DNA of 64,000 nt from Haloarcula rubra (lineage in GTDB: Archaea; Halobacteriota; Halobacteria; Halobacteriales; Haloarculaceae). The notes beneath the pieces were generated by a model. That model ran no database searches, had not been told where the DNA came from, and was given only the letters and a program-made list of their open reading frames with translations. The stretch is from the NCBI RefSeq assembly GCF_019599465.1, contig NZ_RKLR01000003.1:248001-312000 (forward strand), given 5' to 3'. The translations under genes and the position numbers were made by a program. How positions within the stretch are numbered: the stretch's first letter is position 1; every line of letters begins with the position of its first letter. Positions 1 through 64,000 of the stretch are shown one piece after another.

Positions 1-176
1 TCAGCCTCATGCTGGTCCTGTTCTTCTTCTGGGCGTACGGCATCGGGTCGTTCGTACTGGACCTGAAGAACAAGATAATCCCGGGCATCGTCGAGTACCG
101 GCGCGGCAGGCGTGCACAGAAGGCCAAGCAGGAACGCGAAGAAGAGCGCGAAGAACGCGAGAAGCAGTTGTACTGA
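1..176 (+). CDS. C-terminal end of a membrane protein, possibly a sugar ABC permease (partial)
   Basis: The reading frame is open from the window edge to a TGA at 174-176. The visible tail starts with a hydrophobic, aromatic stretch (LMLVLFFFWAYGIG) that looks like the end of a membrane helix. A strongly charged tail of about 35 residues rich in Arg, Glu and Lys follows and ends in QLY. A binding protein and an ATPase for sugar import lie just downstream without permeases, so this may be the last permease of that transporter. That is inference from context only; no family motif is visible in the fragment. Confidence 0.55.
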   Translation, partial: SLMLVLFFFWAYGIGSFVLDLKNKIIPGIVEYRRGRRAQKAKQEREEEREEREKQLY

Positions 177-202
177 CCCGGGACCCTTTTCTCGTCTCGT
201 CC

Positions 203-224
203 GCTGTCATCCATCAGTGACAGC
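203..224. promoter_or_regulatory. Inverted repeat just before the Gfo/Idh gene
   Basis: GCTGTCA (203-209) and TGACAGC (218-224) form a perfect 7-base inverted repeat with an 8-base spacer, ending six bases before the ATG at 231. It could be an operator or an RNA hairpin over the ribosome-binding region. The regulator is unknown. Confidence 0.4.
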
Positions 225-230
225 AGATAT

Positions 231-1301
231 ATGACCGACATCTCGACAGTCCGTCTCGGTTTCGTCGGACTCGGCAACATCGCCCACCTCCACTGCGACC
301 GACTCCAGCAAGCGGGTCTCGGCGACATCGTCACTGCGGGTATGGACGTCGACCCTGACGCCCGACAGTCGTTCGCCGAGGCGTACGACGCGACGGTGTA
401 CGAGGACCCCGCCGAGCTGTACGCGAACGTCGACGCCGTCCTCGTGACCACGCCGAACAAGTTCCACGAGGAGTACGTCGTCGGTGCGCTCGAATCGGGA
501 CTCGACGTGTTCGTCGAGAAACCGCTCGCACACTCGCTCGCGAGCGCCGAACGTATCGCCGCGGCTGCCGCCGACGCACCGGGGTTCTGTATGGTCGGGT
601 TCCACAATCGGTTCGCGAACCCCGTACAGGCCCTCGTCGGGTACGCCGAGGACGGGACGCTGGGCGAGGTGACACACGTCGAAGCCGACTACATCCGCCG
701 CCGCGGCGTCCCGGGACGGGGGTCGTGGTTCACACAGCAACCCATCGCTGGCGGTGGCTCGCTCATCGACATCGGCGCACACGCCATCGACCTCTCGCTG
801 TATCTGCTCGGCTACCCAGACGTGGTCGAAGTCTCGGGCGAGACGCGGGCCCAGTTCGGGACCGACGACGACTACGCGTACGTGACGATGTGGGGCGAAG
901 ACCAGGGGGCAGACGAGTTCAGCGTCGACGACTCGGCGAGCGCGTTCATCCGCTGTGCCGACGGGTCGACGGTCACCCTCGAAGTGGCGTGGGCGACCAA
1001 CCGACCGGACAGCCAGCAGTACTACGTCCGGGGCGACGAGGCCGGCGCGGGGTTGGACCTCGCCGACAGCTCGCTGGAACTGTACGAGACGGCGTCGACC
1101 GGTGTGATGCACCACCGGACCAGCGAGATAGAGACTCGTGACGAGGAAGCGCACGCCATCGAACAGCAGCGGTTCGTCGAGGCTGTCGCGGCCGGCGAGC
1201 CACCGGAGACGAACACCGTCGAACAGGCGCTGACCGTCCAGCGAGTGATGGACGCCATCTACCGGTCCAGCGAGCAGGGCCGTGCGATATCGCTCGACTA
1301 G
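231..1301 (+). CDS. Gfo/Idh/MocA family oxidoreductase
   Basis: A 356-residue NAD(P)-dependent sugar or polyol dehydrogenase of the Gfo/Idh/MocA family. The N-terminal Rossmann motif GLGNIA is at residues 13-18. The family EKP motif is at 96-98, whose lysine usually contacts cofactor and substrate. The C-terminal domain carries GGGSLIDIGAHAID (174-187), with the Asp and His that are catalytic in relatives. Length is typical. It lies 58 bases upstream of glucose dehydrogenase in the same direction and near a sugar importer, so it probably oxidises or isomerises an imported sugar. The substrate cannot be read from the sequence. Confidence 0.9.
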   Translation: MTDISTVRLGFVGLGNIAHLHCDRLQQAGLGDIVTAGMDVDPDARQSFAEAYDATVYEDPAELYANVDAVLVTTPNKFHEEYVVGALESGLDVFVEKPLAHSLASAERIAAAAADAPGFCMVGFHNRFANPVQALVGYAEDGTLGEVTHVEADYIRRRGVPGRGSWFTQQPIAGGGSLIDIGAHAIDLSLYLLGYPDVVEVSGETRAQFGTDDDYAYVTMWGEDQGADEFSVDDSASAFIRCADGSTVTLEVAWATNRPDSQQYYVRGDEAGAGLDLADSSLELYETASTGVMHHRTSEIETRDEEAHAIEQQRFVEAVAAGEPPETNTVEQALTVQRVMDAIYRSSEQGRAISLD

Positions 1302-1325
1302 TCGCCGAATAATGGTGAAGAAAGA

Positions 1326-1342
1326 CTTAATCCCGAGTACTC
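1326..1342 (+). promoter_or_regulatory. Promoter region of glucose dehydrogenase with GAGTACTC palindrome
   Basis: A TATA-like CTTAAT (1326-1331) lies about 30 bases before the ATG at 1360, which suits a leaderless or nearly leaderless transcript. Just after it the 8-base palindrome GAGTACTC (1335-1342) contains the GAGTA and TACT halves reported for haloarchaeal TrmB sites, though not with their usual 7-8 base spacing. A TrmB-like gene is encoded at 5414. Confidence 0.35.
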
Positions 1343-1359
1343 TCACAGTCCGGTAGGTT

Positions 1360-2424
1360 ATGAAAGCGATTGGTGTGACACGGGACGGTGACGAACCCGA
1401 GTTACTCGATATAGAGCGGCCCGAACCGGCCCACGGGGAGGCTCTCGTCAAGACTCTTCGCGTGGGCGTCGACGGCACAGACCACGAAGTTATCGCCGGG
1501 GCACATGGTGGGTACCCCGAGGGCGAGGACTACATGATTCTGGGTCACGAGGCGGTTGGTGTCGTCGAGGACCCGAACGGGACCGGACTGGAGGAGGGGC
1601 AGGTCGTCGTCCCGACGGTCCGTCGGAAACCCGACGGCGAGACGAACGAGTACTTCCGCCGCGGCGAACCGGACATGGCACCCGACGGCGAGTACTTCGA
1701 GCGCGGTATCGTGGGCGCACACGGCTACATGGCCGAGTACTTCACTTCGCCGGCCGATTTCCTCGTCCCCATCGCTGCCGACCTCGCCGAGTACGGCCTG
1801 TTCGTCGAACCCGTCTCCATCACCGAGAAGGCGAACGAGCACGCGTTCGCGACGCGCGAGCCGTTCGAGTGGCGGCCCGAGGCGGCCTGCGTGCTGGGTA
1901 ACGGCTCGCTCGGCCTGCTGACGCTGTGGATGCTGGGTCAGACGTTCGACCGAACGTACTGCGTCGGGCGCCGCGACCGACCGGACCCGACCGTCGACAT
2001 CATCGAGGAACTCGGCGCGACGTACGTCGACTCCCGGCAGACGTCCGTCGACCAGATTCCCGAAGCCCACGAGTCTATCGACTACATGTACGAGGCCACG
2101 GGTTTCGCGCCGCACGTCGTCGAGACGGTCCACGCCCTCGCACCCAACGGCGTCGGTGCCCTGCTGGGTATCCCGGAACCGTGGGACTTCGAAGTCGACG
2201 GCGGGTCGCTGCACAACGAACTCGTCCTCCACAACAAGTGCCTCGTCGGGACCGTCAACTCCCACGTCAAGCACTTCGAGTACGCCATCGACACGCTGGA
2301 GGACATGCCCGAGTGGTTGCTGGACGACCTCATCACGACGGTCGCCGACCCGGAGAACGTCGCACCGGCCTTCGTCGACGACGACGAACAGATAAAGGCG
2401 GTCGTCGAGTTCGACACGCTCTAG
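1360..2424 (+). CDS. gdh: Glucose 1-dehydrogenase (haloarchaeal, zinc-dependent)
   Basis: A 354-residue medium-chain dehydrogenase that oxidises glucose to gluconolactone with NAD(P)+, the first step of the haloarchaeal semi-phosphorylative Entner-Doudoroff pathway. It matches the Haloferax mediterranei enzyme, as I recall it, almost end to end. Asp38, His63 and Glu64, the catalytic zinc ligands there, fall at identical positions in VGVDGTDHE and ILGHEAVG. The cofactor loop is GNGSLGLLTL, and RRDRPDPT-DIIEELGATYVDSRQT is also conserved. It lies between the Gfo/Idh oxidoreductase and a sugar-binding lipoprotein. No truncation or frameshift is seen. Confidence 0.95.
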   Translation: MKAIGVTRDGDEPELLDIERPEPAHGEALVKTLRVGVDGTDHEVIAGAHGGYPEGEDYMILGHEAVGVVEDPNGTGLEEGQVVVPTVRRKPDGETNEYFRRGEPDMAPDGEYFERGIVGAHGYMAEYFTSPADFLVPIAADLAEYGLFVEPVSITEKANEHAFATREPFEWRPEAACVLGNGSLGLLTLWMLGQTFDRTYCVGRRDRPDPTVDIIEELGATYVDSRQTSVDQIPEAHESIDYMYEATGFAPHVVETVHALAPNGVGALLGIPEPWDFEVDGGSLHNELVLHNKCLVGTVNSHVKHFEYAIDTLEDMPEWLLDDLITTVADPENVAPAFVDDDEQIKAVVEFDTL

Positions 2425-2650
2425 TCCCGGCCACTCCCGAACTCCGGCGCGGCCGAGTTTTCACTTGCGATATCATGGTAGGCCAATCCAAATTCCAAGA
2501 CTTGAGACGCGTAAAGAGCGGAAAATAATTTTACATTTTTCGCTCGGTCGAATTATTCATCCGTATCCGAATTAAGTACTAACCGACAGACTGCGAAGGT
2601 ACAATTCGCGTTTTCCGGTTGGTGAAATGGGCGCTGTTGTCATACAGAAG

Positions 2651-2685
2651 TATTAAGTGCGAATCCTCAATAAGGAATGATGAGG
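2651..2685 (+). promoter_or_regulatory. Promoter of the sugar-binding protein
   Basis: The 274-base gap after gdh (2425-2698) is noticeably AT-rich, unlike the rest of the window. It holds a TATA-like TATTAAG at 2651-2657 and a purine-rich GAGGT at 2681-2685 before the ATG at 2699. Weak half-sites such as TACT-N8-GACTG (2577-2593) are present but do not match a known operator well. Confidence 0.4.
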
Positions 2686-2698
2686 TATTGGTGCAACC

Positions 2699-4069
2699 AT
2701 GACTGACGACAACTCTGACAAGCGGCTGACAAGGCGTAACGCTCTCCGGATTGCTGGTGCGGCAGGTGCCGCATCGCTCGCTGGCTGTGGTGGCGACGGC
2801 GGCAGCGGTGGCGACGGCGGCAGCAGTGACGGCAGCAGCGGCGACGGCAGCAGCAGCGACGGTGGCAGCGACACGACCACGCAGACCAACACCCTCGAAG
2901 TCGCCCACTGGTGGGGCGAGGGTGACGGGAACGCGGCCATCAACGCGCTGTTCGAGGGCTTCAAGGAGGCCTACCCGAACGTCGCGACGGACGACAACCT
3001 CGTCGCCGGTGGGGCAGGGAGCAACCTGCAGACCAACATCCGGACACGTGTCCAGAACGGGAGCCACCCGAGTACGTGGCAGCAGTGGCCCGGCAAGGCG
3101 CTCATCCCGTTCACCGACGCGAACCTCCTCGAGGACATCGAGGAGTCCGTCTGGAGCCAGAACGGCATGAAAGACGCCTACCTCGGTGGCGTCAAAGAGG
3201 CGGCACAGCCGGCCGGTAACTACGTCACCGTCCCGCTGAACATCCACCGTATCAACAACCTGTTCTACAACGTCAGCGTCATCGAGGACGCCGGTGTCGA
3301 CCCGTCTTCGCTCGAGACGCCGTCGGACGTGACGGACGCCCTCGCGGCCGTCTCCGACGCGGGCTACACCGGGATGGCCCACCAGACCGGTTCCGCGTGG
3401 TCGACGGTCCAGATGTTCGCGACCATCTTCCTCGGCCTCACCGACGCCGACACCTACAACGCGACGTGGGTCGAAGGCAACATCGAGGCCAACCGCGACG
3501 CTATCGCGAACGCCCTCGACATCGTCCGCGAGTACAGCGAGTACTACCCGAGCGACGCCGGGTCCATCTCCTGGACCGAGGCCAACTCGGGCGTCATCAA
3601 CGGCGAGACCGGCTTCATCCACCAAGGTGACTGGGCCGCTGGCACCTACGTCGGCACGGACGGCTTCGAGTACGGCGAAGACTGGGACCAAATCACCTTC
3701 CCCGGCACCGAGGGGAACTACATGCTGAACATGGACTCGTTCCCGTACCCGACGGCCAACCCGTCGCCGGACGCGACGACGAAGTGGTGCCGCTACTGTG
3801 GGACCACCGAGGGCCAAGAGCTGTTCAACCCCAAGAAGGGGTCCATCCCACCGCGCACGGACGCGAACACGGAGCCGTTCAACGCGTTCTCGCAGGACCA
3901 GATCGAGGACTTCGGCAACTCCGACGCACAGCCCCCGTCCCTCCAGCACGGGCTGGCTGTCAAGCCGTCGGTCAAGTCCGGCGTCGGCTCCGCGATAAGC
4001 GCACTCATCACTGGCTCCTCGAACGACGAGGTCATCAGCCAGATTGTGGACGCCTACAGCAACCTGTAA
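2699..4069 (+). CDS. Sugar ABC transporter substrate-binding lipoprotein (Tat)
   Basis: A 456-residue family 1 extracellular solute-binding protein. The signal begins TRRNALRIAG with the Arg pair at 12-13, which points to Tat export, and ends in lipobox LAGC with Cys30, so it should be anchored to the membrane outside the cell. Residues 31-57 are a Gly/Ser/Asp linker. The mature domain starts LEVAHWWGEG and contains further SBP-type segments such as GEGDGNAAINALFEGFKEAYP. It pairs with the ATPase at 4220 and is flanked by glucose dehydrogenase and a TrmB regulator, so an imported hexose or oligosaccharide is likely. No permease gene lies between it and the ATPase. Confidence 0.9.
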   Translation: MTDDNSDKRLTRRNALRIAGAAGAASLAGCGGDGGSGGDGGSSDGSSGDGSSSDGGSDTTTQTNTLEVAHWWGEGDGNAAINALFEGFKEAYPNVATDDNLVAGGAGSNLQTNIRTRVQNGSHPSTWQQWPGKALIPFTDANLLEDIEESVWSQNGMKDAYLGGVKEAAQPAGNYVTVPLNIHRINNLFYNVSVIEDAGVDPSSLETPSDVTDALAAVSDAGYTGMAHQTGSAWSTVQMFATIFLGLTDADTYNATWVEGNIEANRDAIANALDIVREYSEYYPSDAGSISWTEANSGVINGETGFIHQGDWAAGTYVGTDGFEYGEDWDQITFPGTEGNYMLNMDSFPYPTANPSPDATTKWCRYCGTTEGQELFNPKKGSIPPRTDANTEPFNAFSQDQIEDFGNSDAQPPSLQHGLAVKPSVKSGVGSAISALITGSSNDEVISQIVDAYSNL

Positions 4070-4117
4070 GGCCGTCTCGAACCGCGATTCTTTCGGCGCA
4101 GCCCGGATAGCGATAGG

Positions 4118-4124
4118 TATATAC
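4118..4124 (+). promoter_or_regulatory. TATA box upstream of the sugar ABC ATPase
   Basis: TATATAC occurs 50 bases after the binding-protein stop and about 96 bases before the ATPase start. Transcription from it would give a 5' untranslated region of roughly 70 bases. This is long for this organism group, so the ATPase may be transcribed both alone and by read-through. Confidence 0.45.
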
Positions 4125-4219
4125 GTTATCCTGCGGGGGCTTCAGACGGTACAGGTCTGGGAGTGCCCAGCCAGCATCGAAAGATTACAAACAGCAGTAA
4201 CTCAATGGGGAAGTAAGCG

Positions 4220-5365
4220 ATGGCAGGTCTGACACTCGACAACGTAACGAAGATATTCGACGACGACGGCGAGGAAATCGTCGCTGTCGACGATGTCTCG
4301 ATAGATATCGCCGACGGCGAGTTTCTGGTACTGGTGGGCCCGTCCGGGTGTGGGAAGTCCACGACGCTCCGGATGATAGCGGGCCTCGAACAGATATCGG
4401 AGGGCGAAATCCGACTTGGTGAGTCGGTGATGAACGACGTCCCGCCGACCAAACGGGACGTGGCGATGGTGTTCCAGTCCTACGCCCTCTACCCGCACAT
4501 GACCGTGCGTGAGAACATGGCCTTCGGGCTGGAGGAGTCGACGGACATGCCCGACGACGAAATCGACGTGCGGGTCGAAGAGGCCGCGGAGCTACTCGGC
4601 ATTCCCGAGCTTCTGGAGCGACCGCCCAGTGACCTTTCTGGTGGGCAGCAACAGCGCGTCGCACTGGGCCGGGCAATCGTCCGGGACCCGGCGGTGTTCC
4701 TGATGGACGAACCGCTGGCGAACTTAGACGCCAAACTGCGGGCGGAGATGCGTACCGAACTCCAGCAACTGCAGGAGGACCTCGGCGTGACGACGGTGTA
4801 CGTCACCCACAATCAGGTCGAGGCGATGACGATGTCCGACCGGGTGGCGATTCTCAACGACGGCGTCCTCCAGCAGTGTGCGACGCCGCTGGAGTGTTAC
4901 CACCAGCCGAACAACCTGTTCGTCGGTGGCTTCATCGGTGAGCCGTCGATGAACTTCTTCGACGTGGAACTGCGAGGGTCGACGCTCGTGGCCGACGAGT
5001 TCGAGTACGAACTCTCCGAGGCGACAGTTGCGTCTCTCGGTGGGGAGACGGACCTCGTCCTCGGTATCCGGCCGGAGGACGTGTCGCTGAAGTCCGCTGT
5101 CGAGTCGAACCACGACTACCGTACCGTGGTCGACGTCGTCGAACCGATGGGCGACGAGAACGTCGTCCACCTCGTCTTCGAGGGGAGCGAAGTGGACGAG
5201 GACAACCTCTTCACCGCCGTGTTGGACGGGATGAAGAGCGTCGACTCGAAGCAGACCCTCGTCGCTGAGTTCCCCGAGGAGGCCATCCACCTGTTCGACA
5301 GGCACTCCGGAGAGGCGCTCCGAAACCGCGAACTCGAAGCCGCCGAGTCGCCGCCCATGCGGTAG
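4220..5365 (+). CDS. Sugar ABC transporter ATP-binding protein (UgpC/MsmK type)
   Basis: A 381-residue ATPase that would energise sugar import from the cytoplasmic face. Walker A GPSGCGKS is at 40-47, the Q-loop FQSYALYPHMTVREN begins near 85, the signature LSGGQQQR is at 139-146, and Walker B FLMDEPLANLD is at 160-170. The C-terminal part after about residue 240 (FVGGFIGEPSMNFFDVEL, LGIRPEDV) is the regulatory OB-fold of the carbohydrate-uptake subfamily. An upstream ATG at 4204 leads straight to a stop, so 4220 is the better start. Its partners are the binding protein at 2699 and permeases not contained in the window. Confidence 0.92.
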   Translation: MAGLTLDNVTKIFDDDGEEIVAVDDVSIDIADGEFLVLVGPSGCGKSTTLRMIAGLEQISEGEIRLGESVMNDVPPTKRDVAMVFQSYALYPHMTVRENMAFGLEESTDMPDDEIDVRVEEAAELLGIPELLERPPSDLSGGQQQRVALGRAIVRDPAVFLMDEPLANLDAKLRAEMRTELQQLQEDLGVTTVYVTHNQVEAMTMSDRVAILNDGVLQQCATPLECYHQPNNLFVGGFIGEPSMNFFDVELRGSTLVADEFEYELSEATVASLGGETDLVLGIRPEDVSLKSAVESNHDYRTVVDVVEPMGDENVVHLVFEGSEVDEDNLFTAVLDGMKSVDSKQTLVAEFPEEAIHLFDRHSGEALRNRELEAAESPPMR

Positions 5366-5413
5366 CGCGGCGATAGCCGAACTTCTTTGTAGTCGAGCGG
5401 AGAACGCCGTCGT

Positions 5414-6466
5414 ATGTCCAGTGACGACCTGGAGGCGTCACTCGAGCAGGTCATTGCACGCTTCAATCTCGGCGAGTACGAGATTGCGGCGTATCTGGCC
5501 GTCCTCCAACACGGCGAACTGACAGCCTCTGAGATATCGGAGAACACCGATATCCCGCAGCCTCGAGTGTACGACACCGTCCGAAGTCTGAGCGACGTCG
5601 GCCTCGTCGAACTGAAGGAGTCCCGGCCGATGAAGGTCCTCGCCATCGACCCCAGGGAGGCGTTCGGCGACATCCAGGACTCGCTCGACGACCTCGTCGA
5701 CGACCTCTCGACGCGCTACACCGCGCCGGCCCGTGAACCCGAAGCCGTCTCGCTCGTGAAGTCCCGGCCGACCATCCTCCGGTATCTCGACGACATCATC
5801 GAGACGGCGGAGTACGAACTGACGCTCTCGTTGACGCCGTCGCTACTGGACCGGTTCGAGTCACAGCTCGCCGACCGGCGCGATTCCGGCATCGCCATCG
5901 AGATTCTCCTCTCGCCGTCCTCGGAGGCCCCCGACCCGGAGACGTTCGACTACCACTCCGTGGCGACGACGGTCAAGGGACGCCGCGGCATCACGACGCC
6001 GGTGGTCGCCGTCGCCGACGGGAACTACTCCATGTACGCGACCCGGGAGTCCATCCGTGGCGACACCGACCGCTACGGCGTCATCTTCAACCGCTCGGAA
6101 CTGGGCTTCCTCGTCTCCGGGTTCCTCAACACGGTCCTCTGGACCACCGCGGAGGTCATCGCCTCGGACGGCATGGAACTCCCGTTCCCGCGTCGGTACG
6201 GAACGATTCGCCGGTGTATCTCCGACCTGACGACACTCGACGGCGAGTTCTACGCCACCATCGAGGGTCGTGACGTGATGACCGGTGACCACTGGGTCGC
6301 TCAGGGGAAGGTAGCGGAGGCCTCGTTCGGCCCCAACCGGGAGATAGCGACGCTGGTCGTCGAAACCGCGGACGGCCCCGTCGACGTGGGCGGACAGGTG
6401 GCGGCCTACGAGGACATCGAAGCCTACGAGATACAGATCGGTCGGGACGAGCCACCGACTGCCTGA
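5414..6466 (+). CDS. TrmB family sugar-sensing transcriptional regulator
   Basis: A 350-residue regulator with an N-terminal winged helix (about residues 15-70: EYEIAAYLAVLQHGELTASE, then PRVYDTVRSLSDVGLVEL), a linker, and a C-terminal TrmB sugar-binding region. Family members bind sugars and control sugar transport, glycolysis or gluconeogenesis. Position directly after the sugar ATPase (48-base gap) suggests that it controls the 231-5365 block. In Halobacterium the TrmB protein recognises TACT-N7/8-GAGTA; only imperfect versions are seen here, so the operator of this protein may differ. Confidence 0.88.
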   Translation: MSSDDLEASLEQVIARFNLGEYEIAAYLAVLQHGELTASEISENTDIPQPRVYDTVRSLSDVGLVELKESRPMKVLAIDPREAFGDIQDSLDDLVDDLSTRYTAPAREPEAVSLVKSRPTILRYLDDIIETAEYELTLSLTPSLLDRFESQLADRRDSGIAIEILLSPSSEAPDPETFDYHSVATTVKGRRGITTPVVAVADGNYSMYATRESIRGDTDRYGVIFNRSELGFLVSGFLNTVLWTTAEVIASDGMELPFPRRYGTIRRCISDLTTLDGEFYATIEGRDVMTGDHWVAQGKVAEASFGPNREIATLVVETADGPVDVGGQVAAYEDIEAYEIQIGRDEPPTA

Positions 6467-6487
6467 CGGGTGAAAGGACAATGAGTG

Positions 6488-6537
6488 CGTGGGCGCGTGC
6501 CCACGACGGGACGGAGCGGCGACCCGCTGGTCGCCGC
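6488..6537 (+). terminator. Two consecutive perfect hairpins after the TrmB gene
   Basis: CGTGGGC (6488-6494) pairs with GCCCACG (6499-6505) around a 4-base loop. GCGGCGACC (6516-6524) pairs with GGTCGCCGC (6529-6537) around CGCT. They begin 21 bases after the stop. No T-tract follows, so a role as terminator or as a structured RNA is only possible. The rest of the 289-base gap (6467-6755) holds no convincing gene. Confidence 0.4.
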
Positions 6538-6755
6538 GTGTCGGTCGCGTAGATGCCGCGTGGCGGCGGCATCGTCAGCGGGGACGCTGTTTCGGGCAGA
6601 CAGCATGTGTACTCCTCGCCAGTACAACAAAAAGGTGCGAGTATCTCCGAGCGGAACTCTCCACAGGGCGTTCGTCGACTCACGTTGCGCGGAACGGTCC
6701 GACGGTAATGGAAACCGATATGTGTTTTCGATTTCACTACTGAGTCGTACGAATA

Positions 6756-7529
6756 ATGGCCTCGGACTCGCTCGTTCGGTACGTCGGTTCGTCCACGGTT
6801 CGGTCCGACGTCGTCGACGCACTCTGTGAGCGGCCGGGGCCGACGGACGTACTGCTGGCCGCAGTGGACGCGAGTGAGTCGGCAGTCTACGAGGCGCTGT
6901 CGAACCTCGACGACAGAGGGGTAGTGACCGAGACGCCGGACGGGTGGCGGCTGACCGGGGCCGGACGTCTCGTCGGCGATACGCTGGAACGACAGCGAGC
7001 GACGGACAGACTCATCGCGGCGAACGAGACGTACTGGGAACGCCACGACACCAGCGTCCTGCCGCAGTCTTTCCGATGCCGCCTCCCCGAACTGGGAGCC
7101 TACGATGTGAAAGAGCGTGCAGAACACGACCTCATGGGTCTCGTCCCGTGGGTGGTCTCGAAAGTCGAGGCCGTCGAGAGTTGCGAGATAGTGTCCCCGA
7201 TGTATCACCGGGAGTATCAGGAGGTGATGCCCGACAACGCCGACTCGCGACTCGTCGTCGGGCGGCAGGTCGTCGACGACGTGTTGCTGGAGATGGACGA
7301 CGGGCCGTACTCGCGGAGCTACGAGGAGACGCCGGTCCGCGTCTCGTCGGTGCCGTTCGCCCTCGGCGTCTCCGAGGAGTGGGTCATCCTCACGCTCCCG
7401 GACCACGACGGCGACTGGCCGGACGCGAAAGTGTTCTCGACGGCGGAGACGGCCGTCCAGTGGGGTCGGGAACTGTTCGACGCCGTCTGGCAGGACGGGA
7501 CGCCGATGGCGACCTACCTGTCGGAGTAG
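6756..7529 (+). CDS. Winged-helix transcriptional regulator, FilR1-type
   Basis: A 257-residue protein with an N-terminal winged helix (about 15-75: TDVLLAAVDASESAVYEALS, then LDDRGVVTETPDGWRLT). A larger ligand-sensing part follows, with VKVEAVESCEIVSPMYH-like and VRVSSVPFALGVSEEWVILTL segments, as in haloarchaeal proteins with the methanogenesis-regulator FilR1 middle domain. It stands alone between the sugar locus and the iron-boxed glycosyltransferase. The ligand and targets are not evident. Confidence 0.75.
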   Translation: MASDSLVRYVGSSTVRSDVVDALCERPGPTDVLLAAVDASESAVYEALSNLDDRGVVTETPDGWRLTGAGRLVGDTLERQRATDRLIAANETYWERHDTSVLPQSFRCRLPELGAYDVKERAEHDLMGLVPWVVSKVEAVESCEIVSPMYHREYQEVMPDNADSRLVVGRQVVDDVLLEMDDGPYSRSYEETPVRVSSVPFALGVSEEWVILTLPDHDGDWPDAKVFSTAETAVQWGRELFDAVWQDGTPMATYLSE

Positions 7530-7533
7530 GAGA

Positions 7534-7549
7534 TTTTGGCGAACCTAAA
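7534..7549 (+). promoter_or_regulatory. Iron box (one mismatch) before the GT2 gene
   Basis: TTTTGG-CGAA-CCTAAA differs at one base from the TTTAGG-N4-CCTAAA palindrome seen repeatedly in this window. It overlaps the AT-rich TATA region (7545-7553) about 33-49 bases before the ATG at 7583. A DtxR-family (Idr/SirR) repressor site is the likely reading. Confidence 0.65.
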
Positions 7550-7582
7550 AATTCAAGAGGCGTGAGCAGAGAGTGGTCTGTA

Positions 7583-8296
7583 ATGAGTACACAGCAACCC
7601 GCCGCGGAGCGCTCGTCCGAGTATACGTTCGACGATTTGGCGGTCGTGATGGGCACGTACAACGAGGCCGAAGCTATCGGGACGGTGCTCTCGGACATCG
7701 ACGAGGTGACCGACGGCCGGGCGGAGGTCGTCTGCGTCGACGGGTCGAGCGACCGCACGCCGGAGATAGCCCGCGACCACGGTGCCACCGTCGTCGAACA
7801 GGAACCACAGGGGTACGGCGTCGCCGTCCGCGAAGCCGTGCTGACCCCGGACCGGCCGGTCGTCGTCACGACCGACTGTGACGACACCTACCCGATGGAG
7901 CGACTCCCCGACTTCCTCGCCGAGATAAACGACGGGGCGGACGTCGTCAGCGGCGACCGCCTCTACTACGGCGCCGACGAGATGCCCGGGATGAACAAAC
8001 TCGGCAACGAACTGTTCGCACTCCTCGCGAGCGTCCTCATGGGCGAACGCGTCCACGACACGACGACCGGGATGCGTGCCTATCGGCGTGACGTCGTCCA
8101 GAAGATTCGGTGGACGGAGAACACGGGCCTGTCGGCGGAACTGCTGATGCGGCCGCTGATGCGTGGGTACGACGTGCGTGAGCGCCCCATCGAGTACGAC
8201 GAGCGGAAGGGCGAGACGAAACTCGACCCGTTCTCGGGCGGCCTCGAAATCGCGGGCTCCATCGTCCGCGTCGCTCTCGAAGAGCGGTTCCGGTAG
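7583..8296 (+). CDS. GT2 family dolichyl-phosphate hexose transferase-like protein
   Basis: A 237-residue GT-A glycosyltransferase of the DPM/DPG synthase type, expected to move a hexose from a nucleotide sugar to dolichol phosphate on the cytoplasmic side. It shows TYNEAE (25-30), DGSSD (53-57), the metal-binding DCDD (98-101), and a DTTTGMRAYRR acceptor segment. It ends without the C-terminal membrane helices found in some relatives. The start at 7583 was chosen because it follows the promoter and gives a normal N-terminus. It has an iron box in its promoter and faces the GT-C genes, to which it may feed lipid-linked sugar. Confidence 0.87.
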   Translation: MSTQQPAAERSSEYTFDDLAVVMGTYNEAEAIGTVLSDIDEVTDGRAEVVCVDGSSDRTPEIARDHGATVVEQEPQGYGVAVREAVLTPDRPVVVTTDCDDTYPMERLPDFLAEINDGADVVSGDRLYYGADEMPGMNKLGNELFALLASVLMGERVHDTTTGMRAYRRDVVQKIRWTENTGLSAELLMRPLMRGYDVRERPIEYDERKGETKLDPFSGGLEIAGSIVRVALEERFR

Positions 8297-8356
8297 CTCT
8301 CCCGGCGGACGAGTCGCCTACTCGCGGCGACGATACGGCCGCCCCGACCCTTCCCG

Positions 8357-10375
8357 TCAGTCCCGACTCGGGTCAGCCGTCGCGCTCACCGTCACGTTCA
8401 GGTCGATGTCGTACTGGTAGCTGTCCGGGACGTGCGCCGCCCGTCCCTCGCACCGCTGTTCCGTCCAGCATACTTCCAGCCGTGGCGTGAGCGTTCGCAC
8501 CTCGTCGGTCTCCCGGTCGACGGGGAGTTCCACCCGGTACTCGTACCCTGCACCGGTGCCGTAGTCCACGAACGCGACGAGTGTCACGGTTCCGCGGTCG
8601 GGCGTGGGAACGGCGACGGTTTCGTTCAACTCGGCCCCTCGAACTCGCGTGCTCTGGGCATCGGTCACCAGACGGAGGGAGAGTGGGTCCGTGCCGTCGA
8701 CCGCGGCCGTAACGGACCAGTCCCCGTTCGTGAGACGGACCGACGCGAGGCGCGCCGGGGCGGGGGCCGCTGCGTCGACGGTCGTGACTACCGTCCCGGC
8801 CTCGACGAGGCGGACCCGCTGGATTTTCGGTTCGACTGCCTGTCCGCGGTAGGGTTCCCACTCGCCTCGGTAGTCGTAGCGGTAGTACCGACGGTCGGGG
8901 TAGCTGTCGACGACCGCGAACTGCCGGTTTTGCATCGCGTACACCGTCTCGCCGTCGAACTCGGGGCCGTTGCGGAGGTACTGGAACGGGTGGTTCAGCC
9001 AGTCGCCGTGTGGCGTCGGGAGGAAGACGACGCCGTTCGACAGGTCGCGGTCCTCGAAGGGCGCGTAGGCCCGTTCGTACTGCTGTGTGACGGTGTGGTT
9101 GTCCCGGAGCGGTTCCGCGGCGGTCGTCACGGCCGCGGCACCGCCGACCGTCGCACAGACGAGCGCGACCGCGAGGAGTACTGGACGGACGTGCTGTGAC
9201 GGGACACGGACTTCGACCAGCGTCCGGAGCCTATCGGCGGCCCACAGCACGCCGACGGCACCGAACGCGACGGCGGGGACGAGCAGGTCGACGTGGTAGA
9301 ACGGGCCGAGAAAGCGGACTAGCCCGTCCGTCGGGTCCGACAGCGAGCCGAGCATGTTGACCGTCCCCCAGAAGTAGAGGTTCCCGAGCGGGACGGTCAG
9401 GAAGACGCCGCCGAGCGCCAGTTGCCGAGCGTCGAACCCGCGTCTACTGACGGCGACGACGCCGACGGCGGCCGCCAGCGTCCCGAGCGGTCCGGCGACC
9501 AGCCACCGCGTCGCGAACGTCCAGAGGAGTTCGCCGTTGGCCGCGAGCGAGAGTGCCGGCGTGAACTCCCGGGAGTACCCCAGAATCGACCGCTCGCCGA
9601 ACCCGAGTCCGTCGTTCGGGGCGAACGCCTGATACGGGAACACGAACGGGTCCCCGGTGGTGAGCGTGTTGTAGGTCACCGCCAGCATGACGCCGCCGAG
9701 ACCGAAGGCGGCGGTGAGGCCCACCCGTTCGACGACTGGCCGTCGGAGCGTTCGACACGACCAGAGCGCGTGGCAGACGAACGGCGTCGCGAACAGCACT
9801 GCGGTGTACGGTCGCGTGAAGAAGGCGACGCCGACACAGGCACCCGCTATGGCGGCGGTGGGCCGGTTCCCGGTCCTGTCCGCGTGGAGGTAGCTCGCGG
9901 CGAACCCGAGGTTCCAGAACGTCGCCGGAACGTACGAGAGGAACACCGAGGCGTCGACGAGGAACAGCGGTGAGGCGAGCGTGAGGACGGTCGCGACGAC
10001 GCCGGTCCGCGCGTCGAAGGTCTCGCGAACGGTGTGGTAGGTCCCGACGAGGACGCCGGCGGCGACGACCCCCAGCGTGATACGGTAGCCGCCGAGCAGT
10101 TTCCCGGCGGCGAACATCGCGGCCGGGACCGGCGTGTACTTCGGATAGAGGCCCCGCTCGCTCTCGACGAAGAACCAGGGACGGAAGACGTCCTCGACCG
10201 GCGGGCGGAGGAATAGCTGCCCCTCCAGCAACATCGCGGCCTGCTGGAGATAGACGGCCTCGTCGTGGTTGCTCGTGTGGTACGGGAAGACGAGATGCGA
10301 GAGCGCGAAGACGACGAGTCCGCCAAGCAGCGCGACGACGGCGGCCTGGACCCGCGGCCGTCGCAGCAGGTTCAT
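8357..10375 (-). CDS. GT-C (PMT/ArnT-like) membrane glycosyltransferase, copy 1
   Basis: A 672-residue integral membrane protein with about ten hydrophobic segments in the first 420 residues and a soluble, probably extracellular C-terminal domain. The first external loop has NHDE with Asp38-Glu39, the acidic pair that binds metal and lipid-phosphate sugar in PMT/ArnT enzymes, followed by AVYLQQAAMLLEGQLFLRPP. It probably transfers a dolichyl-phosphate-linked sugar to an acceptor outside the cell. Its start overlaps the stop of the iron ABC ATPase gene by four bases, so the two are translated together. It is a paralogue of the 12237-14252 gene. Acceptor and sugar are unknown. Confidence 0.85.
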   Translation of the reverse strand: MNLLRRPRVQAAVVALLGGLVVFALSHLVFPYHTSNHDEAVYLQQAAMLLEGQLFLRPPVEDVFRPWFFVESERGLYPKYTPVPAAMFAAGKLLGGYRITLGVVAAGVLVGTYHTVRETFDARTGVVATVLTLASPLFLVDASVFLSYVPATFWNLGFAASYLHADRTGNRPTAAIAGACVGVAFFTRPYTAVLFATPFVCHALWSCRTLRRPVVERVGLTAAFGLGGVMLAVTYNTLTTGDPFVFPYQAFAPNDGLGFGERSILGYSREFTPALSLAANGELLWTFATRWLVAGPLGTLAAAVGVVAVSRRGFDARQLALGGVFLTVPLGNLYFWGTVNMLGSLSDPTDGLVRFLGPFYHVDLLVPAVAFGAVGVLWAADRLRTLVEVRVPSQHVRPVLLAVALVCATVGGAAAVTTAAEPLRDNHTVTQQYERAYAPFEDRDLSNGVVFLPTPHGDWLNHPFQYLRNGPEFDGETVYAMQNRQFAVVDSYPDRRYYRYDYRGEWEPYRGQAVEPKIQRVRLVEAGTVVTTVDAAAPAPARLASVRLTNGDWSVTAAVDGTDPLSLRLVTDAQSTRVRGAELNETVAVPTPDRGTVTLVAFVDYGTGAGYEYRVELPVDRETDEVRTLTPRLEVCWTEQRCEGRAAHVPDSYQYDIDLNVTVSATADPSRD

Positions 10376-11508
10376 TCAGCTGGATACCACGCCAGCTGAT
10401 GGTCGGCGACGAGGTCGACTTCGACCGGTTCGCCCGCGTCGAACGTCTCGACGTGGTTGTGCATACAGTGAACCACGTCGCCGCTGTGGAGCTCCACCCG
10501 ATAGACGAACGACGGGCCGTTGTACTGCCGGTGGACGACGTATCCGTCGGCGGTCGATTCGTTGGTCGGCGTCGCGCGCAGGTCGTCGGGCCGGACGAGC
10601 ACGCCCACCGTCGCACCGTCGTAGGCCTCGACGGAGCCGTTCAGACGCTCCAGCGGGAACGTCCCCAGGGCCGTCTCGACGCCGTCCTCGGTGACGCGCC
10701 CCGAGAGGAAGCTCGCCTGCCCGAGGAAACTCGCCACGAAGCGGCTCTCCGGGTTCTGGAACACCGTGGCCGGGTCGCCGACCTGTTCGACGGTCCCGTC
10801 GTTCATTATCGCCACCCGGTCGCTGATGGAGAGGGCCTCCTCCTGGTCGTGGGTGACGGAGATGGCGGTGACGCCGGCACGTTTCAGTATCTTCCGGACC
10901 TCCTCACGCATCTCGACGCGCAGGCGGACGTCGAGGTTCGAGAACGGCTCGTCCAGCAGGAGGACGTCCGGCTCGGGTGCCAGCGAGCGGGCCAGCGCCA
11001 CCCGCTGTTGCTGCCCCCCCGAGAGGTTGCTCGGCATCTTGTCGTGGTGGTCGGTGAGGTCGACTAAGTCGAGCAGTTCGTCCACACGCTGTTCGGTCCC
11101 GGCCTCGTCGTGGTCGGTCAGTCCGAAGGCGACGTTCTCGGCCACCGAGAGGTGGGGGAAGAGGGCGTAGTCCTGAAAGACGATTCCCACGTCCCGCTGG
11201 TCGGGCTGTCGGAATGCGTCCCCGCCCTCGCCGGTGACCGTCTCGCCGGCGATCGAAATCGACCCGTCGGTGGGCCGTTCGAGCCCCGCGAGCAGGCGGA
11301 GCGTCGTCGTCTTCCCGCACCCGGAGGGACCGAGCAGCGTGAGGAGTTCGCCGTCTTTGACCGACAGCGAGAGGTCCTCGACGGCAACCTCCTGACCGTA
11401 GTCCTTCGTGACGCCGTCCATCTCCAGGACGATCCGTTCGGGGTCCTCGACGGCCGCTTCGACCGTATCGAAGTCCGAGACGTACTGTTCTGGTTGTTGG
11501 TGTGCCAT
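10372..11508 (-). CDS. Ferric iron ABC transporter ATP-binding protein (FbpC-like)
   Basis: A 378-residue ATPase of the Fbp/Pot class. Walker A LGPSGCGKTTT is at 59-69, the Q-loop FQDYALFPHLSV near 111, the signature LSGGQQQR at 162-169, and Walker B VLLLDEPFSNLD from 182. A TOBE-like C-terminal region (VLVRPDDL, VVHCMHNHVETF) follows. It most likely powers the permease at 14262 with the binding protein at 15878. Unusually, it is separated from them by a glycosyltransferase and a Tat protein, and is translationally coupled (ATGA) to the next glycosyltransferase. Transport of another anion or polyamine is the alternative. Confidence 0.88.
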   Translation of the reverse strand: MAHQQPEQYVSDFDTVEAAVEDPERIVLEMDGVTKDYGQEVAVEDLSLSVKDGELLTLLGPSGCGKTTTLRLLAGLERPTDGSISIAGETVTGEGGDAFRQPDQRDVGIVFQDYALFPHLSVAENVAFGLTDHDEAGTEQRVDELLDLVDLTDHHDKMPSNLSGGQQQRVALARSLAPEPDVLLLDEPFSNLDVRLRVEMREEVRKILKRAGVTAISVTHDQEEALSISDRVAIMNDGTVEQVGDPATVFQNPESRFVASFLGQASFLSGRVTEDGVETALGTFPLERLNGSVEAYDGATVGVLVRPDDLRATPTNESTADGYVVHRQYNGPSFVYRVELHSGDVVHCMHNHVETFDAGEPVEVDLVADHQLAWYPAE

Positions 11509-11620
11509 CTTATCGACGCTCCTGTGGTCGGCCAGTGGACCCAGCCGGGCGAGCCTGCCGTCGTCGCTCGTCTCCGACTGTGGCCACCAGCCGGATGTAC
11601 GTAACGGAATCGGGGCGCCG

Positions 11621-11656
11621 GTGACCGCTGTCGGCGAGACGGCGGGCGGCGGTCAC
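11621..11656. terminator. Inverted repeat over the stop of the Tat-exported gene
   Basis: GTGACCGC (11621-11628) and GCGGTCAC (11649-11656) are perfect 8-base complements with a 20-base spacer that includes a GC-rich stretch, and the second arm covers the stop codon of the 11653-12210 gene. It may attenuate read-through into the ATPase gene. The rest of the 144-base gap has no other obvious site. Confidence 0.35.
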
Positions 11657-12210
11657 GCGTCCGGCCCCCGCTGGTAGCTCTGTGTCCCGCCGGGGTGGCC
11701 CTGCGGGTTCTCGATGCCGACGAGTTTCCCGCCGGTCGGGGAGGCGTACAGCGCGAACAGCAGTTCGTTGACGACGAAGTACCGCACCCGCTGTGTGTCA
11801 GACCCATCGGGGTCCGGCTCCACTGTGTCGGCGTTCATCCGTCGCAGTGCCTGTTCCCGCGTCGCGGGGGCCAGCGTCGCGAACCTGTCGTCGAACCACG
11901 CCCGCGCGTACTCGTCGAGATACGCGGCCGCGTCGGCGATGCCGGCCGCGTGGTCCGGCCGGTCGCGCGCTCGCCCCCTGACGAAGCGGCGGACGAACTC
12001 GCCGACACCGGACACCTCGTCGGGGTAGAGCACCTCGGCCGCCGCAGCGAGCGTCTCGAACTCGCTCTCGTCGAGTGAGTCCGACGACGCTGACTCCTCG
12101 GTGGTGTCACCGCTCTCGTCGTCGGTGGCGAGGAGAACGGCACCGCCCCCGCCCACTGCCACGCCGGCCGCCGACAGGGCCGCGAGCGCGTCCCGACGAC
12201 TCAGTTCCAT
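11653..12210 (-). CDS. Tat-exported gluconate 2-dehydrogenase subunit 3-like protein
   Basis: A 185-residue protein with Tat signal MELSRRDALAALSAAGVAV (Arg5-Arg6) and a small helical domain containing LAAAAEVLYPDEVSGVGEFV and a conserved tail (PTGGKLVGIENPQGHPGG). That tail is typical of the gluconate 2-dehydrogenase subunit 3 family, which usually escorts a secreted GMC-type flavin sugar dehydrogenase. No such dehydrogenase is encoded nearby. Start 12210 lies ten bases from an iron box, so the gene should respond to iron. A role in oxidising an external sugar, or a helper role for the neighbouring transporter, is inference. Confidence 0.75.
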   Translation of the reverse strand: MELSRRDALAALSAAGVAVGGGGAVLLATDDESGDTTEESASSDSLDESEFETLAAAAEVLYPDEVSGVGEFVRRFVRGRARDRPDHAAGIADAAAYLDEYARAWFDDRFATLAPATREQALRRMNADTVEPDPDGSDTQRVRYFVVNELLFALYASPTGGKLVGIENPQGHPGGTQSYQRGPDA

Positions 12211-12219
12211 ATCGGATCT

Positions 12220-12235
12220 CTTAGGTGAGCCTAAA
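12220..12235 (-). promoter_or_regulatory. Iron box before the Tat-exported gene
   Basis: CTTAGG-TGAG-CCTAAA matches the box at 11 of 12 core positions. It occupies the 26-base gap between the stop of the GT-C gene (12237) and the start at 12210. Read on the minus strand, a TATA-like CCATAAGTTT lies just upstream, so the box falls between TATA and start codon. Confidence 0.75.
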
Positions 12236-12236
12236 C

Positions 12237-14252
12237 TTATGGATTGCGCTCGATGGCAGTCAGGTTCGTCTCGACGAAGACGCCGTCGGGACCAGTCCCG
12301 GGCACGTACGCGGCCGCACCGCCGCAGGCACGGGCGCTCCGGCACCGCTCGATACGGGGAGTGAGCGCCCGCACCCGGTCGTCCTCGGCGTCCACAGGGA
12401 GGTCGAACCGGTAGGCGAAGCCGCTCCCGCCCCCGTAGTCGACGAAGACGGTCGTCCGGACCGTCTCCCTGCCGTCGACGTCCAGCGTCTCGTTCTGGAG
12501 GGGGCGCACCTCGCCACGGAGCCTCGCCCCGTCGTCGTCGACGAGGAGCGCGAGCGAGACGTTTTCGCTGGGGTCGGGCACCACGTAGTACGCGCTCCTG
12601 CCGTCGACGCCGACCCGCACCGTGACGCCGACGGCGCCGTCGGGGATGCCCACGGTCGTCCGCAGTTCGACCCGCTCCCCGTCGACGTCGCGGACCCGCT
12701 GGAGGTAGGCGTCGCTCGGCGACCCGGCGTAGGGTGCCCAGGCCCCGCGGTAGACGTATCGGTAGAAGCGACGGTCGGGGAACGCGTCGTGGACCGCGAA
12801 CGGTTCGTCGTCGATTGCGTAGACTGTGTCGCCGTCGTACCCCGGGTCGTTGCGGAGGTACTGGAACGGGTGGTTCAGCCAGTCCCCGTATGGGTCCGGC
12901 AGGAGGACGACCGCGTCGTCGGGTGGGCCGTCCTCGAACGGTTCGTACGCGTCCTCGTAGGTCCGGGTCACCTCCATGTTCTCGGAGAGCGGGGCGTCGA
13001 TGTTCTGGGCGGTAACTCCGCCCAGCACGCCGGTGCTCAGGAGGACGAGCGCGGCCAGAACCACGCGTGCCGACCGTCGACTGTTCCGGGCTTCGACGGC
13101 CCGGAGGCCGCCGAGCGCGCCGCGAGCGGCGAAGGCCGCGGTCGGGACGAGCAGGTCGAAGTGGTAGTACGGGCCGAGCGCGGAGACGAGTCCGTCGCCC
13201 GCTCGTTCGAGGTCGCCGAGGATGTTGAAGTTCCCCCAGAAGTAGACGTTCCCCGCCGCGACGCTGAGGGCGATGCCCGCGACGACCGCCTGACGGGCGG
13301 TGAGCCCGGCCCGCACGGCGAGGGCGACACCGAGGGCAGCGAGGCCAGCGCCCAGTAGCCCGCCGGTGACCCACTCGGTGAAGAACAGTTCGAGGACCAG
13401 TCGGTTCGCCCGAAGGGCCAGTTCCGGGGTGTAGACGACCTCGTGTGCGAGAATCTCCCGGTGACCGAAGCCGAGGCCGTCCTCGGGCGCGAACGCCTGG
13501 TACGGGAACAGGAACGGCGAACCGGTCACGACGGCGTTGTACCCGAGCGTGAGCAGGACGCCGGTCGACCCCAGCACCGCCGTCGTCGCCTGCCGGGGGA
13601 GTGAACCCCAGAGGTCCCGCCAGAGCGTCCAGCAGGCGTGGACGATGAACGGCGCCGCGAACAACACCGCGGTGTAGGGTCGCGAGAAGAAGGCGAGACC
13701 TATCGCCGCACCCGCCACGCCGGCGAAGCGCCGGTCGCCGGTCCGGTCGGCGACGAGGTAGGCGTAACCGAACGCGAGGTTCAGCAACGTCGTCGGTGCG
13801 TACGGGAGGAACACCGAGGAGTCGACGAGGAACAGCGGCGACGCGAGGACGAACGCGCCCGCGAGGAGACCGGTCCGGCGGTCGAAGACCTCCCGGACGA
13901 GGCCGACGACGCCGAGGACGTTCCCCGCGGCGATGGCGACCAGCGCCACGCGGTACCCGCCGAACAGTTTCCCGACGGCGAACATCGTCGCCGCCACGGG
14001 CGCGTACTTCGGATACATCCCGTTCTCGCTCTCGACGAAGAACCACGGCCGGAACGCACCCTCCACGGGCGGCCGGAGGAACAGTTGCCCCTCCAGGAGC
14101 ATCGCGGCCTGCTGGAGGTACACCCCCTCGTCGTGGTTCAGCGAGTGGTAGGGGAACACCTCCGTCGTGAGGAACGCGACGGCGACGGCGGCCAGCACGC
14201 CGAGTGCGGCCGTCGCCAGCCGACCCCATTCGAGTTCAGTGAAGCGGGCCAT
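12237..14252 (-). CDS. GT-C (PMT/ArnT-like) membrane glycosyltransferase, copy 2
   Basis: A 671-residue paralogue of the 8357-10375 protein, with the same layout: short cytoplasmic start, Asp41-Glu42 in LNHDEGVYLQQAAMLLEGQL, about ten membrane segments, then a soluble domain from about residue 440. Shared blocks include AFRPWFFVESENGMYPKYAP, DWLNHPFQYLRNDPGYDGDT and FYRYVYRGAWAPY. It should use lipid-linked sugar to modify an exported acceptor. It starts 9 bases downstream of the iron permease stop and is probably cotranscribed with the iron-binding protein and permease. Copy-specific differences in the soluble domain suggest different acceptors. Confidence 0.85.
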   Translation of the reverse strand: MARFTELEWGRLATAALGVLAAVAVAFLTTEVFPYHSLNHDEGVYLQQAAMLLEGQLFLRPPVEGAFRPWFFVESENGMYPKYAPVAATMFAVGKLFGGYRVALVAIAAGNVLGVVGLVREVFDRRTGLLAGAFVLASPLFLVDSSVFLPYAPTTLLNLAFGYAYLVADRTGDRRFAGVAGAAIGLAFFSRPYTAVLFAAPFIVHACWTLWRDLWGSLPRQATTAVLGSTGVLLTLGYNAVVTGSPFLFPYQAFAPEDGLGFGHREILAHEVVYTPELALRANRLVLELFFTEWVTGGLLGAGLAALGVALAVRAGLTARQAVVAGIALSVAAGNVYFWGNFNILGDLERAGDGLVSALGPYYHFDLLVPTAAFAARGALGGLRAVEARNSRRSARVVLAALVLLSTGVLGGVTAQNIDAPLSENMEVTRTYEDAYEPFEDGPPDDAVVLLPDPYGDWLNHPFQYLRNDPGYDGDTVYAIDDEPFAVHDAFPDRRFYRYVYRGAWAPYAGSPSDAYLQRVRDVDGERVELRTTVGIPDGAVGVTVRVGVDGRSAYYVVPDPSENVSLALLVDDDGARLRGEVRPLQNETLDVDGRETVRTTVFVDYGGGSGFAYRFDLPVDAEDDRVRALTPRIERCRSARACGGAAAYVPGTGPDGVFVETNLTAIERNP

Positions 14253-14261
14253 CGGTGGTCG

Positions 14262-15881
14262 TCAGTCCGTCCGCTGTTCCTGTGCGAGGATGACTGCCAT
14301 CGAGAGACCAGAGACGACGACGAGGACGAGCGCCGGCACGGCGGCAGCGCCGTACAGCCCGGCCTCCTGGACCCGCCAGATGTACGTCACGAGGGTGTCG
14401 AAGCGGAGTGGCCGCAGAATCAGCGTCGCCGGGAGTTCCTTCATCGTCGTGAGGAAGACCAGCGCCGCGCCCGTCGCGATACCCGGGAGTACCAGCGGCA
14501 GCGTCACCGACCGGAACGTGCTCGCCCGGGACCGACCCAGGACGCGGGCCGCCTCGACGAGGCCCGTGTCGACCTGAAGCCGGGAGGTCCGAATCGAGCC
14601 GATGGCCTGTGGCATGAACCGGACCACGTAGGCGAACACCAGTAGCGGGAGCGTCTTGTACAGCGCCGGGAGGACGTCGAGACTGAAGCTCACCAGCGCG
14701 ATGGCCAGTACGATGCCCGGTGCGGCGTAGCCGACGTAGGGCGCACGGTCCGCCAGCGACGCCAGTCGGGAGTCGGACGTGGCCGACCGCAGTCCGATCG
14801 GGACTGCCACGAGGACGGCACCGGCGGCGGCCAGCAGCGCCACGTAGACGGAGTTCAGCCCGTACGACCACGAGAAGGCCATCGACCCGCTCGCGTAGCC
14901 CGGCCCGCTGCGGAGGAACCATATCCCGAAGATGGCGATTGGCAGCAGGATGGCCACCAACCCGACGAGCGCGGGCAGCAGCGCCGCCGGATAGCGCCAC
15001 AGGCCGAGGTCGAGATCGAACGCGCCGCGGTTCCCGCTGCTACCGTAGGCCCCGGAGTCGTCGGCGCCGACCCGGGACTCCAGCGCGAGAACGACGGCCG
15101 TCACCGCGAACAGCTCTAACGACAGCAGGGCGGCGTAGTCTCGCATGAACGCGTTGTAACGGGCGTAGATGAACTGCGTGAACACTTCGACGCGCATGAT
15201 GTTCGGCGTCCCGAAGTCCGAGAGCGTGTACAGCGCGACCAGCAGCGCCCCGGCGGTGATGCCCGGCAGTATCTGTGGCAGCGTGACGCGCCGGAACGCT
15301 TCCCACCGACTCGCGTTGAGCGTGCGCGCGGCCTCGACGAGCGAACCGTCCAGCGACAGCAGCGACGCCCGCGTCGTCAGGAAGACGTACGGATAGGTGT
15401 ACAGCGTGAGGACGACGGTGGCACCGACGAACCCGTAGATGGTCGGAATCTGCTCGACGCCCAGTGGCGAGAGCACGTCGGCCAGCGCTCCCCGGGGACC
15501 GAACGCCGAGACGGCGGCGAAGGCACCGAGGTAGCTCGGAATCGCGAGAGGGAGGGCTGCGACGACCGTCCAGAAGCGACCGAACGGGAGGTCGCCCTGG
15601 ACCGTCAGGACCGCCAGCGGGACGCCGACGACGACGCTTCCGGTGGTGACGGCACCGACGAGGGCGACGCTCCGGACGAGCACCTGGAGCGTCTGCGGGG
15701 CCACGGTGAGCGAGAGCGCACGCGAGCCGAGCCCGAACACGTCGACGACGAGCCAGCCCAGCGGGACGACGAGGGCGGCCGCGACGGCCGCCGAGAGCAG
15801 CGTCAGTCCGCGACCGACCGCCGTCGACTCGTCGTCGAGGGCACGCGTTCTGACCGCCGCGACACGCTCCCTGACCTTCAT
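14262..15881 (-). CDS. Ferric iron ABC transporter permease (FbpB-like, double domain)
   Basis: A 539-residue membrane protein with about twelve hydrophobic segments and two binding-protein-dependent transport domains, as in FbpB and ThiP. EAA-loop-like motifs appear twice: LVEAARTLNASRWEAFRRVT with LPQILPG, and LVEAARVLGRSRASTFRSVT with LPLVLPG. These contact the ATPase. Its start overlaps the binding-protein stop by four bases (15878-15881). The two-domain permease plus lipoprotein plus single ATPase is the standard layout for ferric iron uptake; the iron box upstream of the operon supports iron over thiamine. Confidence 0.9.
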   Translation of the reverse strand: MKVRERVAAVRTRALDDESTAVGRGLTLLSAAVAAALVVPLGWLVVDVFGLGSRALSLTVAPQTLQVLVRSVALVGAVTTGSVVVGVPLAVLTVQGDLPFGRFWTVVAALPLAIPSYLGAFAAVSAFGPRGALADVLSPLGVEQIPTIYGFVGATVVLTLYTYPYVFLTTRASLLSLDGSLVEAARTLNASRWEAFRRVTLPQILPGITAGALLVALYTLSDFGTPNIMRVEVFTQFIYARYNAFMRDYAALLSLELFAVTAVVLALESRVGADDSGAYGSSGNRGAFDLDLGLWRYPAALLPALVGLVAILLPIAIFGIWFLRSGPGYASGSMAFSWSYGLNSVYVALLAAAGAVLVAVPIGLRSATSDSRLASLADRAPYVGYAAPGIVLAIALVSFSLDVLPALYKTLPLLVFAYVVRFMPQAIGSIRTSRLQVDTGLVEAARVLGRSRASTFRSVTLPLVLPGIATGAALVFLTTMKELPATLILRPLRFDTLVTYIWRVQEAGLYGAAAVPALVLVVVSGLSMAVILAQEQRTD

Positions 15882-17086
15882 CCGAGGACGTTCGCCTCGC
15901 GCATCAGTTCGAGGGTCGGTTCGAGGTCCGAGAGCTCCGAGAGGTCGATGTCCGGCGGGCTCAGTTGGTCGATGGACGGGAGGCCGCCGACCGGCTGGAC
16001 GCCCGGAATCATCGGGTACGCGAAGCTGACGGTCGTGAAGAACTCCTGGGCCTCCGCCGAGAGCAGATGTCGGACGAAGTTGTTGACGAGTTCGGCCTTC
16101 TCGGTACCGTCGATGCGGAGCGCGCCGGCGACGTTGACGAGCGCGCCCGCGTCACCCTCCGTGAACGCGAGGTCGATGGGGGCGTTCGGCCGCTGGTCCT
16201 GGACCCGCAGCGCGTAGTAGTGGTTCGCGAAGCCGGCGTTGAGCGCGCCGTCGGCGACCTGATTCGAGACGACGAACTCGTTGGGGTACTGCTCGGTCCC
16301 GGCCTCGCGCATCGAGACGAGCCACTCTCTGGTCGCCTCGGGGCCCCGAAGCAGGCGCATCGCCGTCACGAAGGACTTGAACGCGCCGTAGGTCGGGGCC
16401 CAGCCCATCGTCCCACTAAGCGCGTCCGTGTTCGGGAACTGGGCGACCTTGTTCGGGATGTCGCTCTCACTGAGTTCGTCCGTGTTGTAGGGGACGCTGC
16501 GGGCACGACCGGCGACGCCGACCCAGGCGTTGTCCGAACCCCGGAAGCCGGACGGGACGGGACTGACGACGTCGTCCGGAAGCGGTTCGTAGGCGTCGTT
16601 GTCGGCGACGAACCCGAGTGAACTGGCGTCGATGGACCAGAACACGTCGGCCTGGGGCGAACCGGCCTCGACCTCTTCGACGACTGTCTGTGCCAGCGAC
16701 GAGGAGGACGCACTGCTGGCGAACACCTGAAACTCGGGATATATCTCCTGGAGCATCTCCACGAACTGGAAGTAGATGCCCCCTTCGCCGCCACCGATGT
16801 AGAGGTTCAGCGACCCCGAGAGGTCCGGTAGTTCCTCGATGGAGGTGCCGCCCGGTGCGGGGCGCCCCTCGACGAGGGTCCCGGACCCGCGGAAGGCGGA
16901 CAGCGACGGAATCTCGACGTCGGCACCCTGCTGAGCGGCGCCGCCGTCGCCCCCGCCGTCTCCACCGCCGAAAAGCGAGTTACAGCCCGCGAGCGCCGTC
17001 GCGGCCGTGGCCCCGCCGAGTGCGAGGAACCGACGTCGGGACGACTTCGACCCGGTACGAGCGGAAGTGTCGTTGGCGTCATTCAT
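15878..17086 (-). CDS. Ferric iron ABC transporter substrate-binding lipoprotein (FbpA-like)
   Basis: A 402-residue family-1 type binding protein. The Tat signal SRRRFLALGG (Arg17-19) ends at lipobox LAGC with Cys35, and a Gly-rich linker follows. The mature part contains LNLYIGGGEGGIYFQFVEML, VEEVEAGSPQADVFWSIDAS and VNVAGALRIDGTEK, which fit iron(III)-binding proteins such as FbpA. It is first of a coupled trio with the permease and a GT-C enzyme. A perfect iron box sits 15-30 bases before the start codon. The ligand could be free ferric iron or an iron complex. Confidence 0.88.
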   Translation of the reverse strand: MNDANDTSARTGSKSSRRRFLALGGATAATALAGCNSLFGGGDGGGDGGAAQQGADVEIPSLSAFRGSGTLVEGRPAPGGTSIEELPDLSGSLNLYIGGGEGGIYFQFVEMLQEIYPEFQVFASSASSSSLAQTVVEEVEAGSPQADVFWSIDASSLGFVADNDAYEPLPDDVVSPVPSGFRGSDNAWVGVAGRARSVPYNTDELSESDIPNKVAQFPNTDALSGTMGWAPTYGAFKSFVTAMRLLRGPEATREWLVSMREAGTEQYPNEFVVSNQVADGALNAGFANHYYALRVQDQRPNAPIDLAFTEGDAGALVNVAGALRIDGTEKAELVNNFVRHLLSAEAQEFFTTVSFAYPMIPGVQPVGGLPSIDQLSPPDIDLSELSDLEPTLELMREANVLG

Positions 17087-17100
17087 TGTTTTGGTGTAGG

Positions 17101-17116
17101 TTTAGGCATACCTAAA
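17101..17116 (-). promoter_or_regulatory. Perfect iron box before the FbpA-like gene
   Basis: TTTAGG-CATA-CCTAAA is a perfect 6+6 palindrome, 15 bases before the ATG at 17086. On the minus strand a TATA-like TAAAGCA (17124-17130) overlaps the stop codon of the upstream gene. Binding of a repressor would cover the start of transcription. Confidence 0.85.
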
Positions 17117-17127
17117 TGGTTTGTGCT

Positions 17128-18291
17128 TTAGTCGTCGGCAGCCGCCGGTACGGGCTCTGTCTCGGCCGTCGCCAGTGCGTCGAGGCAGTCCAGCCAGTCG
17201 AGCATGAACTCCCCGCAGTAGTTGAGGAACGCGCCGTTCTCCCAGTCCTCGTAGTCGCCGTCTGCGAGGCGTTCGCCCATCGCCTCGAACACCTCGGCGT
17301 AGGAGTCGGCGTCGTCGCCGACGGCGTCTATCTCCTCGTAGACGTGCTCGTTGAGTTCGAGGCCGTGGACCTCGTTGGTCAGGTCGGAGAACGTCGAGCG
17401 CGGTGCCTTGTTGTGCTCACAGAGCGGGTCGCCGTTGTAAATCTGCTTGCCCAGCACGTCGCAGGCTCGCTTGAGGAACAGGCCCGACCAGATGTCGTCG
17501 AACCGACCGACGTCCCACTCGTTGTCGTCCATCGGCAGCTGGTAGAACGCCGGGACGACCTCCCGCCGGAAGGCGAGGTTCATGGAGCAGACGGTGAGGT
17601 AGTTCCCCTCGGCGGCGACGAAGTCGCCGTCGAAGTCCGCCGCCTCGGTCCGGGTCTGGGCCTGTCCCTGCAGGTCGCCGTCCATCAGGATTCGCACGGC
17701 ATCGAGGTCGGGGACGTTCGTCCACAGGCCCTGCGAGGCCACCACGTCGTCGACGTGGGTGGTCGCCGTCTCGACGGACTCGTCCATCGCCGCGTAGGGG
17801 TAGCCGCGGGGGTAGAGGCCGTGGTCGTCCTCGTTCTGGTAGAGGACGTTCACCCAGTCCTCGTCGGAACTGACGGTCTCTATCTCGCCCTCGAAGGCGA
17901 GGTTCTCCATGTGCGTGCCGAAGAAGTCGACGTCCTCGTGGGGCAGCGTGTCGTCGTCGATGAACACGCCGTACTCGAAGTCGTTGGCCCAGAGGTACAG
18001 CAGGCCGAAGGAGGTCTGTGCGTGACTGGCCGCGGGAATCAGGTGGTCGTACTCCGCGACGTCCTGCTTCTCGAACCACGCCTCGCGTGCCTCCCCGTCG
18101 AAGACGGCCCCGGAGACACCCTCCTCGTCGAGCATCTCGGCCATCGCGTCCGTGTCACAGAAGTCCTCTGTGACGAGGACGACGAACAGGCGGTCTAAAT
18201 CGAACCCGTGGGCGCGGGCGTTCTCGAAGTACTGTCGCATGCACTCGTGGTTCCGTATCGTCGGCACCACGACACAGATGTCTTCGCTCAT
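17128..18291 (-). CDS. RGP/UDP-sugar mutase-like (alpha-1,4-glucan-protein synthase family) protein
   Basis: A 387-residue protein of the reversibly glycosylated polypeptide family, whose plant members interconvert UDP-arabinopyranose and UDP-arabinofuranose. It opens with ICVVVPTIRNHECMRQYFEN and has the metal/nucleotide-binding FIDDDTLP (Asp112-114), SFGLLYLWANDFEYG, and SMNLAFRREVVPAFYQLPMD. It is cytoplasmic with no signal. It probably prepares a nucleotide sugar for the glycosyltransferases in this locus. It has its own perfect iron box, and the binding-protein operon follows 42 bases downstream. Whether it is a mutase or a transferase cannot be decided here. Confidence 0.8.
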   Translation of the reverse strand: MSEDICVVVPTIRNHECMRQYFENARAHGFDLDRLFVVLVTEDFCDTDAMAEMLDEEGVSGAVFDGEAREAWFEKQDVAEYDHLIPAASHAQTSFGLLYLWANDFEYGVFIDDDTLPHEDVDFFGTHMENLAFEGEIETVSSDEDWVNVLYQNEDDHGLYPRGYPYAAMDESVETATTHVDDVVASQGLWTNVPDLDAVRILMDGDLQGQAQTRTEAADFDGDFVAAEGNYLTVCSMNLAFRREVVPAFYQLPMDDNEWDVGRFDDIWSGLFLKRACDVLGKQIYNGDPLCEHNKAPRSTFSDLTNEVHGLELNEHVYEEIDAVGDDADSYAEVFEAMGERLADGDYEDWENGAFLNYCGEFMLDWLDCLDALATAETEPVPAAADD

Positions 18292-18305
18292 CGTACCAGA
18301 CGTTC

Positions 18306-18321
18306 TTTAGGGCGGCCTAAA
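18306..18321 (-). promoter_or_regulatory. Perfect iron box before the RGP-like gene
   Basis: TTTAGG-GCGG-CCTAAA is a perfect palindrome placed 15-30 bases before the ATG at 18291, the same spacing as at 17101-17116. The remaining gap up to 18504 holds an isolated half-site (TTAGG near 18360) and the promoter of the reductase gene. Confidence 0.85.
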
Positions 18322-18504
18322 GAAACTGGCGTTATCGGCCGGTGTCGACTGAGACCCGCTTAGGCCCGATTTACTTCCCACGTGAGTCTGTAACTGGGGC
18401 GTCACGATGGCAACGCCACCCAAGGTGATTATATTCACGCGACGGCGATTAAAGGCGTCTAAGGCGAACTATTATTTGGCTGTGCTTTGGCCTCCTAGTG
18501 AGAG

Positions 18505-18546
18505 ATGAGTGCATCAAGCAACGGGGGTCACGTCGCAGAACCATGA
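18505..18546 (+). CDS. Possible 13-residue leader ORF overlapping the reductase start
   Basis: ATG at 18505 opens MSASSNGGHVAEP and stops at TGA 18544-18546, which overlaps the reductase start codon as ATGA. A TATA-like CTATTATTTGG (about 18469-18479) would place transcription start next to 18505, making this the first AUG. Translational coupling is plausible. It may equally be chance, because no homologue can be checked. Confidence 0.3.
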   Translation: MSASSNGGHVAEP

Positions 18547-19286
18547 ACCTCGACAACCAGACCTGCGTGGTCACAGGGTCGTCACGCGGCATCGGACGCG
18601 GCATCGCGAAGGACCTCGGTCGACAGGGAGCGAACGTCGTGGTCAACTACCGCTCTTCCGAGGCCGAAGCACGGGCCGTCGTCGAGAGCATCCGTGAGGA
18701 GGGTGGCGAGGCCATCGCCGCACAGGCCGACGTCGCGAAACCCGACGAGGTGCGGGCCATGCGCGAGAAGGTGGCCGACGAGTTCGGGCCAGCGGACGTC
18801 CTCGTCAACAACGCGGGCATCACCATCGACAAGAAGTTCGAGAACATGACCCGCGAGGACTGGGACACGGTCATCGAAGTCAACCTCGGCGGTGTGTTCA
18901 ACTGCACCGACGCGTTCTACGACGACATCAAGGGGGCCGAACACGGCCGTCTCATCAACATCTCCAGCGTCGTCGGTCAGCAGGGGAACATCGGGCAGGC
19001 CAACTACGCGACGACGAAGTCGGGCCTGTTCGGCTTCACGCGGACGCTCGCACTCGAACTCGCACACACGGGGTCGACGGCCAACTGCGTCGCCCCGGGG
19101 TTCGTCAAGACGGACATGCTGGAGGAAGTCCCGGAGCGTGTACAGGAGAAGATTCTCCGCGAGATTCCGCTGGACCGCTTCGCCACCGTCGAAGACATCG
19201 CGGGCATCGTGCGGTTCGTCGCCAGCGAGGAGTCCAGTTACATGACCGGACAGGTACTCGGCGTCAACGGCGGGATGGAGTGGTAA
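18543..19286 (+). CDS. SDR-family 3-ketoacyl (acetoacetyl)-CoA reductase, FabG/PhaB-like
   Basis: A 247-residue short-chain dehydrogenase that would reduce 3-ketoacyl thioesters with NAD(P)H. The cofactor motif TGSSRGIG is at 11-18, NNAG at 89-92, and the catalytic Ser142, Tyr155 and Lys159 are all present. Start MNLDNQTCVV was preferred over an in-frame ATG 45 bases upstream because it gives a normal family N-terminus. It lies directly before carboxylase subunits; a role in PHA or acyl-CoA turnover fits. Haloarchaea lack ordinary fatty-acid synthesis, so CoA rather than ACP substrates are likely. Confidence 0.88.
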   Translation: MNLDNQTCVVTGSSRGIGRGIAKDLGRQGANVVVNYRSSEAEARAVVESIREEGGEAIAAQADVAKPDEVRAMREKVADEFGPADVLVNNAGITIDKKFENMTREDWDTVIEVNLGGVFNCTDAFYDDIKGAEHGRLINISSVVGQQGNIGQANYATTKSGLFGFTRTLALELAHTGSTANCVAPGFVKTDMLEEVPERVQEKILREIPLDRFATVEDIAGIVRFVASEESSYMTGQVLGVNGGMEW

Positions 19287-19287
19287 T

Positions 19288-20868
19288 ATGAGTCAACAGG
19301 AAGAACCAGACGAGGACGAGACGGCGTCCGACCCGGTCGAGGAACTGCGCGAGAAACGGCGGCAGGCCGAACTCGGCGGCGGCGAGGCGCGCATCGAGGC
19401 CCAACACGAGAAGGGCAAGATGACCGCTCGCGAGCGCATCGACTTCCTCGTCGACGACGGGTCGTTCAACGAAGTCGACCCGTTCGTCGAGCACCGCTCG
19501 ACCAACTTCGGGATGGAGGAGAAGCGCTACGCCGGCGACGCCGTCGTCACGGGGTACGGCGAAGTCGACGGCCGGAAGGTGTTCCTCTTCGCGCACGACT
19601 TCACCGTCCTCGGGGGCTCTGTCGGTGAAGTCGTCGCCGACAAGATCTGCAAGGTGATGGACAAAGCCATCGAGAACGGCGTCCCCGTCATCGGCCTGAA
19701 CGACTCCGGTGGCGCACGGATTCAGGAAGGCGTCGACTCGCTGGTCGGCTTCGCGAAGATCTTCGAGCGCAACACGAAGGCGAGCGGTCTCATCCCGCAG
19801 ATTTCGGCCATCATGGGACCGTGTGCCGGCGGCGCGACGTACTCGCCGGCGTTGACGGACTTCACGTTCATGGTGCAGGACACCAGCCACATGTTCATCA
19901 CCGGGCCGGACGTCATCGAGACGGTCACCGGCGAACAGGTGTCGAAGGAGGAACTCGGCGGTGCCAGTTCCCACTCCACGAAGTCCGGGGTCGCCCACTT
20001 CTCGTACCCCTCCGAAGAGGAGGTACTGGAGAACATCCGCCGCCTCCTCTCGTACCTCCCGCAGAACAACATGGAGGACCCGCCGCGGGTCAAACCGTGG
20101 GACGAACCGGACCGCGAGGTGCCGGAGGTCACCGACATCGTCCCGTCGGCCCCGCGCAAGCCGTACGACATGTCGAAAGTCGTCGGGCGCATCGTCGACG
20201 AGGAGTCGTTCTTCGAGGTCCACGGCAACTGGGCGCGCAACGTCATCACCGGCTTCGCGCGGATGGACGGCCAGTCGGTCGGCGTCGTCGCGAACCAACC
20301 GCGAGTGAGCGCCGGGACGCTCGACATCGACGCCGCCGAGAAGGGCGCGCGCTTCGTCCGGTTCTGTGACTCGTTCAACATCCCCATCCTCACCTTCGTG
20401 GACGTCCCCGGGTTCATGCCCGGCACCGACCAGGAGCACAACGGCATCATCCGCCGCGGTGCGAAACTCATCTACGCCTACGCCGAGGCGACGGTGCCGC
20501 TGCTCTCGGTGGTCGTCCGGAAGGCCTACGGTGGCGCCTACATCGTCATGTCCTCGAAGTTCCTCGGGAGCGACGTCAACTACGCGTGGCCGGGGTCGGA
20601 GATGGCCGTCCTCGGGCCGCGCGGGGCCGTCAACATCCTCTACCGCAAGGAGATAGCCAACGCGGACGACCCCGACGCCAAGCGACAGGAACTGATGGAC
20701 GACTTCCGCGAGGAGTTCGCCCACCCCTACGGCCCGGCCAAGCGCGGCTACCTGGACGACGTCATCGAACCGAAGGACACGCGTAAGCGCCTCATCGACG
20801 ACTTGGACCTCCTCCAGCGCAAACGCGAGGACACGCCACCAAAAGACCACGGTAACATCCCACTCTGA
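19288..20868 (+). CDS. pccB: Acyl-CoA (propionyl-CoA) carboxylase carboxyltransferase subunit
   Basis: A 526-residue biotin-dependent carboxyltransferase that moves CO2 from carboxybiotin to propionyl- or acetyl-CoA. Both crotonase-like halves are present: [20 protein letters not shown] and [18 protein letters not shown] in the N-half, [20 protein letters not shown] and [14 protein letters not shown] in the C-half. Length is normal. It starts one base after the reductase stop and overlaps the next small subunit by one base, so an operon is clear. The biotin carboxylase/BCCP subunit is not in the window; biotin genes are (33.9-39.4 kb). Confidence 0.93.
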
Positions 20869-21197
20869 TGTCGTCCCTCGAATCGTCCGAAGCTACTGAA
20901 CCGTCCGCCGACGAGGACCCCGAGACGGTGGCGGTCACCGTCGAAGAGGGTGAACTGACCGTCTCGATACCCGACGACGCGACGGCCTCGGAGGCGGCGG
21001 CCGTCACCGCCGCCGTCGGCGCGCACATCACGGACCGACAGCGTGCGGCCGCCGCGGCCGCCGCAAGCGAGCAGCCAACCGAGTACGTCGACGCGTGGAA
21101 ACTGGCCGGTCGGCTGGAGCGGTTCGGAAGACGGCGTCGCCCGGCGGACGTCGAACGGGGCGACGAGTGGAGCGCGGCGGCGCGGGCACGCTACTGA
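20868..21197 (+). CDS. pccX: Small third subunit of haloarchaeal propionyl-CoA carboxylase
   Basis: A 109-residue protein overlapping the carboxyltransferase stop by one base. Its core, [20 protein letters not shown]-like followed by [16 protein letters not shown] and a final WSAAARAR, resembles actinobacterial carboxylase epsilon subunits and the PccX subunit of Haloferax mediterranei, which is needed for activity there. It has no catalytic residues and probably holds the complex together. The acidic N-terminus (about 25 residues) looks disordered. Confidence 0.75.
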
Positions 21198-21377
21198 TTA
21201 CGCGAACTGTTCTAGGACTTCGAGGTCGCGAGCGGTCTTCATGAACTCCGCGAGGCGCCGTTCTTGGCCGCAGTCTTTGCACGAGAACGTCGAGTCGGGG
21301 GCCGAGAGGTCGGCGACGTTTGCTTCCCAGTTCGCCTCACACTCGGGGCACTGCAGTTGGATCCAGGCCTCCTGCAT
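21198..21377 (-). CDS. Small zinc-ribbon-like protein of unknown function
   Basis: A 59-residue protein beginning MQEAWIQLQCPECEANWEA. Two CxxC pairs (CPEC and CKDC) make a probable zinc ribbon, followed by a conserved-looking helix FMKTARDLEVLEQF. An in-frame ATG 48 bases upstream exists, but the shorter form matches the usual size and start of this haloarchaeal family. Its stop abuts the stop of the carboxylase small subunit. It could be a nucleic-acid or protein-binding accessory; nothing specific can be said. Confidence 0.7.
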   Translation of the reverse strand: MQEAWIQLQCPECEANWEANVADLSAPDSTFSCKDCGQERRLAEFMKTARDLEVLEQFA

Positions 21378-21451
21378 AGAGGAGTCTGGACAGGGCGACG
21401 TGATATACTTTGTGCGGATTGCCACCGCCCGACAACGTACCCGGTCGATGA

Positions 21452-21467
21452 TTTAGGCCCTCCTAAA
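21452..21467 (+). promoter_or_regulatory. Perfect iron box 1 of the siderophore ABC operon
   Basis: TTTAGG-CCCT-CCTAAA is a perfect palindrome lying just upstream of the TATA-like CTTTATC (21477-21483). It is the first of a pair spaced exactly 35 bases apart. Confidence 0.85.
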
Positions 21468-21486
21468 GATAGGAACCTTTATCACA

Positions 21487-21502
21487 ATTAGGCTGGCCTA
21501 AA
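21487..21502 (+). promoter_or_regulatory. Iron box 2 of the siderophore ABC operon
   Basis: ATTAGG-CTGG-CCTAAA matches the box at 11 of 12 core bases. It lies between the TATA region and the ATG at 21510, covering the expected start of transcription. With box 1 it brackets the core promoter. Confidence 0.82.
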
Positions 21503-21509
21503 CCAATAT

Positions 21510-22676
21510 ATGGACCGTCGTGACTTCGTGAAGACGGGCGGTATCGCACTCACAGGACTCCTCGCTGGCTGTTCCTCTGGCGGCAGCGAGTCGAACGAAT
21601 CGACCACGGAGAGCGGAACGACCGAGTCGTCGACGGAGACGACGACCGAGAGCAGTTCCTACTCGGTCTCGATGGAACCGATGGGCGAGGTGACGTTCGA
21701 GTCCGTCCCGGAGAAGTGGATCGCCTACGACGGCGCCTACGCCGACATGGCCGTCGCGCTCGGACAGGCCGACGGCATCACGGGCATCGGGTACGCCGCC
21801 CGATACTACACCTACGTCTACGACGAACTCGACGGCGTCAGCGTCTCACGGTCGACGCTGAAAGAGAACGAGCTGCTGGGCGACACCATCCCGAAAGAGC
21901 CGTTCTACGCGCTCGACAACGACGTCCATCTGATGGACCCGAACATGCTCGTCAACTGGTTCGGCTGGTCCGAGAGCGACGTCGAGGAGATTCGCGAGAA
22001 CGTCGCGCCGTTCTTCGGGAACCTCAACTTCCGCCGCGAGGACGAGTGGCACGACTACCGGTACTACACGATGTACGAGGCCTTCGAGAAACTGGCCCAC
22101 CTGTTCCAGGAGACCGAGCGCTACGAGCAGTTCTCGTCGTTCCACGACGAGTTCATCACGGAGGTCCAGACACAGCTCCCGTCGGCCGGCGAGCGACCGA
22201 ACGTCCTGCTGACGTACGCGGGTGCGAACGAACCCGAGCAGTTCTCGCCCTACCGCATCACCGACAAGGGGACCAGCAAGAAGCAGTGGCACGACCTCGG
22301 CGTCGGCGACGCGCTCGCCGGGACCGGTATCGACGGGCTGAGCACCTCGGACCGCGGCAAAATCGACTACGAGGCGATGCTGGAAATCGACCCCGACGTG
22401 CTGATGGTCAGAGGGCACGAGCGCAAGTCCGCGGAGGAGTTCCGCGACACCGTGCTGGCCCACATGAAAGACCACGACGTGGCGAGCGAACTCACCTGCG
22501 TCCAGAACGGTCGCGTCTACCGCGGTGGGTTCATCCATCAGGGACCGATACAGAACCTCTTCCTCACCGAACGCGCCGCCCAGCAACTGTTCCCCGATAC
22601 GTTCGGCGAGGTGACGAGCGACGAGACGCTGTTCGACCGCGGTCGCGTGTCCGATATCGTAAACGGGAACTTCTGA
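21510..22676 (+). CDS. Iron-siderophore ABC transporter substrate-binding lipoprotein
   Basis: A 388-residue FepB/BtuF-like binding protein. Tat signal MDRRDFVKTGG (Arg3-Arg4) ends at lipobox LAGC with Cys21, and a long Ser/Thr/Glu linker runs to about residue 50. The mature part has VTFESVPEKWIAYDGAYADM, IDYEAMLEIDPDVLMVRGHE and a C-terminal VYRGGFIHQGP, as in the periplasmic binding class for siderophores, haem or cobalamin. First gene of a four-gene operon. Two iron boxes in the promoter make an iron chelate the most likely cargo. Confidence 0.9.
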   Translation: MDRRDFVKTGGIALTGLLAGCSSGGSESNESTTESGTTESSTETTTESSSYSVSMEPMGEVTFESVPEKWIAYDGAYADMAVALGQADGITGIGYAARYYTYVYDELDGVSVSRSTLKENELLGDTIPKEPFYALDNDVHLMDPNMLVNWFGWSESDVEEIRENVAPFFGNLNFRREDEWHDYRYYTMYEAFEKLAHLFQETERYEQFSSFHDEFITEVQTQLPSAGERPNVLLTYAGANEPEQFSPYRITDKGTSKKQWHDLGVGDALAGTGIDGLSTSDRGKIDYEAMLEIDPDVLMVRGHERKSAEEFRDTVLAHMKDHDVASELTCVQNGRVYRGGFIHQGPIQNLFLTERAAQQLFPDTFGEVTSDETLFDRGRVSDIVNGNF

Positions 22677-22695
22677 AACCGAGACTCACTACCAG

Positions 22696-23826
22696 ATGAC
22701 CCACGAGTCCCACGGCGACGGCGGGGCCGGCCGCGACAGCCTGAGCGGCGTCGCAGACGGCTGGCGCACCCTGCTCGACCGCCAACTCGGACTCCTCGCT
22801 CTCGGGAGTGCCGTCGTGTTCGTCGTCGCGTCGTTCCTCCAGCTACGGTACGGGTCGTACCCGATGACGCCGGCGGAGGTGTTCGCCGGGCTGACCGACC
22901 CCGCTATCGTCACGGACCCGCGGGTGCTGGCCGGCCTCTTGCTCGGTGGCGAGTTCCCGGACGTCGCCAACACGACGCTCATCATCTGGAAGATACGGCT
23001 CCCGCGCGTCCTCGTGGGCGTCATGGTCGGTGCCAACCTCGCCGTGGCCGGTGCCATCTTTCAGGCGGTCACCCGGAACGAACTCGCCAGCCCGTACGTG
23101 CTCGGCGTCTCGGCCGGGGCGGGGCTGGCGGTCCTCGTCGTCCTCATACTCGTGCCGGTCCTCTCGTCGTACCTCCCGTTCGTCGCCGCGGCCGGCGGCA
23201 CGGCGGCGTTCCTGCTCGTCTACGCCATCGCGTGGCAGAACGGGACGAGTCCGGTCCGGCTCATCCTCGCCGGCATCGTCGTCGCGACCATCGGCCAGTC
23301 GCTCCAGACCGGCCTGTTCTTCTTCGCGGGCAACACCGGCGTCGTCCAGACCGCGCTGTCGTGGCTGACGGGGTCGCTGACGGGGACGAGTTGGAGCGAG
23401 GTGCGACTCGCGCTCCCGTGGACGGTCCTCGCGCTCGCGCTCGCACTGGCGGGGTCGCGGCAACTGAACGTCCTCCTGCTCGGCGAACAGGCCGCGAGTT
23501 CGCTCGGGATGCGCGTCGAACGGGTCCGGTTCGGACTCTCGGCGCTGGCCATCGCCGCGACGGCCATCTCCGTCGCCGTGGCCGGCCTCGTCGGCTTCGT
23601 CGGCCTCGTCGTCCCCCACCTCGTGCGTAACATCGTCGGCACCGATTACCGCCGACTCGTCGTCGGATGTGTCTTCGCCGGGCCGGCGCTGGTGACCGCC
23701 GCCGACGTGGGTGCGCGCCTCGCGCTCTCGCCCATCCAGCTTCCGGTCGGTATCGTGACCGGGTTGCTCGGTGGGCCGTACTTCCTCTACCTGATGCGTA
23801 AACAACGACAACTCGGTGAGCTCTGA
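22696..23826 (+). CDS. Iron-siderophore ABC transporter permease, FecCD family
   Basis: A 376-residue membrane protein with about ten hydrophobic segments. Typical FecCD/BtuC features are IWKIRLPRVLVGVMVGANLA, SPYVLGVSAGAGLA, the ATPase-contact region SSLGMRVERVRF, and VAGLVGFVGLVVPHLVRNIV. It starts 19 bases after the binding protein and overlaps the ATPase by one base. The N-terminal 35 residues are a polar extension. A homodimer with the ATPase is expected. Confidence 0.93.
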   Translation: MTHESHGDGGAGRDSLSGVADGWRTLLDRQLGLLALGSAVVFVVASFLQLRYGSYPMTPAEVFAGLTDPAIVTDPRVLAGLLLGGEFPDVANTTLIIWKIRLPRVLVGVMVGANLAVAGAIFQAVTRNELASPYVLGVSAGAGLAVLVVLILVPVLSSYLPFVAAAGGTAAFLLVYAIAWQNGTSPVRLILAGIVVATIGQSLQTGLFFFAGNTGVVQTALSWLTGSLTGTSWSEVRLALPWTVLALALALAGSRQLNVLLLGEQAASSLGMRVERVRFGLSALAIAATAISVAVAGLVGFVGLVVPHLVRNIVGTDYRRLVVGCVFAGPALVTAADVGARLALSPIQLPVGIVTGLLGGPYFLYLMRKQRQLGEL

Positions 23827-24659
23827 TGCAGACGCCCGACACGAACGACGCGACGACGGACTCGGACGAACAGCCAGCCGAGAGCGCCGTGGTCGGGTCC
23901 GACCTCGAAATCGGCTACGCGAGTACCGACGAACCGGTCGTCACCGTGGACCGCATCGACGTGCCACGGGGCGAGATAACGGCACTGGTCGGGCCCAACG
24001 GCAGCGGGAAGAGCACGCTGTTGAAGACGCTCGCCCGGCAACTGGGCCCCGACGAGGGAGAGGTGTTGCTGGAGGGCGAGGACATCCAATCCTACGACCA
24101 GAAGGCGCTGGCCCGCGAACTGGGCCACCTCTCACAGGAGAACGACGCGCCCGAGACGGTCACGGTGGAGAACCTCGTCGCCCACGGTCGCTACCCGTAC
24201 CGGGGGTTCTTCGAGTCCCTGGGGGCGTCCGACGCCGAGGCTATCGACCGTGCCATCGACCTCGCGGGCGTCGAGGACCTCCGGGGAGAGCCGGTCGGAA
24301 ACCTCTCCGGCGGGCAGAAGCAGTTGGTGTTCATCGCGATGGTGCTGGCCCAGGACACCGACGTCCTCCTGCTCGACGAACCGACGACGTTCCTCGACTT
24401 GCACCACCAGCTGCGGGTCATGGAGACGGTGACGCGGCTCAACGAGGAACGAGACGTGACCGTCGTCGTCGTCCTGCACGACATCGCGCAGGCGGCGCGG
24501 TTCGCCGACTACCTCATCGCGCTCGACGACGGGAGCGTGTACGACTGGGGGCCGCCGACCGACGTCGTGACCGAGGGACTTCTCTGTGACGTGTTCGACG
24601 TCGAGGCGGCGGTGCGGTACACGCCCGACCCCGAGATAGTGCCGAAGCGGTCACTGTGA
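23826..24659 (+). CDS. Iron-siderophore ABC transporter ATP-binding protein, FepC-like
   Basis: A 277-residue ATPase with Walker A GPNGSGKST (56-64), Q-loop region LSQENDAPETVTVENLVAHG, signature LSGGQKQLVFIAMVLAQDTD, and Walker B VLLLDEPTTFLDL. The FepC-type VAHGRYPYRGFF segment is present. Its ATG shares a base with the permease stop (TGATG), so the two are coupled. The C-terminus (FDVEAAVRYTPDPEIVPK) is usual for chelate transporters. Confidence 0.93.
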   Translation: MQTPDTNDATTDSDEQPAESAVVGSDLEIGYASTDEPVVTVDRIDVPRGEITALVGPNGSGKSTLLKTLARQLGPDEGEVLLEGEDIQSYDQKALARELGHLSQENDAPETVTVENLVAHGRYPYRGFFESLGASDAEAIDRAIDLAGVEDLRGEPVGNLSGGQKQLVFIAMVLAQDTDVLLLDEPTTFLDLHHQLRVMETVTRLNEERDVTVVVVLHDIAQAARFADYLIALDDGSVYDWGPPTDVVTEGLLCDVFDVEAAVRYTPDPEIVPKRSL

Positions 24660-24660
24660 C

Positions 24661-25482
24661 ATGGTGGGGCGCACGCTCGCGGACATTCGGGCGCGCATCG
24701 AGGAGTTGAGCGTCGCCGTCGGCCCCTATCGCGTCCGCAGCGCTCGGACCGGGGACTCGCCGGTCCCGGTGACCGGCACGCAGTTCCCCGACAGAGAGAC
24801 TGCGGCGGAGGCCGCGAGCGTCGCGACCGCCTACCGCACCGCGCTCCGGCGGTACGACCCGCACGTCGCCGTCCACGGCCTCGTCGTCTCCCAGACGACC
24901 GCGGCGTCGACGGACACGGTCACCGTGTCGCAGTCGCTGCCGGCGTACTGTCACCGGGTCGCCGCCGCGCTGTTCGAGACGCTCTCGACCCGGTACGGGC
25001 GCGTCGAACGCCGAGTCATGGACACGTACCTCGACGCCGCGGAGACGACCGAGGACAGGAGTCGGCTCTGCCTGTCCATGCTCGAGAGTACCGCGACGGC
25101 AATCGACGAGTTGTTGACGCCGGACGAGCAGGCGACCGTCCTCGCTGCCGCCGCCGGCAGGCTCCCCCGGCAGTCGACCGACGACCGGCCGCTTCGGGGG
25201 ACGCTCACCACACTCCGGTCCTGTGACCTCGTCCGGTCGTTCAGCGTCGACCCGACGCCGGCCCACCGAGCGGGCCAGTACCGGGTCACGCTCACGGGCT
25301 ATCGGCCGTCGCTCGACGGCGGGCGCTGTCCGGTCCTGCCCGTCGCCGTGGAACTGCTCCGGCGGACCGGCGTGCCGCCGGCTATCGTCGCCGCCGAACG
25401 GTTCGACGACGGGTGGCGACTCGACGTGTCGACGGTCGGGACGCCAACGAGTACCGGCCTCGCCGTCGCACCCGTCGCGTAG
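24661..25482 (+). CDS. Uncharacterised haloarchaeal protein in the siderophore ABC operon
   Basis: A 273-residue acidic, soluble-looking protein with no signal or membrane segment. It starts one base after the ATPase stop, so it belongs to the operon. The first part (IRARIEELSVAVGPYRVRSA with TGDSPVPVTGTQFPDRETA and AYRTALRRYDPHVAVHGLVV) reads like an adaptor or regulatory domain; a helical region follows, then CPVLPVAVELLRRTG. I recognise it only as a family seen beside haloarchaeal iron transporters, without a known function. Candidate roles are release of iron from the chelate or control of the importer. Confidence 0.65.
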   Translation: MVGRTLADIRARIEELSVAVGPYRVRSARTGDSPVPVTGTQFPDRETAAEAASVATAYRTALRRYDPHVAVHGLVVSQTTAASTDTVTVSQSLPAYCHRVAAALFETLSTRYGRVERRVMDTYLDAAETTEDRSRLCLSMLESTATAIDELLTPDEQATVLAAAAGRLPRQSTDDRPLRGTLTTLRSCDLVRSFSVDPTPAHRAGQYRVTLTGYRPSLDGGRCPVLPVAVELLRRTGVPPAIVAAERFDDGWRLDVSTVGTPTSTGLAVAPVA

Positions 25483-25532
25483 TATCGTCTCAGTCAGTTG
25501 GTGGGACCGTAACGAATACACTACCCCCCCGA

Positions 25533-25544
25533 GTGTGGCCACAC
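25533..25544. promoter_or_regulatory. Perfect 12-base palindrome touching the thiolase start codon
   Basis: GTGTGGCCACAC ends directly before the ATG at 25545. If transcription is leaderless, a protein bound here would block initiation. No cognate regulator is known. Confidence 0.45.
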
Positions 25545-26696
25545 ATGGGAGTCGCAGTAATCGGTGCGTCGATGACGAAGTTCGGGCAGCGTGACGCCTG
25601 GATTCAGGACCTCCTCGCGCAAGCGGGCGAGGAGTGTCTCGACGACGCCGGTGTCACACCGACGGATGTAGAGCACCTGTACGTCTCGAACATGGCGAGC
25701 GGCGAGTTCGAGGGCCAGACGGGCGTGATGAACGCGCTGGCCCACGACCTCGGCGTCCTGCCGGCGTACAGCGAACGAGTCGACCAGACCTCTTCCTCGG
25801 GCGGCGCGGGCATCTACGAGGCGTGGCAGTCCGTCGCCTCCGGGGCCAGCGAGATGACGCTCCTCGTCGGCGGGGAGAAGATGACCCACAAGACCACGGG
25901 CGAAGCGACGGACATCATCGCCTCTATCACGCATCCCGCGGAGTACAAACACGGCGTGACGCTGCCGTCGTTCGCCGGGATGACGGCGCGCCACTATCTC
26001 GAACGGTTCGACGCCCCGCGAGAGGCGCTCGCGCGCGTGGCCGTGAAGAACCACAGGAACGGCGTCGACAACCCGAACGCGCAGTTCCAGAAGGAGATTA
26101 CCGTCGAACAGGCACTCGACTCGCCCATCATCGCCGACCCGCTCCGACTCTACGACTTCTGCCCTATCACGGACGGGAGCGCCGCCATGATGTTCACGAC
26201 CGAGGAGCGAGCGGCGGAGATAGCCGACGAGTACGCCGTCGTCTCCGGTATCGGCGGTGCGACCGACACCCACGTCGTCCACGAGCGCGAGGACCCGACG
26301 GTCATGGGCGGCGTCGTCGAGTCCAGCAAGGAGGCCTACGAGATGTCCGGTCTGAGCCCCGAGGACCTCGACGTGGCCGAACTCCACGACATGTTCACCA
26401 TCCTCGAGTTCCTCCAACTGGAGGGTATCGGCGTCGCCGACCAGGGGACCGCGTGGGAGATGGCGATGGACGGCGCCACGGCGAAGGACGGCGAACTGCC
26501 CATCAACACCTCCGGCGGCCTGAAGTCGAAGGGCCACCCGCTGGGTGCCAGCGGCGTCGCACAGGGCGTAGAGATTTACGAACAACTCGTCGGCGAGGCC
26601 GGGCCGCGACAGATCGACGCGGAGACGGCGCTCGCGTGTAACGTCGGCGGGTTCGGTAACTGTGTCATCACCACCATCATGGAGGCCGCAGAATGA
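25545..26696 (+). CDS. Haloarchaeal two-subunit beta-ketothiolase, catalytic subunit
   Basis: A 383-residue thiolase of the SCP-x-like class that condenses or cleaves acyl-CoA units. The region that normally carries the nucleophilic Cys reads DQTSSSGGAG (Ser83-85), so Cys is replaced by Ser. His-containing motifs AELHDMF and KGHPLGASG are intact. Haloarchaeal PhaA/BktB enzymes are described with a Ser-His-His triad, so this is probably active and not decayed. It overlaps its small partner by four bases. The upstream in-frame extension was rejected because MGVAVIGASMTKFG is the normal start. Confidence 0.88.
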   Translation: MGVAVIGASMTKFGQRDAWIQDLLAQAGEECLDDAGVTPTDVEHLYVSNMASGEFEGQTGVMNALAHDLGVLPAYSERVDQTSSSGGAGIYEAWQSVASGASEMTLLVGGEKMTHKTTGEATDIIASITHPAEYKHGVTLPSFAGMTARHYLERFDAPREALARVAVKNHRNGVDNPNAQFQKEITVEQALDSPIIADPLRLYDFCPITDGSAAMMFTTEERAAEIADEYAVVSGIGGATDTHVVHEREDPTVMGGVVESSKEAYEMSGLSPEDLDVAELHDMFTILEFLQLEGIGVADQGTAWEMAMDGATAKDGELPINTSGGLKSKGHPLGASGVAQGVEIYEQLVGEAGPRQIDAETALACNVGGFGNCVITTIMEAAE

Positions 26697-27061
26697 CGCT
26701 CGAAGGAGGCAAGTGCCCGAACGGTCACGTCTCGTACCCCACGCACCCGCGCTGTCCGGAGTGTGGCGAACCGCAGGAGGAGACGTTCGACTTCTCCGAC
26801 GAACGCGGCGAAGTCGTCACGTGGACGACGTCGACGGCGACGCCGCCGGGCGTCCGCCAACCGAACACGCTCGCCATCGTCGAGTTCGACGTCGACGGCG
26901 ACGCGGTGCGTGCGCTCGGACAGGTGACGACGGACGACGTCGAGACGGGCGACGAGGTCGAACCGGTGTACGTCGAGGAACTGCGTGACCCCGACGTGGG
27001 CCTCAAACGCGAGAACCCGGAGAGTCAGGAGTGGGGCGGTTACCGCTGGGACCCGGTGTGA
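26693..27061 (+). CDS. DUF35 OB-fold/zinc-ribbon partner of the thiolase
   Basis: A 122-residue protein with an N-terminal rubredoxin-like zinc ribbon (CPNGH and CPEC, residues 8-24) and a C-terminal OB-fold with VTWTTSTATPPGVRQPNTLA. DUF35 proteins bind CoA and channel substrate for archaeal thiolases and HMG-CoA synthase. The ATGA overlap with the thiolase means they are coupled, and the pair matches the alpha/beta layout of haloarchaeal BktB and PhaA. Its 3' end overlaps the convergent gene by 22 bases. Confidence 0.85.
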   Translation: MTLEGGKCPNGHVSYPTHPRCPECGEPQEETFDFSDERGEVVTWTTSTATPPGVRQPNTLAIVEFDVDGDAVRALGQVTTDDVETGDEVEPVYVEELRDPDVGLKRENPESQEWGGYRWDPV

Positions 27062-27492
27062 GCTAAGCCTTCGCCGCTTCTCAGCGCCGATTCGATTCTG
27101 TCGAGGCCGTCGGCCACCGTACAGTGGCCACACGGTCCCACGTGTGGGTAGACGCCGGCGAGTTCGTCGTCCTCCCAGTACGCGAGACAGACGACCGGCA
27201 GCGTGACGACCGAGTCGTCCCCGGTGAACGCGCTGTGTCGCTCGTGCCGGTCGAAGGTCGGGGCGAGCGAGCAGTCGTTCGCCGCCGCCCAGGCCTCCAT
27301 CGCGGCGATGTCGTCGGCCTCTCTCGCGTCGCCGCCGGTCGAGAGGCGGTGCCAGTACTCGACGGCGACGTCGTCGAGGAGGCCTTGCTGTCGTAACGAG
27401 TCGGTTCGTCCGAGGACGCTCGCCTGTCGCCGTTCGGTTTCGTCAGGGACGGGCGACCGAAGGTACACGGTCACCCGACGAGTGTGGTTCAT
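27040..27492 (-). CDS. Haloarchaeal hypothetical protein, paralogue 1 of a tandem pair
   Basis: A 150-residue acidic protein starting MNHTRRVTVYLRSPVPDETE. It shows a helical first half with alternating charges and a second half with LPVVCLAYWEDDELAGVYPH and GPCGHCTVADGLDRIESAL. It is clearly related to the next gene. The N-terminal part may be a small helix-turn-helix, as relatives are annotated so, but I cannot confirm that. The last 22 bases overlap the end of the DUF35 gene on the other strand. Confidence 0.65.
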   Translation of the reverse strand: MNHTRRVTVYLRSPVPDETERRQASVLGRTDSLRQQGLLDDVAVEYWHRLSTGGDAREADDIAAMEAWAAANDCSLAPTFDRHERHSAFTGDDSVVTLPVVCLAYWEDDELAGVYPHVGPCGHCTVADGLDRIESALRSGEGLAHTGSQR

Positions 27493-27564
27493 GGTATCGT
27501 ACACCAGATGAGTGTCCTACGTCGGTTGCGGAGATAGCCGTATCGGTGTACGTACCCGGCATCG

Positions 27565-28047
27565 TCAGTCGGCCGTCGACGCGGTGGTCTGGCCGGTACT
27601 GGCCGGCGTCTCGTCGGTCCCCAGTGCCACGAGACAGTCACCGATAGACGTCGGCGTGCCGCCCTCGCTGCGGGGTGCGACCCGCGTCAGTTCGCCGTCC
27701 TCGTAGACGGCGAGACACATAGCGGGGAGGACCAGTTCTCTCCGTCGCTCGCCCGTCTCGGTGCTGTAACACAGGCGAACGTCGAAGAACGGGCTGAGAC
27801 AGGCGCCCGTCTCGCTGGCCCAGTCCGCGAACTCGTTGTACCGGGCCCGTTCGAGACACGCACCGGCCCCGCGGAGGGGGATGCGTTTCTCCCACGTCGC
27901 CGCCTCGAACTCGTCGACGACGCCGTTGCACTGGAGTTCCTGTAACCTCGTCTCGACGGCAGTTCGACGCCGCTGGGTGGGGGCAGGTAGCTCGGTCCTG
28001 ACGAACAGTTCAACCCGACGCGTCGGTGGACACTCTGTTTTCTGCAT
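27565..28047 (-). CDS. Haloarchaeal hypothetical protein, paralogue 2 of a tandem pair
   Basis: A 160-residue paralogue of the preceding protein: TRRVELFVRTELPAPTQRRR aligns with its N-terminus, and LVLPAMCLAVYEDGELTRVA with the second half. The start at 28047 is favoured over an ATG 18 bases upstream because the AT-rich stretch at about 28072-28090 gives a TATA (TTTATTATTG on the minus strand) at leaderless distance. Function unknown; the pair may be regulators with different inputs. Confidence 0.65.
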   Translation of the reverse strand: MQKTECPPTRRVELFVRTELPAPTQRRRTAVETRLQELQCNGVVDEFEAATWEKRIPLRGAGACLERARYNEFADWASETGACLSPFFDVRLCYSTETGERRRELVLPAMCLAVYEDGELTRVAPRSEGGTPTSIGDCLVALGTDETPASTGQTTASTAD

Positions 28048-28115
28048 CGGTACCGTTAGGTACAACTGTGCAATAATAAAACATTATGTTTATTTTCTTA
28101 CTTTTCTGTCTCGAC

Positions 28116-28703
28116 TCACACGCCTCCGTTTTCGTCGTCGTCGCCCTCGGAACTCCCGTCCTCGGCGTCCTCTAGGTCGTCCTTGATGGATTCGAGTTCG
28201 GCGTCGACGTCGACGGGGACCTCGGAACCGCCGAACTCACCTTCGAGAGAGTCGTCGGCCCCTGCCTCGGCCAGCTGTTCGGCGAGGTCCGACCGTAGCT
28301 CGCGCGCCTCTTCGAGGAGACGACGGGCGTCTTCGTCCTGTGGCCGGCCCTCGACGGCGTCCTGCAGGTCGGTGAGTGCGTCGTCCAGACGGGCGAGTGT
28401 CGCTCTGCTCAGCGTCGTCGCGCGACGTCGCACCTCGCTCGCACCGGACCCTGTCGACGTCGGGCGGCCTTCGGCCATCCGGAGGGCACGTCGGAGGAGT
28501 TTCAGCGCCTCGATGTTCGTCTTCAGGACGAGGATGGCCGCCGGGATGGTCACGTCACTCGTGAACCGGAGCAACTCTTTCGGCGTGGGTGGGCGGGGCC
28601 GGCCGCTCTCGGTCGTCGGTTCCACTTCCGTCTCTAGGTCTCGTAGCGTCCGAACGAGGTCCGTGAGGAGGGCAGTGATGTCGTCCCCGGAACTGGCGCT
28701 CAT
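28116..28703 (-). CDS. Uncharacterised helical haloarchaeal protein
   Basis: A 195-residue, very acidic protein from MSASSGDDITALLTDLVRTL. Helical regions ITALLTDLVRTLRDLETEVE, LVLKTNIEALKLLRRALRMA and LEEARELRSDLAEQLAEAG suggest coiled coils, and the last 20 residues are almost all Glu, Asp, Gly and Ser. One moderately hydrophobic stretch (VTIPAAILVLKTNIEALKLL) might touch the membrane. The start ATG 27 bases upstream is less likely. Its promoter faces that of the iron-boxed small gene, with 92 bases between starts. Confidence 0.65.
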   Translation of the reverse strand: MSASSGDDITALLTDLVRTLRDLETEVEPTTESGRPRPPTPKELLRFTSDVTIPAAILVLKTNIEALKLLRRALRMAEGRPTSTGSGASEVRRRATTLSRATLARLDDALTDLQDAVEGRPQDEDARRLLEEARELRSDLAEQLAEAGADDSLEGEFGGSEVPVDVDAELESIKDDLEDAEDGSSEGDDDENGGV

Positions 28704-28745
28704 GTCCGCACCTTGCAGGGAGAGGTACAAAAGTTCGCCGCGACG

Positions 28746-28761
28746 ACTAGGCCAACCAAAA
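28746..28761. promoter_or_regulatory. Degenerate iron-box-like site
   Basis: ACTAGG-CCAA-CCAAAA matches 9 of 12 core bases. It lies 26 bases before the good box at 28772 and between the divergent genes at 28703 and 28796, so it could extend control to both. Confidence 0.3.
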
Positions 28762-28771
28762 CCCTTTTTGC

Positions 28772-28787
28772 TTTAGGGGGGCCTAAT
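28772..28787 (+). promoter_or_regulatory. Iron box before the 52-residue gene
   Basis: TTTAGG-GGGG-CCTAAT matches 11 of 12 core bases. It lies eight bases before the ATG at 28796 and directly after a T-rich TATA region (28763-28771). Confidence 0.78.
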
Positions 28788-28795
28788 CTCTATCA

Positions 28796-28954
28796 ATGCC
28801 ATCGCAGACGGACGACGGCGAGGTCACGGACGGCGAGGCGGACCGCCCGAACGTCACCACCCACGAGAGCGTCAAGGACAGGACAGTGTTCACCGAAGAC
28901 GGCAATCAAGAAGGGTGGATAGCCACCGACCTCACCGTCGACCTACGTCGGTAG
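28796..28954 (+). CDS. Small 52-residue protein, probably iron-regulated
   Basis: ATG at 28796 opens MPSQTDDGEVTDGEADRPNV, followed by HESVKDRTVFTEDGNQEGWI and ATDLTVDLRR, then TAG at 28952-28954. The acidic start looks disordered; the second half, with TVFTEDGN and GWIATDLTVDL, looks like a short folded strand pair that I associate with small haloarchaeal proteins of unknown function. No Cys is present, so it is not a zinc finger. The promoter carries an iron box at leaderless spacing, and dps lies next door. A role in iron-starvation response is inference. Confidence 0.7.
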   Translation: MPSQTDDGEVTDGEADRPNVTTHESVKDRTVFTEDGNQEGWIATDLTVDLRR

Positions 28955-29035
28955 TTCTCCAGCGAAAATCAGTTCTCGACGCGTTCTGTGTCGTTTCGAA
29001 GCCGGGAGCGACCGCTACGCAAAGAACCGCCCGTC

Positions 29036-29581
29036 TCAGTCCATCGCGCCCTCGACGACGAGGGTGTCGTCTTCGAGGTAGTGTTCGATGTGGTGGGCGT
29101 CTTCCTCCGTCTCGACCAGAATCTCGCGGAGAATCTGGGCCGTCGCGTGGTCCCCGAGGTTCTCGGCGAGTTCGATGTGGTCGCGGAGCGACTCGATGAC
29201 GTCGCCGTACATCTGGAGGTCGTTGTGCAGCGACGTGCGGATGTCGTAGACGTCCTGCCCCTCGTACTCGACGCTCGCGTGTTCGGCTTGCTCTGCCCCA
29301 CCGGCGATAGGCGCGCCACCGAGTGCCTGTGCCCGTTCGGCGATCTCGTCGGCGGCGGCCTCGACGTTGCCCGCGGCCTCGCCGAGGAAGACGTGCAGGT
29401 CACGGAACTCCGCACCTTCGACGTTCCAGTGGTGCTTCTTCAACTGATGGTACAGCGTGTACGCGTCTGCGAGGTCCTGGTTAAGCGCGTCGATAATCTG
29501 TTCGGACTTCTCTTTCTCGAGTCGGAGTTCGTTCTCTTCGACGTCACCGAACTGCTTCCGGACGTGTTCTTGCGTAGCCAT
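29036..29581 (-). CDS. dpsA: DNA-protecting ferritin-like protein DpsA
   Basis: A 181-residue Dps protein that oxidises and stores iron in a dodecameric shell and shields DNA. It contains the ferroxidase-site region YHQLKKHHWNVEGAEFRDLH (about 45-64) and DDTLV plus ENLGDHATA, very close to Halobacterium DpsA, which also carries HHWNVEGAEFRDLH and DAHHIEHYLEDDTLV. The start at 29581 (MATQEHVRK) is preferred over an ATG six bases upstream. An iron-box-like site lies upstream of its TATA region, unlike at the uptake genes. Confidence 0.93.
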   Translation of the reverse strand: MATQEHVRKQFGDVEENELRLEKEKSEQIIDALNQDLADAYTLYHQLKKHHWNVEGAEFRDLHVFLGEAAGNVEAAADEIAERAQALGGAPIAGGAEQAEHASVEYEGQDVYDIRTSLHNDLQMYGDVIESLRDHIELAENLGDHATAQILREILVETEEDAHHIEHYLEDDTLVVEGAMD

Positions 29582-29637
29582 AAGCAACTACGTATAGTCC
29601 CGCGACCCACTTAATACTTACTTCTTAGAAAACCAAT

Positions 29638-29653
29638 TTTAGGAAAACCGAAA
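29638..29653 (-). promoter_or_regulatory. Iron-box-like site upstream of dpsA TATA
   Basis: TTTAGG-AAAA-CCGAAA matches 11 of 12 core bases. It is 57-72 bases before the ATG at 29581, upstream of the TATA-like AAGTATTAAG (about 29611-29620). This position suits activation or anti-repression more than simple blocking. Confidence 0.6.
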
Positions 29654-29962
29654 AAGAATTTCTTTATACGGCACAATCAACAGTGGTCCGCCGAGATTTC
29701 TGACCCCGCCTCTGTGGCGTGACCACCGCTCGTCGGGGTGGCGACGGCCGTCTCACGCTCCCGGCACTGTGGACTGTGCACGGTGACGGCTCCGAGCGTC
29801 GGACCGACCGGTCCTACACCGTCCGCGCCCACATGCTCGTCAGTGTTCGGAACGCCCTGGACGCTGGTTAGAGAGCCGAAAACGTTCGACGACGGTCACG
29901 CGTGCCGATGGCTCGGTCTGGTGGCGACGTGACACGTCGGTCGAACCCGCGATACGTCGGCG
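29654..29962. other. 309-base gap without a convincing gene
   Basis: The first 25 bases are AT-rich and belong to the dpsA upstream region. The rest is GC-rich. A 64-codon open frame (29738-29932) has no family features, a Cys/Arg-rich composition unlike haloarchaeal proteins, and no promoter, so it is not called. No RNA gene is recognised. Confidence 0.5.
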
Positions 29963-30358
29963 TCAGTCCGTCGACCCGGCGCTTCGAGCGACGACGAGCG
30001 CTACGTGTTCGGGCGGTATCGATTCTGCCGCTATGGCGCCGGTCTGTAACGTCTGTTCCTGATGGACCGCGGTCAGGGCGGTGAAGACGTCCGCTTCGAG
30101 GTCCATGTAGTCGCGAAACTCCTCCCAGACAGACGGTGGGACGCCGACGACGTACGAATCCGGCGTCCGGTGGAGTACCGGGTCGTCGAACCGCTTGCGC
30201 CACTCGTACACGAGGTCTTCGACGCCGGGATTCTCGGCCATCGTCCGCTGGTGGGCGGCGAGCGCCTCGCGCAGTTCGGCCTCGGGCACGTCGTTCTCGT
30301 CGGCGACGGTCCGAACCACCGCCTCGTCGAACACGGCAAGCGACTCCGAATCGGTCAT
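29963..30358 (-). CDS. Uncharacterised acidic haloarchaeal protein
   Basis: A 131-residue protein starting MTDSESLAVFDEAVVRTVAD. It is mostly helical (VPEAELREALAAHQRTMAEN, VWEEFRDYMDLEADVFTALT) with a strand-like PDSYVVGVPPSVW in the middle and an end ESIPPEHVALVVARS. No signal, membrane segment, Cys or known motif. An upstream ATG giving 20 more residues is rejected, because that extension is Trp/Cys-rich and unlike the rest. Function unknown. Confidence 0.6.
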   Translation of the reverse strand: MTDSESLAVFDEAVVRTVADENDVPEAELREALAAHQRTMAENPGVEDLVYEWRKRFDDPVLHRTPDSYVVGVPPSVWEEFRDYMDLEADVFTALTAVHQEQTLQTGAIAAESIPPEHVALVVARSAGSTD

Positions 30359-30529
30359 CGACGGTGCTTCGCCGCCGACGGGCAAAAATACCCCGCTGTG
30401 GCACGCCCACGGTGCCACTCGTGTCAGTTCGAAAACCGCAGAATCACCCGATTAAACACTCATATTCCCGGTCTCTGAGATTACCTCGGCAGTTATTTGG
30501 CCGAGTGTCCGTTACCCACGACTAGAGGA

Positions 30530-32635
30530 ATGGGACGACTATCGACGCTGTTTGCGCCGGAACGGGTCGCCGTGATAGGTGCGACCGACTCCGAGGGTTC
30601 GGTCGGTCGCGCCATCACGTCGAACCTGCTCGAATCGTTCGACGGGGAGGTCGTAGCGGTCAACCCGTACAAAGAGGAGGTGTTGGGACTCCGGTGTTAC
30701 GACGAGGTGGGTGACGTCGACGCGCCAGAGCGAATCGACGTCGCCGTCGTCGTCGTGCCACCGAACGTCGCCGTCGACGCCATCCGCGAGGCCGGTGCGG
30801 CCGGCATCGACAACGTCGTCGTCATCACCGCCGGGTTCGGCGAGACCGGGAGCGAGGGTGCGGCCCGGGAACGCGACCTCCGGGCCGCGGCCGAGGAGTA
30901 CGACCTCAACCTCGTCGGCCCCAACAGTCTCGGCGTCATGTCGACGCCGAAGGGGCTGAACGCCACCTTCGGCAACGAGATGGCCACCGAAGGGGACATC
31001 TCCTTCATGAGCCAGTCCGGGGCGTTCGTCACCGCCGTCCTCGACTGGGCCGCCGAACGCGACGTCGGGTTCAAGGACATCGTCTCGCTGGGGAACAAGG
31101 CCATCCTCGACGAGGGCGACTTCGTCGCCGAATGGGGCGAGGACCCGGATACCGACGTCATCCTCGGCTATCTGGAGGACATCGAGGACGGCGAGAAGTT
31201 CATCCGGACGGCCCGTGAGGTCACGCAGGACACTCCCATCGTCCTCGTGAAGTCCGGGCGAACCGACGCGGGAGCGTCGGCCGCCGCCTCCCACACCGGG
31301 GCGATGGCCGGGTCCGAGCGGGCCTACGAAGCCGGCCTCGAACAGGCCGGCACCCTCCGCGTCGAGTCCGTACAGGAACTGTTCGACTTCGCACAGATTC
31401 TCTCGGGTCAGCCGCTTCCGGAGGGCGAGGAGATAGCCATCGTCACGAACGCCGGCGGCCCCGGCGTGATGACGACCGACGCCGTCGGCGACTCGGACCT
31501 CTCGCTGGCGGAGTTCGAGGACGAGACGCTCGACCGACTCGGCGAGACGATGCCCGACGAGGCCAACATCTACAACCCCGTCGACATCATCGGCGACGCC
31601 CCGGCGAAGCGCTTCGAGATAGCGCTGGAGACGGTGCTCGAAGACGACAACGTCTCGATGGCCGTCGTGGTCGCCTGCCCGACTGCCGTCCTCTCGTTCG
31701 AGGAACTCGCCGAAGTCGTCGTCGAGAAACAGCAGGCGGCGGAGACGCCCATCGCGACCACGCTGATGGGCGGGAAGTCCGTCGGCGAGGGACAGGCGGT
31801 CCTCAGCGAGGCCGGCATCCCGAACTACTTCGACCCGGCGCGTGCGGTGGACAGTCTGGACGCACTGCGCGACTACGGGGCGATACAGGCCCGCGAGTAC
31901 GAGGACCCGGCGACCTTCGACGTGGACCGCGAGCGCGCCCGCGAGATTCTGGAGTCGGCGGCCCGTCGGGACACGAACCGCCTCGGCGTCGAGGCGATGG
32001 ACCTGCTCGACGCCTACGGCATCCCGACGCCGCGGGGCGGCGTCGTCGACTCGCCGAGCGAGGCACAGGCGCTCGCCGAAGACATCGGCGACGACGTGGT
32101 GATGAAGATAGTCAGCCCGGACATCCTCCACAAGTCCGACATCGGCGGCGTGGAGGTCGGCGTCCCGCCCGAGGAGGTCCGGGACACCTACGAAGACCTC
32201 GTCGTCCGCGCGCGCAACTACCAGCGGGACGCCACCGTCCTCGGCGTGCAGGTACAGGAGATGGTCGACCTCGACTCGGGCACCGAGACCATCCTCGGGA
32301 TGAACCGGGACCCGCAGTTCGGGCCGCTGCTGTTGTTCGGCCTCGGTGGTATTTTCGTGGAGGTGCTCGAAGACAACACCGTCAGAGTCGCTCCCGTGAG
32401 CGAACCCGAGGCCAGAGAGATGCTGGACGACATCGACTCCGCGCCGCTCCTGCGCGGCGCCCGCGGCCGCGACCCCGTCGACGAGGACGCCCTCGTGGAG
32501 ACGGTCCAGCGGCTCTCACAGCTCGTCACGGACTTCCCGGCCATCGTCGAACTGGACATCAACCCGCTCGTCGCGACCCCGGACGGGGTGCAGGCGGTCG
32601 ACCTGCGACTCACCCTCGACCAGGAGGAACTATGA
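30530..32635 (+). CDS. ADP-forming acyl-CoA (acetate-CoA) synthetase, fused alpha-beta
   Basis: A 701-residue enzyme that converts acyl-CoA, ADP and phosphate to the acid, ATP and CoA, the usual archaeal energy-conserving acetate-forming step. An N-terminal CoA-binding domain (RVAVIGATDSEGSVGRAI) is followed by ligase domains carrying the phosphorylated His255 in ASHTGAMAG. A C-terminal ATP-grasp domain runs from about 475 (LLDAYGIPTPRGGVV, DVVMKIVSPDILHKSDIGGV). The start at 30530 gives the family N-terminus MGRLSTLFAPERVA. It overlaps the next gene by four bases. Confidence 0.93.
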   Translation: MGRLSTLFAPERVAVIGATDSEGSVGRAITSNLLESFDGEVVAVNPYKEEVLGLRCYDEVGDVDAPERIDVAVVVVPPNVAVDAIREAGAAGIDNVVVITAGFGETGSEGAARERDLRAAAEEYDLNLVGPNSLGVMSTPKGLNATFGNEMATEGDISFMSQSGAFVTAVLDWAAERDVGFKDIVSLGNKAILDEGDFVAEWGEDPDTDVILGYLEDIEDGEKFIRTAREVTQDTPIVLVKSGRTDAGASAAASHTGAMAGSERAYEAGLEQAGTLRVESVQELFDFAQILSGQPLPEGEEIAIVTNAGGPGVMTTDAVGDSDLSLAEFEDETLDRLGETMPDEANIYNPVDIIGDAPAKRFEIALETVLEDDNVSMAVVVACPTAVLSFEELAEVVVEKQQAAETPIATTLMGGKSVGEGQAVLSEAGIPNYFDPARAVDSLDALRDYGAIQAREYEDPATFDVDRERAREILESAARRDTNRLGVEAMDLLDAYGIPTPRGGVVDSPSEAQALAEDIGDDVVMKIVSPDILHKSDIGGVEVGVPPEEVRDTYEDLVVRARNYQRDATVLGVQVQEMVDLDSGTETILGMNRDPQFGPLLLFGLGGIFVEVLEDNTVRVAPVSEPEAREMLDDIDSAPLLRGARGRDPVDEDALVETVQRLSQLVTDFPAIVELDINPLVATPDGVQAVDLRLTLDQEEL

Positions 32636-33708
32636 CCGACTCGAACACGCTACTCGTCACGTCCACGGAGGAAGGTATCGGCAAGACGGCAATCACGCTC
32701 GCGCTCGCCAAGTCGGCCCAGGAGGCCGGCAACGAGGTCGGCTACATGAAGCCGAAGGGCACGCGACTCCAGAGCGCGGTCGGCAAGACCCGCGACGAGG
32801 ACCCGATGCTGGCCCGGGAACTGCTCGGACTGGACGCCGAGGTCCACGAGATGGAGCCCATCGTCTACTCGCCGACGTTCGTGCAGGAGGCCATCCGCGG
32901 CCGCGAGGACCCCGACGAACTCCGAGGACGCGTCGTCGACAACTTCCAGGCCATCTCGGAGGGCACGGACCTGATGGTCGTCGAGGGGAGCGACCGCCTC
33001 GAGACTGGTGGTATCGTCGACCTGACCGACGCCGACATCGCGGAAGCGCTCGACGCGCGCGTCCTCCTCGTCTGTGGGTACGCGACCGTCGGTGACGCCG
33101 ACGAGGTGCTCGCCGCGGCCCGGTCGCTCGGTGACCGCCTCGGCGGCGTCCTGTTCAACGGCGTCACCGACGCCGCGATGGACGAACTCACCGACGACGT
33201 CCTGCCCTTCCTCGAAGGGCGTGGGGTCCCGGTGTTCGGGTCGCTCCCGCGCGTGCAGGAACTCGCAGGCATCACGGTCGAAGACCTCGCTCGCAGCCTC
33301 GGCGCCGACGTCCTCACCAACGAGGCGTCGACGGGCGTCCACGTCGAGCGATTCACCGTCGGTGCGATGGGCGGCAACAGCGCACTCGACCAGTTCCGGC
33401 GCACCCGCGACGCGGTGATGGTCACCGGCGGCGACCGCTCGGAGGTCCAGACGGCGGCGCTCGAAGCCTCGGGGATCAAAGCGCTCCTGTTGACCGGTGG
33501 GTTGCGCCCGGCGAGCGCCGTCCTCGGTCGGGCCGAAGACGAGAACGTCCCCATCTTGCTCGTTCAGTCCGACACGCGGACGACTATCGACCGGGTCGAG
33601 GACGTGCTTCGGTCCGGCCGAACGCGGGACGAGAGCACCGTCGAACGGATGCAGGCGCTACTGGACGACGGCGTCGACGTCCACTCGCTCCTCCAGTTAG
33701 AGGAGTAA
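32632..33708 (+). CDS. BioD-like P-loop protein with DRTGG domain (phosphotransacetylase family)
   Basis: A 358-residue protein translationally coupled (ATGA) to the ADP-forming synthetase. The N-terminal half is a dethiobiotin-synthetase-like P-loop fold (LLVTSTEEGIGKTAITLALA, YMKPKGTRLQ). The middle, about 210-310, is a DRTGG domain (VERFTVGAMGGNSALDQFRR, RSEVQTAALEASGIKALLLT). Bacterial Pta enzymes carry the same N-terminal pair ahead of their catalytic domain, which is missing here. It may sense acyl-CoA or nucleotide status and regulate its neighbour. The function in archaea is not established. Confidence 0.82.
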   Translation: MTDSNTLLVTSTEEGIGKTAITLALAKSAQEAGNEVGYMKPKGTRLQSAVGKTRDEDPMLARELLGLDAEVHEMEPIVYSPTFVQEAIRGREDPDELRGRVVDNFQAISEGTDLMVVEGSDRLETGGIVDLTDADIAEALDARVLLVCGYATVGDADEVLAAARSLGDRLGGVLFNGVTDAAMDELTDDVLPFLEGRGVPVFGSLPRVQELAGITVEDLARSLGADVLTNEASTGVHVERFTVGAMGGNSALDQFRRTRDAVMVTGGDRSEVQTAALEASGIKALLLTGGLRPASAVLGRAEDENVPILLVQSDTRTTIDRVEDVLRSGRTRDESTVERMQALLDDGVDVHSLLQLEE

Positions 33709-33827
33709 GGGGTCTCTTTCGCCTGCGGTTCCAAACCTCGATACCCGGGCCTTTGGATGCTCAGTTTGCATATCTCCAGTCGAAACGCACCTCGGGATTT
33801 TTCAATGTCTGACGCCATAGTGAAAGT

Positions 33828-33843
33828 GGAGCCGAGAGGCTCC
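33828..33843. terminator. Small hairpin between convergent genes
   Basis: GGAGCC (33828-33833) and GGCTCC (33838-33843) pair around a GAGA loop, within the 197-base gap between the convergent DRTGG and bioD genes. It may serve as terminator for either. A T-rich stretch (33798-33804) lies before it. Confidence 0.35.
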
Positions 33844-33905
33844 GTAGTGTCACACGCTCGGGGACCCCCTTTCCCCGATTCGACGCCTTTGTGCGAGCGT
33901 CGGCG

Positions 33906-34595
33906 TCAGAACTCCCCTACTGCCGAGAGCGCCGTGGGCGGGAGGTGCTCGCGGACGCCGCTCACTGCCTCTGACGGCGCCGCGAGGTCGAGCGGCGGGA
34001 GCGTCCACACCGGGGCGTCCGTCATCCCTTCCAACACGTCGGGGTTCGTCCGCTCGGCGACGGTCGCGCCCTGGTACTCGTTGAGGACGATGCCGTGGAC
34101 CGGAACCCCGTTCGCGCGCAACGCGTCGACGGTCAACCCGGTGTGGTTCAGCGTGCCCAGACCCGACCGGGCGACGACGAGGGCCGGCAGGCCGAGGTCC
34201 GCGACGAGGTCCAGTACCTCCTCGCCGTCGGCCAACGGGACTCGCAGGCCGCCGATACCCTCGACGACCCCGACGTCGTGGGCCGCGACCGCCGCTCGAA
34301 CGCCGGAGCGAATCTCGTCGTACGAGAGGTCGGCGTCGGCCACGTCCGCGGCGACCTCTGGTGCCAGAGCCGGTTCGAGTCGGCGGAGACAGGTGGCCGC
34401 CGCGTCCGTGCCACACGCGTCGGCGACGAAGGCGGCGTCGTCGTCCGGCGGATAGCCCGTCTGACACGGCTTGACCGCGACGGCGTCCCGGCCGCGGGCA
34501 CGGAGCCAGCCGGTCAGGCCAGCGGTGACGACAGTCTTGCCGACGCCGGTGCCAGTGCCGACGACGAACAGCCCTCGTGAGTCCGCGTCCGTCAC
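33906..34595 (-). CDS. bioD: Dethiobiotin synthetase BioD (GTG start)
   Basis: A 229-residue ATP-dependent carboxylase that closes the ureido ring of dethiobiotin from diaminopelargonate. The P-loop GTGTGVGKT is at 13-21, the substrate-binding AVKPCQTGYP follows, and VVEGIGGLRVPLADGEEVLD is the second conserved block. The start is GTG at 34595, overlapping the bioF stop as GTGA, which couples the two genes. No ATG lies nearby in frame with a normal N-terminus. Confidence 0.92.
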   Translation of the reverse strand: MTDADSRGLFVVGTGTGVGKTVVTAGLTGWLRARGRDAVAVKPCQTGYPPDDDAAFVADACGTDAAATCLRRLEPALAPEVAADVADADLSYDEIRSGVRAAVAAHDVGVVEGIGGLRVPLADGEEVLDLVADLGLPALVVARSGLGTLNHTGLTVDALRANGVPVHGIVLNEYQGATVAERTNPDVLEGMTDAPVWTLPPLDLAAPSEAVSGVREHLPPTALSAVGEF

Positions 34596-35791
34596 AGCAG
34601 ACCGACCTCCTCGCCGGCCGTCTCGAAGGCGTCGAGACACTGCCTGAGGTCGGCGTCCGTGTGTGTCGCCATCGGCGCGACGCGGAGACGGGAGGTACCC
34701 TCCGGTACCGTCGGCGGGCGGATGGCCGGAGCGACCACCCCGTGGTCGCGGAGTCGCTCGTCGAGTTCGAGTGCGTCCGCCCGGTCGCCCACCAGCACCG
34801 GCAGGATGTGCGTCTCGCCCAACACCTCGTAGCCCATCCCCTCGAGGCCGTCTCTGAGCGTCGCGACGTTCGCCCACAGTCTGTCGGGGTGGTCGGTCTC
34901 GCGGGCGATTCGGAGTGCCTCGCGGGCCGCGGCGGCCGCCGGCGGTGCCAGTCCCGTCGAGAAGACGAACGAGCGGGCGGCGTTCGACAGGTACTCGACC
35001 AGCGTCTCGTCGCCGGCGACGTAGCCGCCCTGACTCGCCAGCGCCTTCGAGAGCGTTCCGAGTTGGACGTCGACGCGGTCGCTGAGGGCCTCGCGCTGGA
35101 CGACGCCGCCGCCGTCGCCGAACAGGCCGGTGGCGTGGGCCTCGTCGACCATCAGCCACGCGCCGTACTCCTCGGTGGCGTCACAGAGCGCCGCGAGTGG
35201 CGCGACGTCCCCGTCCATCGAGAACACGGAGTCGGTGACCACCAGCCACTGTTCGCCGTCGCCGGTCGTCGACGCTCGCTCGGCCATCTTCGCTCGCAGG
35301 TCGTCCGGGTCACAGTGGTCGTAGACGACCGTCTCGCTCGCGCCGACCCGACAGCCGTCGATGATGGAGGCGTGGTTGAGTTCGTCGGAGAAGACGACGT
35401 CTGGGGAGAGGGCGTCGATGGTCCCGACGTTGGCGGCGTAGCCCGACGAGAAGACGAGTGCTCGCTCGGCCTCCTTGCAGTCCGCGAGGTCACGTTCGAG
35501 GGCACGGTGGAGGCGCGTGTCCCCAGTGACCAGTCGGGACGCCCCCGCACCGGTGCCGACCGTTCGGGCACCCTGCTCGGCGGCGCGCTGGACTCGTCCG
35601 TCGTCGGCCAGTCCGAGGTAGTTGTTCGCCGCGAAGACGACCATCTCCTCGCCGAAGTCGGCCGCGCCGCCCTTCGGGTCATCGGCGAAGCGCGTGCGTC
35701 TGGCGACTCGTTCCGTCACGTCGAGGTGGCGGCGCAGGTCCCGACGTTCCCGTTCACGGAGGCGGTCGTCGAGGTCGAACCCGTGGGTCAT
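34592..35791 (-). CDS. bioF: 8-amino-7-oxononanoate synthase BioF
   Basis: A 399-residue PLP enzyme that joins a pimeloyl thioester with alanine. The FAANNYLGLADD start, GTGAGASRLVTGD, HASIIDG, VDEAHATGLFGDGG and the PLP lysine Lys249 in LGTLSKALASQGGY are all present. The start MTHGFDLDDRLRER at 35791 was chosen over a far upstream frame. The gene is divergent from the aminotransferase at 35903, with a 111-base shared promoter region. Confidence 0.93.
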   Translation of the reverse strand: MTHGFDLDDRLRERERRDLRRHLDVTERVARRTRFADDPKGGAADFGEEMVVFAANNYLGLADDGRVQRAAEQGARTVGTGAGASRLVTGDTRLHRALERDLADCKEAERALVFSSGYAANVGTIDALSPDVVFSDELNHASIIDGCRVGASETVVYDHCDPDDLRAKMAERASTTGDGEQWLVVTDSVFSMDGDVAPLAALCDATEEYGAWLMVDEAHATGLFGDGGGVVQREALSDRVDVQLGTLSKALASQGGYVAGDETLVEYLSNAARSFVFSTGLAPPAAAAAREALRIARETDHPDRLWANVATLRDGLEGMGYEVLGETHILPVLVGDRADALELDERLRDHGVVAPAIRPPTVPEGTSRLRVAPMATHTDADLRQCLDAFETAGEEVGLL

Positions 35792-35902
35792 CGTTCGGTG
35801 GGTGGTGCCAGCGGCCCTTAGCGGTTGGTGATGGGCGTGGCCTCGGTGCCGTGTACCGGTCAGCGGACTTACCTTTACTACCTCACCACGTGTATAGTCA
35901 AC

Positions 35903-37219
35903 ATGGACCGGGACAGCGCCGAACCGAGCGTGGACCAGTTCCCCGGCACGCGGGCCCGAGAACGCGTCGCCCACCACCACGAGGTGGCCGCGCCGGCCAC
36001 GCACGTCTACGACTTCGTCTGGGACGTCACCGCCGACGCTCGCGGGCCGTACTGCCGGGACGTCGACGGGAACGTACTGCTCGACTTCACCTCGCACGTC
36101 GCCGGCGCACCGCTGGGCTACAACAACCCCCACCTACTGGACCGCCTCGACGAGTTCGACGTCGTCGACCCGACGAAGTTCGCGGGACAGGACTTCTACG
36201 CGAGTACGGGGGACCTGCCCGGCCCGACCGAACTGATGCACCGCCTCGTCGACGTGAGCCCCGACGGACTGGATACGGTCTTCCTCTCGAACTCGGGGGC
36301 CGAGGCCGTCGAGAACGCCATCAAGGTCTGCTACGACTACCGCGACGGCGCGAAGTACGGCCTCACCTTCGAGGGCGCGTTCCACGGTCGGACGCTGGGT
36401 GCGCTCTCGCTCAACCGCTCGAAGGCAGTCCACCGACGGGACTTCCCCGAGATAGCCGGGGTCACCTCCCTCCCGTACTGTGACGACCGGACCTGCGACC
36501 CGTCGTCCTGTCGGTGTGGGTACTTTCCGGACGGTGAACCGTCGCAACTCCAGCGCAAACTCGACGACGGCGGGAACGTCGACCCCGACGAGGTGGCCTA
36601 CGTCATCCTCGAACCGGTGCAGGGCGAGGGCGGGTACCGGATTCCGAGCGAGGCGTTCGTGGACGACGTGGCCGCCGTCTGCTCGGAGTACGATGTCCCG
36701 CTGATTGCCGACGAGATTCAGTCCGGCGTCGGCCGAACGGGGGAGTGGTGGGGTTCGGACCACTACAGCATCGAACCGGACGTCCTCGCCGTCGGGAAGG
36801 GGCTCCGAGTGGGTGCCACGGTGGGCCGAGCAGAGTTGTTCCCCGACGAGGAGGGTCGACTCTCCTCGACGTGGGGGTCCGGCGACCTGCTGTCCTCGCT
36901 TGTGGGGACGCTCACAATCGACGTCGTCGAAGACCGGGACTTGCGCGACAACGCCGTCCAGCGAGGGGACGAGTTGGCGGACCAGCTGGCGGAGATACCG
37001 CTGGACGGGCGGACGGACGTGCGGAATCTCGGTCTGATGGTCGCCGTCGAGTTCGAGACGAAGGCCAGACGGGACGAGATGGTCGACCAGTGTCTACAGG
37101 AGGGGTTACTGACACTCGCCTGCGGGCACCGGACCGTCAGGCTACTGCCACCGCTGGACGTCCGAGAACGGGAGATTCGACAGGCCGTCGACGCCGTTCG
37201 ACTGGCCGGCAGTCGATAG
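35903..37219 (+). CDS. Class III PLP aminotransferase with a Cys-rich insert
   Basis: A 438-residue omega-aminotransferase. SNSGAEAVENAIK, FEGAFHGRTLGALSL, ILEPVQGEGGYRIP, ADEIQSGVGRTG and PLP-binding Lys299 in VGKGLRVG define the family. Residues 193-205 carry four cysteines spaced C-x4-C-x4-C-x-C, which could bind a metal. It lies head-to-head with bioF, so a BioA-like step (8-amino-7-oxononanoate to diaminopelargonate) is possible, but the N-terminal region does not look like BioA and the sequence is nearer 4-aminobutyrate or lysine aminotransferases. An upstream in-frame ATG at 35825 is rejected. Confidence 0.85.
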   Translation: MDRDSAEPSVDQFPGTRARERVAHHHEVAAPATHVYDFVWDVTADARGPYCRDVDGNVLLDFTSHVAGAPLGYNNPHLLDRLDEFDVVDPTKFAGQDFYASTGDLPGPTELMHRLVDVSPDGLDTVFLSNSGAEAVENAIKVCYDYRDGAKYGLTFEGAFHGRTLGALSLNRSKAVHRRDFPEIAGVTSLPYCDDRTCDPSSCRCGYFPDGEPSQLQRKLDDGGNVDPDEVAYVILEPVQGEGGYRIPSEAFVDDVAAVCSEYDVPLIADEIQSGVGRTGEWWGSDHYSIEPDVLAVGKGLRVGATVGRAELFPDEEGRLSSTWGSGDLLSSLVGTLTIDVVEDRDLRDNAVQRGDELADQLAEIPLDGRTDVRNLGLMVAVEFETKARRDEMVDQCLQEGLLTLACGHRTVRLLPPLDVREREIRQAVDAVRLAGSR

Positions 37220-37242
37220 GTCGAGACGGGCGAGAGTGGGCG

Positions 37243-38307
37243 TCAGAACCCGGGCATCAGGTCCGCGGGGCCGAAGACGCCGTAGTGGCCCGCCCGGTTG
37301 TTCCGGACGCCGGCTTTCAGGTAGCCTAGCGCCGGGCCGTTGACGTTCGCCTCCATACTCGTCACGTCGTCTAGCTGGAAGGTGTTCGTGCCCGTCTCGC
37401 CGTCGAAGGTCGTGCCCGTCACCGAGACGGTCGTCGTCGTCGGCTTCTCGTCCGAGCGGACGTCCAGCACGCCGCCGACGTGGACGTCCTCGGCGTCACA
37501 GATGCCCGCTCGTTCGAGGAGGACGTCGTCGGCGTGTTCCATGTCGTTGAACTCCAGCACGCCGTCGTGGTCGTCGATGAGTTCCTCTATCTCTGCCTCG
37601 CTCATCTCGCGGGCCGTCTCGATGTCGTAGCCGTCGAGGTGGGCGATGTCCTCGCGGACGGTGCCGCGGTTGTCCTCGTACCCGCTCTTGAGGCCGACGC
37701 CCCACCAGATTTCGACCTCCTCGACCTCGACGAACGACTGGGCGGCCAGCGCGGCCGCGCCGGTCAGGAACCCGGGCGTCGCGCCGGCGCCGCAGACGAA
37801 CGTGATACCCGACTCCTTCAGAGTCTCCTCCCGGTCGTCCAGCATCCCGATGACCCGCGAGCGCTTGAGCACGTCGACGAGGACGCCCTCGTAGTCGGCC
37901 TCGGCGAACCGCTCGGCGACCCGCGGGATGAAGTCGTGTTCGAGGTTCGGGAGCGCGACGAGGACGGCGTCGATGGCGTCGCTCTCCGCGATGACGTCGT
38001 CGATGGGCGTCTCCGTCGGTCGGCCCTGGTCGCTGGCGACGACGCCGGCCTGTTCGCCGTGCTGTTTGACGCCCTCGGGTGCGGCGGCCGCCCCACCGTC
38101 GGTCGCAACGTCGTCCGCTGGGCCACTGGCAATATTCCCTTCAGTGGCGTCCAGCAGTTCCTCGACGTCGAGACCGCCGTGGTCGACGGCGACGCCGTTG
38201 CGGTCACACGCCGCGACGGCGGTCAGACCGTCCTTGTGCTGGGAGACTTCGAGTGTTCGTCGACCGATACCGCCCGTGCCAAGTACTGCGAAACGTACGT
38301 CGTCCAT
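37243..38307 (-). CDS. bioU: Saccharopine-dehydrogenase-like oxidoreductase, probable BioU
   Basis: A 354-residue protein with a Rossmann start (VRFAVLGTGGIGRRTLEVSQ), a polar insert at about 58-98, and a core with VLVDVLKRSRVIGMLDD. It starts two bases after the bioB stop, so the two form an operon. In cyanobacteria BioU, a relative of saccharopine dehydrogenase, replaces BioA and uses an active-site lysine as amino donor. Lys148 in DVLKRS is the best candidate here, which I infer without an alignment. If it is not BioU, it is an unassigned oxidoreductase tied to biotin synthesis. Confidence 0.6.
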   Translation of the reverse strand: MDDVRFAVLGTGGIGRRTLEVSQHKDGLTAVAACDRNGVAVDHGGLDVEELLDATEGNIASGPADDVATDGGAAAAPEGVKQHGEQAGVVASDQGRPTETPIDDVIAESDAIDAVLVALPNLEHDFIPRVAERFAEADYEGVLVDVLKRSRVIGMLDDREETLKESGITFVCGAGATPGFLTGAAALAAQSFVEVEEVEIWWGVGLKSGYEDNRGTVREDIAHLDGYDIETAREMSEAEIEELIDDHDGVLEFNDMEHADDVLLERAGICDAEDVHVGGVLDVRSDEKPTTTTVSVTGTTFDGETGTNTFQLDDVTSMEANVNGPALGYLKAGVRNNRAGHYGVFGPADLMPGF

Positions 38308-38309
38308 GG

Positions 38310-39425
38310 TCAGTCGTCTGATTGAAGTTCCGATTTGCTCTGTGCGGTGCCTGCCGCCGTCTCGGGGTCGGTCGCGTCGTCGGCGCGTGTCTTGACCTCC
38401 TCCGGGTCGAACGTGTTGGCCTCGGTATTCGGTTCGAGACCCGCCTCTTCGACGATTTCGAGGTCGTCGGCCGCCGACTGGCCCTCGGTGGTGAGGTAGT
38501 CGCCCGTGAGGATGCCGTCCGCGCCAGCCTCCAGTGCGGCCACCTGTCCGTCCGTGTCGAGGTTCACCTCGCGTCCGCCGGTCAGGCGCACGCGGGCCTC
38601 CGGGTGGAGCAGGCGGTACACCGCGATGGTCTTGACGACCTCCTCAGTGGTGATGTCGGGGAGGCCGCGCTCGGCCATCGGCGTCCCTTCGACCGGGTTG
38701 AGGATGTTGACCGGGAGCGAGGAGATACCGATGTCCTGCAGGGCCATCGCCGCGTCGACGCGGTCGGTGGGCGTCTCGCCCATGCCGAGGATGACGCCGG
38801 CACAGAGGTCCATACCGGCCTCCTTCGCTACCTCCAGCGTCTCGACGCGGTCCTCGAAGGAGTGCGTCTGGACGATTTCGGGGAAGTAGCGCGGCGACGT
38901 CTCGATGTTGTGGTTGTAGTGGTTCAGCCCCTCCTCGGCGAGGATGGCAGCCTCCTCGTCCGTGAGGATGCCGAGGCTGGCGTCCACTTCCACGTCCGTC
39001 TCGTCGCGTACGAGACGGATGGCTTCCAGTACCTCCGCCCACTCGTCGGGTCGCTGTTCCTTCGAGACGCCCTTCTCGGCGACGACGATGCCGAAGCGCT
39101 GGGCACCGTCTCGCTCGGCGCGCTTCGCGGCCTCCAGAATCTTTTCCGGACCGAGGAAGCCGTAGTTGTCGATGCCGGTGTCGAAGTGGACCGACTGGGC
39201 ACAGAACCCACAGTCCTCCGCGCAGTTACCGGCCTTGGCGTTCACGATGGAACACGCGTCGACGGTGCCGTCCCCGAGTTGCGTGCGGACGTAGTCGGCC
39301 CCGGCCGCCAGAGCGTCGACTGGCTGTGCGACGAGCGCCAGTCCGTCCCTGCGGTCGAGGCGTTCGCCGTCCAACACGCGTGCGACGGCGTCGTCTACCG
39401 TGCGGTTGCCCGTCTCGTAAACCAC
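38310..39425 (-). CDS. bioB: Biotin synthase BioB
   Basis: A 371-residue radical-SAM enzyme that inserts sulfur into dethiobiotin. The cluster motif C-x3-C-x2-C is at Cys68, Cys72 and Cys75 (AKAGNCAEDCGFCAQS). YNHNIETSPRYFPEI, CAGVILGMGET and NLDTDGQVAALEAGADGILT are typical. The C-terminal 35 residues beyond the barrel are acidic and probably disordered. It leads the bioB-bioU pair, upstream of which lies an AT-rich promoter (about 39450-39460). Confidence 0.94.
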   Translation of the reverse strand: MVYETGNRTVDDAVARVLDGERLDRRDGLALVAQPVDALAAGADYVRTQLGDGTVDACSIVNAKAGNCAEDCGFCAQSVHFDTGIDNYGFLGPEKILEAAKRAERDGAQRFGIVVAEKGVSKEQRPDEWAEVLEAIRLVRDETDVEVDASLGILTDEEAAILAEEGLNHYNHNIETSPRYFPEIVQTHSFEDRVETLEVAKEAGMDLCAGVILGMGETPTDRVDAAMALQDIGISSLPVNILNPVEGTPMAERGLPDITTEEVVKTIAVYRLLHPEARVRLTGGREVNLDTDGQVAALEAGADGILTGDYLTTEGQSAADDLEIVEEAGLEPNTEANTFDPEEVKTRADDATDPETAAGTAQSKSELQSDD

Positions 39426-39491
39426 ACGCCCAACGACAGTTGACGAGTGAATAAAACTTCGGGTGGCCGCGACTGCTCGCGTCGGCGCTGG

Positions 39492-40364
39492 TCACTCCCG
39501 ACGCACTTCGGTGTGTGATGGGCCACTACGGACGACGTGGCCGTACTTCAGGAGCGCGACGAACACGACGCCGCCGATGATGTTGCCGACAGTCGAGAAC
39601 GCGAGGAACTCGGCGTAGTCTGCGACTCCGATACCGGGGGAGACGACGACGCCCGCGACGACCTCGACGGTGCCGGCGATGCAGTGTGGCAGGTGGGCGA
39701 AGCCGATGGCCGCGGTGATGAGCCAGACGACTGCCATCCGCGAGAGCGTGCTGTCGGCCGCGGCGACGAGCCACGAGAGCAGGCCCATCAGCCATCCGGC
39801 CATGATTCCGGCGCCGACCAACGCCGCCGGCGACTGCTCGGTGTACGTCGTCGCCAGTTCGACGAAGGTGGAGGGTTCGACGACCCCCACCGCCGGGGCG
39901 ACGACGACGGCGAACCACGCGAAGAACACGGCCCCGACGACGTTCGACACGTAGACGGTGCCCCAGAGTCGTCCGAGTCGAGCGACCCCGGCCTGATTGT
40001 CCAGCACCGGGAGCACCGCGAGCGTCGTGTGCTCGGTGAACAGTTCCGAGCGGCCGAGGACCACGAGGATGAATCCGACGCCGTACGCGATGCCGAGCAG
40101 GATTTCTTTGGGGAGGTGTGCGGTACCCGAGACGCCGGCGGACGTGAGGACGACGGCCATCAACAGGGGTCCGAACCCGATGTCGAGACCCGCAGACAGC
40201 GCCGAGAGCGAGAGGCCGGTGAGCGGGCGGCGGAGTTCGCTCAATCCCCGCTCTATCTGGATGTCGAGGATGTTCTCCGTCGGCATCTGCTCCTCGTCGC
40301 CCGTCTCGGCGCTCTCCCCGGACATGTACGCCGTCGTTCGGCCGACGCACTCTTCATTGGTCAC
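39492..40364 (-). CDS. Formate/nitrite transporter (FNT) family channel
   Basis: A 290-residue membrane protein with about six hydrophobic helices and the FNT landmark regions GLSLSALSAGLDIGFGPLLM, GFILVVLGRSELFTEHTTLA and HCIAGTVEVVAGVVV. The variant without the usual formate-channel histidine context resembles the YfdC-type branch, whose substrate is not known. The N-terminus before about residue 35 is polar; a second ATG at 40325 is equally possible. It stands alone between bioB and panB. Confidence 0.8.
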   Translation of the reverse strand: MTNEECVGRTTAYMSGESAETGDEEQMPTENILDIQIERGLSELRRPLTGLSLSALSAGLDIGFGPLLMAVVLTSAGVSGTAHLPKEILLGIAYGVGFILVVLGRSELFTEHTTLAVLPVLDNQAGVARLGRLWGTVYVSNVVGAVFFAWFAVVVAPAVGVVEPSTFVELATTYTEQSPAALVGAGIMAGWLMGLLSWLVAAADSTLSRMAVVWLITAAIGFAHLPHCIAGTVEVVAGVVVSPGIGVADYAEFLAFSTVGNIIGGVVFVALLKYGHVVRSGPSHTEVRRE

Positions 40365-40428
40365 ACGCTAACCGCCGATAATTCCCGATTATCCGGCGAC
40401 CCGGTGCGCTCTCGGCCCCAGAGTCCGG

Positions 40429-41238
40429 TCAGTACAGGTCGTCCAGTTCCTCGCTACTGCTCGCGTGCTCCTCGGCCGGGAACGCACCCGACTCCACGGC
40501 GTCGACGTAGTCGCTGATGGCGTCGTGCATCTCGGTGCGAACGTCACCGAACTGGTCGGCGAACGGCGGACTCGACTCGGCCAGTCCGACGACGTCGGTG
40601 AACACGAGCACCTGCCCGTCGCACTCGCCGCCGGCGCCGATGCCGATGGTCGGGATATCGATGGCCTCGGTGACCTGCGCGGCGAGGTTCGACGGGACGT
40701 GTTCGAGGACGAGGGCGAACGCGCCGGCGTCCTCGTGTGCCCGTGCGAGTTCGAGAATCTCCGCGGCCTCCTCGCGGTCGGACGCCTGCTGGGTGTACCC
40801 CGTCTGGTTGACGCTCTGGGGTGTCAGGCCGAGGTGAGCCATCACCGGGATACCGAGGTCCGAGAGCCGTTCGGTCAGGTCAAGCGTGTGGGGCCCGGAT
40901 TCGAGTTTGACGGCGTTTGCTCCGGCCTCCTTGAGCATCCGACCGCAGTTCTGCACACTCTCTCCCTCGTCGGCGCCGAACGAGAGGAACGGCATGTCGG
41001 CGACGACCAGCGTCTCGTCGGTGCCACGGGCGACGGCCGCGACCCGTGAGGCCATCTCGTCGAGCGTGACCGGGAGCGTGTCGTCGTGGCCGAGGACGGC
41101 GTTGCCCATGCTGTCGCCGACGAGGAGGACGTCGACGCCCGCGTCCTCCGCGATACCCGCCGTCACGGCGTCGTAGGCGGTCAGCATCGTTATCTGTTCG
41201 TCCCCTGCCATCGCTTGCAGGTCCCGGACGGTAGTCAT
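40429..41238 (-). CDS. panB: 3-methyl-2-oxobutanoate hydroxymethyltransferase PanB
   Basis: A 269-residue enzyme that adds a hydroxymethyl group from methylene-tetrahydropterin to 2-ketoisovalerate, toward pantothenate and CoA. Conserved blocks are ITMLTAYDAVTAGIAEDAGV, LLVGDSMGNAVLGHDDTLPV, VKLESGP, VMAHLGLTPQSVNQ and PTIGIGAGGECDGQVLVFTD. The start MTTVRDLQAM at 41238 matches family length, so the longer upstream frame is discarded. It is the first gene of no obvious operon. Confidence 0.93.
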   Translation of the reverse strand: MTTVRDLQAMAGDEQITMLTAYDAVTAGIAEDAGVDVLLVGDSMGNAVLGHDDTLPVTLDEMASRVAAVARGTDETLVVADMPFLSFGADEGESVQNCGRMLKEAGANAVKLESGPHTLDLTERLSDLGIPVMAHLGLTPQSVNQTGYTQQASDREEAAEILELARAHEDAGAFALVLEHVPSNLAAQVTEAIDIPTIGIGAGGECDGQVLVFTDVVGLAESSPPFADQFGDVRTEMHDAISDYVDAVESGAFPAEEHASSSEELDDLY

Positions 41239-41278
41239 GTCCGAGGGCGGGCGCGCCGCGCTATTACGTGTTCGGGTC

Positions 41279-41761
41279 TCACAGCGGGCGGGCGACCATC
41301 TCGCCCCACGGTTCGAACCCCCAGCGGTCGTAGAACGCTCTCGCTCGCTCGTTGGACGGGTCGACGTCGAGGACCAGACGGTCCAGTGGGAGCGACTGGT
41401 CGCGGGCCACCCGCAGGGCCGCCTCCAGCAGGTCGTCGGCCACGTCGGTCCCGCGGTGGGACTCGGCGACGAACAGTTCGTTGAGGACGGCGGCGTCCCA
41501 GACGTGGGCCATCGACTCGGGGAGGACGAAGACGTAACCGACCACCTCGTCGTCGTCCGTAGCCACCTGTACGGTCCGCTCGTCCTCGCCGACACAGCGG
41601 TCGACCCACTGCAGGTACGACTCGCGGTAGTCCGCGTCGAGTTTCTCTCGGTACCGGTGGGCCTTCTCGTCGTCCCCGGTTCCGGTCCCCAGTTCGAGTT
41701 CGAACGCCTGCTTGCACTCCCACAGGGCCGCCGCGTCGCCCGCCTCGTACGGCCGTATCAT
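41279..41761 (-). CDS. GNAT family N-acetyltransferase
   Basis: A 160-residue GNAT fold. The acetyl-CoA-binding segment is LNELFVAESHRGTDVADDLL, with a variant RGTDVA in place of the common Q/RxxGxG/A, and ARAFYDRWGFEP closes the domain. The acceptor is unknown. It overlaps the upstream 70-residue gene by four bases (ATGA), indicating coupling. Confidence 0.85.
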   Translation of the reverse strand: MIRPYEAGDAAALWECKQAFELELGTGTGDDEKAHRYREKLDADYRESYLQWVDRCVGEDERTVQVATDDDEVVGYVFVLPESMAHVWDAAVLNELFVAESHRGTDVADDLLEAALRVARDQSLPLDRLVLDVDPSNERARAFYDRWGFEPWGEMVARPL

Positions 41762-41970
41762 TCCCCGTCGAAGAGGCCGAGGTCACGCCCGACCCGGTCG
41801 ACCAGTTGGTCGAGAACCTCCGGGTCGACCTCCGCGACGGGGTCGCCGTCGTGGAGTTGCTCGTTGTGGCGGTCGACGGCCGACTCGACGTCCTCGAACG
41901 GGACCCGCGTTCGGGTGTCACAGGCCGTACAGACGACCGGAATCTCCGGCAGTTCGTCGTCCTCTGTCAT
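41758..41970 (-). CDS. Small protein with a single CxxC, unknown function
   Basis: A 70-residue acidic protein: EIPVVCTACDTRTRVPFEDV carries one CxxC, and the rest is helical (EVDPEVLDQLVDRVGRDLGL). One CxxC and one His are not enough for a full zinc site unless it dimerises. It is coupled by ATGA to the acetyltransferase and so may bind or supply its target. Confidence 0.65.
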   Translation of the reverse strand: MTEDDELPEIPVVCTACDTRTRVPFEDVESAVDRHNEQLHDGDPVAEVDPEVLDQLVDRVGRDLGLFDGE

Positions 41971-42038
41971 CGACTGCCGGTTTGCACTGGGGGTGGAAAT
42001 ATCGTCTGGTCGCCGCCGAAACCGGAAGCGGCTTGCCG

Positions 42039-42287
42039 ATGCTCTCGGAAACTCAGACCGTGCCAGCAGTCGAACAGACCGACCCGGACGGCGTCGACTT
42101 CGGATGGGTGATGCAGATTACGTTCGTGACGACCATCCTCGTCGGGTCGCCCCTCGTCGTCCTCGCGTCGTTCGGGACGACGCTGCCGACGTGGACGAGT
42201 CGGGCCCTCTTCGCTGTTCGCGTCGGTGCAGTCGTGTGGTTCCTGACCGCTGTCGGCGTCTATCTCTACGCCCGGTATCGGCGCTGA
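42039..42287 (+). CDS. Small two-helix membrane protein (DUF5822-like)
   Basis: An 82-residue protein with a polar N-terminus (TDPDGVDFGWVMQITF) and two hydrophobic segments, TTILVGSPLVVLASFG and VRVGAVVWFLTAVGVYLY. A conserved haloarchaeal membrane family without a known function. The last 22 bases overlap the convergent HAD gene. Confidence 0.72.
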   Translation: MLSETQTVPAVEQTDPDGVDFGWVMQITFVTTILVGSPLVVLASFGTTLPTWTSRALFAVRVGAVVWFLTAVGVYLYARYRR

Positions 42288-42808
42288 TCGAACTCGCTCG
42301 CCCACTCGAAGGCGGTCCCGGCACGGCGGGCGGTCTCCGCGTCTCGCTCCGAGTCGCCGACGAACACGGTCGATTCGCGGTCTGCGTCTAGGTCGTCGAC
42401 GACCCGCAACAGGCCCTCCGGGTCGGGTTTCGACGACCCGACCGAGTCGCGGCCGACGACCGGGCCGATAGACGACGTGAGGTCGTGGGTGTCGAGCGCC
42501 AGTCGACACGCCTCCTCCGCGTTCAGCGAACAGACGCCGACCGGCACGTCGTGGGGTAACCCGTCGGCGAGCGTGAGCCGGTCGGAGTTCCGTGCTCCGT
42601 CACGCTCGTAGTCGGTTATCGTCGCCTCGACGGCGTCTCTGTGGCCGGTCTCGTCGGACAGTTCCAGCATCCCCCAGAGACCGGCAGTCCCCGGGTCCAC
42701 GTCGCGCGCTCGGAGGACGTTCGCGACGTCGCTCGCGACGGCGCCCCAGTCGACAGCCAACCGCACGAGCGTCCCGTCCAAGTCGTAGACGACAGCGTCG
42801 TAGGTCAC
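42266..42808 (-). CDS. HAD superfamily hydrolase, phosphoglycolate-phosphatase-like
   Basis: A 180-residue HAD phosphatase. Motif I DLDGTL is at about residues 9-14, motif II is probably CSLN in VGVCSLNAEE, the lysine of motif III lies in SKPDPEGLLRVV, and motif IV is VGDSERDAETARRAG. The small cap is helical. Substrate unknown; phosphoglycolate or a sugar phosphate is usual for this branch. Confidence 0.87.
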   Translation of the reverse strand: MTYDAVVYDLDGTLVRLAVDWGAVASDVANVLRARDVDPGTAGLWGMLELSDETGHRDAVEATITDYERDGARNSDRLTLADGLPHDVPVGVCSLNAEEACRLALDTHDLTSSIGPVVGRDSVGSSKPDPEGLLRVVDDLDADRESTVFVGDSERDAETARRAGTAFEWASEFDQRRYRA

Positions 42809-42848
42809 GGGGGACCGTACGCCAGCGGGGCTGAAGGGTGTGTCGCCC

Positions 42849-43982
42849 TCAGAGACCGTCCAGCAGCGACCGCGCGACGACGTTCTTCTGAATCTCGCTG
42901 GTCCCCTCGTAGATGGTCGTCACCTTCGCGTCGCGGTAGAGTCGTTCGACGGGGAAGTCGGTCGTGTAGCCGTAGCCGCCGTGAATCTGGACCGCCTCGT
43001 TGGCGACGTCAACGGCCCCCTCGCTCGCGAAGTACTTCGCCATACTCGCGGCTTGCCGGGCGTCATCGCCGCGGTCCATCCGACTCGCCGCGTCCCACGT
43101 GAGTAGCCGTCCGGCCTGTACCGTGGTCGCCATGTCCGCGAGTTTGTGGCGAATCGTCTGGAACTCGCTTATCGGCTGGTCGAACTGCTCGCGGTCCTGT
43201 GCGTACGCCATAGCCTCGTCGAGCGCCGACTGTGCCAGTCCGACGGCCTGTGCGGCGATGGCGACGCGGCCCCCGTTCAGGATCGACAGCGCGGCGGCCA
43301 GTCCCTCGCCTTCCTCGGTGAGTCGATAGCGGTCGGGAATCCGGACGCCGTCGAAGGTGAGCGACGTGGTATCGCTGGCCCGCAGACCGAGTTTGTCCTC
43401 CTTCTCGCCGACGGCGAGTCCGTCCGTGTCTTTGGGGACCAGAAACTGCGTGACAGAGTCCGGGTCCTCGCGGTCCGTCTTCGCGAACACGACCACCACG
43501 CCCGAGCGCTCGCCGTTCGTTATCCACTGTTTCTCCCCGTCTATGACGTACTCGTCCCCGTCCCGGCGCGCGACGGTGTTCATGCCCCGCGGGTTCGACC
43601 CCGCCTGTGGTTCCGAGAGCGCGAACGCGCCGACCGGCCGGCCGTCGACCATCTCCGGGAGCCACTCCTCACAGACGGACTCGTCGCCGAACTCGGCGAT
43701 ACAGGAGGTGGCCAGACAGTGGACCGACAGCGCCGTGGCGACGGCCAGCGACCCGTAGGCCAGTTCCTCGTTGACGAGGGCGTAGGTCCGCCGGTCGGCG
43801 TCGAAGCCGCCGTACTCGGCCGGCGTCGTCAATCCGGTGAGGTCGACGTCGGCGAGGCGGTCCCAGACGTCTTCGGGGAACTCTTCAGTCTCGTCGGCCT
43901 CGCTCGCGGTCGGACGGACCTGTTCGGTGGCGAACTCCCTGACGGTCGCTCTGATGGCCTCCTGTTCCGGCGAGAGCTCCAT
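42849..43982 (-). CDS. Acyl-CoA dehydrogenase
   Basis: A 377-residue FAD enzyme for the first step of beta-oxidation or of branched-chain acid breakdown. [37 protein letters not shown]-like [20 protein letters not shown] and the catalytic-base region [10 protein letters not shown] are present. The start codon at 43982 lies inside a 17-base inverted repeat, pointing to direct repression of a leaderless transcript. A second enzyme of this family is at 53699-54856. Confidence 0.92.
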
Positions 43983-43995
43983 ACCGTCGGTATGG
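43979..43995. promoter_or_regulatory. 17-base inverted repeat over the acyl-CoA dehydrogenase start codon
   Basis: CCATACC-GTC-GGTATGG is a perfect 7+7 inverted repeat with a 3-base spacer, and the ATG (minus strand, 43980-43982) is part of it. A fatty-acid-responsive repressor bound here would cover both transcription and translation start. The regulator is not known. Confidence 0.6.
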
Positions 43996-44036
43996 ATGGC
44001 ACTACCAAAGGTCTGCTGACGCGAAAAGCGACCGAC

Positions 44037-44543
44037 TCAGCGTTCGTCGACGAGGTCGACGTCGAGGAACTCTTCGAGGACCGCGATCGTCGACCCGCCG
44101 ACGTTGGCCTGCGTCGCACGGCCCTGTTCGACGGCCAGCACGTCGCTCTCGTCGATGTCGAGTTCGTCGGCGAGTTCGCTCGTCTGGAGCCCCCGCTCCT
44201 GCCGGGCCTCTGTCACCGTACTCCCGTAGTCGCTGACGAGGTAGGGCAGTTGGTCGCTGTCGTAATCGGCGCCCTCCTCCCAGTGTGACGCGTCGGGTTT
44301 CTGCGAGTCCTGTAACTTCGCGGTGTTCTGGGCCGCGCGCTTTCGCCGGTCGACCTCGTCGCGCGAGTCCCCGCTCGAAGACGTCGTCCGGTCGTTCTCG
44401 CCGTGGTTCTTCGCGCAGTCGGAACAGACCTGGAGGGTCGCGCCCGCGACGTTGGCGGTCTGCAAGTCGCCACCGTCGGCACCGCAGAGTTCGCAGCTCC
44501 CGCCGGCGCTGGCGCCTCCGTCGCCGGTCGAGTATTTGGCCAT
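44037..44543 (-). CDS. MBF1-like multiprotein bridging factor
   Basis: A 168-residue transcription coactivator-type protein. An N-terminal zinc ribbon (CELCGADG with CSDCAKNH, residues 17-45) is followed by a charged linker and a C-terminal cro/HTH domain (VTEARQERGLQTSELADELD, ESDVLAVEQGR). Archaeal MBF1 homologues combine these two parts and bridge TATA-binding protein with regulators. The start MAKYSTGDGG at 44543 was chosen; an upstream in-frame ATG would add a Cys/Arg-rich stretch. Confidence 0.87.
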   Translation of the reverse strand: MAKYSTGDGGASAGGSCELCGADGGDLQTANVAGATLQVCSDCAKNHGENDRTTSSSGDSRDEVDRRKRAAQNTAKLQDSQKPDASHWEEGADYDSDQLPYLVSDYGSTVTEARQERGLQTSELADELDIDESDVLAVEQGRATQANVGGSTIAVLEEFLDVDLVDER

Positions 44544-44675
44544 GCCCCCGGTAGCGGTTTCGTCGTATTTGAAACGTCCGGTTCCGTCGAATGGCACACT
44601 GTCCCGCGGCCCGTCGCAAACGAAAGCCCTTTTATTGGACCGCGGGATACGATTGATTGCAGTAAGACAGTGCGA

Positions 44676-44760
<85 letters not shown>

Positions 44761-44767
44761 TCGCAAG

Positions 44768-44949
44768 CGAGGGCCGAGCCCTCGATATCACGGCGGCGTC
44801 GCCGCCGAGGACGATGCAGGTGCACTCCCTTGGGACTGCACCCACGCACATTCCTTCCGACGCGACATTCCGTAGCGACTGCTCCGGCCCGGGTCCGACG
44901 GGGATTCCCCTGAACCGGCACCAGTCGCCAGCCGTCGTCTCGGTGCCGG
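44768..44949 (+). other. Four successive perfect or near-perfect hairpins after tRNA-Leu
   Basis: The gap between tRNA-Leu and the cupin gene (44761-45308) has no protein gene. Its first part folds repeatedly: CGAGGGC/GCCCTCG (44768-44784), CGGCGGC/GCCGCCG (44791-44807), GGTGCA/TGCACC with an inner TCCC/GGGA (44819-44842), and CCGGCACC/GGTGCCGG (44915-44949). A T-arm-like TTCGAGTCCCGC follows near 44964. These could be tRNA terminator/processing structures or a non-coding RNA. The interval 45118-45308 shows only the promoter of the tRNA-like gene. Confidence 0.45.
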
Positions 44950-45014
44950 CGCTACGACTCGCGTGTTCGAGTCCCGCGGACGCCACGTACGACTACCGGC
45001 CGATGAGGACAGAG

Positions 45015-45117
45015 TGGAAGGGGCGGGATTCGAACCACGCGGAGCCCTGCATGGGAAACTGCCAGGCCGAATTCTGGCACGTTGGCTGGCAGCGCTCTAC
45101 CACTGAGCCACCCTTCC
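45015..45117 (-). tRNA. Atypical tRNA gene, 103 bases, isotype unresolved
   Basis: On the minus strand, GGAAGGG (from 45117) pairs with CCCTTCC before discriminator A at 45015. A perfect D-arm GCTC-AGTGGTA-GAGC follows the acceptor. The T-loop TTCGAAT is present, but its stem only pairs as GCG-GG/CCCGC if a T is bulged. Between the arms, CTGCC and GGCAG bracket 24 bases and are followed by TTTCCCATGCAGGGCTCC, longer than a normal loop plus variable region, so an intron or a long variable arm is likely. A TATA-like site (AAATAT, 45147-45152) lies 30 bases upstream, arguing that it is expressed. No anticodon with U33 can be fixed. Confidence 0.55.
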
Positions 45118-45308
45118 GGACGGGGAAACGTTGGTTCCCTACCCCCAAATATGTGACGGGAGTGGCACTCACTCGCCGGAAACGGACTCGGGCGTCCGAG
45201 GCCGCGGGCGCGCGAGTCCGACCGACGACGCCCTCTGGACCGTCTCGCTGTCACGTCCTTGAGCATGCCGGCCGTGCTTATTCAAGCGAGCGCCACGAAC
45301 CGTGTCGC

Positions 45309-45629
45309 GTGAGTTACACCAAAGTCGACTACACCGACACTGAACCGGTCGCCGACGCGATGCACTTCCTACGGGACCCGCTGGAGTGTGAGCAAGTGGG
45401 CGTCACCGTCGTCGACTGCGACCCCGGGTGGACGGGCAAGCCCCACAACCACGCCGACCAGGACCACGAAGAAGTGTACGTGCTCGTCGAGGGCGAGGCC
45501 ACCGTGACCGTCGACGGCGAAGACGTGTCGATGACGGCCGGCGACGCGCTCAGAATCGACCCCGATTCGGAACGGCAGATACAGAACGGTGAGCGTCAGA
45601 GCCAGTTCGTCCTCGTCGGAGCGCCGTAA
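45309..45629 (+). CDS. Small cupin domain protein (GTG start)
   Basis: A 106-residue single cupin. Motif 1 KPHNHADQDHEEVYVLVEGE supplies metal-binding His, His and Glu, and motif 2 follows ALRIDPDSERQ without its usual His. It is expected in the cytoplasm as a metal-bound barrel, enzymatic or sugar-binding. The start is GTG at 45309 because the frame upstream runs through the tRNA-like gene. No operon partner. Confidence 0.8.
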   Translation: MSYTKVDYTDTEPVADAMHFLRDPLECEQVGVTVVDCDPGWTGKPHNHADQDHEEVYVLVEGEATVTVDGEDVSMTAGDALRIDPDSERQIQNGERQSQFVLVGAP

Positions 45630-45712
45630 CGAGAGGCCACCGGTCATCGGGATCCCTCCGGTGACTCCCCGTCCCCCGCAACGGTTTTGTGACAACGACC
45701 TGTAACTTCGCC

Positions 45713-46240
45713 ATGGCCTTCAGACGACAGGTGCTGGCAGGTCTGGGAATCGCGGTGGTCGGCGTCGTCGGTGGCTGTTCAGGCGTAGCCGGGACATCCG
45801 GGACCGTCGCGCGAAAGCAGATTACCGTCGAGGTACCCCAGTCCACCGGTGACCCCGTCGACGTTCGGCTCGCACACGTGAGTTTCGAGACCGAGCGACG
45901 ACTCGTCACGGGGTCGTACGCAGACGTTGCCGCTTCGGTCGTCGATGGCCCGGAGCTCTCGGTTTCCGACGACGTTCACGAGCGCCTCTCGGACCGGTTC
46001 TCGACGGTCACGTACAGCACCAACGTCGTACCCGAAGACGGCGCGACTCCGGCGAACGGTCTCGTCTCCCGAGCGGCGTTCAACAGGCTGTCCATCGGAG
46101 GGTCTGGGACGGTCGAGCGAGACGGTGGCGACGGCGATACCGGCAGGCTTCGAGTCCTGGAGGCGACGCCACCCGAGCGTGAGCCCGTCGAGGTGACCGT
46201 CGACTCGTACGATTTCGAGACGCGTGTCGACGACCGCTAA
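45713..46240 (+). CDS. Tat-type lipoprotein of unknown function
   Basis: A 175-residue protein with signal MAFRRQVLAGLGIAVVGVVG ending in lipobox GGC (Cys22), so it is probably a membrane-anchored surface lipoprotein exported by Tat. The mature part is rich in Thr, Val and Asp (ITVEVPQSTGDPVDVRLAHV, EVTVDSYDFETRV) and looks like a beta-sandwich. It has no Cys after the lipobox. No family recognised. The start 24 bases upstream is less likely because it would break the signal layout. Confidence 0.65.
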   Translation: MAFRRQVLAGLGIAVVGVVGGCSGVAGTSGTVARKQITVEVPQSTGDPVDVRLAHVSFETERRLVTGSYADVAASVVDGPELSVSDDVHERLSDRFSTVTYSTNVVPEDGATPANGLVSRAAFNRLSIGGSGTVERDGGDGDTGRLRVLEATPPEREPVEVTVDSYDFETRVDDR

Positions 46241-46314
46241 CTCTGCGGGTCAGGTATCTGCGTCGGCAGTCGTCGGAAAATCCCGCGAACCGTCCGCCGG
46301 CGAAACAGAAGTGG

Positions 46315-48141
46315 TCAGTAACTGCGTTCTTTCGGTTCGTACGTCTCCTCGTCGCCCTCTAGGATGACCGGCTTGTAGTACAGTTCCGGGGTGCCGTCGT
46401 TCCACGCGAGCATCGTGTGCTTGATCCACTCGTCGTCCTTGCGCTCCTGGTGCTCCGCGCGCCAGTGGGCGCCGCGGAACTCCTCGCGGGCCAGCGCACC
46501 GAGCGTGATGGCTTCGGCCACGTCGAGGATGTTGCGCGTCTCGATGGTGTGGATGAGGTCCGTGTTGTACGTGCGCGACGGGTCCGAGACGGCGACGTCC
46601 TCGTACGCCTCGCGTGCCCGTCGGAGGTCGCGGAGTGCCGTCTTCAGGCCCTCCTCCTCGCGGAAGACGTTGACGTTCTGGGTCATCGTCTCCTGCACGT
46701 CGGCACGCACTTCGGCGTGGTTGACGCCGTCCTCTTCCAGCAGCGTCTCGACGCGGTCGCGCTCTCGCTCCACTGCGTTCTCGATGACGCCGGTCGGTTC
46801 GATGGCCGCCCCGTCGGCGGCGACGTCCTCGCTCCCGGTGTCGACGGCCCCGGGTGCGACCGGTGGCTGGACGTCCCCGTCTTCGCTCTTGGCGGAGGGG
46901 CCCGTCTCTATCTCGGCGGTCTTCATGTCCTTGCCGGCGGCGTGGTAGCCGGCGCGGGCGCCGAAGACGAGCAGTTCGGGGAGCGCGTTCCCGCCGAGGC
47001 GGTTGGCGCCGTGCAGCGAGACACACGCGGTCTCGCCGGCGGCGTACAGCCCCTCGATACACGTCTCGCCGTTCTCGTCCGTCTCGACGCCGCCCATCGC
47101 GTAGTGCTGGCCGGGCTTGACCGGCATCGGCTCGTCGAGGCCGTCGACGCCCTCGAAGTCCTCCGCGAGGTGGAGGATGTTCTCCAGCCGGTCGAGGATG
47201 CGCTCCTCGCCGAGGTGGCGCATGTCGAGGTCGACGTACTCGTCCTCGATACCGCGGCCCTCGTTGACCTCCGTGAGTTCGGCCCGCGAGACGACGTCAC
47301 GCGAGGCGAGTTCGCCGTCGTTGTTCGCGTAGCCGTACTCGAACATGAACCGCTCCTCGTCGTCGTTGTAGAGGATGCCGCCCTCGCCGCGGACCCCCTC
47401 GGAGATGAGCACGCCCGTCGACGGGAGCGTCGTCGGGTGGAACTGGATCATCTCCATGTCCTCCATCGGGACCCCGGCCCGGTAGGCCATCGCACAGCCG
47501 TCGCCGGTGTTGGCGACGGCGTTGGTGGTGTGGTCGAAGGCCTGTCCGAGACCGCCGGTCGCGAGGACGACGCCGCCCGTGGCGCGGAACCCCTCTATCT
47601 TCCCGGACTTGATGTCGTAGGCGACACAGCCGTGACACTTCCGGTCTTCGGGGTCGTCGTGGTCGGTCACCGCGAGGTTGGTGACGTACCACTCGTCGTA
47701 CACCTCGATGCCGCGCTTGACCGCCTGCTCGTACATCGTGTGCAGGAGGTGGTGGCCAGTCTCGGCGCCAGCGTAGGTGGTCCGGGGGAACGACATCCCG
47801 CCGAACGGGCGCTGGGAGACGCGGCCGTCGTCCTCGCGGGAGAACGGCATCCCCCAGTGTTCCAGTTGGATGACCTCTTCGGGCGCCGTCTTGGCGAACG
47901 TGTCGATGGCCGGCGCGTCTCCGAGGTAGTCGGAGCCTTTCATCGTGTCGTAGGCGTGCAGGTCCCAGGAGTCGCCGTCCCGGAGCGAGGCGTTGATGCC
48001 TCCCTCTGCCGCGCCCGTGTGACTGCGGACAGGGTGGAGCTTCGTGACGAGGGCGACGTCTGCACCCTCTTCGTCCGCTGCGATAGCCGCTCGGAGGCCG
48101 GCGCCACCCGCGCCGACCACGATAACGTCGTGTTCGTACAT
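46315..48141 (-). CDS. sdhA: Succinate dehydrogenase flavoprotein subunit
   Basis: A 608-residue subunit that oxidises succinate to fumarate with covalently bound FAD. The dinucleotide motif VGAGGAGLRAAI is near residue 9, and the FAD-linking His41 is in RSHTGAAEGGIN. HPTTLPSTG and the catalytic region RMEG-like GVRGEGG are present, followed by the C-terminal Arg/His segment HYAMGGVETDENG. An insert near 490-505 (TGSEDVAADGAAIEP) is acidic. Last gene of sdhCDBA, 38 bases after sdhB. Confidence 0.95.
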   Translation of the reverse strand: MYEHDVIVVGAGGAGLRAAIAADEEGADVALVTKLHPVRSHTGAAEGGINASLRDGDSWDLHAYDTMKGSDYLGDAPAIDTFAKTAPEEVIQLEHWGMPFSREDDGRVSQRPFGGMSFPRTTYAGAETGHHLLHTMYEQAVKRGIEVYDEWYVTNLAVTDHDDPEDRKCHGCVAYDIKSGKIEGFRATGGVVLATGGLGQAFDHTTNAVANTGDGCAMAYRAGVPMEDMEMIQFHPTTLPSTGVLISEGVRGEGGILYNDDEERFMFEYGYANNDGELASRDVVSRAELTEVNEGRGIEDEYVDLDMRHLGEERILDRLENILHLAEDFEGVDGLDEPMPVKPGQHYAMGGVETDENGETCIEGLYAAGETACVSLHGANRLGGNALPELLVFGARAGYHAAGKDMKTAEIETGPSAKSEDGDVQPPVAPGAVDTGSEDVAADGAAIEPTGVIENAVERERDRVETLLEEDGVNHAEVRADVQETMTQNVNVFREEEGLKTALRDLRRAREAYEDVAVSDPSRTYNTDLIHTIETRNILDVAEAITLGALAREEFRGAHWRAEHQERKDDEWIKHTMLAWNDGTPELYYKPVILEGDEETYEPKERSY

Positions 48142-48179
48142 AGTGGGAAGTAGTAACGTGTGTCTGGCTTCGCTTAGGA

Positions 48180-49070
48180 CTACCAGAACTTGAGGTTGTT
48201 CTTCACTGCTTCGCGCTTGAGTTCCTGGATGTGCTCGGTCAGGGGGATGTCCTTCGGGCACACCTCGGTACAGGAGAACTGGGTCTGGCACCGCCAGACG
48301 CCGTGTTCCTGTTCGATGATGCGGAGGCGCTCCTGCTTGCGGTTCTCACCCTCGCGTTCGTCCATCGCGAAGCGGTAAGCCTTGTTGATGGCCGCAGGGC
48401 CGAGGTACTCGTTGTCCCCGGCGGCGATGTTACAGGAGGACATACAGGCGCCACACCAGATACACCGCGTCGACATCTTCACCTTCTCGCGGTTCTCTCG
48501 GGTCTGTCGCTGCTCTTCGAGGCTGTCCTCCGGCAGTTCGTCGGCGTCGAAGTACGGCTCGACGGCCTCCATCTGGTCGTAGAAGTGCTCCATGTCCACG
48601 ACGAGGTCTTTCACGACCTCCTGGTGAGGGAGCGGTTCGATGCGGATGGGGTCGTCGAGGTCCGACAACTGGGTCTTACAGCCGAGTCGCTGGCGGCCGT
48701 TGACGAACAGCGCGTCCGACCCACACACCGCCTGCCGGCAGGAGTGCCGGAAGGTCAGCGAGGAGTCGTACCGGTCCCGCGCGTAGATGAGCGCGTCGAG
48801 GACGGTCATCCCCTTGTGGAACGGGACGGTGAAGTCGTCGAACCGGGGTTCCTGCTTGCCCTCGACTTCGGGGTCGTAGCGGAACACCTTCAGTTCGACC
48901 GTCTCCTCGTCGTCCAGCGACGCCTCCTCGGCCTCGCGTTGGACGTCTCGTTCGGCCTGCCGCTGGCGTTTGGCCGCTCGGCGCTGGTCGCCGGGGGATT
49001 CGACGGCCTGTTCGGACTCCGCTTCGTCGGCTTCTGTCTCCGTCTCCTGTTGTTCTATCTGTGTACTCAT
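48180..49070 (-). CDS. sdhB: Succinate dehydrogenase iron-sulfur subunit
   Basis: A 296-residue subunit carrying three iron-sulfur clusters. [2Fe-2S] ligands lie in HSCRQAVCGSDA and LGC; the [4Fe-4S]/[3Fe-4S] region has CIWCGACMSSC and CEVCPKDIPL. The N-terminus (about 55 residues) is an extra Glu-rich and Arg/Gln stretch not found in bacterial SdhB. It starts two bases after the sdhD stop. It passes electrons from SdhA to the membrane anchors. Confidence 0.95.
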   Translation of the reverse strand: MSTQIEQQETETEADEAESEQAVESPGDQRRAAKRQRQAERDVQREAEEASLDDEETVELKVFRYDPEVEGKQEPRFDDFTVPFHKGMTVLDALIYARDRYDSSLTFRHSCRQAVCGSDALFVNGRQRLGCKTQLSDLDDPIRIEPLPHQEVVKDLVVDMEHFYDQMEAVEPYFDADELPEDSLEEQRQTRENREKVKMSTRCIWCGACMSSCNIAAGDNEYLGPAAINKAYRFAMDEREGENRKQERLRIIEQEHGVWRCQTQFSCTEVCPKDIPLTEHIQELKREAVKNNLKFW

Positions 49071-49072
49071 GG

Positions 49073-49438
49073 TTAGATCAGCCCGTTCATCGCGAGTGCC
49101 ACTCGGGTGCCCTGTGCGACGAGTAGCAGTCCCGCGACGACGAGGACGTATTTGACTGCGGTCTTCTGCGAGCCGCTGATACCCTGATTGACGAGGGCGT
49201 TGTAGACGCCGTTGACGCCGTGGAACGTCGCCGTCACGAGGAAGAGCCACATCGTCGCGAAGTAGCTCCACTGCCCCATGCGGGCCTGCGTCCCGGCGAA
49301 CGTGATGTCGGCGGCGTGGTTGACGAAGTGCAGCAGCATGAAGTGGAACGCGAGGACGCCGATGAGGAACACGGCCGTCAGCCGCTGGAACAGCCAGCGG
49401 CGGCCGCCCCGCTCGAAGGAGGAGTAGTGTTCGGCCAT
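49073..49438 (-). CDS. sdhD: Succinate dehydrogenase membrane anchor, SdhD
   Basis: A 121-residue membrane subunit with three predicted helices (LTAVFLIGVLAFHFMLLHFV, WSYFATMWLFLVTATFHGVN, YVLVVAGLLLVAQGTRVALA). His in HFMLLHFVNH and FHGVNG can serve as haem ligands. Its ATG shares one base with the sdhC stop, and sdhB follows two bases after its own stop. Confidence 0.88.
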   Translation of the reverse strand: MAEHYSSFERGGRRWLFQRLTAVFLIGVLAFHFMLLHFVNHAADITFAGTQARMGQWSYFATMWLFLVTATFHGVNGVYNALVNQGISGSQKTAVKYVLVVAGLLLVAQGTRVALAMNGLI

Positions 49439-49833
49439 TACGCGAGCGGCCCCCCGAGGAACGTCGGAATGCTTGCGACGACGATAGCGCCCGTCAGGAC
49501 GAGCGACGCGTAGAAGCTCTTGTCCTGCGCTTCGAGGCCCACGCCGAGGTCGACCATCAGCAGTCGGATGCCGTTGAGGATGTGGAACACGGCGACGGCG
49601 AGCAGGCCGACTTCGAGGAAGCGAACCACGAGCAGGGCTTCGAGTCCCTGCAGTGTGTTCGTATAGAGTTCGGCGCCACCGAGAGAGGTACTGAGGACGG
49701 CGATGTGGGTGAACAGATACCCCACGAGCACCCAGCCGGTGAACTTGTGGAATATCCAGGCCCACATCCCGGCCGAGAACTCCCGCCACCGTCCGAAGTC
49801 CTCGACGGTGCCACGGTTGTAAGACTGGCTCAT
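49438..49833 (-). CDS. sdhC: Succinate dehydrogenase cytochrome b subunit, SdhC
   Basis: A 131-residue membrane subunit. [20 protein letters not shown] and [18 protein letters not shown] carry the His expected to bind haem and contact quinone. Three helices are visible. It is first in the sdhCDBA operon; its promoter region contains the GTAGT-T-ACTAC repeat 30-40 bases upstream. Confidence 0.9.
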
Positions 49834-49860
49834 ACACTCGGGGGTTAGTCCGGGAACAGA

Positions 49861-49873
49861 TAGTAGTTACTAC
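49861..49873. promoter_or_regulatory. Inverted repeat in the sdh promoter
   Basis: TAGTA-GT-TACTA (49861-49872), also readable as GTAGT-T-ACTAC (49863-49873), lies 28-40 bases before the sdhC start at 49833. It overlaps where a TATA element would sit on the minus strand, so it could be an operator. Confidence 0.4.
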
Positions 49874-49944
49874 AACGTGCGCGTATCGCCGCAACTGTCG
49901 AATATCTTCGCCATCGAACTAGTCGATTGAGGTGCAGTAGCGGG

Positions 49945-50964
49945 TCACGTTTCGCCGCGGACCTCTTGCGTCCGCTCCAGTGCCCGGCGGGTCCGTTCGT
50001 CGAGTCGAACGAGGTGACAGAGCGGGTTGCCGGGGTAGACCAGCGGGTTCTCGAGGATGCCGACGAGGAGGCCGGTGAACGGTGCCCGAACCGTCGTGTC
50101 CTCGGTCTTGAACGGGTTCGCGATGGTACAGATGACGTCGTCTTCGTACACGAGGTCGCCGCGTTGGTGGTGCATGTCGACCAGTCCGCCGGCGTCGGCG
50201 CGTATCCACGTCTTCTCGTCGCCGTTCTCGATGACGGTGCGCCACCCCGGCCACTGGACGACTTCGGTCGGGAGCATCCCGAACTCCGCCAACACGGAGC
50301 GGACGCTCTCCAGCGCGGAGTCGATGAGCGGGCGCTGGAACCGGTGTGCTTCGCCCATCTCGATGGTGATTGCGGCGGCACCGACGGCGCTGGCTTCCCG
50401 CCGGAGCGACCCGGAGGGCCCCTCCGAGGAGATGATGACGTTCGACGCGAAGGCGTTGGCCACCCGTGCGACGGCCGGGTCGTCCATGTCGGCCCGGACG
50501 TGGAGCATGTTGGTCCGGCCACGCGTCGACGTGTGGAAGTCCAGTCCGAAGTCACAGGGCTCGAGGAAGTTCCGGAAGATGCGGTCGGCCATCCGCTTGG
50601 CGCTCGTCGAGTCGGGATTGCCCGGGAACGAGCGGTTGAGGTCCCGGTCGTAGATAGGGAGGTACCGCTCCTGTGCGAGGAACGCCGGGACGTTCAACAC
50701 CGGGAGACACACCAGCGTCCCCGCCAGCGTCTCGTGGTCCCACTCGTGTGCGACCTCTCTGACGACTTCGATGCCGTTCAGTTCGTCGCCGTGGGCCGCC
50801 GCCGAGAGGAACCCCGTCGGACCCGGGCGCTCGCCGTTCACGATGGTTACCGGAATCCGGACCGGGTCGCCCATGTACGTCTCGCTGACCGTGTACCGGA
50901 CGTTCTGCGTCTCGCCGGGGTCTACCCGTCCACCGTCGTACGTGAACGGTTCGGCCTCGTCCAT
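49945..50964 (-). CDS. AstE/aspartoacylase family zinc hydrolase
   Basis: A 339-residue M14-like deacylase. Zinc ligands His58 and Glu61 are in AAAHGDELNGIEV, and the substrate Arg/Asn region is in DLNRSFPG. FHTSTRGRTNMLHVRA is the third motif with its His, and the C-terminal lipoyl-like hairpin AGGLVDMHHQRGDLVYEDDV follows. It should cleave an N-acyl or amide bond on an amino acid or peptide. It is divergent from the RimK-protease fusion, so the pair may add and remove an amino-acid tag. Confidence 0.87.
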   Translation of the reverse strand: MDEAEPFTYDGGRVDPGETQNVRYTVSETYMGDPVRIPVTIVNGERPGPTGFLSAAAHGDELNGIEVVREVAHEWDHETLAGTLVCLPVLNVPAFLAQERYLPIYDRDLNRSFPGNPDSTSAKRMADRIFRNFLEPCDFGLDFHTSTRGRTNMLHVRADMDDPAVARVANAFASNVIISSEGPSGSLRREASAVGAAAITIEMGEAHRFQRPLIDSALESVRSVLAEFGMLPTEVVQWPGWRTVIENGDEKTWIRADAGGLVDMHHQRGDLVYEDDVICTIANPFKTEDTTVRAPFTGLLVGILENPLVYPGNPLCHLVRLDERTRRALERTQEVRGET

Positions 50965-51092
50965 GCCCGTACAAGCACGACGGCCGGTAAAAGGGTGTCT
51001 GGCGAGCGATTGCCACGTCGGCGCTCGGGAGAGACAGCCACGCGTGGCGGCGACCCATCAGGGTTTTGCTGACGCCCCTAGAACGACGCGGT

Positions 51093-52448
51093 ATGCGTAC
51101 CGAAGACATCACGGTCGGCGTGCTGAGTCTCCACTCCAGCAAGGAGACGAAGGCGATTCTGAACGCCGCCGAGGAGATGGGCTGTGACACGGAGTGGCTC
51201 CGCGAGGAGAACACGACGGTCACGACGAGCGATAGTGAACTGAGCCTCGACCCAGAGGTGGACGTCATCGCCAACCGACTGCTGCTCTCCAGCGACGAGC
51301 ACCCGATGGAGGGCGCGGGCCTCGCGCTGACCCTCGAGAAGGCGGCACCGATGCTGAACGAACCGACGCCGGCCATGACGGCGCTCCACAAGTTCGCCAC
51401 CGCCGCAGCCCTCGCCGACGCCGGCGTCAACATCCCCGACGCCGTCCTCGCTCTGTCCACCCAGCGACTCAACAAGGAGCGCGGCCGCTTCGGCGAGCGA
51501 GCGGTCTACAAGACGGCCATCGGGACCCACGGCGGCGGGACGTGGATGGTCGAACTCGACGAACCGGTCAACGCACAGGTCGGCGAGCGTCACGCATTCC
51601 TGCAGGAGTTCCTCGAACACGACGACCAGCGCCACCACGACCTACGGGTGTACGTCGTCGGCGACCAGATAGTCGGCGCGATGAACCGGTACGCCCCGGA
51701 GGGCGAGTGGCGGACGAACGTCGCCCTCGGCGGCGAAGTCGAGGACATGACCGGCGACCTGCCACAGGAGGTCCGCGAGATGGCGCTCGACTCCGTGGCG
51801 GCCGTCGGCCTCGACTACGCCGGCGTCGACATCGTGCAGGGCGAGGACGGCTACTACGTCCTCGAGGTCAACCCGACCGCCGGGTTCCGCGGCCTGTTCA
51901 AGGCCACCGGCATCAGCCCGGCCCCCTACATCGCCCGGCGGGCTATCGAGAAGGCCGGCGGCGAGGTCGACGACGCGGAAGTCGAACGGCTCTCGGACCG
52001 ACTGGACGACTCCCGGCCGACGGCGATGCCCCGGAAACCCACCACGTCGACGCCCGAGAACGTCACCATCGGCTACATCGAGGAAGTCGTCGTCTCGGGG
52101 ACCCGCGGCCACAAGACCGTCCTCGCGAAGTCGGACACGGGCGCAACCCGGACGAGTATCGACGCCGAACTGGCCGCCGAAATCGGGACCGGCCCGATTC
52201 TCGACATCGTGAAGATAAAGTCCGGTAGCGTCAAGTCCGGCCGCTCGCGTCCCGTCGTGGACCTCGTCGTCGGTATCGGCGGCACACAGCACACCGTCAC
52301 CGCCAGCGTCGAGGACCGGTCGCACATGGACTACCCACTCTTGCTCGGCCGGGACATCCTCAAACACTATCAGGTGAACGTCAACCGTCGCGCCGACGAC
52401 GAGTACGAGTCGGACTCCGAGGAAGAGGAAGAACAGACGCTGGAGTGA
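51093..52448 (+). CDS. RimK-family amidoligase fused to a RimB/DUF785-type protease domain
   Basis: A 451-residue fusion. The N-terminal part to about 290 is a RimK ATP-grasp ligase (FGERAVYKTAIGTHGGGTWM, DVIVQGEDGYYVLEVNPTAG-like VDIVQGEDGYYVLEVNPTAG with RGLFKATGI). The C-terminal part, about 320-430, is an aspartyl-protease-like fold (VLAKSDTGATRTSIDAELAA, LLLGRDILKHYQVNVNRR) as in the ATP-dependent zinc protease family. The last 20 residues are acidic. The ligase would add Glu or another amino acid to a target; the second domain may trim it. The acceptor is unknown. Confidence 0.88.
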   Translation: MRTEDITVGVLSLHSSKETKAILNAAEEMGCDTEWLREENTTVTTSDSELSLDPEVDVIANRLLLSSDEHPMEGAGLALTLEKAAPMLNEPTPAMTALHKFATAAALADAGVNIPDAVLALSTQRLNKERGRFGERAVYKTAIGTHGGGTWMVELDEPVNAQVGERHAFLQEFLEHDDQRHHDLRVYVVGDQIVGAMNRYAPEGEWRTNVALGGEVEDMTGDLPQEVREMALDSVAAVGLDYAGVDIVQGEDGYYVLEVNPTAGFRGLFKATGISPAPYIARRAIEKAGGEVDDAEVERLSDRLDDSRPTAMPRKPTTSTPENVTIGYIEEVVVSGTRGHKTVLAKSDTGATRTSIDAELAAEIGTGPILDIVKIKSGSVKSGRSRPVVDLVVGIGGTQHTVTASVEDRSHMDYPLLLGRDILKHYQVNVNRRADDEYESDSEEEEEQTLE

Positions 52449-52460
52449 GCGGGCGGTCGC

Positions 52461-53072
52461 CTACTCGTCTGCGACTTCGTCGACGCTGTCGGCGATATCT
52501 TCTTGCGCCCGCCAGAGGTACAGCGTCGCGTAGCTCCGATACGGGGCCCACCCCTCGGCGTACGCGACCATCTCTGGCCGGTCGTACCCGTCGCCGACGA
52601 CGTTCGAGAAGCCCTTTCGCACGCCGAGGTCGCCGACCGGGAACACGTCCTCGCGGCCCAGCGAGAACAGGAGTTGCATGTTCGCCGTCCAGTCGCCGAC
52701 GCCGGTGATGGCCGTCAGTTCCTCGCGGACGGCCTCGTCAGAGTGGTCCGCGAAGTAGTCGACGGTGTACCCCTCCTCCTCGAACGCCGCGGCCACCTCG
52801 TCGACGTAGCGGGTCTTCTGTCGGGAGAGGCCGGCGTCGCGCAACACGTCGTCGTCGGCCGCGAGGATGCCGGTCGGGGTCACCTCGACGGCGTCGAACA
52901 GGCGTTCGCGCGTGGCCGCCGCCGACGCCATCGACACCTGCTGGCGGAGGATAGAGACGACCAACCGCTCGAACAGGTCGTCGGCCGGGTCCAGCGTGAG
53001 TTCGCCGTGAGCGTCGACGAGCGGTCCGATGTCTGAGTCCTCGCGGAGCGTCTCGTGTGGCGAGTCCGTCAT
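52461..53072 (-). CDS. DNA-3-methyladenine glycosylase, AlkA/HhH-GPD type
   Basis: A 203-residue base-excision glycosylase. The helix-hairpin-helix LTAITGVGDWTANMQLLFSL is followed by the catalytic Asp in FPVGDLGVRKGF. The N-terminal helical bundle has RLVVSILRQQVSMASAAATR, close to AlkA. The start MTDSPHETLREDSD at 53072 is chosen over an upstream ATG. It converges with the RimK gene with a 12-base gap. Confidence 0.9.
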   Translation of the reverse strand: MTDSPHETLREDSDIGPLVDAHGELTLDPADDLFERLVVSILRQQVSMASAAATRERLFDAVEVTPTGILAADDDVLRDAGLSRQKTRYVDEVAAAFEEEGYTVDYFADHSDEAVREELTAITGVGDWTANMQLLFSLGREDVFPVGDLGVRKGFSNVVGDGYDRPEMVAYAEGWAPYRSYATLYLWRAQEDIADSVDEVADE

Positions 53073-53140
53073 CGACCCACGGTAGTGACGCCGGGCGAAA
53101 GAACCTGTCTGTCGGACCGGGACCGACGGTCGGACGGGCA

Positions 53141-53581
53141 CTACTCGATGTCGATCTGGTGACCCCCGCTGATGGCGTCGGCCTTCCCGATGCGAACCGT
53201 CAGGACGCCGTCGTCCATCGACGCCGAGACGTCGTCTTCGTCGACGCTGCCCGGCAGTCGAACTCGTCGTGAGAGCGAGCGGTGGGACCGCTCCCGCCGG
53301 ACGTAGTTCACCTCGGTCTCCTCGGCCTCGTGGCTATGGTCGGCTTCGATGGCCAGCGTCTGGTCGCTGATGTACACGTCGAGGTCGTCCTTGCCGAACC
53401 CCGGCAGGTCGGCGGTGACGACGTACGCGTCGTTCTCGTCGACCACGTCGACGCGGGGGGACTCCATCTCCGGCGTCCACGGTTCGAAGCCCGTCCCCCA
53501 CCGCTCGGCGGCCGCCTCGAACTGCCGGCTCATCTGCTCGAACCACGATTCCATGTTGTCGAGTGGTAGCTTCCGCGCCAT
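53141..53581 (-). CDS. Hsp20/alpha-crystallin small heat shock protein
   Basis: A 146-residue chaperone. The N-terminal arm (WFEQMSRQFEAAAERWGTGF) is followed by the alpha-crystallin domain with PRVDVVDENDAYVVTADLPG and FGKDDLDVYI. The C-terminal strand VRLPGSVDEDDVSASMDDGV with LTVRIGKAD ends in HQIDIE. It has no obvious operon partner and a short 5' region. Confidence 0.9.
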   Translation of the reverse strand: MARKLPLDNMESWFEQMSRQFEAAAERWGTGFEPWTPEMESPRVDVVDENDAYVVTADLPGFGKDDLDVYISDQTLAIEADHSHEAEETEVNYVRRERSHRSLSRRVRLPGSVDEDDVSASMDDGVLTVRIGKADAISGGHQIDIE

Positions 53582-53698
53582 ACGTGGGAGCGTCTCGTGA
53601 CCGCCGCTTAGTTAGCCAGCCAGTACAGCGAGAAAGGTCGCTGTGTCGGCGTTTCGGGTCGGCTTCGGGGCCGGTAAGCCGGGCTTTGTCTGCCGCGC

Positions 53699-54856
53699 TC
53701 AGACCATCCCCTTCCCGAGCAGTTCGCGCGCGATGATGTTCTTCTGAATCTCGGTCGTCCCCTCGTAAATCTGGGTTATCTTCGCGTCGCGGTAGAACCG
53801 CTCGACGTCGAAGTCGTCGACGTAGCCGGCGCCGCCGTGAATCTGGACCGCCTCGTCGGCCACCTCGACGGCGACGCGCGAGGCCTTCTCTTTGGCCATC
53901 GACGCCAGTTGGGTCAACTGGTCGTCTCCGTTGTCGACGCTCCACGCGGACTTGTAGGTCAACTGGCGGGCGGCCTCGATTTCGGTGAACATCTCCGCGA
54001 GTTTGTGCTGGATGGCCTGAAACTCCGAGATGGGTTGGCCGAACTGCTCGCGCTCCTGCGCGTAGTCGAGTGCACGTTCGGCCGCGCCGCGAGCGATGCC
54101 GACCCCCTGTGCGGCGACGCCAGTTCGGGTCTCGTCGAAGAACTGCATTATCTGGAGGAACCCCGCACCCCGCGTCCCGACGAGGTTCGACTCGGGAACG
54201 CGGACGTCGTTCAAGACGAGTTCGGCCGTGTCCGAGGCACGGATGCCCAGTTTCCCGGTTATCTTCTCCGCTTCGAAACCGTCGCGGTCGGCCTCGACGA
54301 GAATCTGTGAGAACCCGTTGTACCGACCGTCTGCCTCGGGGTCGGTCTCACAGAGCACGACGAAGTAGTCGCCGACGGAGCCGTTGGTAATCCACATCTT
54401 GGTCCCGTCGATGACCCACTCGTCGCCCTCCTTGCGGGCCCGTGTCGACACCGACGAGACATCCGAACCGGTGTCCGGTTCGGAGATGGCCGTCCCCATG
54501 ATGGCGTCGCCCGACGCCACTGGTTCCAGATACGCCGTTTTCTGTTCTTCCGTCCCGAAGCCGACCAGCGCGTCGGCGCCGAAGGCCGCCGACTGGATGG
54601 AGAGGCCGATGCCGGGGTCGGCCGCGAACAGTTCCTCCGCGATGATGGCGTTCGTCAGCGTATCGTAGCCGACGCCACCGTACTCCAGCGGGATGTTCGC
54701 CCCCGTCAGCCCCATCTCGGCGGCCTTCTCGACCACCTCGTGTGGGAACTCTTCCGCGCGGTCGTACTCCGTGGCGACTGGCCGTATCTCGTTCTCGGCG
54801 AAGCGCTGGACCTCGTCTCGTATCTGGCGCTGCTCGTCGGACAGTTCGAAGTCCAT
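53699..54856 (-). CDS. Acyl-CoA dehydrogenase
   Basis: A 385-residue FAD enzyme paralogous to the 42849-43982 protein. [20 protein letters not shown] begins the fold; [36 protein letters not shown] and [19 protein letters not shown] carry binding and catalytic residues. It is divergent from the hydratase/dehydrogenase fusion at 54971; both are beta-oxidation enzymes. The shared 114-base promoter region has ACCA-ATTAA-TGGT near 54878-54890. Confidence 0.92.
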
Positions 54857-54970
54857 GTGTGGTGTGTTCACGAGACCACCAATTAATGGTTTGTAATCCG
54901 AAATAAACGGCAGAGAGGTTGTTCGGCGAGAGAAACGTTGAAACGTGGTCCGGCAGTGGGGGTATATGTC

Positions 54971-56935
54971 ATGGATTTCGAGGACATCGAGACGGTGGCA
55001 GTGCTCGGCGCGGGCAACATGGGCCACGGTATCGCGGAGGTGGCCGCCCTCGCGGGCTACGAGGTTCGGATGCGCGACATCAAAGAGGAGTTCGTCCAGA
55101 ACGGGTACGACAACATCGAGTGGTCGCTGAACAAACTGGCCGAGAAAGACCAGTTGTCCGACGAGGAGGCCGAGGAAGCGCTCGAACGCGTCACGGCACT
55201 CGTCGACGTCGAGGCGGCCGTCGGCGACGCCGACGTGGTCATCGAAGCCGTCCCCGAGAAGATGGAGATAAAGAAGGACGTCTACACAGACGTCGAGGAA
55301 CACGCGCCCGAAGACGCCATCTTCGCGACGAACACCTCCAGTCTCTCCATCACGGAACTATCGGAGGTCACGGAGCGACCGGAGCAGTTCTGCGGCATGC
55401 ACTTCTTCAACCCGCCGGTCCGGATGCAACTCGTCGAAGTCATCTCCGGGGAACATACCAGCGAGGAGACCCTCGAGACTATCGAACAGCTCGCCGAAGA
55501 CTTCGACAAGACGCCGGTCCGGGTCCGTAAGGACTCGCCCGGGTTCATCGTCAACCGCATCCTCGTTCCGCTGATGAACGAAGCCTGTTGGCTGGTCCAC
55601 GACGGTGTGGCCACCATCGCCGAAGTCGACTCGACGACGAAGTTCGACATGGGCCTCCCGATGGGGTCGTTCGAACTCTCAGACCAGGTGGGCAACGACG
55701 TCGGCCTCCACGTCCTCGAGTACATGCACGAGGTGCTGGGCGAGCCCTACGCCCCGTGTCCACTCCTAGAGGAGAAAGTCGAGAAGGAGCAACTCGGGAA
55801 GAAGACCGGCGAGGGCTTCTACGACTACGAGGACGGCGGCGTCGACATCCCGACCGACGCCGGTCGCGAGGACGTCGAACACCGACTGCTGGCCGTGATG
55901 GCCAACGAAGTCGGGAAACTGGTCGAGAACGACGTGGCGCCCGTCGCCGACATCGACGAGGCCGTGATGCTCGGCGGTGGCTTCCCCGAGGGGCCGGCGA
56001 AACTGGCAGACAAGGCCGGTCTGGAGACGCTGGTCGACACGCTGGAGGACGTCCACGAGGAGACCGGCGAGGCCCGCTACGCCGTCTCCGATGGCCTCCG
56101 TGCCGCCGCCGAGGAAGGCGGCTTCTACGGTGCCGACGAGGAGGCAGACGCCGAGTTCGAGACCATCACCGTCGAGTACCCGGGCGAGATGGTCGGCCAC
56201 ATCGTCCTCGACCGACCCCACCGGATGAACACGGTCAGTCCCGACCTGATGGACGAACTGAGCGAGGCCGTCGACCTCCTCGAAGACGACGACGAAGTTC
56301 GGTCCGTCCTGCTGACCGGCGCCGGCGACAAGGCGTTCTCCGCCGGGGCCGACGTCCAATCGATGGCGTCGAACGCGACGCCGCTGGAGGCCGTCGAACT
56401 CTCGAAGAAGGGTCAGGAAATCTTCGGGAAACTGGAGTCGTGTTCGATGCCCGTCGTCGCCGGCATCGACGGCTACGCGCTCGGCGGCGGGATGGAACTG
56501 GCGACGTGTGCCGACCTCCGAATCGCCTCGGAGCGGTCCGAACTCGGGCAGCCAGAACACAACCTCGGCCTCATCCCTGGGTGGGGCGGCACCGTCCGCC
56601 TCGCAAACATCGTGGGCGAGGGCCGCGCGAAAGAGATAATCTTCACTGCGGAGCGCTACGACGCCGCGGAGATGGCCGACTACGGATTCGTCAACGAAGT
56701 CGTCGAGAACGACCAACTGGACGAGCGAGCCTTCGAACTGGCGCGTGACCTCGCGGCCGGGCCGCCGGTCGCACAGAAGTTCACGAAGCGTGCGATGCAC
56801 GCCGGCCGCGACGACAAAGACGCCGGCCTCGAAGTCGAGTCCCAGGCCTTCGGGCACCTCTTCGGCACCGAAGACTTGATGGAGGGTATCACGGCGTTCA
56901 TGGGTGACGGGGAACCGGATTTCGAAGGCAAGTAA
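54971..56935 (+). CDS. Fused 3-hydroxyacyl-CoA dehydrogenase / enoyl-CoA hydratase
   Basis: A 654-residue fusion doing two consecutive beta-oxidation steps. The dehydrogenase comes first: Rossmann [20 protein letters not shown] from residue 9, catalytic [14 protein letters not shown], and the dimerisation region with [20 protein letters not shown]. From about residue 405 a crotonase-type hydratase follows: [11 protein letters not shown] and [20 protein letters not shown]. This order (dehydrogenase before hydratase) is reversed from bacterial FadB, and is common in archaea. Start 54971 chosen by homology. It is divergent from an acyl-CoA dehydrogenase. Confidence 0.92.
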
Positions 56936-57084
56936 CCCCACAGATTCTCACCGACGGTTCTACCTCCGGTTCAATGCTCGTGCGTACGTGAGCAGTCACG
57001 CGGCCCGGGCGGACCGTGTGACCGCGCCACAGATAGCCCCTATTTCGATGGGGTTAAATTGGAGCACCCGAAACGCAGGAATGC

Positions 57085-57159
<75 letters not shown>

Positions 57160-57386
57160 CATTCCTGCCGCGAACGAGTCCCCGAGTGACGACGCTGGCG
57201 ACCTTCGACGGCGACTGTCCCCGTGCAGGCGTAGCGGCGTCTCCACGAGTGATTCTGGCGCTTGTAGTGGCTGGTGTAGCGCGATTAACGCCGTCTTAGA
57301 CGTGTGATAACGTCCCGAGAGTGGCAGTGACACGACCGGGTTAGGATGCCAGTAGCTATTTTTCAGGGCGCCGCCAGCGCTAAACC

Positions 57387-58568
57387 ATGCAAGCAATCGT
57401 ACTCGCCGCCGGTGAAGGGACGCGGATGCGTCCGTTGACCGAGAACACGCCGAAACCGATGCTCCCCGTCGCCGACCGACCGCTCGTCGCCCACACCGCG
57501 GACACCGCCATCGAGGCCGGTGCGGACGAACTGATATTCGTCGTCGGTTACGAGGCCGACGCCGTCAGAGAGTACTTCGGCGACTCGTATCGCGGCCACC
57601 CCGTCTCGTTCGCCGTCCAGGAGGAGCAACTCGGAACGGCCCACGCCGTCGACGCGGCGAGCGAGTACATCGACGGCCCATTCGCCGTGCTGAACGGCGA
57701 CAACCTCTACGACGAGGCGAGCCTCACGGACCTCTTCGACGCGGCGCCGTCCATCGCCGCGTACCGCGTGCCCGACCCCTCGAACTACGGCGTCCTCTCG
57801 ACCGACGGCGACCGTGTCACCGGCATCGTCGAGAAACCGGCGGACCCGCCGACGGAACTGGCCAACGCCGGCGCGTACGTCTTCCCGGCCGAGGCGCGGG
57901 ACTGGCTCGACGTCCCGCTCAGCGACCGCGGTGAACACGAGATTACCGACGTGCTCGCCCGCGTCATCGAGGAGCGGACGGTCACCGCCGTCGAGGTGGA
58001 CCGCTGGCTCGACGTCGGCCGTCCGTGGGAACTGCTGGAGGCCAACGAGTGGAAACTCGACCAGATGAGCCGCCGCGTCGACGGCGAGGTTCGCGGCGAC
58101 GCCGACCTCCGTGGCACCGTCGTCGTCGAAGAGGGTGCCGTCGTCGAACCCGGCGTCACCATCGAGGGACCGGTCCTCGTCCGGTCGGGGGCCGAGGTCG
58201 GGCCGAACGCGTACGTCCGCGGCGCGACGATGCTGGGCGAAGACACGCACGTCGGCCACGGCGTCGAGGTCAAGAACAGCGTCGTCATGGCCGACTCGGC
58301 GGTGCCGCACGTCTCCTACCTCGGTGACAGCGTCCTCGGAACCGACGTGAACCTCGGTGCGGGGACGCAGGTAGCGAACCTCAGGCACGACGGCGGCGAC
58401 GTGAAGATGACGGTCAAGGGCGACCGTGTCTCGACCGGCCGCCGGAAGTTCGGCGTCGTCGCCGGCGACGGCGTCCACACGGGCATCAACACCAGCCTCA
58501 ACGCGGGTGTCGTCCTCTCTGCCGGCGCGACGACCGGCCCAGGTGAGAGTATCACGCGGGACCGATAG
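57387..58568 (+). CDS. Bifunctional sugar-1-phosphate nucleotidylyltransferase/acetyltransferase (GlmU-like)
   Basis: A 393-residue enzyme. The N-terminal nucleotidylyltransferase has AGEGTRMRPLTENTPKPMLP (8-27), an active-site NGDNLY, and EKPADPP. The C-terminal half is a left-handed beta-helix (VVVEEGAVVEPGVTIEGPVL, VGHGVEVKNSVVMADSAVPH), as in GlmU or ST0452-type archaeal enzymes. It could make UDP-GlcNAc or dTDP-glucose for surface glycans. Single start fits well. Isolated between tRNA-Glu and a zinc protein. Confidence 0.9.
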   Translation: MQAIVLAAGEGTRMRPLTENTPKPMLPVADRPLVAHTADTAIEAGADELIFVVGYEADAVREYFGDSYRGHPVSFAVQEEQLGTAHAVDAASEYIDGPFAVLNGDNLYDEASLTDLFDAAPSIAAYRVPDPSNYGVLSTDGDRVTGIVEKPADPPTELANAGAYVFPAEARDWLDVPLSDRGEHEITDVLARVIEERTVTAVEVDRWLDVGRPWELLEANEWKLDQMSRRVDGEVRGDADLRGTVVVEEGAVVEPGVTIEGPVLVRSGAEVGPNAYVRGATMLGEDTHVGHGVEVKNSVVMADSAVPHVSYLGDSVLGTDVNLGAGTQVANLRHDGGDVKMTVKGDRVSTGRRKFGVVAGDGVHTGINTSLNAGVVLSAGATTGPGESITRDR

Positions 58569-58633
58569 CGGCCCGGCCGGGGCGCGCGTCGATTATGTGG
58601 GATTAAGTAGGGTGAAAACGACGCTCAGATAAG

Positions 58634-58819
58634 ATGGTCGACCCGACTTCGGACCACCACGAGGACATCGACGAGGCGGATGCACCGAACTGTGAGGTAT
58701 GTGGCGACGCGATAGCGAACGAAGCGACACACCGCGTCATCACGTGGATAGAGGACGAGAGCGTCCAGACGGCACACTTCTGCGACGACGAGTGCCGCCA
58801 GCAGTGGGACGGCGCGTAG
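58634..58819 (+). CDS. Small Cys4 zinc-binding protein
   Basis: A 61-residue acidic protein with CEVCGDAI and HFCDDECRQQW, a Cys4 TRASH-like finger. Such small haloarchaeal zinc fingers are frequent, but their partners are mostly unknown. It begins 65 bases after the nucleotidyltransferase stop. Confidence 0.72.
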   Translation: MVDPTSDHHEDIDEADAPNCEVCGDAIANEATHRVITWIEDESVQTAHFCDDECRQQWDGA

Positions 58820-58891
58820 GTAACTTCGATTCCAGCTAGAGTCTACGGAAAGCACTTTGTAGGACGATTCGTTCTGGCGGTTGAACGACAC

Positions 58892-60478
58892 ATGAGCCGC
58901 CGAAGTGGTACGGTCGCCCGCCTCGCCTTTCTGGCGATACTCCTCTCCGCCACCGTCGCCGTCGGCCACTCCTACGCGACTGCGACGGGAGTGGCCGACG
59001 GCGCGAGTGCGGGTGCCGCGAGTCCCTCCACGCCCGAGTCGAGTAGTCCGAGCGACGCGCCGACGGTGTCGACGAGCGGTCGAACGGTAGACGTCGAGTC
59101 CCGGTTCGAGCGGGCGAGTGACCGTCCGACCCGCGGTGAGAACTGGTCGACAGCCCGCGTCACCGAGGCCGTCTCGACCTTCGACCGGAACGTCACCGTC
59201 GTCGCGACACAGGGGTTCTACGTCAGCGACGAACGGGCCGAACTGGCCGCCTTCCTCCCCAACGGGACGGTCGTCTACTACGACGACCGCTATCGCGTCT
59301 ACTTCGACGTCGACCCCGTCGAGGACGAGCGGTACACCGTCGAGTACGTCGCCGCCGAGCACCTGACTGGCGACGTCTGTACGCCGGTCGGCGGCGAGCC
59401 CTGTACACGGAACGTCGTCGTCCGTGTGAACCTCACGACCGGGGACGAGCGGACGGTGTACAGCGAGGTGACCGAGCGCGTCTACTCCGCGCGCTGGCAC
59501 GACGTCGACCGCATCAACGAGACGCACCTCCTCGTGGCCGACATCGTCGACGACGGGGTCTACGCCGTCGACACGCGGGACGGGAGCGTCGCGTGGCGCT
59601 GGAACGCCACCGCACACTACGACCGAGACCAGGGTGGCTCCGAGGGAGACTGGACACACGTCAACGACGTCGAGTACCTCGCCGACGGGAGCGTGATGGT
59701 CAGCCCCCGCAACATGGACGAGGTCATCTTTCTCGAACGCGGCCCCGACGGGTGGGCCGTCGCCGAGCGGCGGACGCTCGGGACGGACGAGAACCACTCT
59801 GTCCTCTACGAACAGCACAACCCCGACTACATCCCCGCCGAGCGTGGCGGCCCGGCGGTCCTCGTCGCCGACTCTGAGAACGGCCGGGTCGTCGAGTACC
59901 AACGCACGGCCGACGGGTGGACTCGGACGTGGCAGTGGCGGGACGTCCGCCTCCAGTGGCCCCGCGACGCCGACCGCCTCCCCGACGGCGGCACCCTCGT
60001 CGTCGACTCCCACGGCGATCGGGTCGCCGAAGTCGGTGTGAACGACACGGTCGTCTGGAGCGCCGACGTCGGGATGCCCTACGACGTCGAACGACTGGGG
60101 ACCGGCGACGAGAGTGCAGGCGGCCCGGCCGCGCCGTACCGTGCCGTCGTGAGCGACCGGTCCGGAAACGCGACCAGCGTCGTCGCGAACGTCACGGACG
60201 AGTCGGCGCGGTCGGGGTCGGGCCAGCACCGCTCGCTCGTCGACCGGTTCTGGCTCGGTCTCAAGGCGCTGGTCCCGAGTCTGGTCGCGAACGGCGCGCT
60301 GTACGTCGCGCCGTCGTGGGTCCGGTTCAGCGACCTCGTGTTCGCGACCACCGCCGTCTCGACCGGCGTCGTCTGGAGCATCTCGGAGTTCTACTGGTCG
60401 GAGTACTCGCTGGCGGGACTCGCACGCCGAGCGACGGCGGTGGGTCGACGTGCCCTCGCGGCTATCCGTCGTCCGTAG
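58892..60478 (+). CDS. Arylsulfotransferase-family membrane protein
   Basis: A 528-residue protein with an N-terminal signal-anchor (LAFLAILLSATVAVGHSYAT), a Ser/Thr-rich stalk, and a repeat beta-propeller region (LVADIVDDGVYAVDTRDGSV, HVNDVEYLADGSVMVSPRNM, RLPDGGTLVVDSHGDRVAEV) typical of the ASST family, then a C-terminal membrane helix near 475-500. Bacterial ASST enzymes move sulfate between phenols using a propeller His; the equivalent His cannot be assigned here. Many N-x-S/T sites fit an S-layer-side, glycosylated protein. Sulfation of surface sugars is possible but unproven. Confidence 0.72.
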   Translation: MSRRSGTVARLAFLAILLSATVAVGHSYATATGVADGASAGAASPSTPESSSPSDAPTVSTSGRTVDVESRFERASDRPTRGENWSTARVTEAVSTFDRNVTVVATQGFYVSDERAELAAFLPNGTVVYYDDRYRVYFDVDPVEDERYTVEYVAAEHLTGDVCTPVGGEPCTRNVVVRVNLTTGDERTVYSEVTERVYSARWHDVDRINETHLLVADIVDDGVYAVDTRDGSVAWRWNATAHYDRDQGGSEGDWTHVNDVEYLADGSVMVSPRNMDEVIFLERGPDGWAVAERRTLGTDENHSVLYEQHNPDYIPAERGGPAVLVADSENGRVVEYQRTADGWTRTWQWRDVRLQWPRDADRLPDGGTLVVDSHGDRVAEVGVNDTVVWSADVGMPYDVERLGTGDESAGGPAAPYRAVVSDRSGNATSVVANVTDESARSGSGQHRSLVDRFWLGLKALVPSLVANGALYVAPSWVRFSDLVFATTAVSTGVVWSISEFYWSEYSLAGLARRATAVGRRALAAIRRP

Positions 60479-60998
60479 TCTCCGTCGCCGACTCGTCGTC
60501 GTACGTGCGCTCGATGGCCTGCTGGCCACCGAGTCCGGCCGACACCGTTCGGGTGAGGACGTCGAAGACGGTGACCACCGGGTACAGGAAGAGTTCGACG
60601 TACCGGAGCGGACGCACGACCCGAAGCGCGAACGACTGGGCGTGGCCGAGCCCGTAGGACTTCGGGACTATCTCGCCGGCGACGAGGATGACGCTGCTGG
60701 CGACGACTGTCGTGACGACCACGGCGGTCCCCGACTGGAACCGGTCGACGAACAGCGCCGTCAGCAGACTCGACAGGGCGATGTTGACGACGTTGTTCCC
60801 GACGAGAATCGTCACGAGCAGTCGGTGTGGGTCGGCGAGTACGTCTTCGACGGCCGCCGCACGCGGGTCAGTAGCCGCCGCCTCGGCGACCCACTCCCGC
60901 GAGAGCGAGAACAGCGCGGTCTCGCTACTGGAGAAGAAGGCACTGAACCCGAGGAGTGCGACGACGATTCCGAGCGTCGGGAGGAGATGTGTGGACAT
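60462..60998 (-). CDS. DUF21 (CNNM/CorC N-terminal) membrane protein without CBS domains
   Basis: A 178-residue protein with three to four hydrophobic segments (LGIVVALLGFSAFFSSSETA, LVTILVGNNVVNIALSSLLT, VVTTVVASSVILVAGEIVPK) diagnostic of DUF21 transporters linked to Mg/Co efflux or Na/Mg exchange. The CBS pair and CorC_HlyC domain usually fused after it are absent, so it is a stand-alone membrane unit. Its 3' end overlaps the sulfotransferase gene by 17 bases. Confidence 0.8.
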   Translation of the reverse strand: MSTHLLPTLGIVVALLGFSAFFSSSETALFSLSREWVAEAAATDPRAAAVEDVLADPHRLLVTILVGNNVVNIALSSLLTALFVDRFQSGTAVVVTTVVASSVILVAGEIVPKSYGLGHAQSFALRVVRPLRYVELFLYPVVTVFDVLTRTVSAGLGGQQAIERTYDDESATETTDDG

Positions 60999-61063
60999 AC
61001 GTGTCCTCCCATCCCCGACGGGAAAGAACCGACGCACTGCTGGTCGAGACGAGCGTCGAAGAA

Positions 61064-61138
61064 TGCTCCGTCAGGGATTTGAACCCTAGTCATCACCGTG
61101 AGAGGGTGATATGATTGGCCGGACTACACCAACGGAGC
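61064..61138 (-). tRNA. tRNA-Glu (CTC)
   Basis: On the minus strand, acceptor GCTCCGT (from 61138) pairs with ACGGAGC ending at 61065, with discriminator A at 61064. The loop CTCTCAC gives anticodon CTC (61100-61102). Its D-arm region is identical over more than 20 bases to tRNA-Glu (TTC) at 57085. It is inverted relative to that gene. Confidence 0.95.
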
Positions 61139-61205
61139 GTACACTGAATCGAAGGGTGGAGGAACGTATAATGATTGCGTTTCGGGAGCGCCCTGTGTGG
61201 GTTTC

Positions 61206-62354
61206 TCACTCCTCGTCGAACGGCGACCCGGCCGCGTCGGGTTCCTCCCCGGCGAGGCTGATGATGTTCTCTCGGCCGACGCGGAGTTTGCTGATGTCGC
61301 CGTCCTCTTCCATATCCGAGAGGAGCATACTGACCTTGGACTTCGACCAGTCGGTCGTGTCGACGATGTCGACTTGCTTCATCCGGCCGCCGTTCTCTTC
61401 GAGGAGGTTGATGACCCGGTCGCTGTCGCTCAGTAGCTCCTCGTCCGAGACTGCGGGTTCCGGGTCGTGCTGGTCCGGTTCTGCCGGCGAAGGCTCCGGG
61501 TCGGGGGTCGGTTCGGCAGACGTCCCACCGCCCTCGTCGGCGCCCAGTGCGGCGGCCGCGGCCCCGGAGCGCCACGCAGCGGCGGCCACGGCACCGAGCG
61601 CGATGACCACGGCGACGACGGCCAGCGGCCACATGCCGTCGGCGGACCCGGGACCACCGGCCGTCGTCGCGTCGGTCTGGCCCGGGTTCTCACCGTCGAC
61701 GACGGCCGACCGCTGGCCGAGTTCGACGTAGGGGCGCCGGTCACCGAAGGACCGCTCGCCAACCCAACTCACGCTCTCGCTGCGGGTCAACGAGTCGGGC
61801 TGGCTCCGAGAGTCCGGCGTCGGACGGACCTGTGCGAACGCCAGTGACGGGCCGCGCTCGACGACGAGCGACTGGGACCGAGCGACGTAGAACCCGCCCT
61901 CGAAGACGTCCCCGACGAACACGCGACCGTCGGAGACGTTCGCGAAGTTCGTCCACAGGAACGCCATGCGGACGGTTCCGGTGCTCTGGACCGGGTTCGC
62001 GGCCGCCGAGCGGTGGAAGTTCCGGGCCTCCATCTGTCGGCCCGTCTCGTTGGTCCCGTACTGCGTGAGTAGCCCCGCCTGCTCGACGAAGTTGACGTAC
62101 AACTCCGTCTCGTTCTGCTCGAAGTTTCGGGCGAAGTCCTCGAAACGCTGTTCTTCCGTCTCGTTGGTCAGCGGCGTCTGGTGTTCGATGGCCCACGTCG
62201 CAGAGCCGTTCTCGTAGACCGTGACGCGGAACGTGGTCTCCTCGAACCCGTCCGGCGTCTGCCCCAGCGAGGCCGACTGTGCCCCGAGTGCGGAACCGGC
62301 GCCGAGGCTGGCTGTCAGCAGGAGGGCGACGACGACGGCGACCGCGCGAGACAT
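61206..62354 (-). CDS. Membrane-anchored regulator: extracellular domain plus winged helix
   Basis: A 382-residue protein. A signal peptide (AVVVALLLTASLGAGSALGA) is followed by an extracellular domain to about 230, a membrane helix around 240-265 (WPLAVVAVVIALGAVAAAAW), an acidic Pro/Glu linker, and a C-terminal winged helix (SDRVINLLEENGGRMKQVDI and VDTTDWSKSKVSMLLSDMEE with KLRVGRENIISL). Haloarchaeal proteins of this layout may sense external signals and act on DNA directly at the membrane. Target unknown. Confidence 0.8.
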   Translation of the reverse strand: MSRAVAVVVALLLTASLGAGSALGAQSASLGQTPDGFEETTFRVTVYENGSATWAIEHQTPLTNETEEQRFEDFARNFEQNETELYVNFVEQAGLLTQYGTNETGRQMEARNFHRSAAANPVQSTGTVRMAFLWTNFANVSDGRVFVGDVFEGGFYVARSQSLVVERGPSLAFAQVRPTPDSRSQPDSLTRSESVSWVGERSFGDRRPYVELGQRSAVVDGENPGQTDATTAGGPGSADGMWPLAVVAVVIALGAVAAAAWRSGAAAAALGADEGGGTSAEPTPDPEPSPAEPDQHDPEPAVSDEELLSDSDRVINLLEENGGRMKQVDIVDTTDWSKSKVSMLLSDMEEDGDISKLRVGRENIISLAGEEPDAAGSPFDEE

Positions 62355-62403
62355 CTACGTCGTATGACCCGAGGACAGCATAAAAGCGCTATGAATAGTG
62401 GTG

Positions 62404-64000
62404 CTATCGGGACACCGTGGCGACGGCGTCTGCGAGTTTCTCGACCGGATGAGGCGGCTCTTCGCCGGTCGGTCCATCGGCTATCTGCGTCCGACAGGAC
62501 GCGCCGGGAGCGACGACCTGTTCGCCGTCGCTGTCGGCTATCTGGTCGTAGAGGATGCCCGCGATGGCCTTGCTCATCGAGTAGTGTTCGGCCTCGTAGC
62601 CGAAACTGCCGGCCATCCCGCAACACCCCGAGTCCAGCGGGTCGACGGCGTAGCCGGCCCGACGGAGGACGCCGACGGCGTGGTGGTCCTTCTTCGTCGC
62701 CTTCTGGTGGCAGTGACCGTGGTAGGTCAGCGACGCCGACGCGCCGTTCCAGTCGACGTTCGCGTCCAGCGCGAAGCGGTCGAGGTACTCACAGACGCCG
62801 AAGGCGTTGCGTGCGACCGTCGTCGCGCCGTCGTGGTCGTGGCCGAGCAGGTCCAGATAGTCCGACTGGACCATCACGGCGTCGGACGGTTCCACGACGA
62901 CCACGTCCCAGCCGTCCTCGACCATCGGTTCGAGGGCCGCGACGTTGGTCGCCGCTCGGTCGCGTGCGGTGTCGACGAACCCTTTCGAGTGGGCCGCCCG
63001 TCCCGAGGCAGTCACGTCGTCGGGGACCTGTACGTGGACGTCCGCGGCCTCCAGCACTTCGACGGCCGCTCGCAGGACCTCGGGGTGACTGTAGTTGTTG
63101 TAGGTGTCGGGGAACAGCAAGGCCTTGCGTTCGGCGTCCTGTTCGGACACCCGCGGTCCGCGGTCGGCCCACCAGTCCGCGAACGTCTCCCGGCGGAACG
63201 TCGGCAGGTCGCGTTCGCGGGCGACGCCGAGCAGTTTCTCGCCGAGGTAGTCGCTCCCTGGAAGGGCCTGAGCCCAGTTCGAGAGCGGCGCGAGCGCGCT
63301 CCCGACTTTGCTCACCGTCTCGACGTTCGCGAACACCTTCTCGCGCAGGCTCGCGCCGTGTTTCTGGTGGTGTGCGTGTTCGACCTCCGTCTTGAGTTTC
63401 GCCATGTCCACCTCGCTGGGACAGTCCTTCGCACACCCCTTACAGCCGATACAGAGGTCCATGACCTCCGAGACGAACTCGTCGTCGGTCGGGTCGTCCG
63501 GCAGGTCGCCGCTCATCGCCTGCCGGAGCATGTTCGCCCGGCCGCGTGTGGCGGTAATCTCCTCGTCGGCCGCCCGGTAGGTCGGACACATCACGCCGCC
63601 GGTGGTCTCCTGCGGGCCGCGACAACCACCACAGCCGTGACACAACTCGACCATCCCCTGCATCCCGTTCTCGTTGTCCCACGAGAGTTGGGGCTCGAAG
63701 TCGAAGTCGAACTCGTAGTCCGGGGAGAACCGCAGGTTCTCGGTCATGTCGACGGTGCGTGCCCGGGGTGGGGCCTCGCCCGCCTCGACGGCCGCCTCGT
63801 CGACGCCGACGACCTGCCCCGGGTTGAGGAGCCAGTCGGGGTCGAACGCCGTCTTCAGGTCCCGAAACACCTCCCAGACGGCGTCGCCGTACAGTTTGTG
63901 GTTCCACTGCGTGCGGGCGCGCCCGTCGCCGTGTTCGCCCGAGACCGAACCGCCGTACTCCCGGACGAGGTCCGTCGCACCGTCGGCGATGGCCTCCATC
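62404..64000 (-). CDS. FAD/iron-sulfur oxidoreductase, GlcD/GlpC-type fusion (3' part, N-terminus outside window)
   Basis: The frame runs past the right edge; 532 residues are visible. The first part, VSGEHGDGRARTQWNHKLYG with FDPDWLLNPGQVV, is the C-terminal end of a GlcD/D-lactate-dehydrogenase flavin domain. After about residue 115 it shifts to a GlpC/GlcF-like iron-sulfur part with CHGCGGCRG, CIGCKGCAKDCPS, and the CCG-type motif DSGCCGMAGSFGYE near the end. Such fusions oxidise D-2-hydroxy acids such as D-lactate or glycolate and feed electrons to quinones. Confidence 0.88.
   Translation of the reverse strand, partial: MEAIADGATDLVREYGGSVSGEHGDGRARTQWNHKLYGDAVWEVFRDLKTAFDPDWLLNPGQVVGVDEAAVEAGEAPPRARTVDMTENLRFSPDYEFDFDFEPQLSWDNENGMQGMVELCHGCGGCRGPQETTGGVMCPTYRAADEEITATRGRANMLRQAMSGDLPDDPTDDEFVSEVMDLCIGCKGCAKDCPSEVDMAKLKTEVEHAHHQKHGASLREKVFANVETVSKVGSALAPLSNWAQALPGSDYLGEKLLGVARERDLPTFRRETFADWWADRGPRVSEQDAERKALLFPDTYNNYSHPEVLRAAVEVLEAADVHVQVPDDVTASGRAAHSKGFVDTARDRAATNVAALEPMVEDGWDVVVVEPSDAVMVQSDYLDLLGHDHDGATTVARNAFGVCEYLDRFALDANVDWNGASASLTYHGHCHQKATKKDHHAVGVLRRAGYAVDPLDSGCCGMAGSFGYEAEHYSMSKAIAGILYDQIADSDGEQVVAPGASCRTQIADGPTGEEPPHPVEKLADAVATVSR

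Follow-up and report, generated by a model that had tools for sequence, protein, structure and literature searches.

The window, the whole 64,000-nt stretch of DNA that was analysed, belongs to a Haloarcula-type chromosome and contains a tRNA-like gene at 45015-45117 on the minus strand (45117→45015), which is single-copy in its own genome (Table 1). A preliminary description of this DNA had reported acceptor pairing, a D-arm, a T-loop, an upstream TATA element, a bulged T-stem and CTGCCAG/CTGGCAG repeats, without naming a strand, and every one of these features was found at exactly this position. Elsewhere in the window, ARAGORN placed a tRNA-Ala(CGC) at 42184-42260 that lacks Rfam support and is probably a false positive; an Rfam-supported tRNA-Ala(CGC) is encoded elsewhere in the genome.

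Table 1. Features of the tRNA-like gene and its neighbours, in window coordinates
Feature	Position	Strand	Basis or remark
Genuine tRNA-Leu(GAG), convergent neighbour	44676..44760	+	ARAGORN
Anticodon-less tRNA-like RNA gene, whole	45015..45117	-	103 nt; G1 = 45117, discriminator A = 45015
Acceptor stem 3′ strand, CCCUUCC	45016..45022	-	conservation, 77 distinct sequences
T-arm, GCG-U-GG UUCGAAU CC-CGC	45023..45040	-	folding and conservation
Bulged U of the T-stem	45037	-	one bulge here or at the adjoining step in 77/77 sequences
Variable-arm hairpin, CCC AUGCA GGG	45045..45055	-	folding and covariation
Central hairpin, CUGCC...GGCAG, replacing the anticodon arm; no 7-base anticodon loop	45059..45092	-	compensatory double changes
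D-arm, GCUC AGUGGUA GAGC	45094..45108	-	folding and conservation
Acceptor stem 5′ strand, GGAAGGG	45111..45117	-	invariant in 76/77 distinct sequences
TATA-like box, ATATTT on the RNA's strand (AAATAT on plus), -35 to -30	45147..45152	-	A+T peak, 86 upstream regions
Cupin-domain gene separating the RNA gene from sdhA in Haloarcula	45309..45629	+	opposite strand
sdhA (succinate dehydrogenase flavoprotein), conserved upstream neighbour	46315..48141	-	same strand as the RNA

Anatomy, promoter and gene neighbourhood

The acceptor stem forms all seven of its pairs (7/7), and its 5′ and 3′ strands stand in normal 5′-3′ order at the ends, which disposes of an earlier suggestion that the tRNA is permuted. 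The D-stem GCUC/GAGC encloses a loop containing GG, the T-loop reads UUCGAAU, and both are compatible with a tRNA elbow, so that together with the 7-bp acceptor stem the upper part resembles that of a decoding tRNA. Pairing of the T-stem is possible only as GCG-(U)-GG/CC-CGC, so the stem carries one bulged U and is not a regular 5-bp T-stem. At the centre, CUGCCAG pairs with CUGGCAG and leaves no 7-base loop with U33; where a decoding tRNA has a 5-bp stem, a 7-nt loop, U33 and a constant anticodon, this element and its relatives have closed hairpins of changing sequence. The Rfam tRNA model RF00005 covered the element end to end at 44.3 bits (gathering score, 29), ARAGORN in default mode called no tRNA at 45015-45117, and our own covariance model (R1, below) scored it at 118.6 bits. 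As for the type II tRNA that had also been proposed, the resemblance is confined to the short variable-arm hairpin.

Folded as a single sequence, the cloverleaf (-41.7 kcal/mol) lies 2.2 kcal/mol above the free-energy minimum (-43.9), and the folding energy is unremarkable relative to shuffled sequences (z -1.8), so the case is carried by comparative evidence. When folding was constrained to the acceptor, D- and T-stems, the central hairpin formed in every distinct Haloarculaceae sequence tried.

Across 86 distinct upstream regions, A+T content peaked between -35 and -26, reaching 0.91 at -30 over a background of 0.42. The sdhA gene lies upstream on the same strand at 37 of the 67 loci examined, across several families, and in several families the order sdhA, tRNA-like RNA, small winged-helix-like gene is kept on one strand throughout. 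In other lineages the RNA adjoins a Rad3-like helicase gene or a 5′-deoxyadenosine deaminase-like gene; the helicase gene is transcribed away from it in one family. Some relatives retain sdhA and the small gene without the RNA.

Further repeats were seen around these loci. At many Haloarcula and Halomicrobium loci (L003, L005, L010, L015, L021, L030, L031, L063), a G-rich run (GGGGGTGGGGGGTGGGGG-like) followed by an inverted repeat, GGCACC-N4-6-GGTGCC, is conserved 200-470 bp downstream of the gene; in several cases it precedes a TATA-like stretch, and it may be a regulatory site or a further RNA. In two Halorientalis-group genomes, a second tRNA-like copy (L075, L079) adjoins repeated TTTCACCGGAAACTCGGTGTGT boxes similar to those at which origins are recognised.

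Distribution and covariation across Halobacteria

When 146 genomes of the family were searched at the DNA level, 50 returned a match, nearly all genomes of the genus among them. Most matches were full length at 76-99% identity, the whole 103 bases being conserved to this degree in about 40 genomes; full-length homologues occurred in most genomes of the genus and in two more genera. A pattern scan of named records placed the element in Haloarcula (H. japonica, H. vallismortis and H. argentinensis among others), Halomicrobium, Halorientalis, Halomarina and Halorussus. Searching with R1, built on 23 sequences, at E<=1e-9 revealed members in 175 of 392 Halobacteriales genomes, representing 41 of 95 genera, and the RNA was missing from many genera; all 40 distant matches that we inspected singly, down to 59 bits, displayed the same anatomy. 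A broader model built on 60 sequences (R2) was used for a search of the phylum. Clear members (63.9 bits or more) were confined to Halobacteria, and the best matches outside reached 55.8 bits; these, several per genome in another family, were taken to be ordinary type II tRNAs. Because diverged Halomarina members score 50.3 bits, below this gap, the counts of members are minimum values.

Some genomes carry two copies of the gene. Viral contigs and plasmids yielded no match, and a mobile or viral origin was rejected. We also considered whether genomes without a strong match might hide a diverged copy beside sdhA: of 30 SdhA loci from such genomes, 29 had no downstream relative and one, in a Halomarina, had a weak member. 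On the evolutionary scale, the tRNA-like RNA is dispensable.

Among 23 Haloarculaceae sequences, the pairs of the acceptor, D- and T-stems were constant and the central hairpin covaried. An alignment of 60 class-wide sequences contained ten pairs with double changes, compensatory ones being seen at all five modelled basal pairs of the central hairpin, and 112 double-change cells were observed versus 30.8±4.5 in shuffled alignments and 6-18 with slid partners, this alignment having been fitted to the structure and being to that extent biased towards it. The sequence of the central hairpin differs between lineages, its pairing retained through compensatory changes. In other families, UUCG or another short loop caps an unbroken central stem, so that an anticodon has nowhere to sit. 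The loop UGCCAGA(A) is common only to many Haloarcula and Halorientalis sequences, and a general function therefore cannot reside in it.

The acceptor stem GGAAGGG/CCCUUCC recurred in 76 of 77 distinct sequences, an invariance that is in part circular, since the sequences that went into the model had that acceptor. Exactly one bulged base was present in the T-stem of all 77, as GCG-U-GG/CCCGC, GUG-U-GG/CCCAC or GUGG-C-G/CCCAC. Position N73 varied (A in 40, G in 36, C in one), which speaks against a fixed synthetase identity. A control set of tRNA-Ser(GGA) from 30 Halobacteriales genomes, five of whose sequences the script trimmed out of register by one base, showed two main acceptor forms and a regular T-stem with no bulge. 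By this comparison, the arms of the tRNA-like RNA are as conserved as those of a real tRNA, and the T-stem bulge is particular to this family. The sequences show that selection on the top half of the molecule (acceptor, D- and T-arms, short variable arm) is no less strict than in a real tRNA, and that a closed hairpin, unable to decode, stands in place of the anticodon arm. The preliminary description had read this stretch as a tRNA-like gene that is real and has a promoter but no clear anticodon, a reading that is supported.

Intron, decay and repeated 3′ ends

A missing anticodon could also mean a real tRNA whose unusual intron is spliced out to restore a normal anticodon arm, as the preliminary description had entertained. 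Introns do occur in haloarchaeal tRNAs (PMC2584109), and ARAGORN with introns allowed reads 45015-45117 as Arg(TCG) with a 13-nt intron. Yet Arg(TCG) is already present in the genome, the forced assignment shifts from relative to relative almost without exception (the 38 that receive a call yield 28 different assignments), and in some homologues an unbroken stem ends in a loop of four bases. A scan for bulge-helix-bulge motifs found none in the gene itself, and their occurrence in 5 of 77 homologues versus 4 of 77 shuffled sequences is no enrichment; we thus regard a spliced tRNA as very improbable. Besides the element, its own genome has tRNA genes for at least 43 anticodons, including one for tRNA-Trp that holds a 107-nt intron. 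Neither elongator tRNA-Met nor tRNA-Pro(CGG) could be located there, and the closed hairpins of the relatives rule out the element as either of them.

We likewise give almost no credence to a decayed tRNA, also raised previously, or to the remnant of an element that integrated at a tRNA gene. In several species the gene is trailed by copies of its 3′ end, as integration at tRNA genes can leave, but the same kind of 3′-end repeat trails intact tRNA genes, and class-wide conservation, compensatory changes and a conserved promoter and synteny all run against decay. The tandem copies were initially a candidate for a special property of the tRNA-like gene, which was rejected because real tRNAs have them too.

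These repeats form an observation in their own right. In this and other haloarchaea, there are genuine tRNA genes trailed by one or more copies of their 3′ end, comprising the T-arm and the acceptor strand, at a spacing of about 100-240 bp. Examples in the element's own genome (G000) include C33:251941/252070/252190 (L194-L196), C31:5875/5983 (L186, L187) and C22:516261/516369 (L178, L179), and copies also occur at tRNA-Ser loci of other genomes. They are possibly scars of repeated integration, or may represent a repeat class of their own. The units between the 3′-end copies downstream of the tRNA-like gene at L005, L006, L010, L030, L031 and L063 hold inverted GGGATTCGA...GTTCGAATCCC sequences, which could fold into long hairpins of T-arm sequence. 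Separately, L095 (G000:C31:2036-2093) resembles the 3′ half of a tRNA, with UCC where the anticodon would stand and without a normal D-arm, and is perhaps the integration scar of a tRNA-Gly.

Possible roles and known tRNA-like RNAs

We consider it probable that 45015-45117 is a stand-alone, non-coding and non-decoding tRNA-like RNA gene, one of a family across Halobacteria, whose product mimics the acceptor and elbow of tRNA. Such an RNA would be transcribed from its own promoter and trimmed at its ends by RNase P and tRNase Z, like tRNAs and Haloferax t-elements, and the mature form would work outside decoding as a mimic, presenting a tRNA-like acceptor stem and elbow to a protein that recognises these parts. 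A T-stem bulge would plausibly lower elongation-factor binding, and the fixed bulge may in this way keep the RNA out of translation. Candidate targets are the tRNA end-processing enzymes, the CCA-adding enzyme, an aminoacyl-tRNA synthetase or the ribosome; RNase P, RNase Z, synthetases and the ribosome are among the factors that read the elbow (PMC4810234).

A bolder version of this mimicry, less likely than not, casts the RNA as a dedicated regulator or an amino-acid carrier outside translation: an anticodon-less tRNA body that the T-stem bulge shuts out from the elongation factor and that is held under tRNA-grade selection, its widespread family having escaped annotation because tRNA finders reject it. 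CCACCA tagging follows a sequence rule, a GG start combined with a flawed T-arm. This RNA, which has both, could be a substrate for such tagging, as is known for animal menRNA (PMC9777231).

Two narrower roles were weighed against mimicry. The RNA might be a t-element serving as a mere processing signal, at which RNase P and tRNase Z cuts part the sdh mRNA from the downstream gene or RNA and leave a piece that is otherwise jobless. The Haloferax t-element does exactly that before 5S rRNA (PMC4326828), and the one-strand order of sdhA, RNA and winged-helix-like gene in several families would suit it. We nevertheless think it unlikely, since the RNA has its own TATA box, is separated from sdhA by the opposite-strand cupin gene in Haloarcula, stands beside a helicase gene transcribed away from it in one family, and is absent from some relatives in which sdhA and the small gene persist; moreover, its acceptor sequence is frozen, when a pure signal should need pairing alone. 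An amino-acid carrier charged by an anticodon-blind synthetase (for example SerRS or LeuRS, via the variable arm) for non-ribosomal chemistry would fit the tRNA-grade conservation of acceptor and elbow and the short type II-like variable arm. Archaeal LeuRS is thought to need A73 and SerRS G73, however, and N73 here is A or G by lineage; as no conserved neighbouring transferase was seen at the loci examined either, we judge this specific role improbable, more so than the processing signal.

On the favoured reading, that of an acceptor and elbow mimic, the family would be a structured RNA of Halobacteria under tRNA-level constraint with no decoding function. Because it lacks an anticodon, it can be used to ask which machines see only the acceptor and elbow of tRNA, and it poses the question of what purpose a conserved bulge in the T-stem serves. 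Both carriers and non-carriers of the gene are found among the species of one genus, which makes comparison and deletion tests feasible.

Non-decoding tRNA-like RNAs are already known as a kind. The t-element of Haloferax volcanii lies directly upstream of 5S rRNA, where it is described as a processing signal (Hoelzle et al. 2012, Biochimie 94:940; PMC4326828). In a literature search for a Haloarcula or Haloferax record of the present RNA, this paper alone turned up, and the conserved Haloferax sRNAs hts10, H225.2R and htsf_359 (PMC3956466) could not be equated with the RNA; the tRNA inventories of Haloferax contain no tRNA lacking an anticodon (PMC2584109, PMC2841640). Like t-elements as that report describes them, the element at 45015-45117 is a tRNA-shaped, non-decoding haloarchaeal RNA whose shape suits it as a substrate for RNase P and tRNase Z. 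Unlike the t-element of that description, it is a separate gene with its own promoter, not adjacent to 5S rRNA here and often found by sdhA, and its acceptor is frozen and its T-stem bulge fixed; in several families, though, a same-strand gene lies downstream of it.

Other parallels are more distant. YrlA, a bacterial Y RNA-like molecule bound by Ro60, shares the tRNA mimicry, but its Rfam model matches the element at chance level (14.7 bits; gathering score, 69), and TROVE proteins do not co-occur with the family. Our partner search found no protein partner: TROVE was present in 8 of 40 genomes, spread over members and non-members, and was absent from the element's own genome, and a Ro60 partnership was rejected. 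The pseudo-tRNA tRNA-Other of Bacillus cereus (PMC3399842), likened here by description alone, is likewise reported to be non-translational and to act in regulation; it differs as an isolated bacterial example, embedded in a longer RNA next to a genomic island, and is not class-wide. The mascRNA and menRNA of MALAT1 and NEAT1 (PMC9777231) are also tRNA-like and made by RNase P and RNase Z, but they are animal RNAs cut from long transcripts, and no homology is implied. Haloarchaeal type II tRNAs (Leu, Ser) have the acceptor, D-arm, T-loop and variable-arm hairpin in common with the element, which departs from them in its missing anticodon loop, its bulged T-stem and its unique acceptor sequence, the 5′ strand matching the best-scoring tRNAs of its own genome at no more than 5 of 7 positions. 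Set beside these systems, with t-elements taken as described in PMC4326828, the present family appears distinct in being a stand-alone gene that occurs class-wide, its acceptor frozen and its T-stem bulge fixed.
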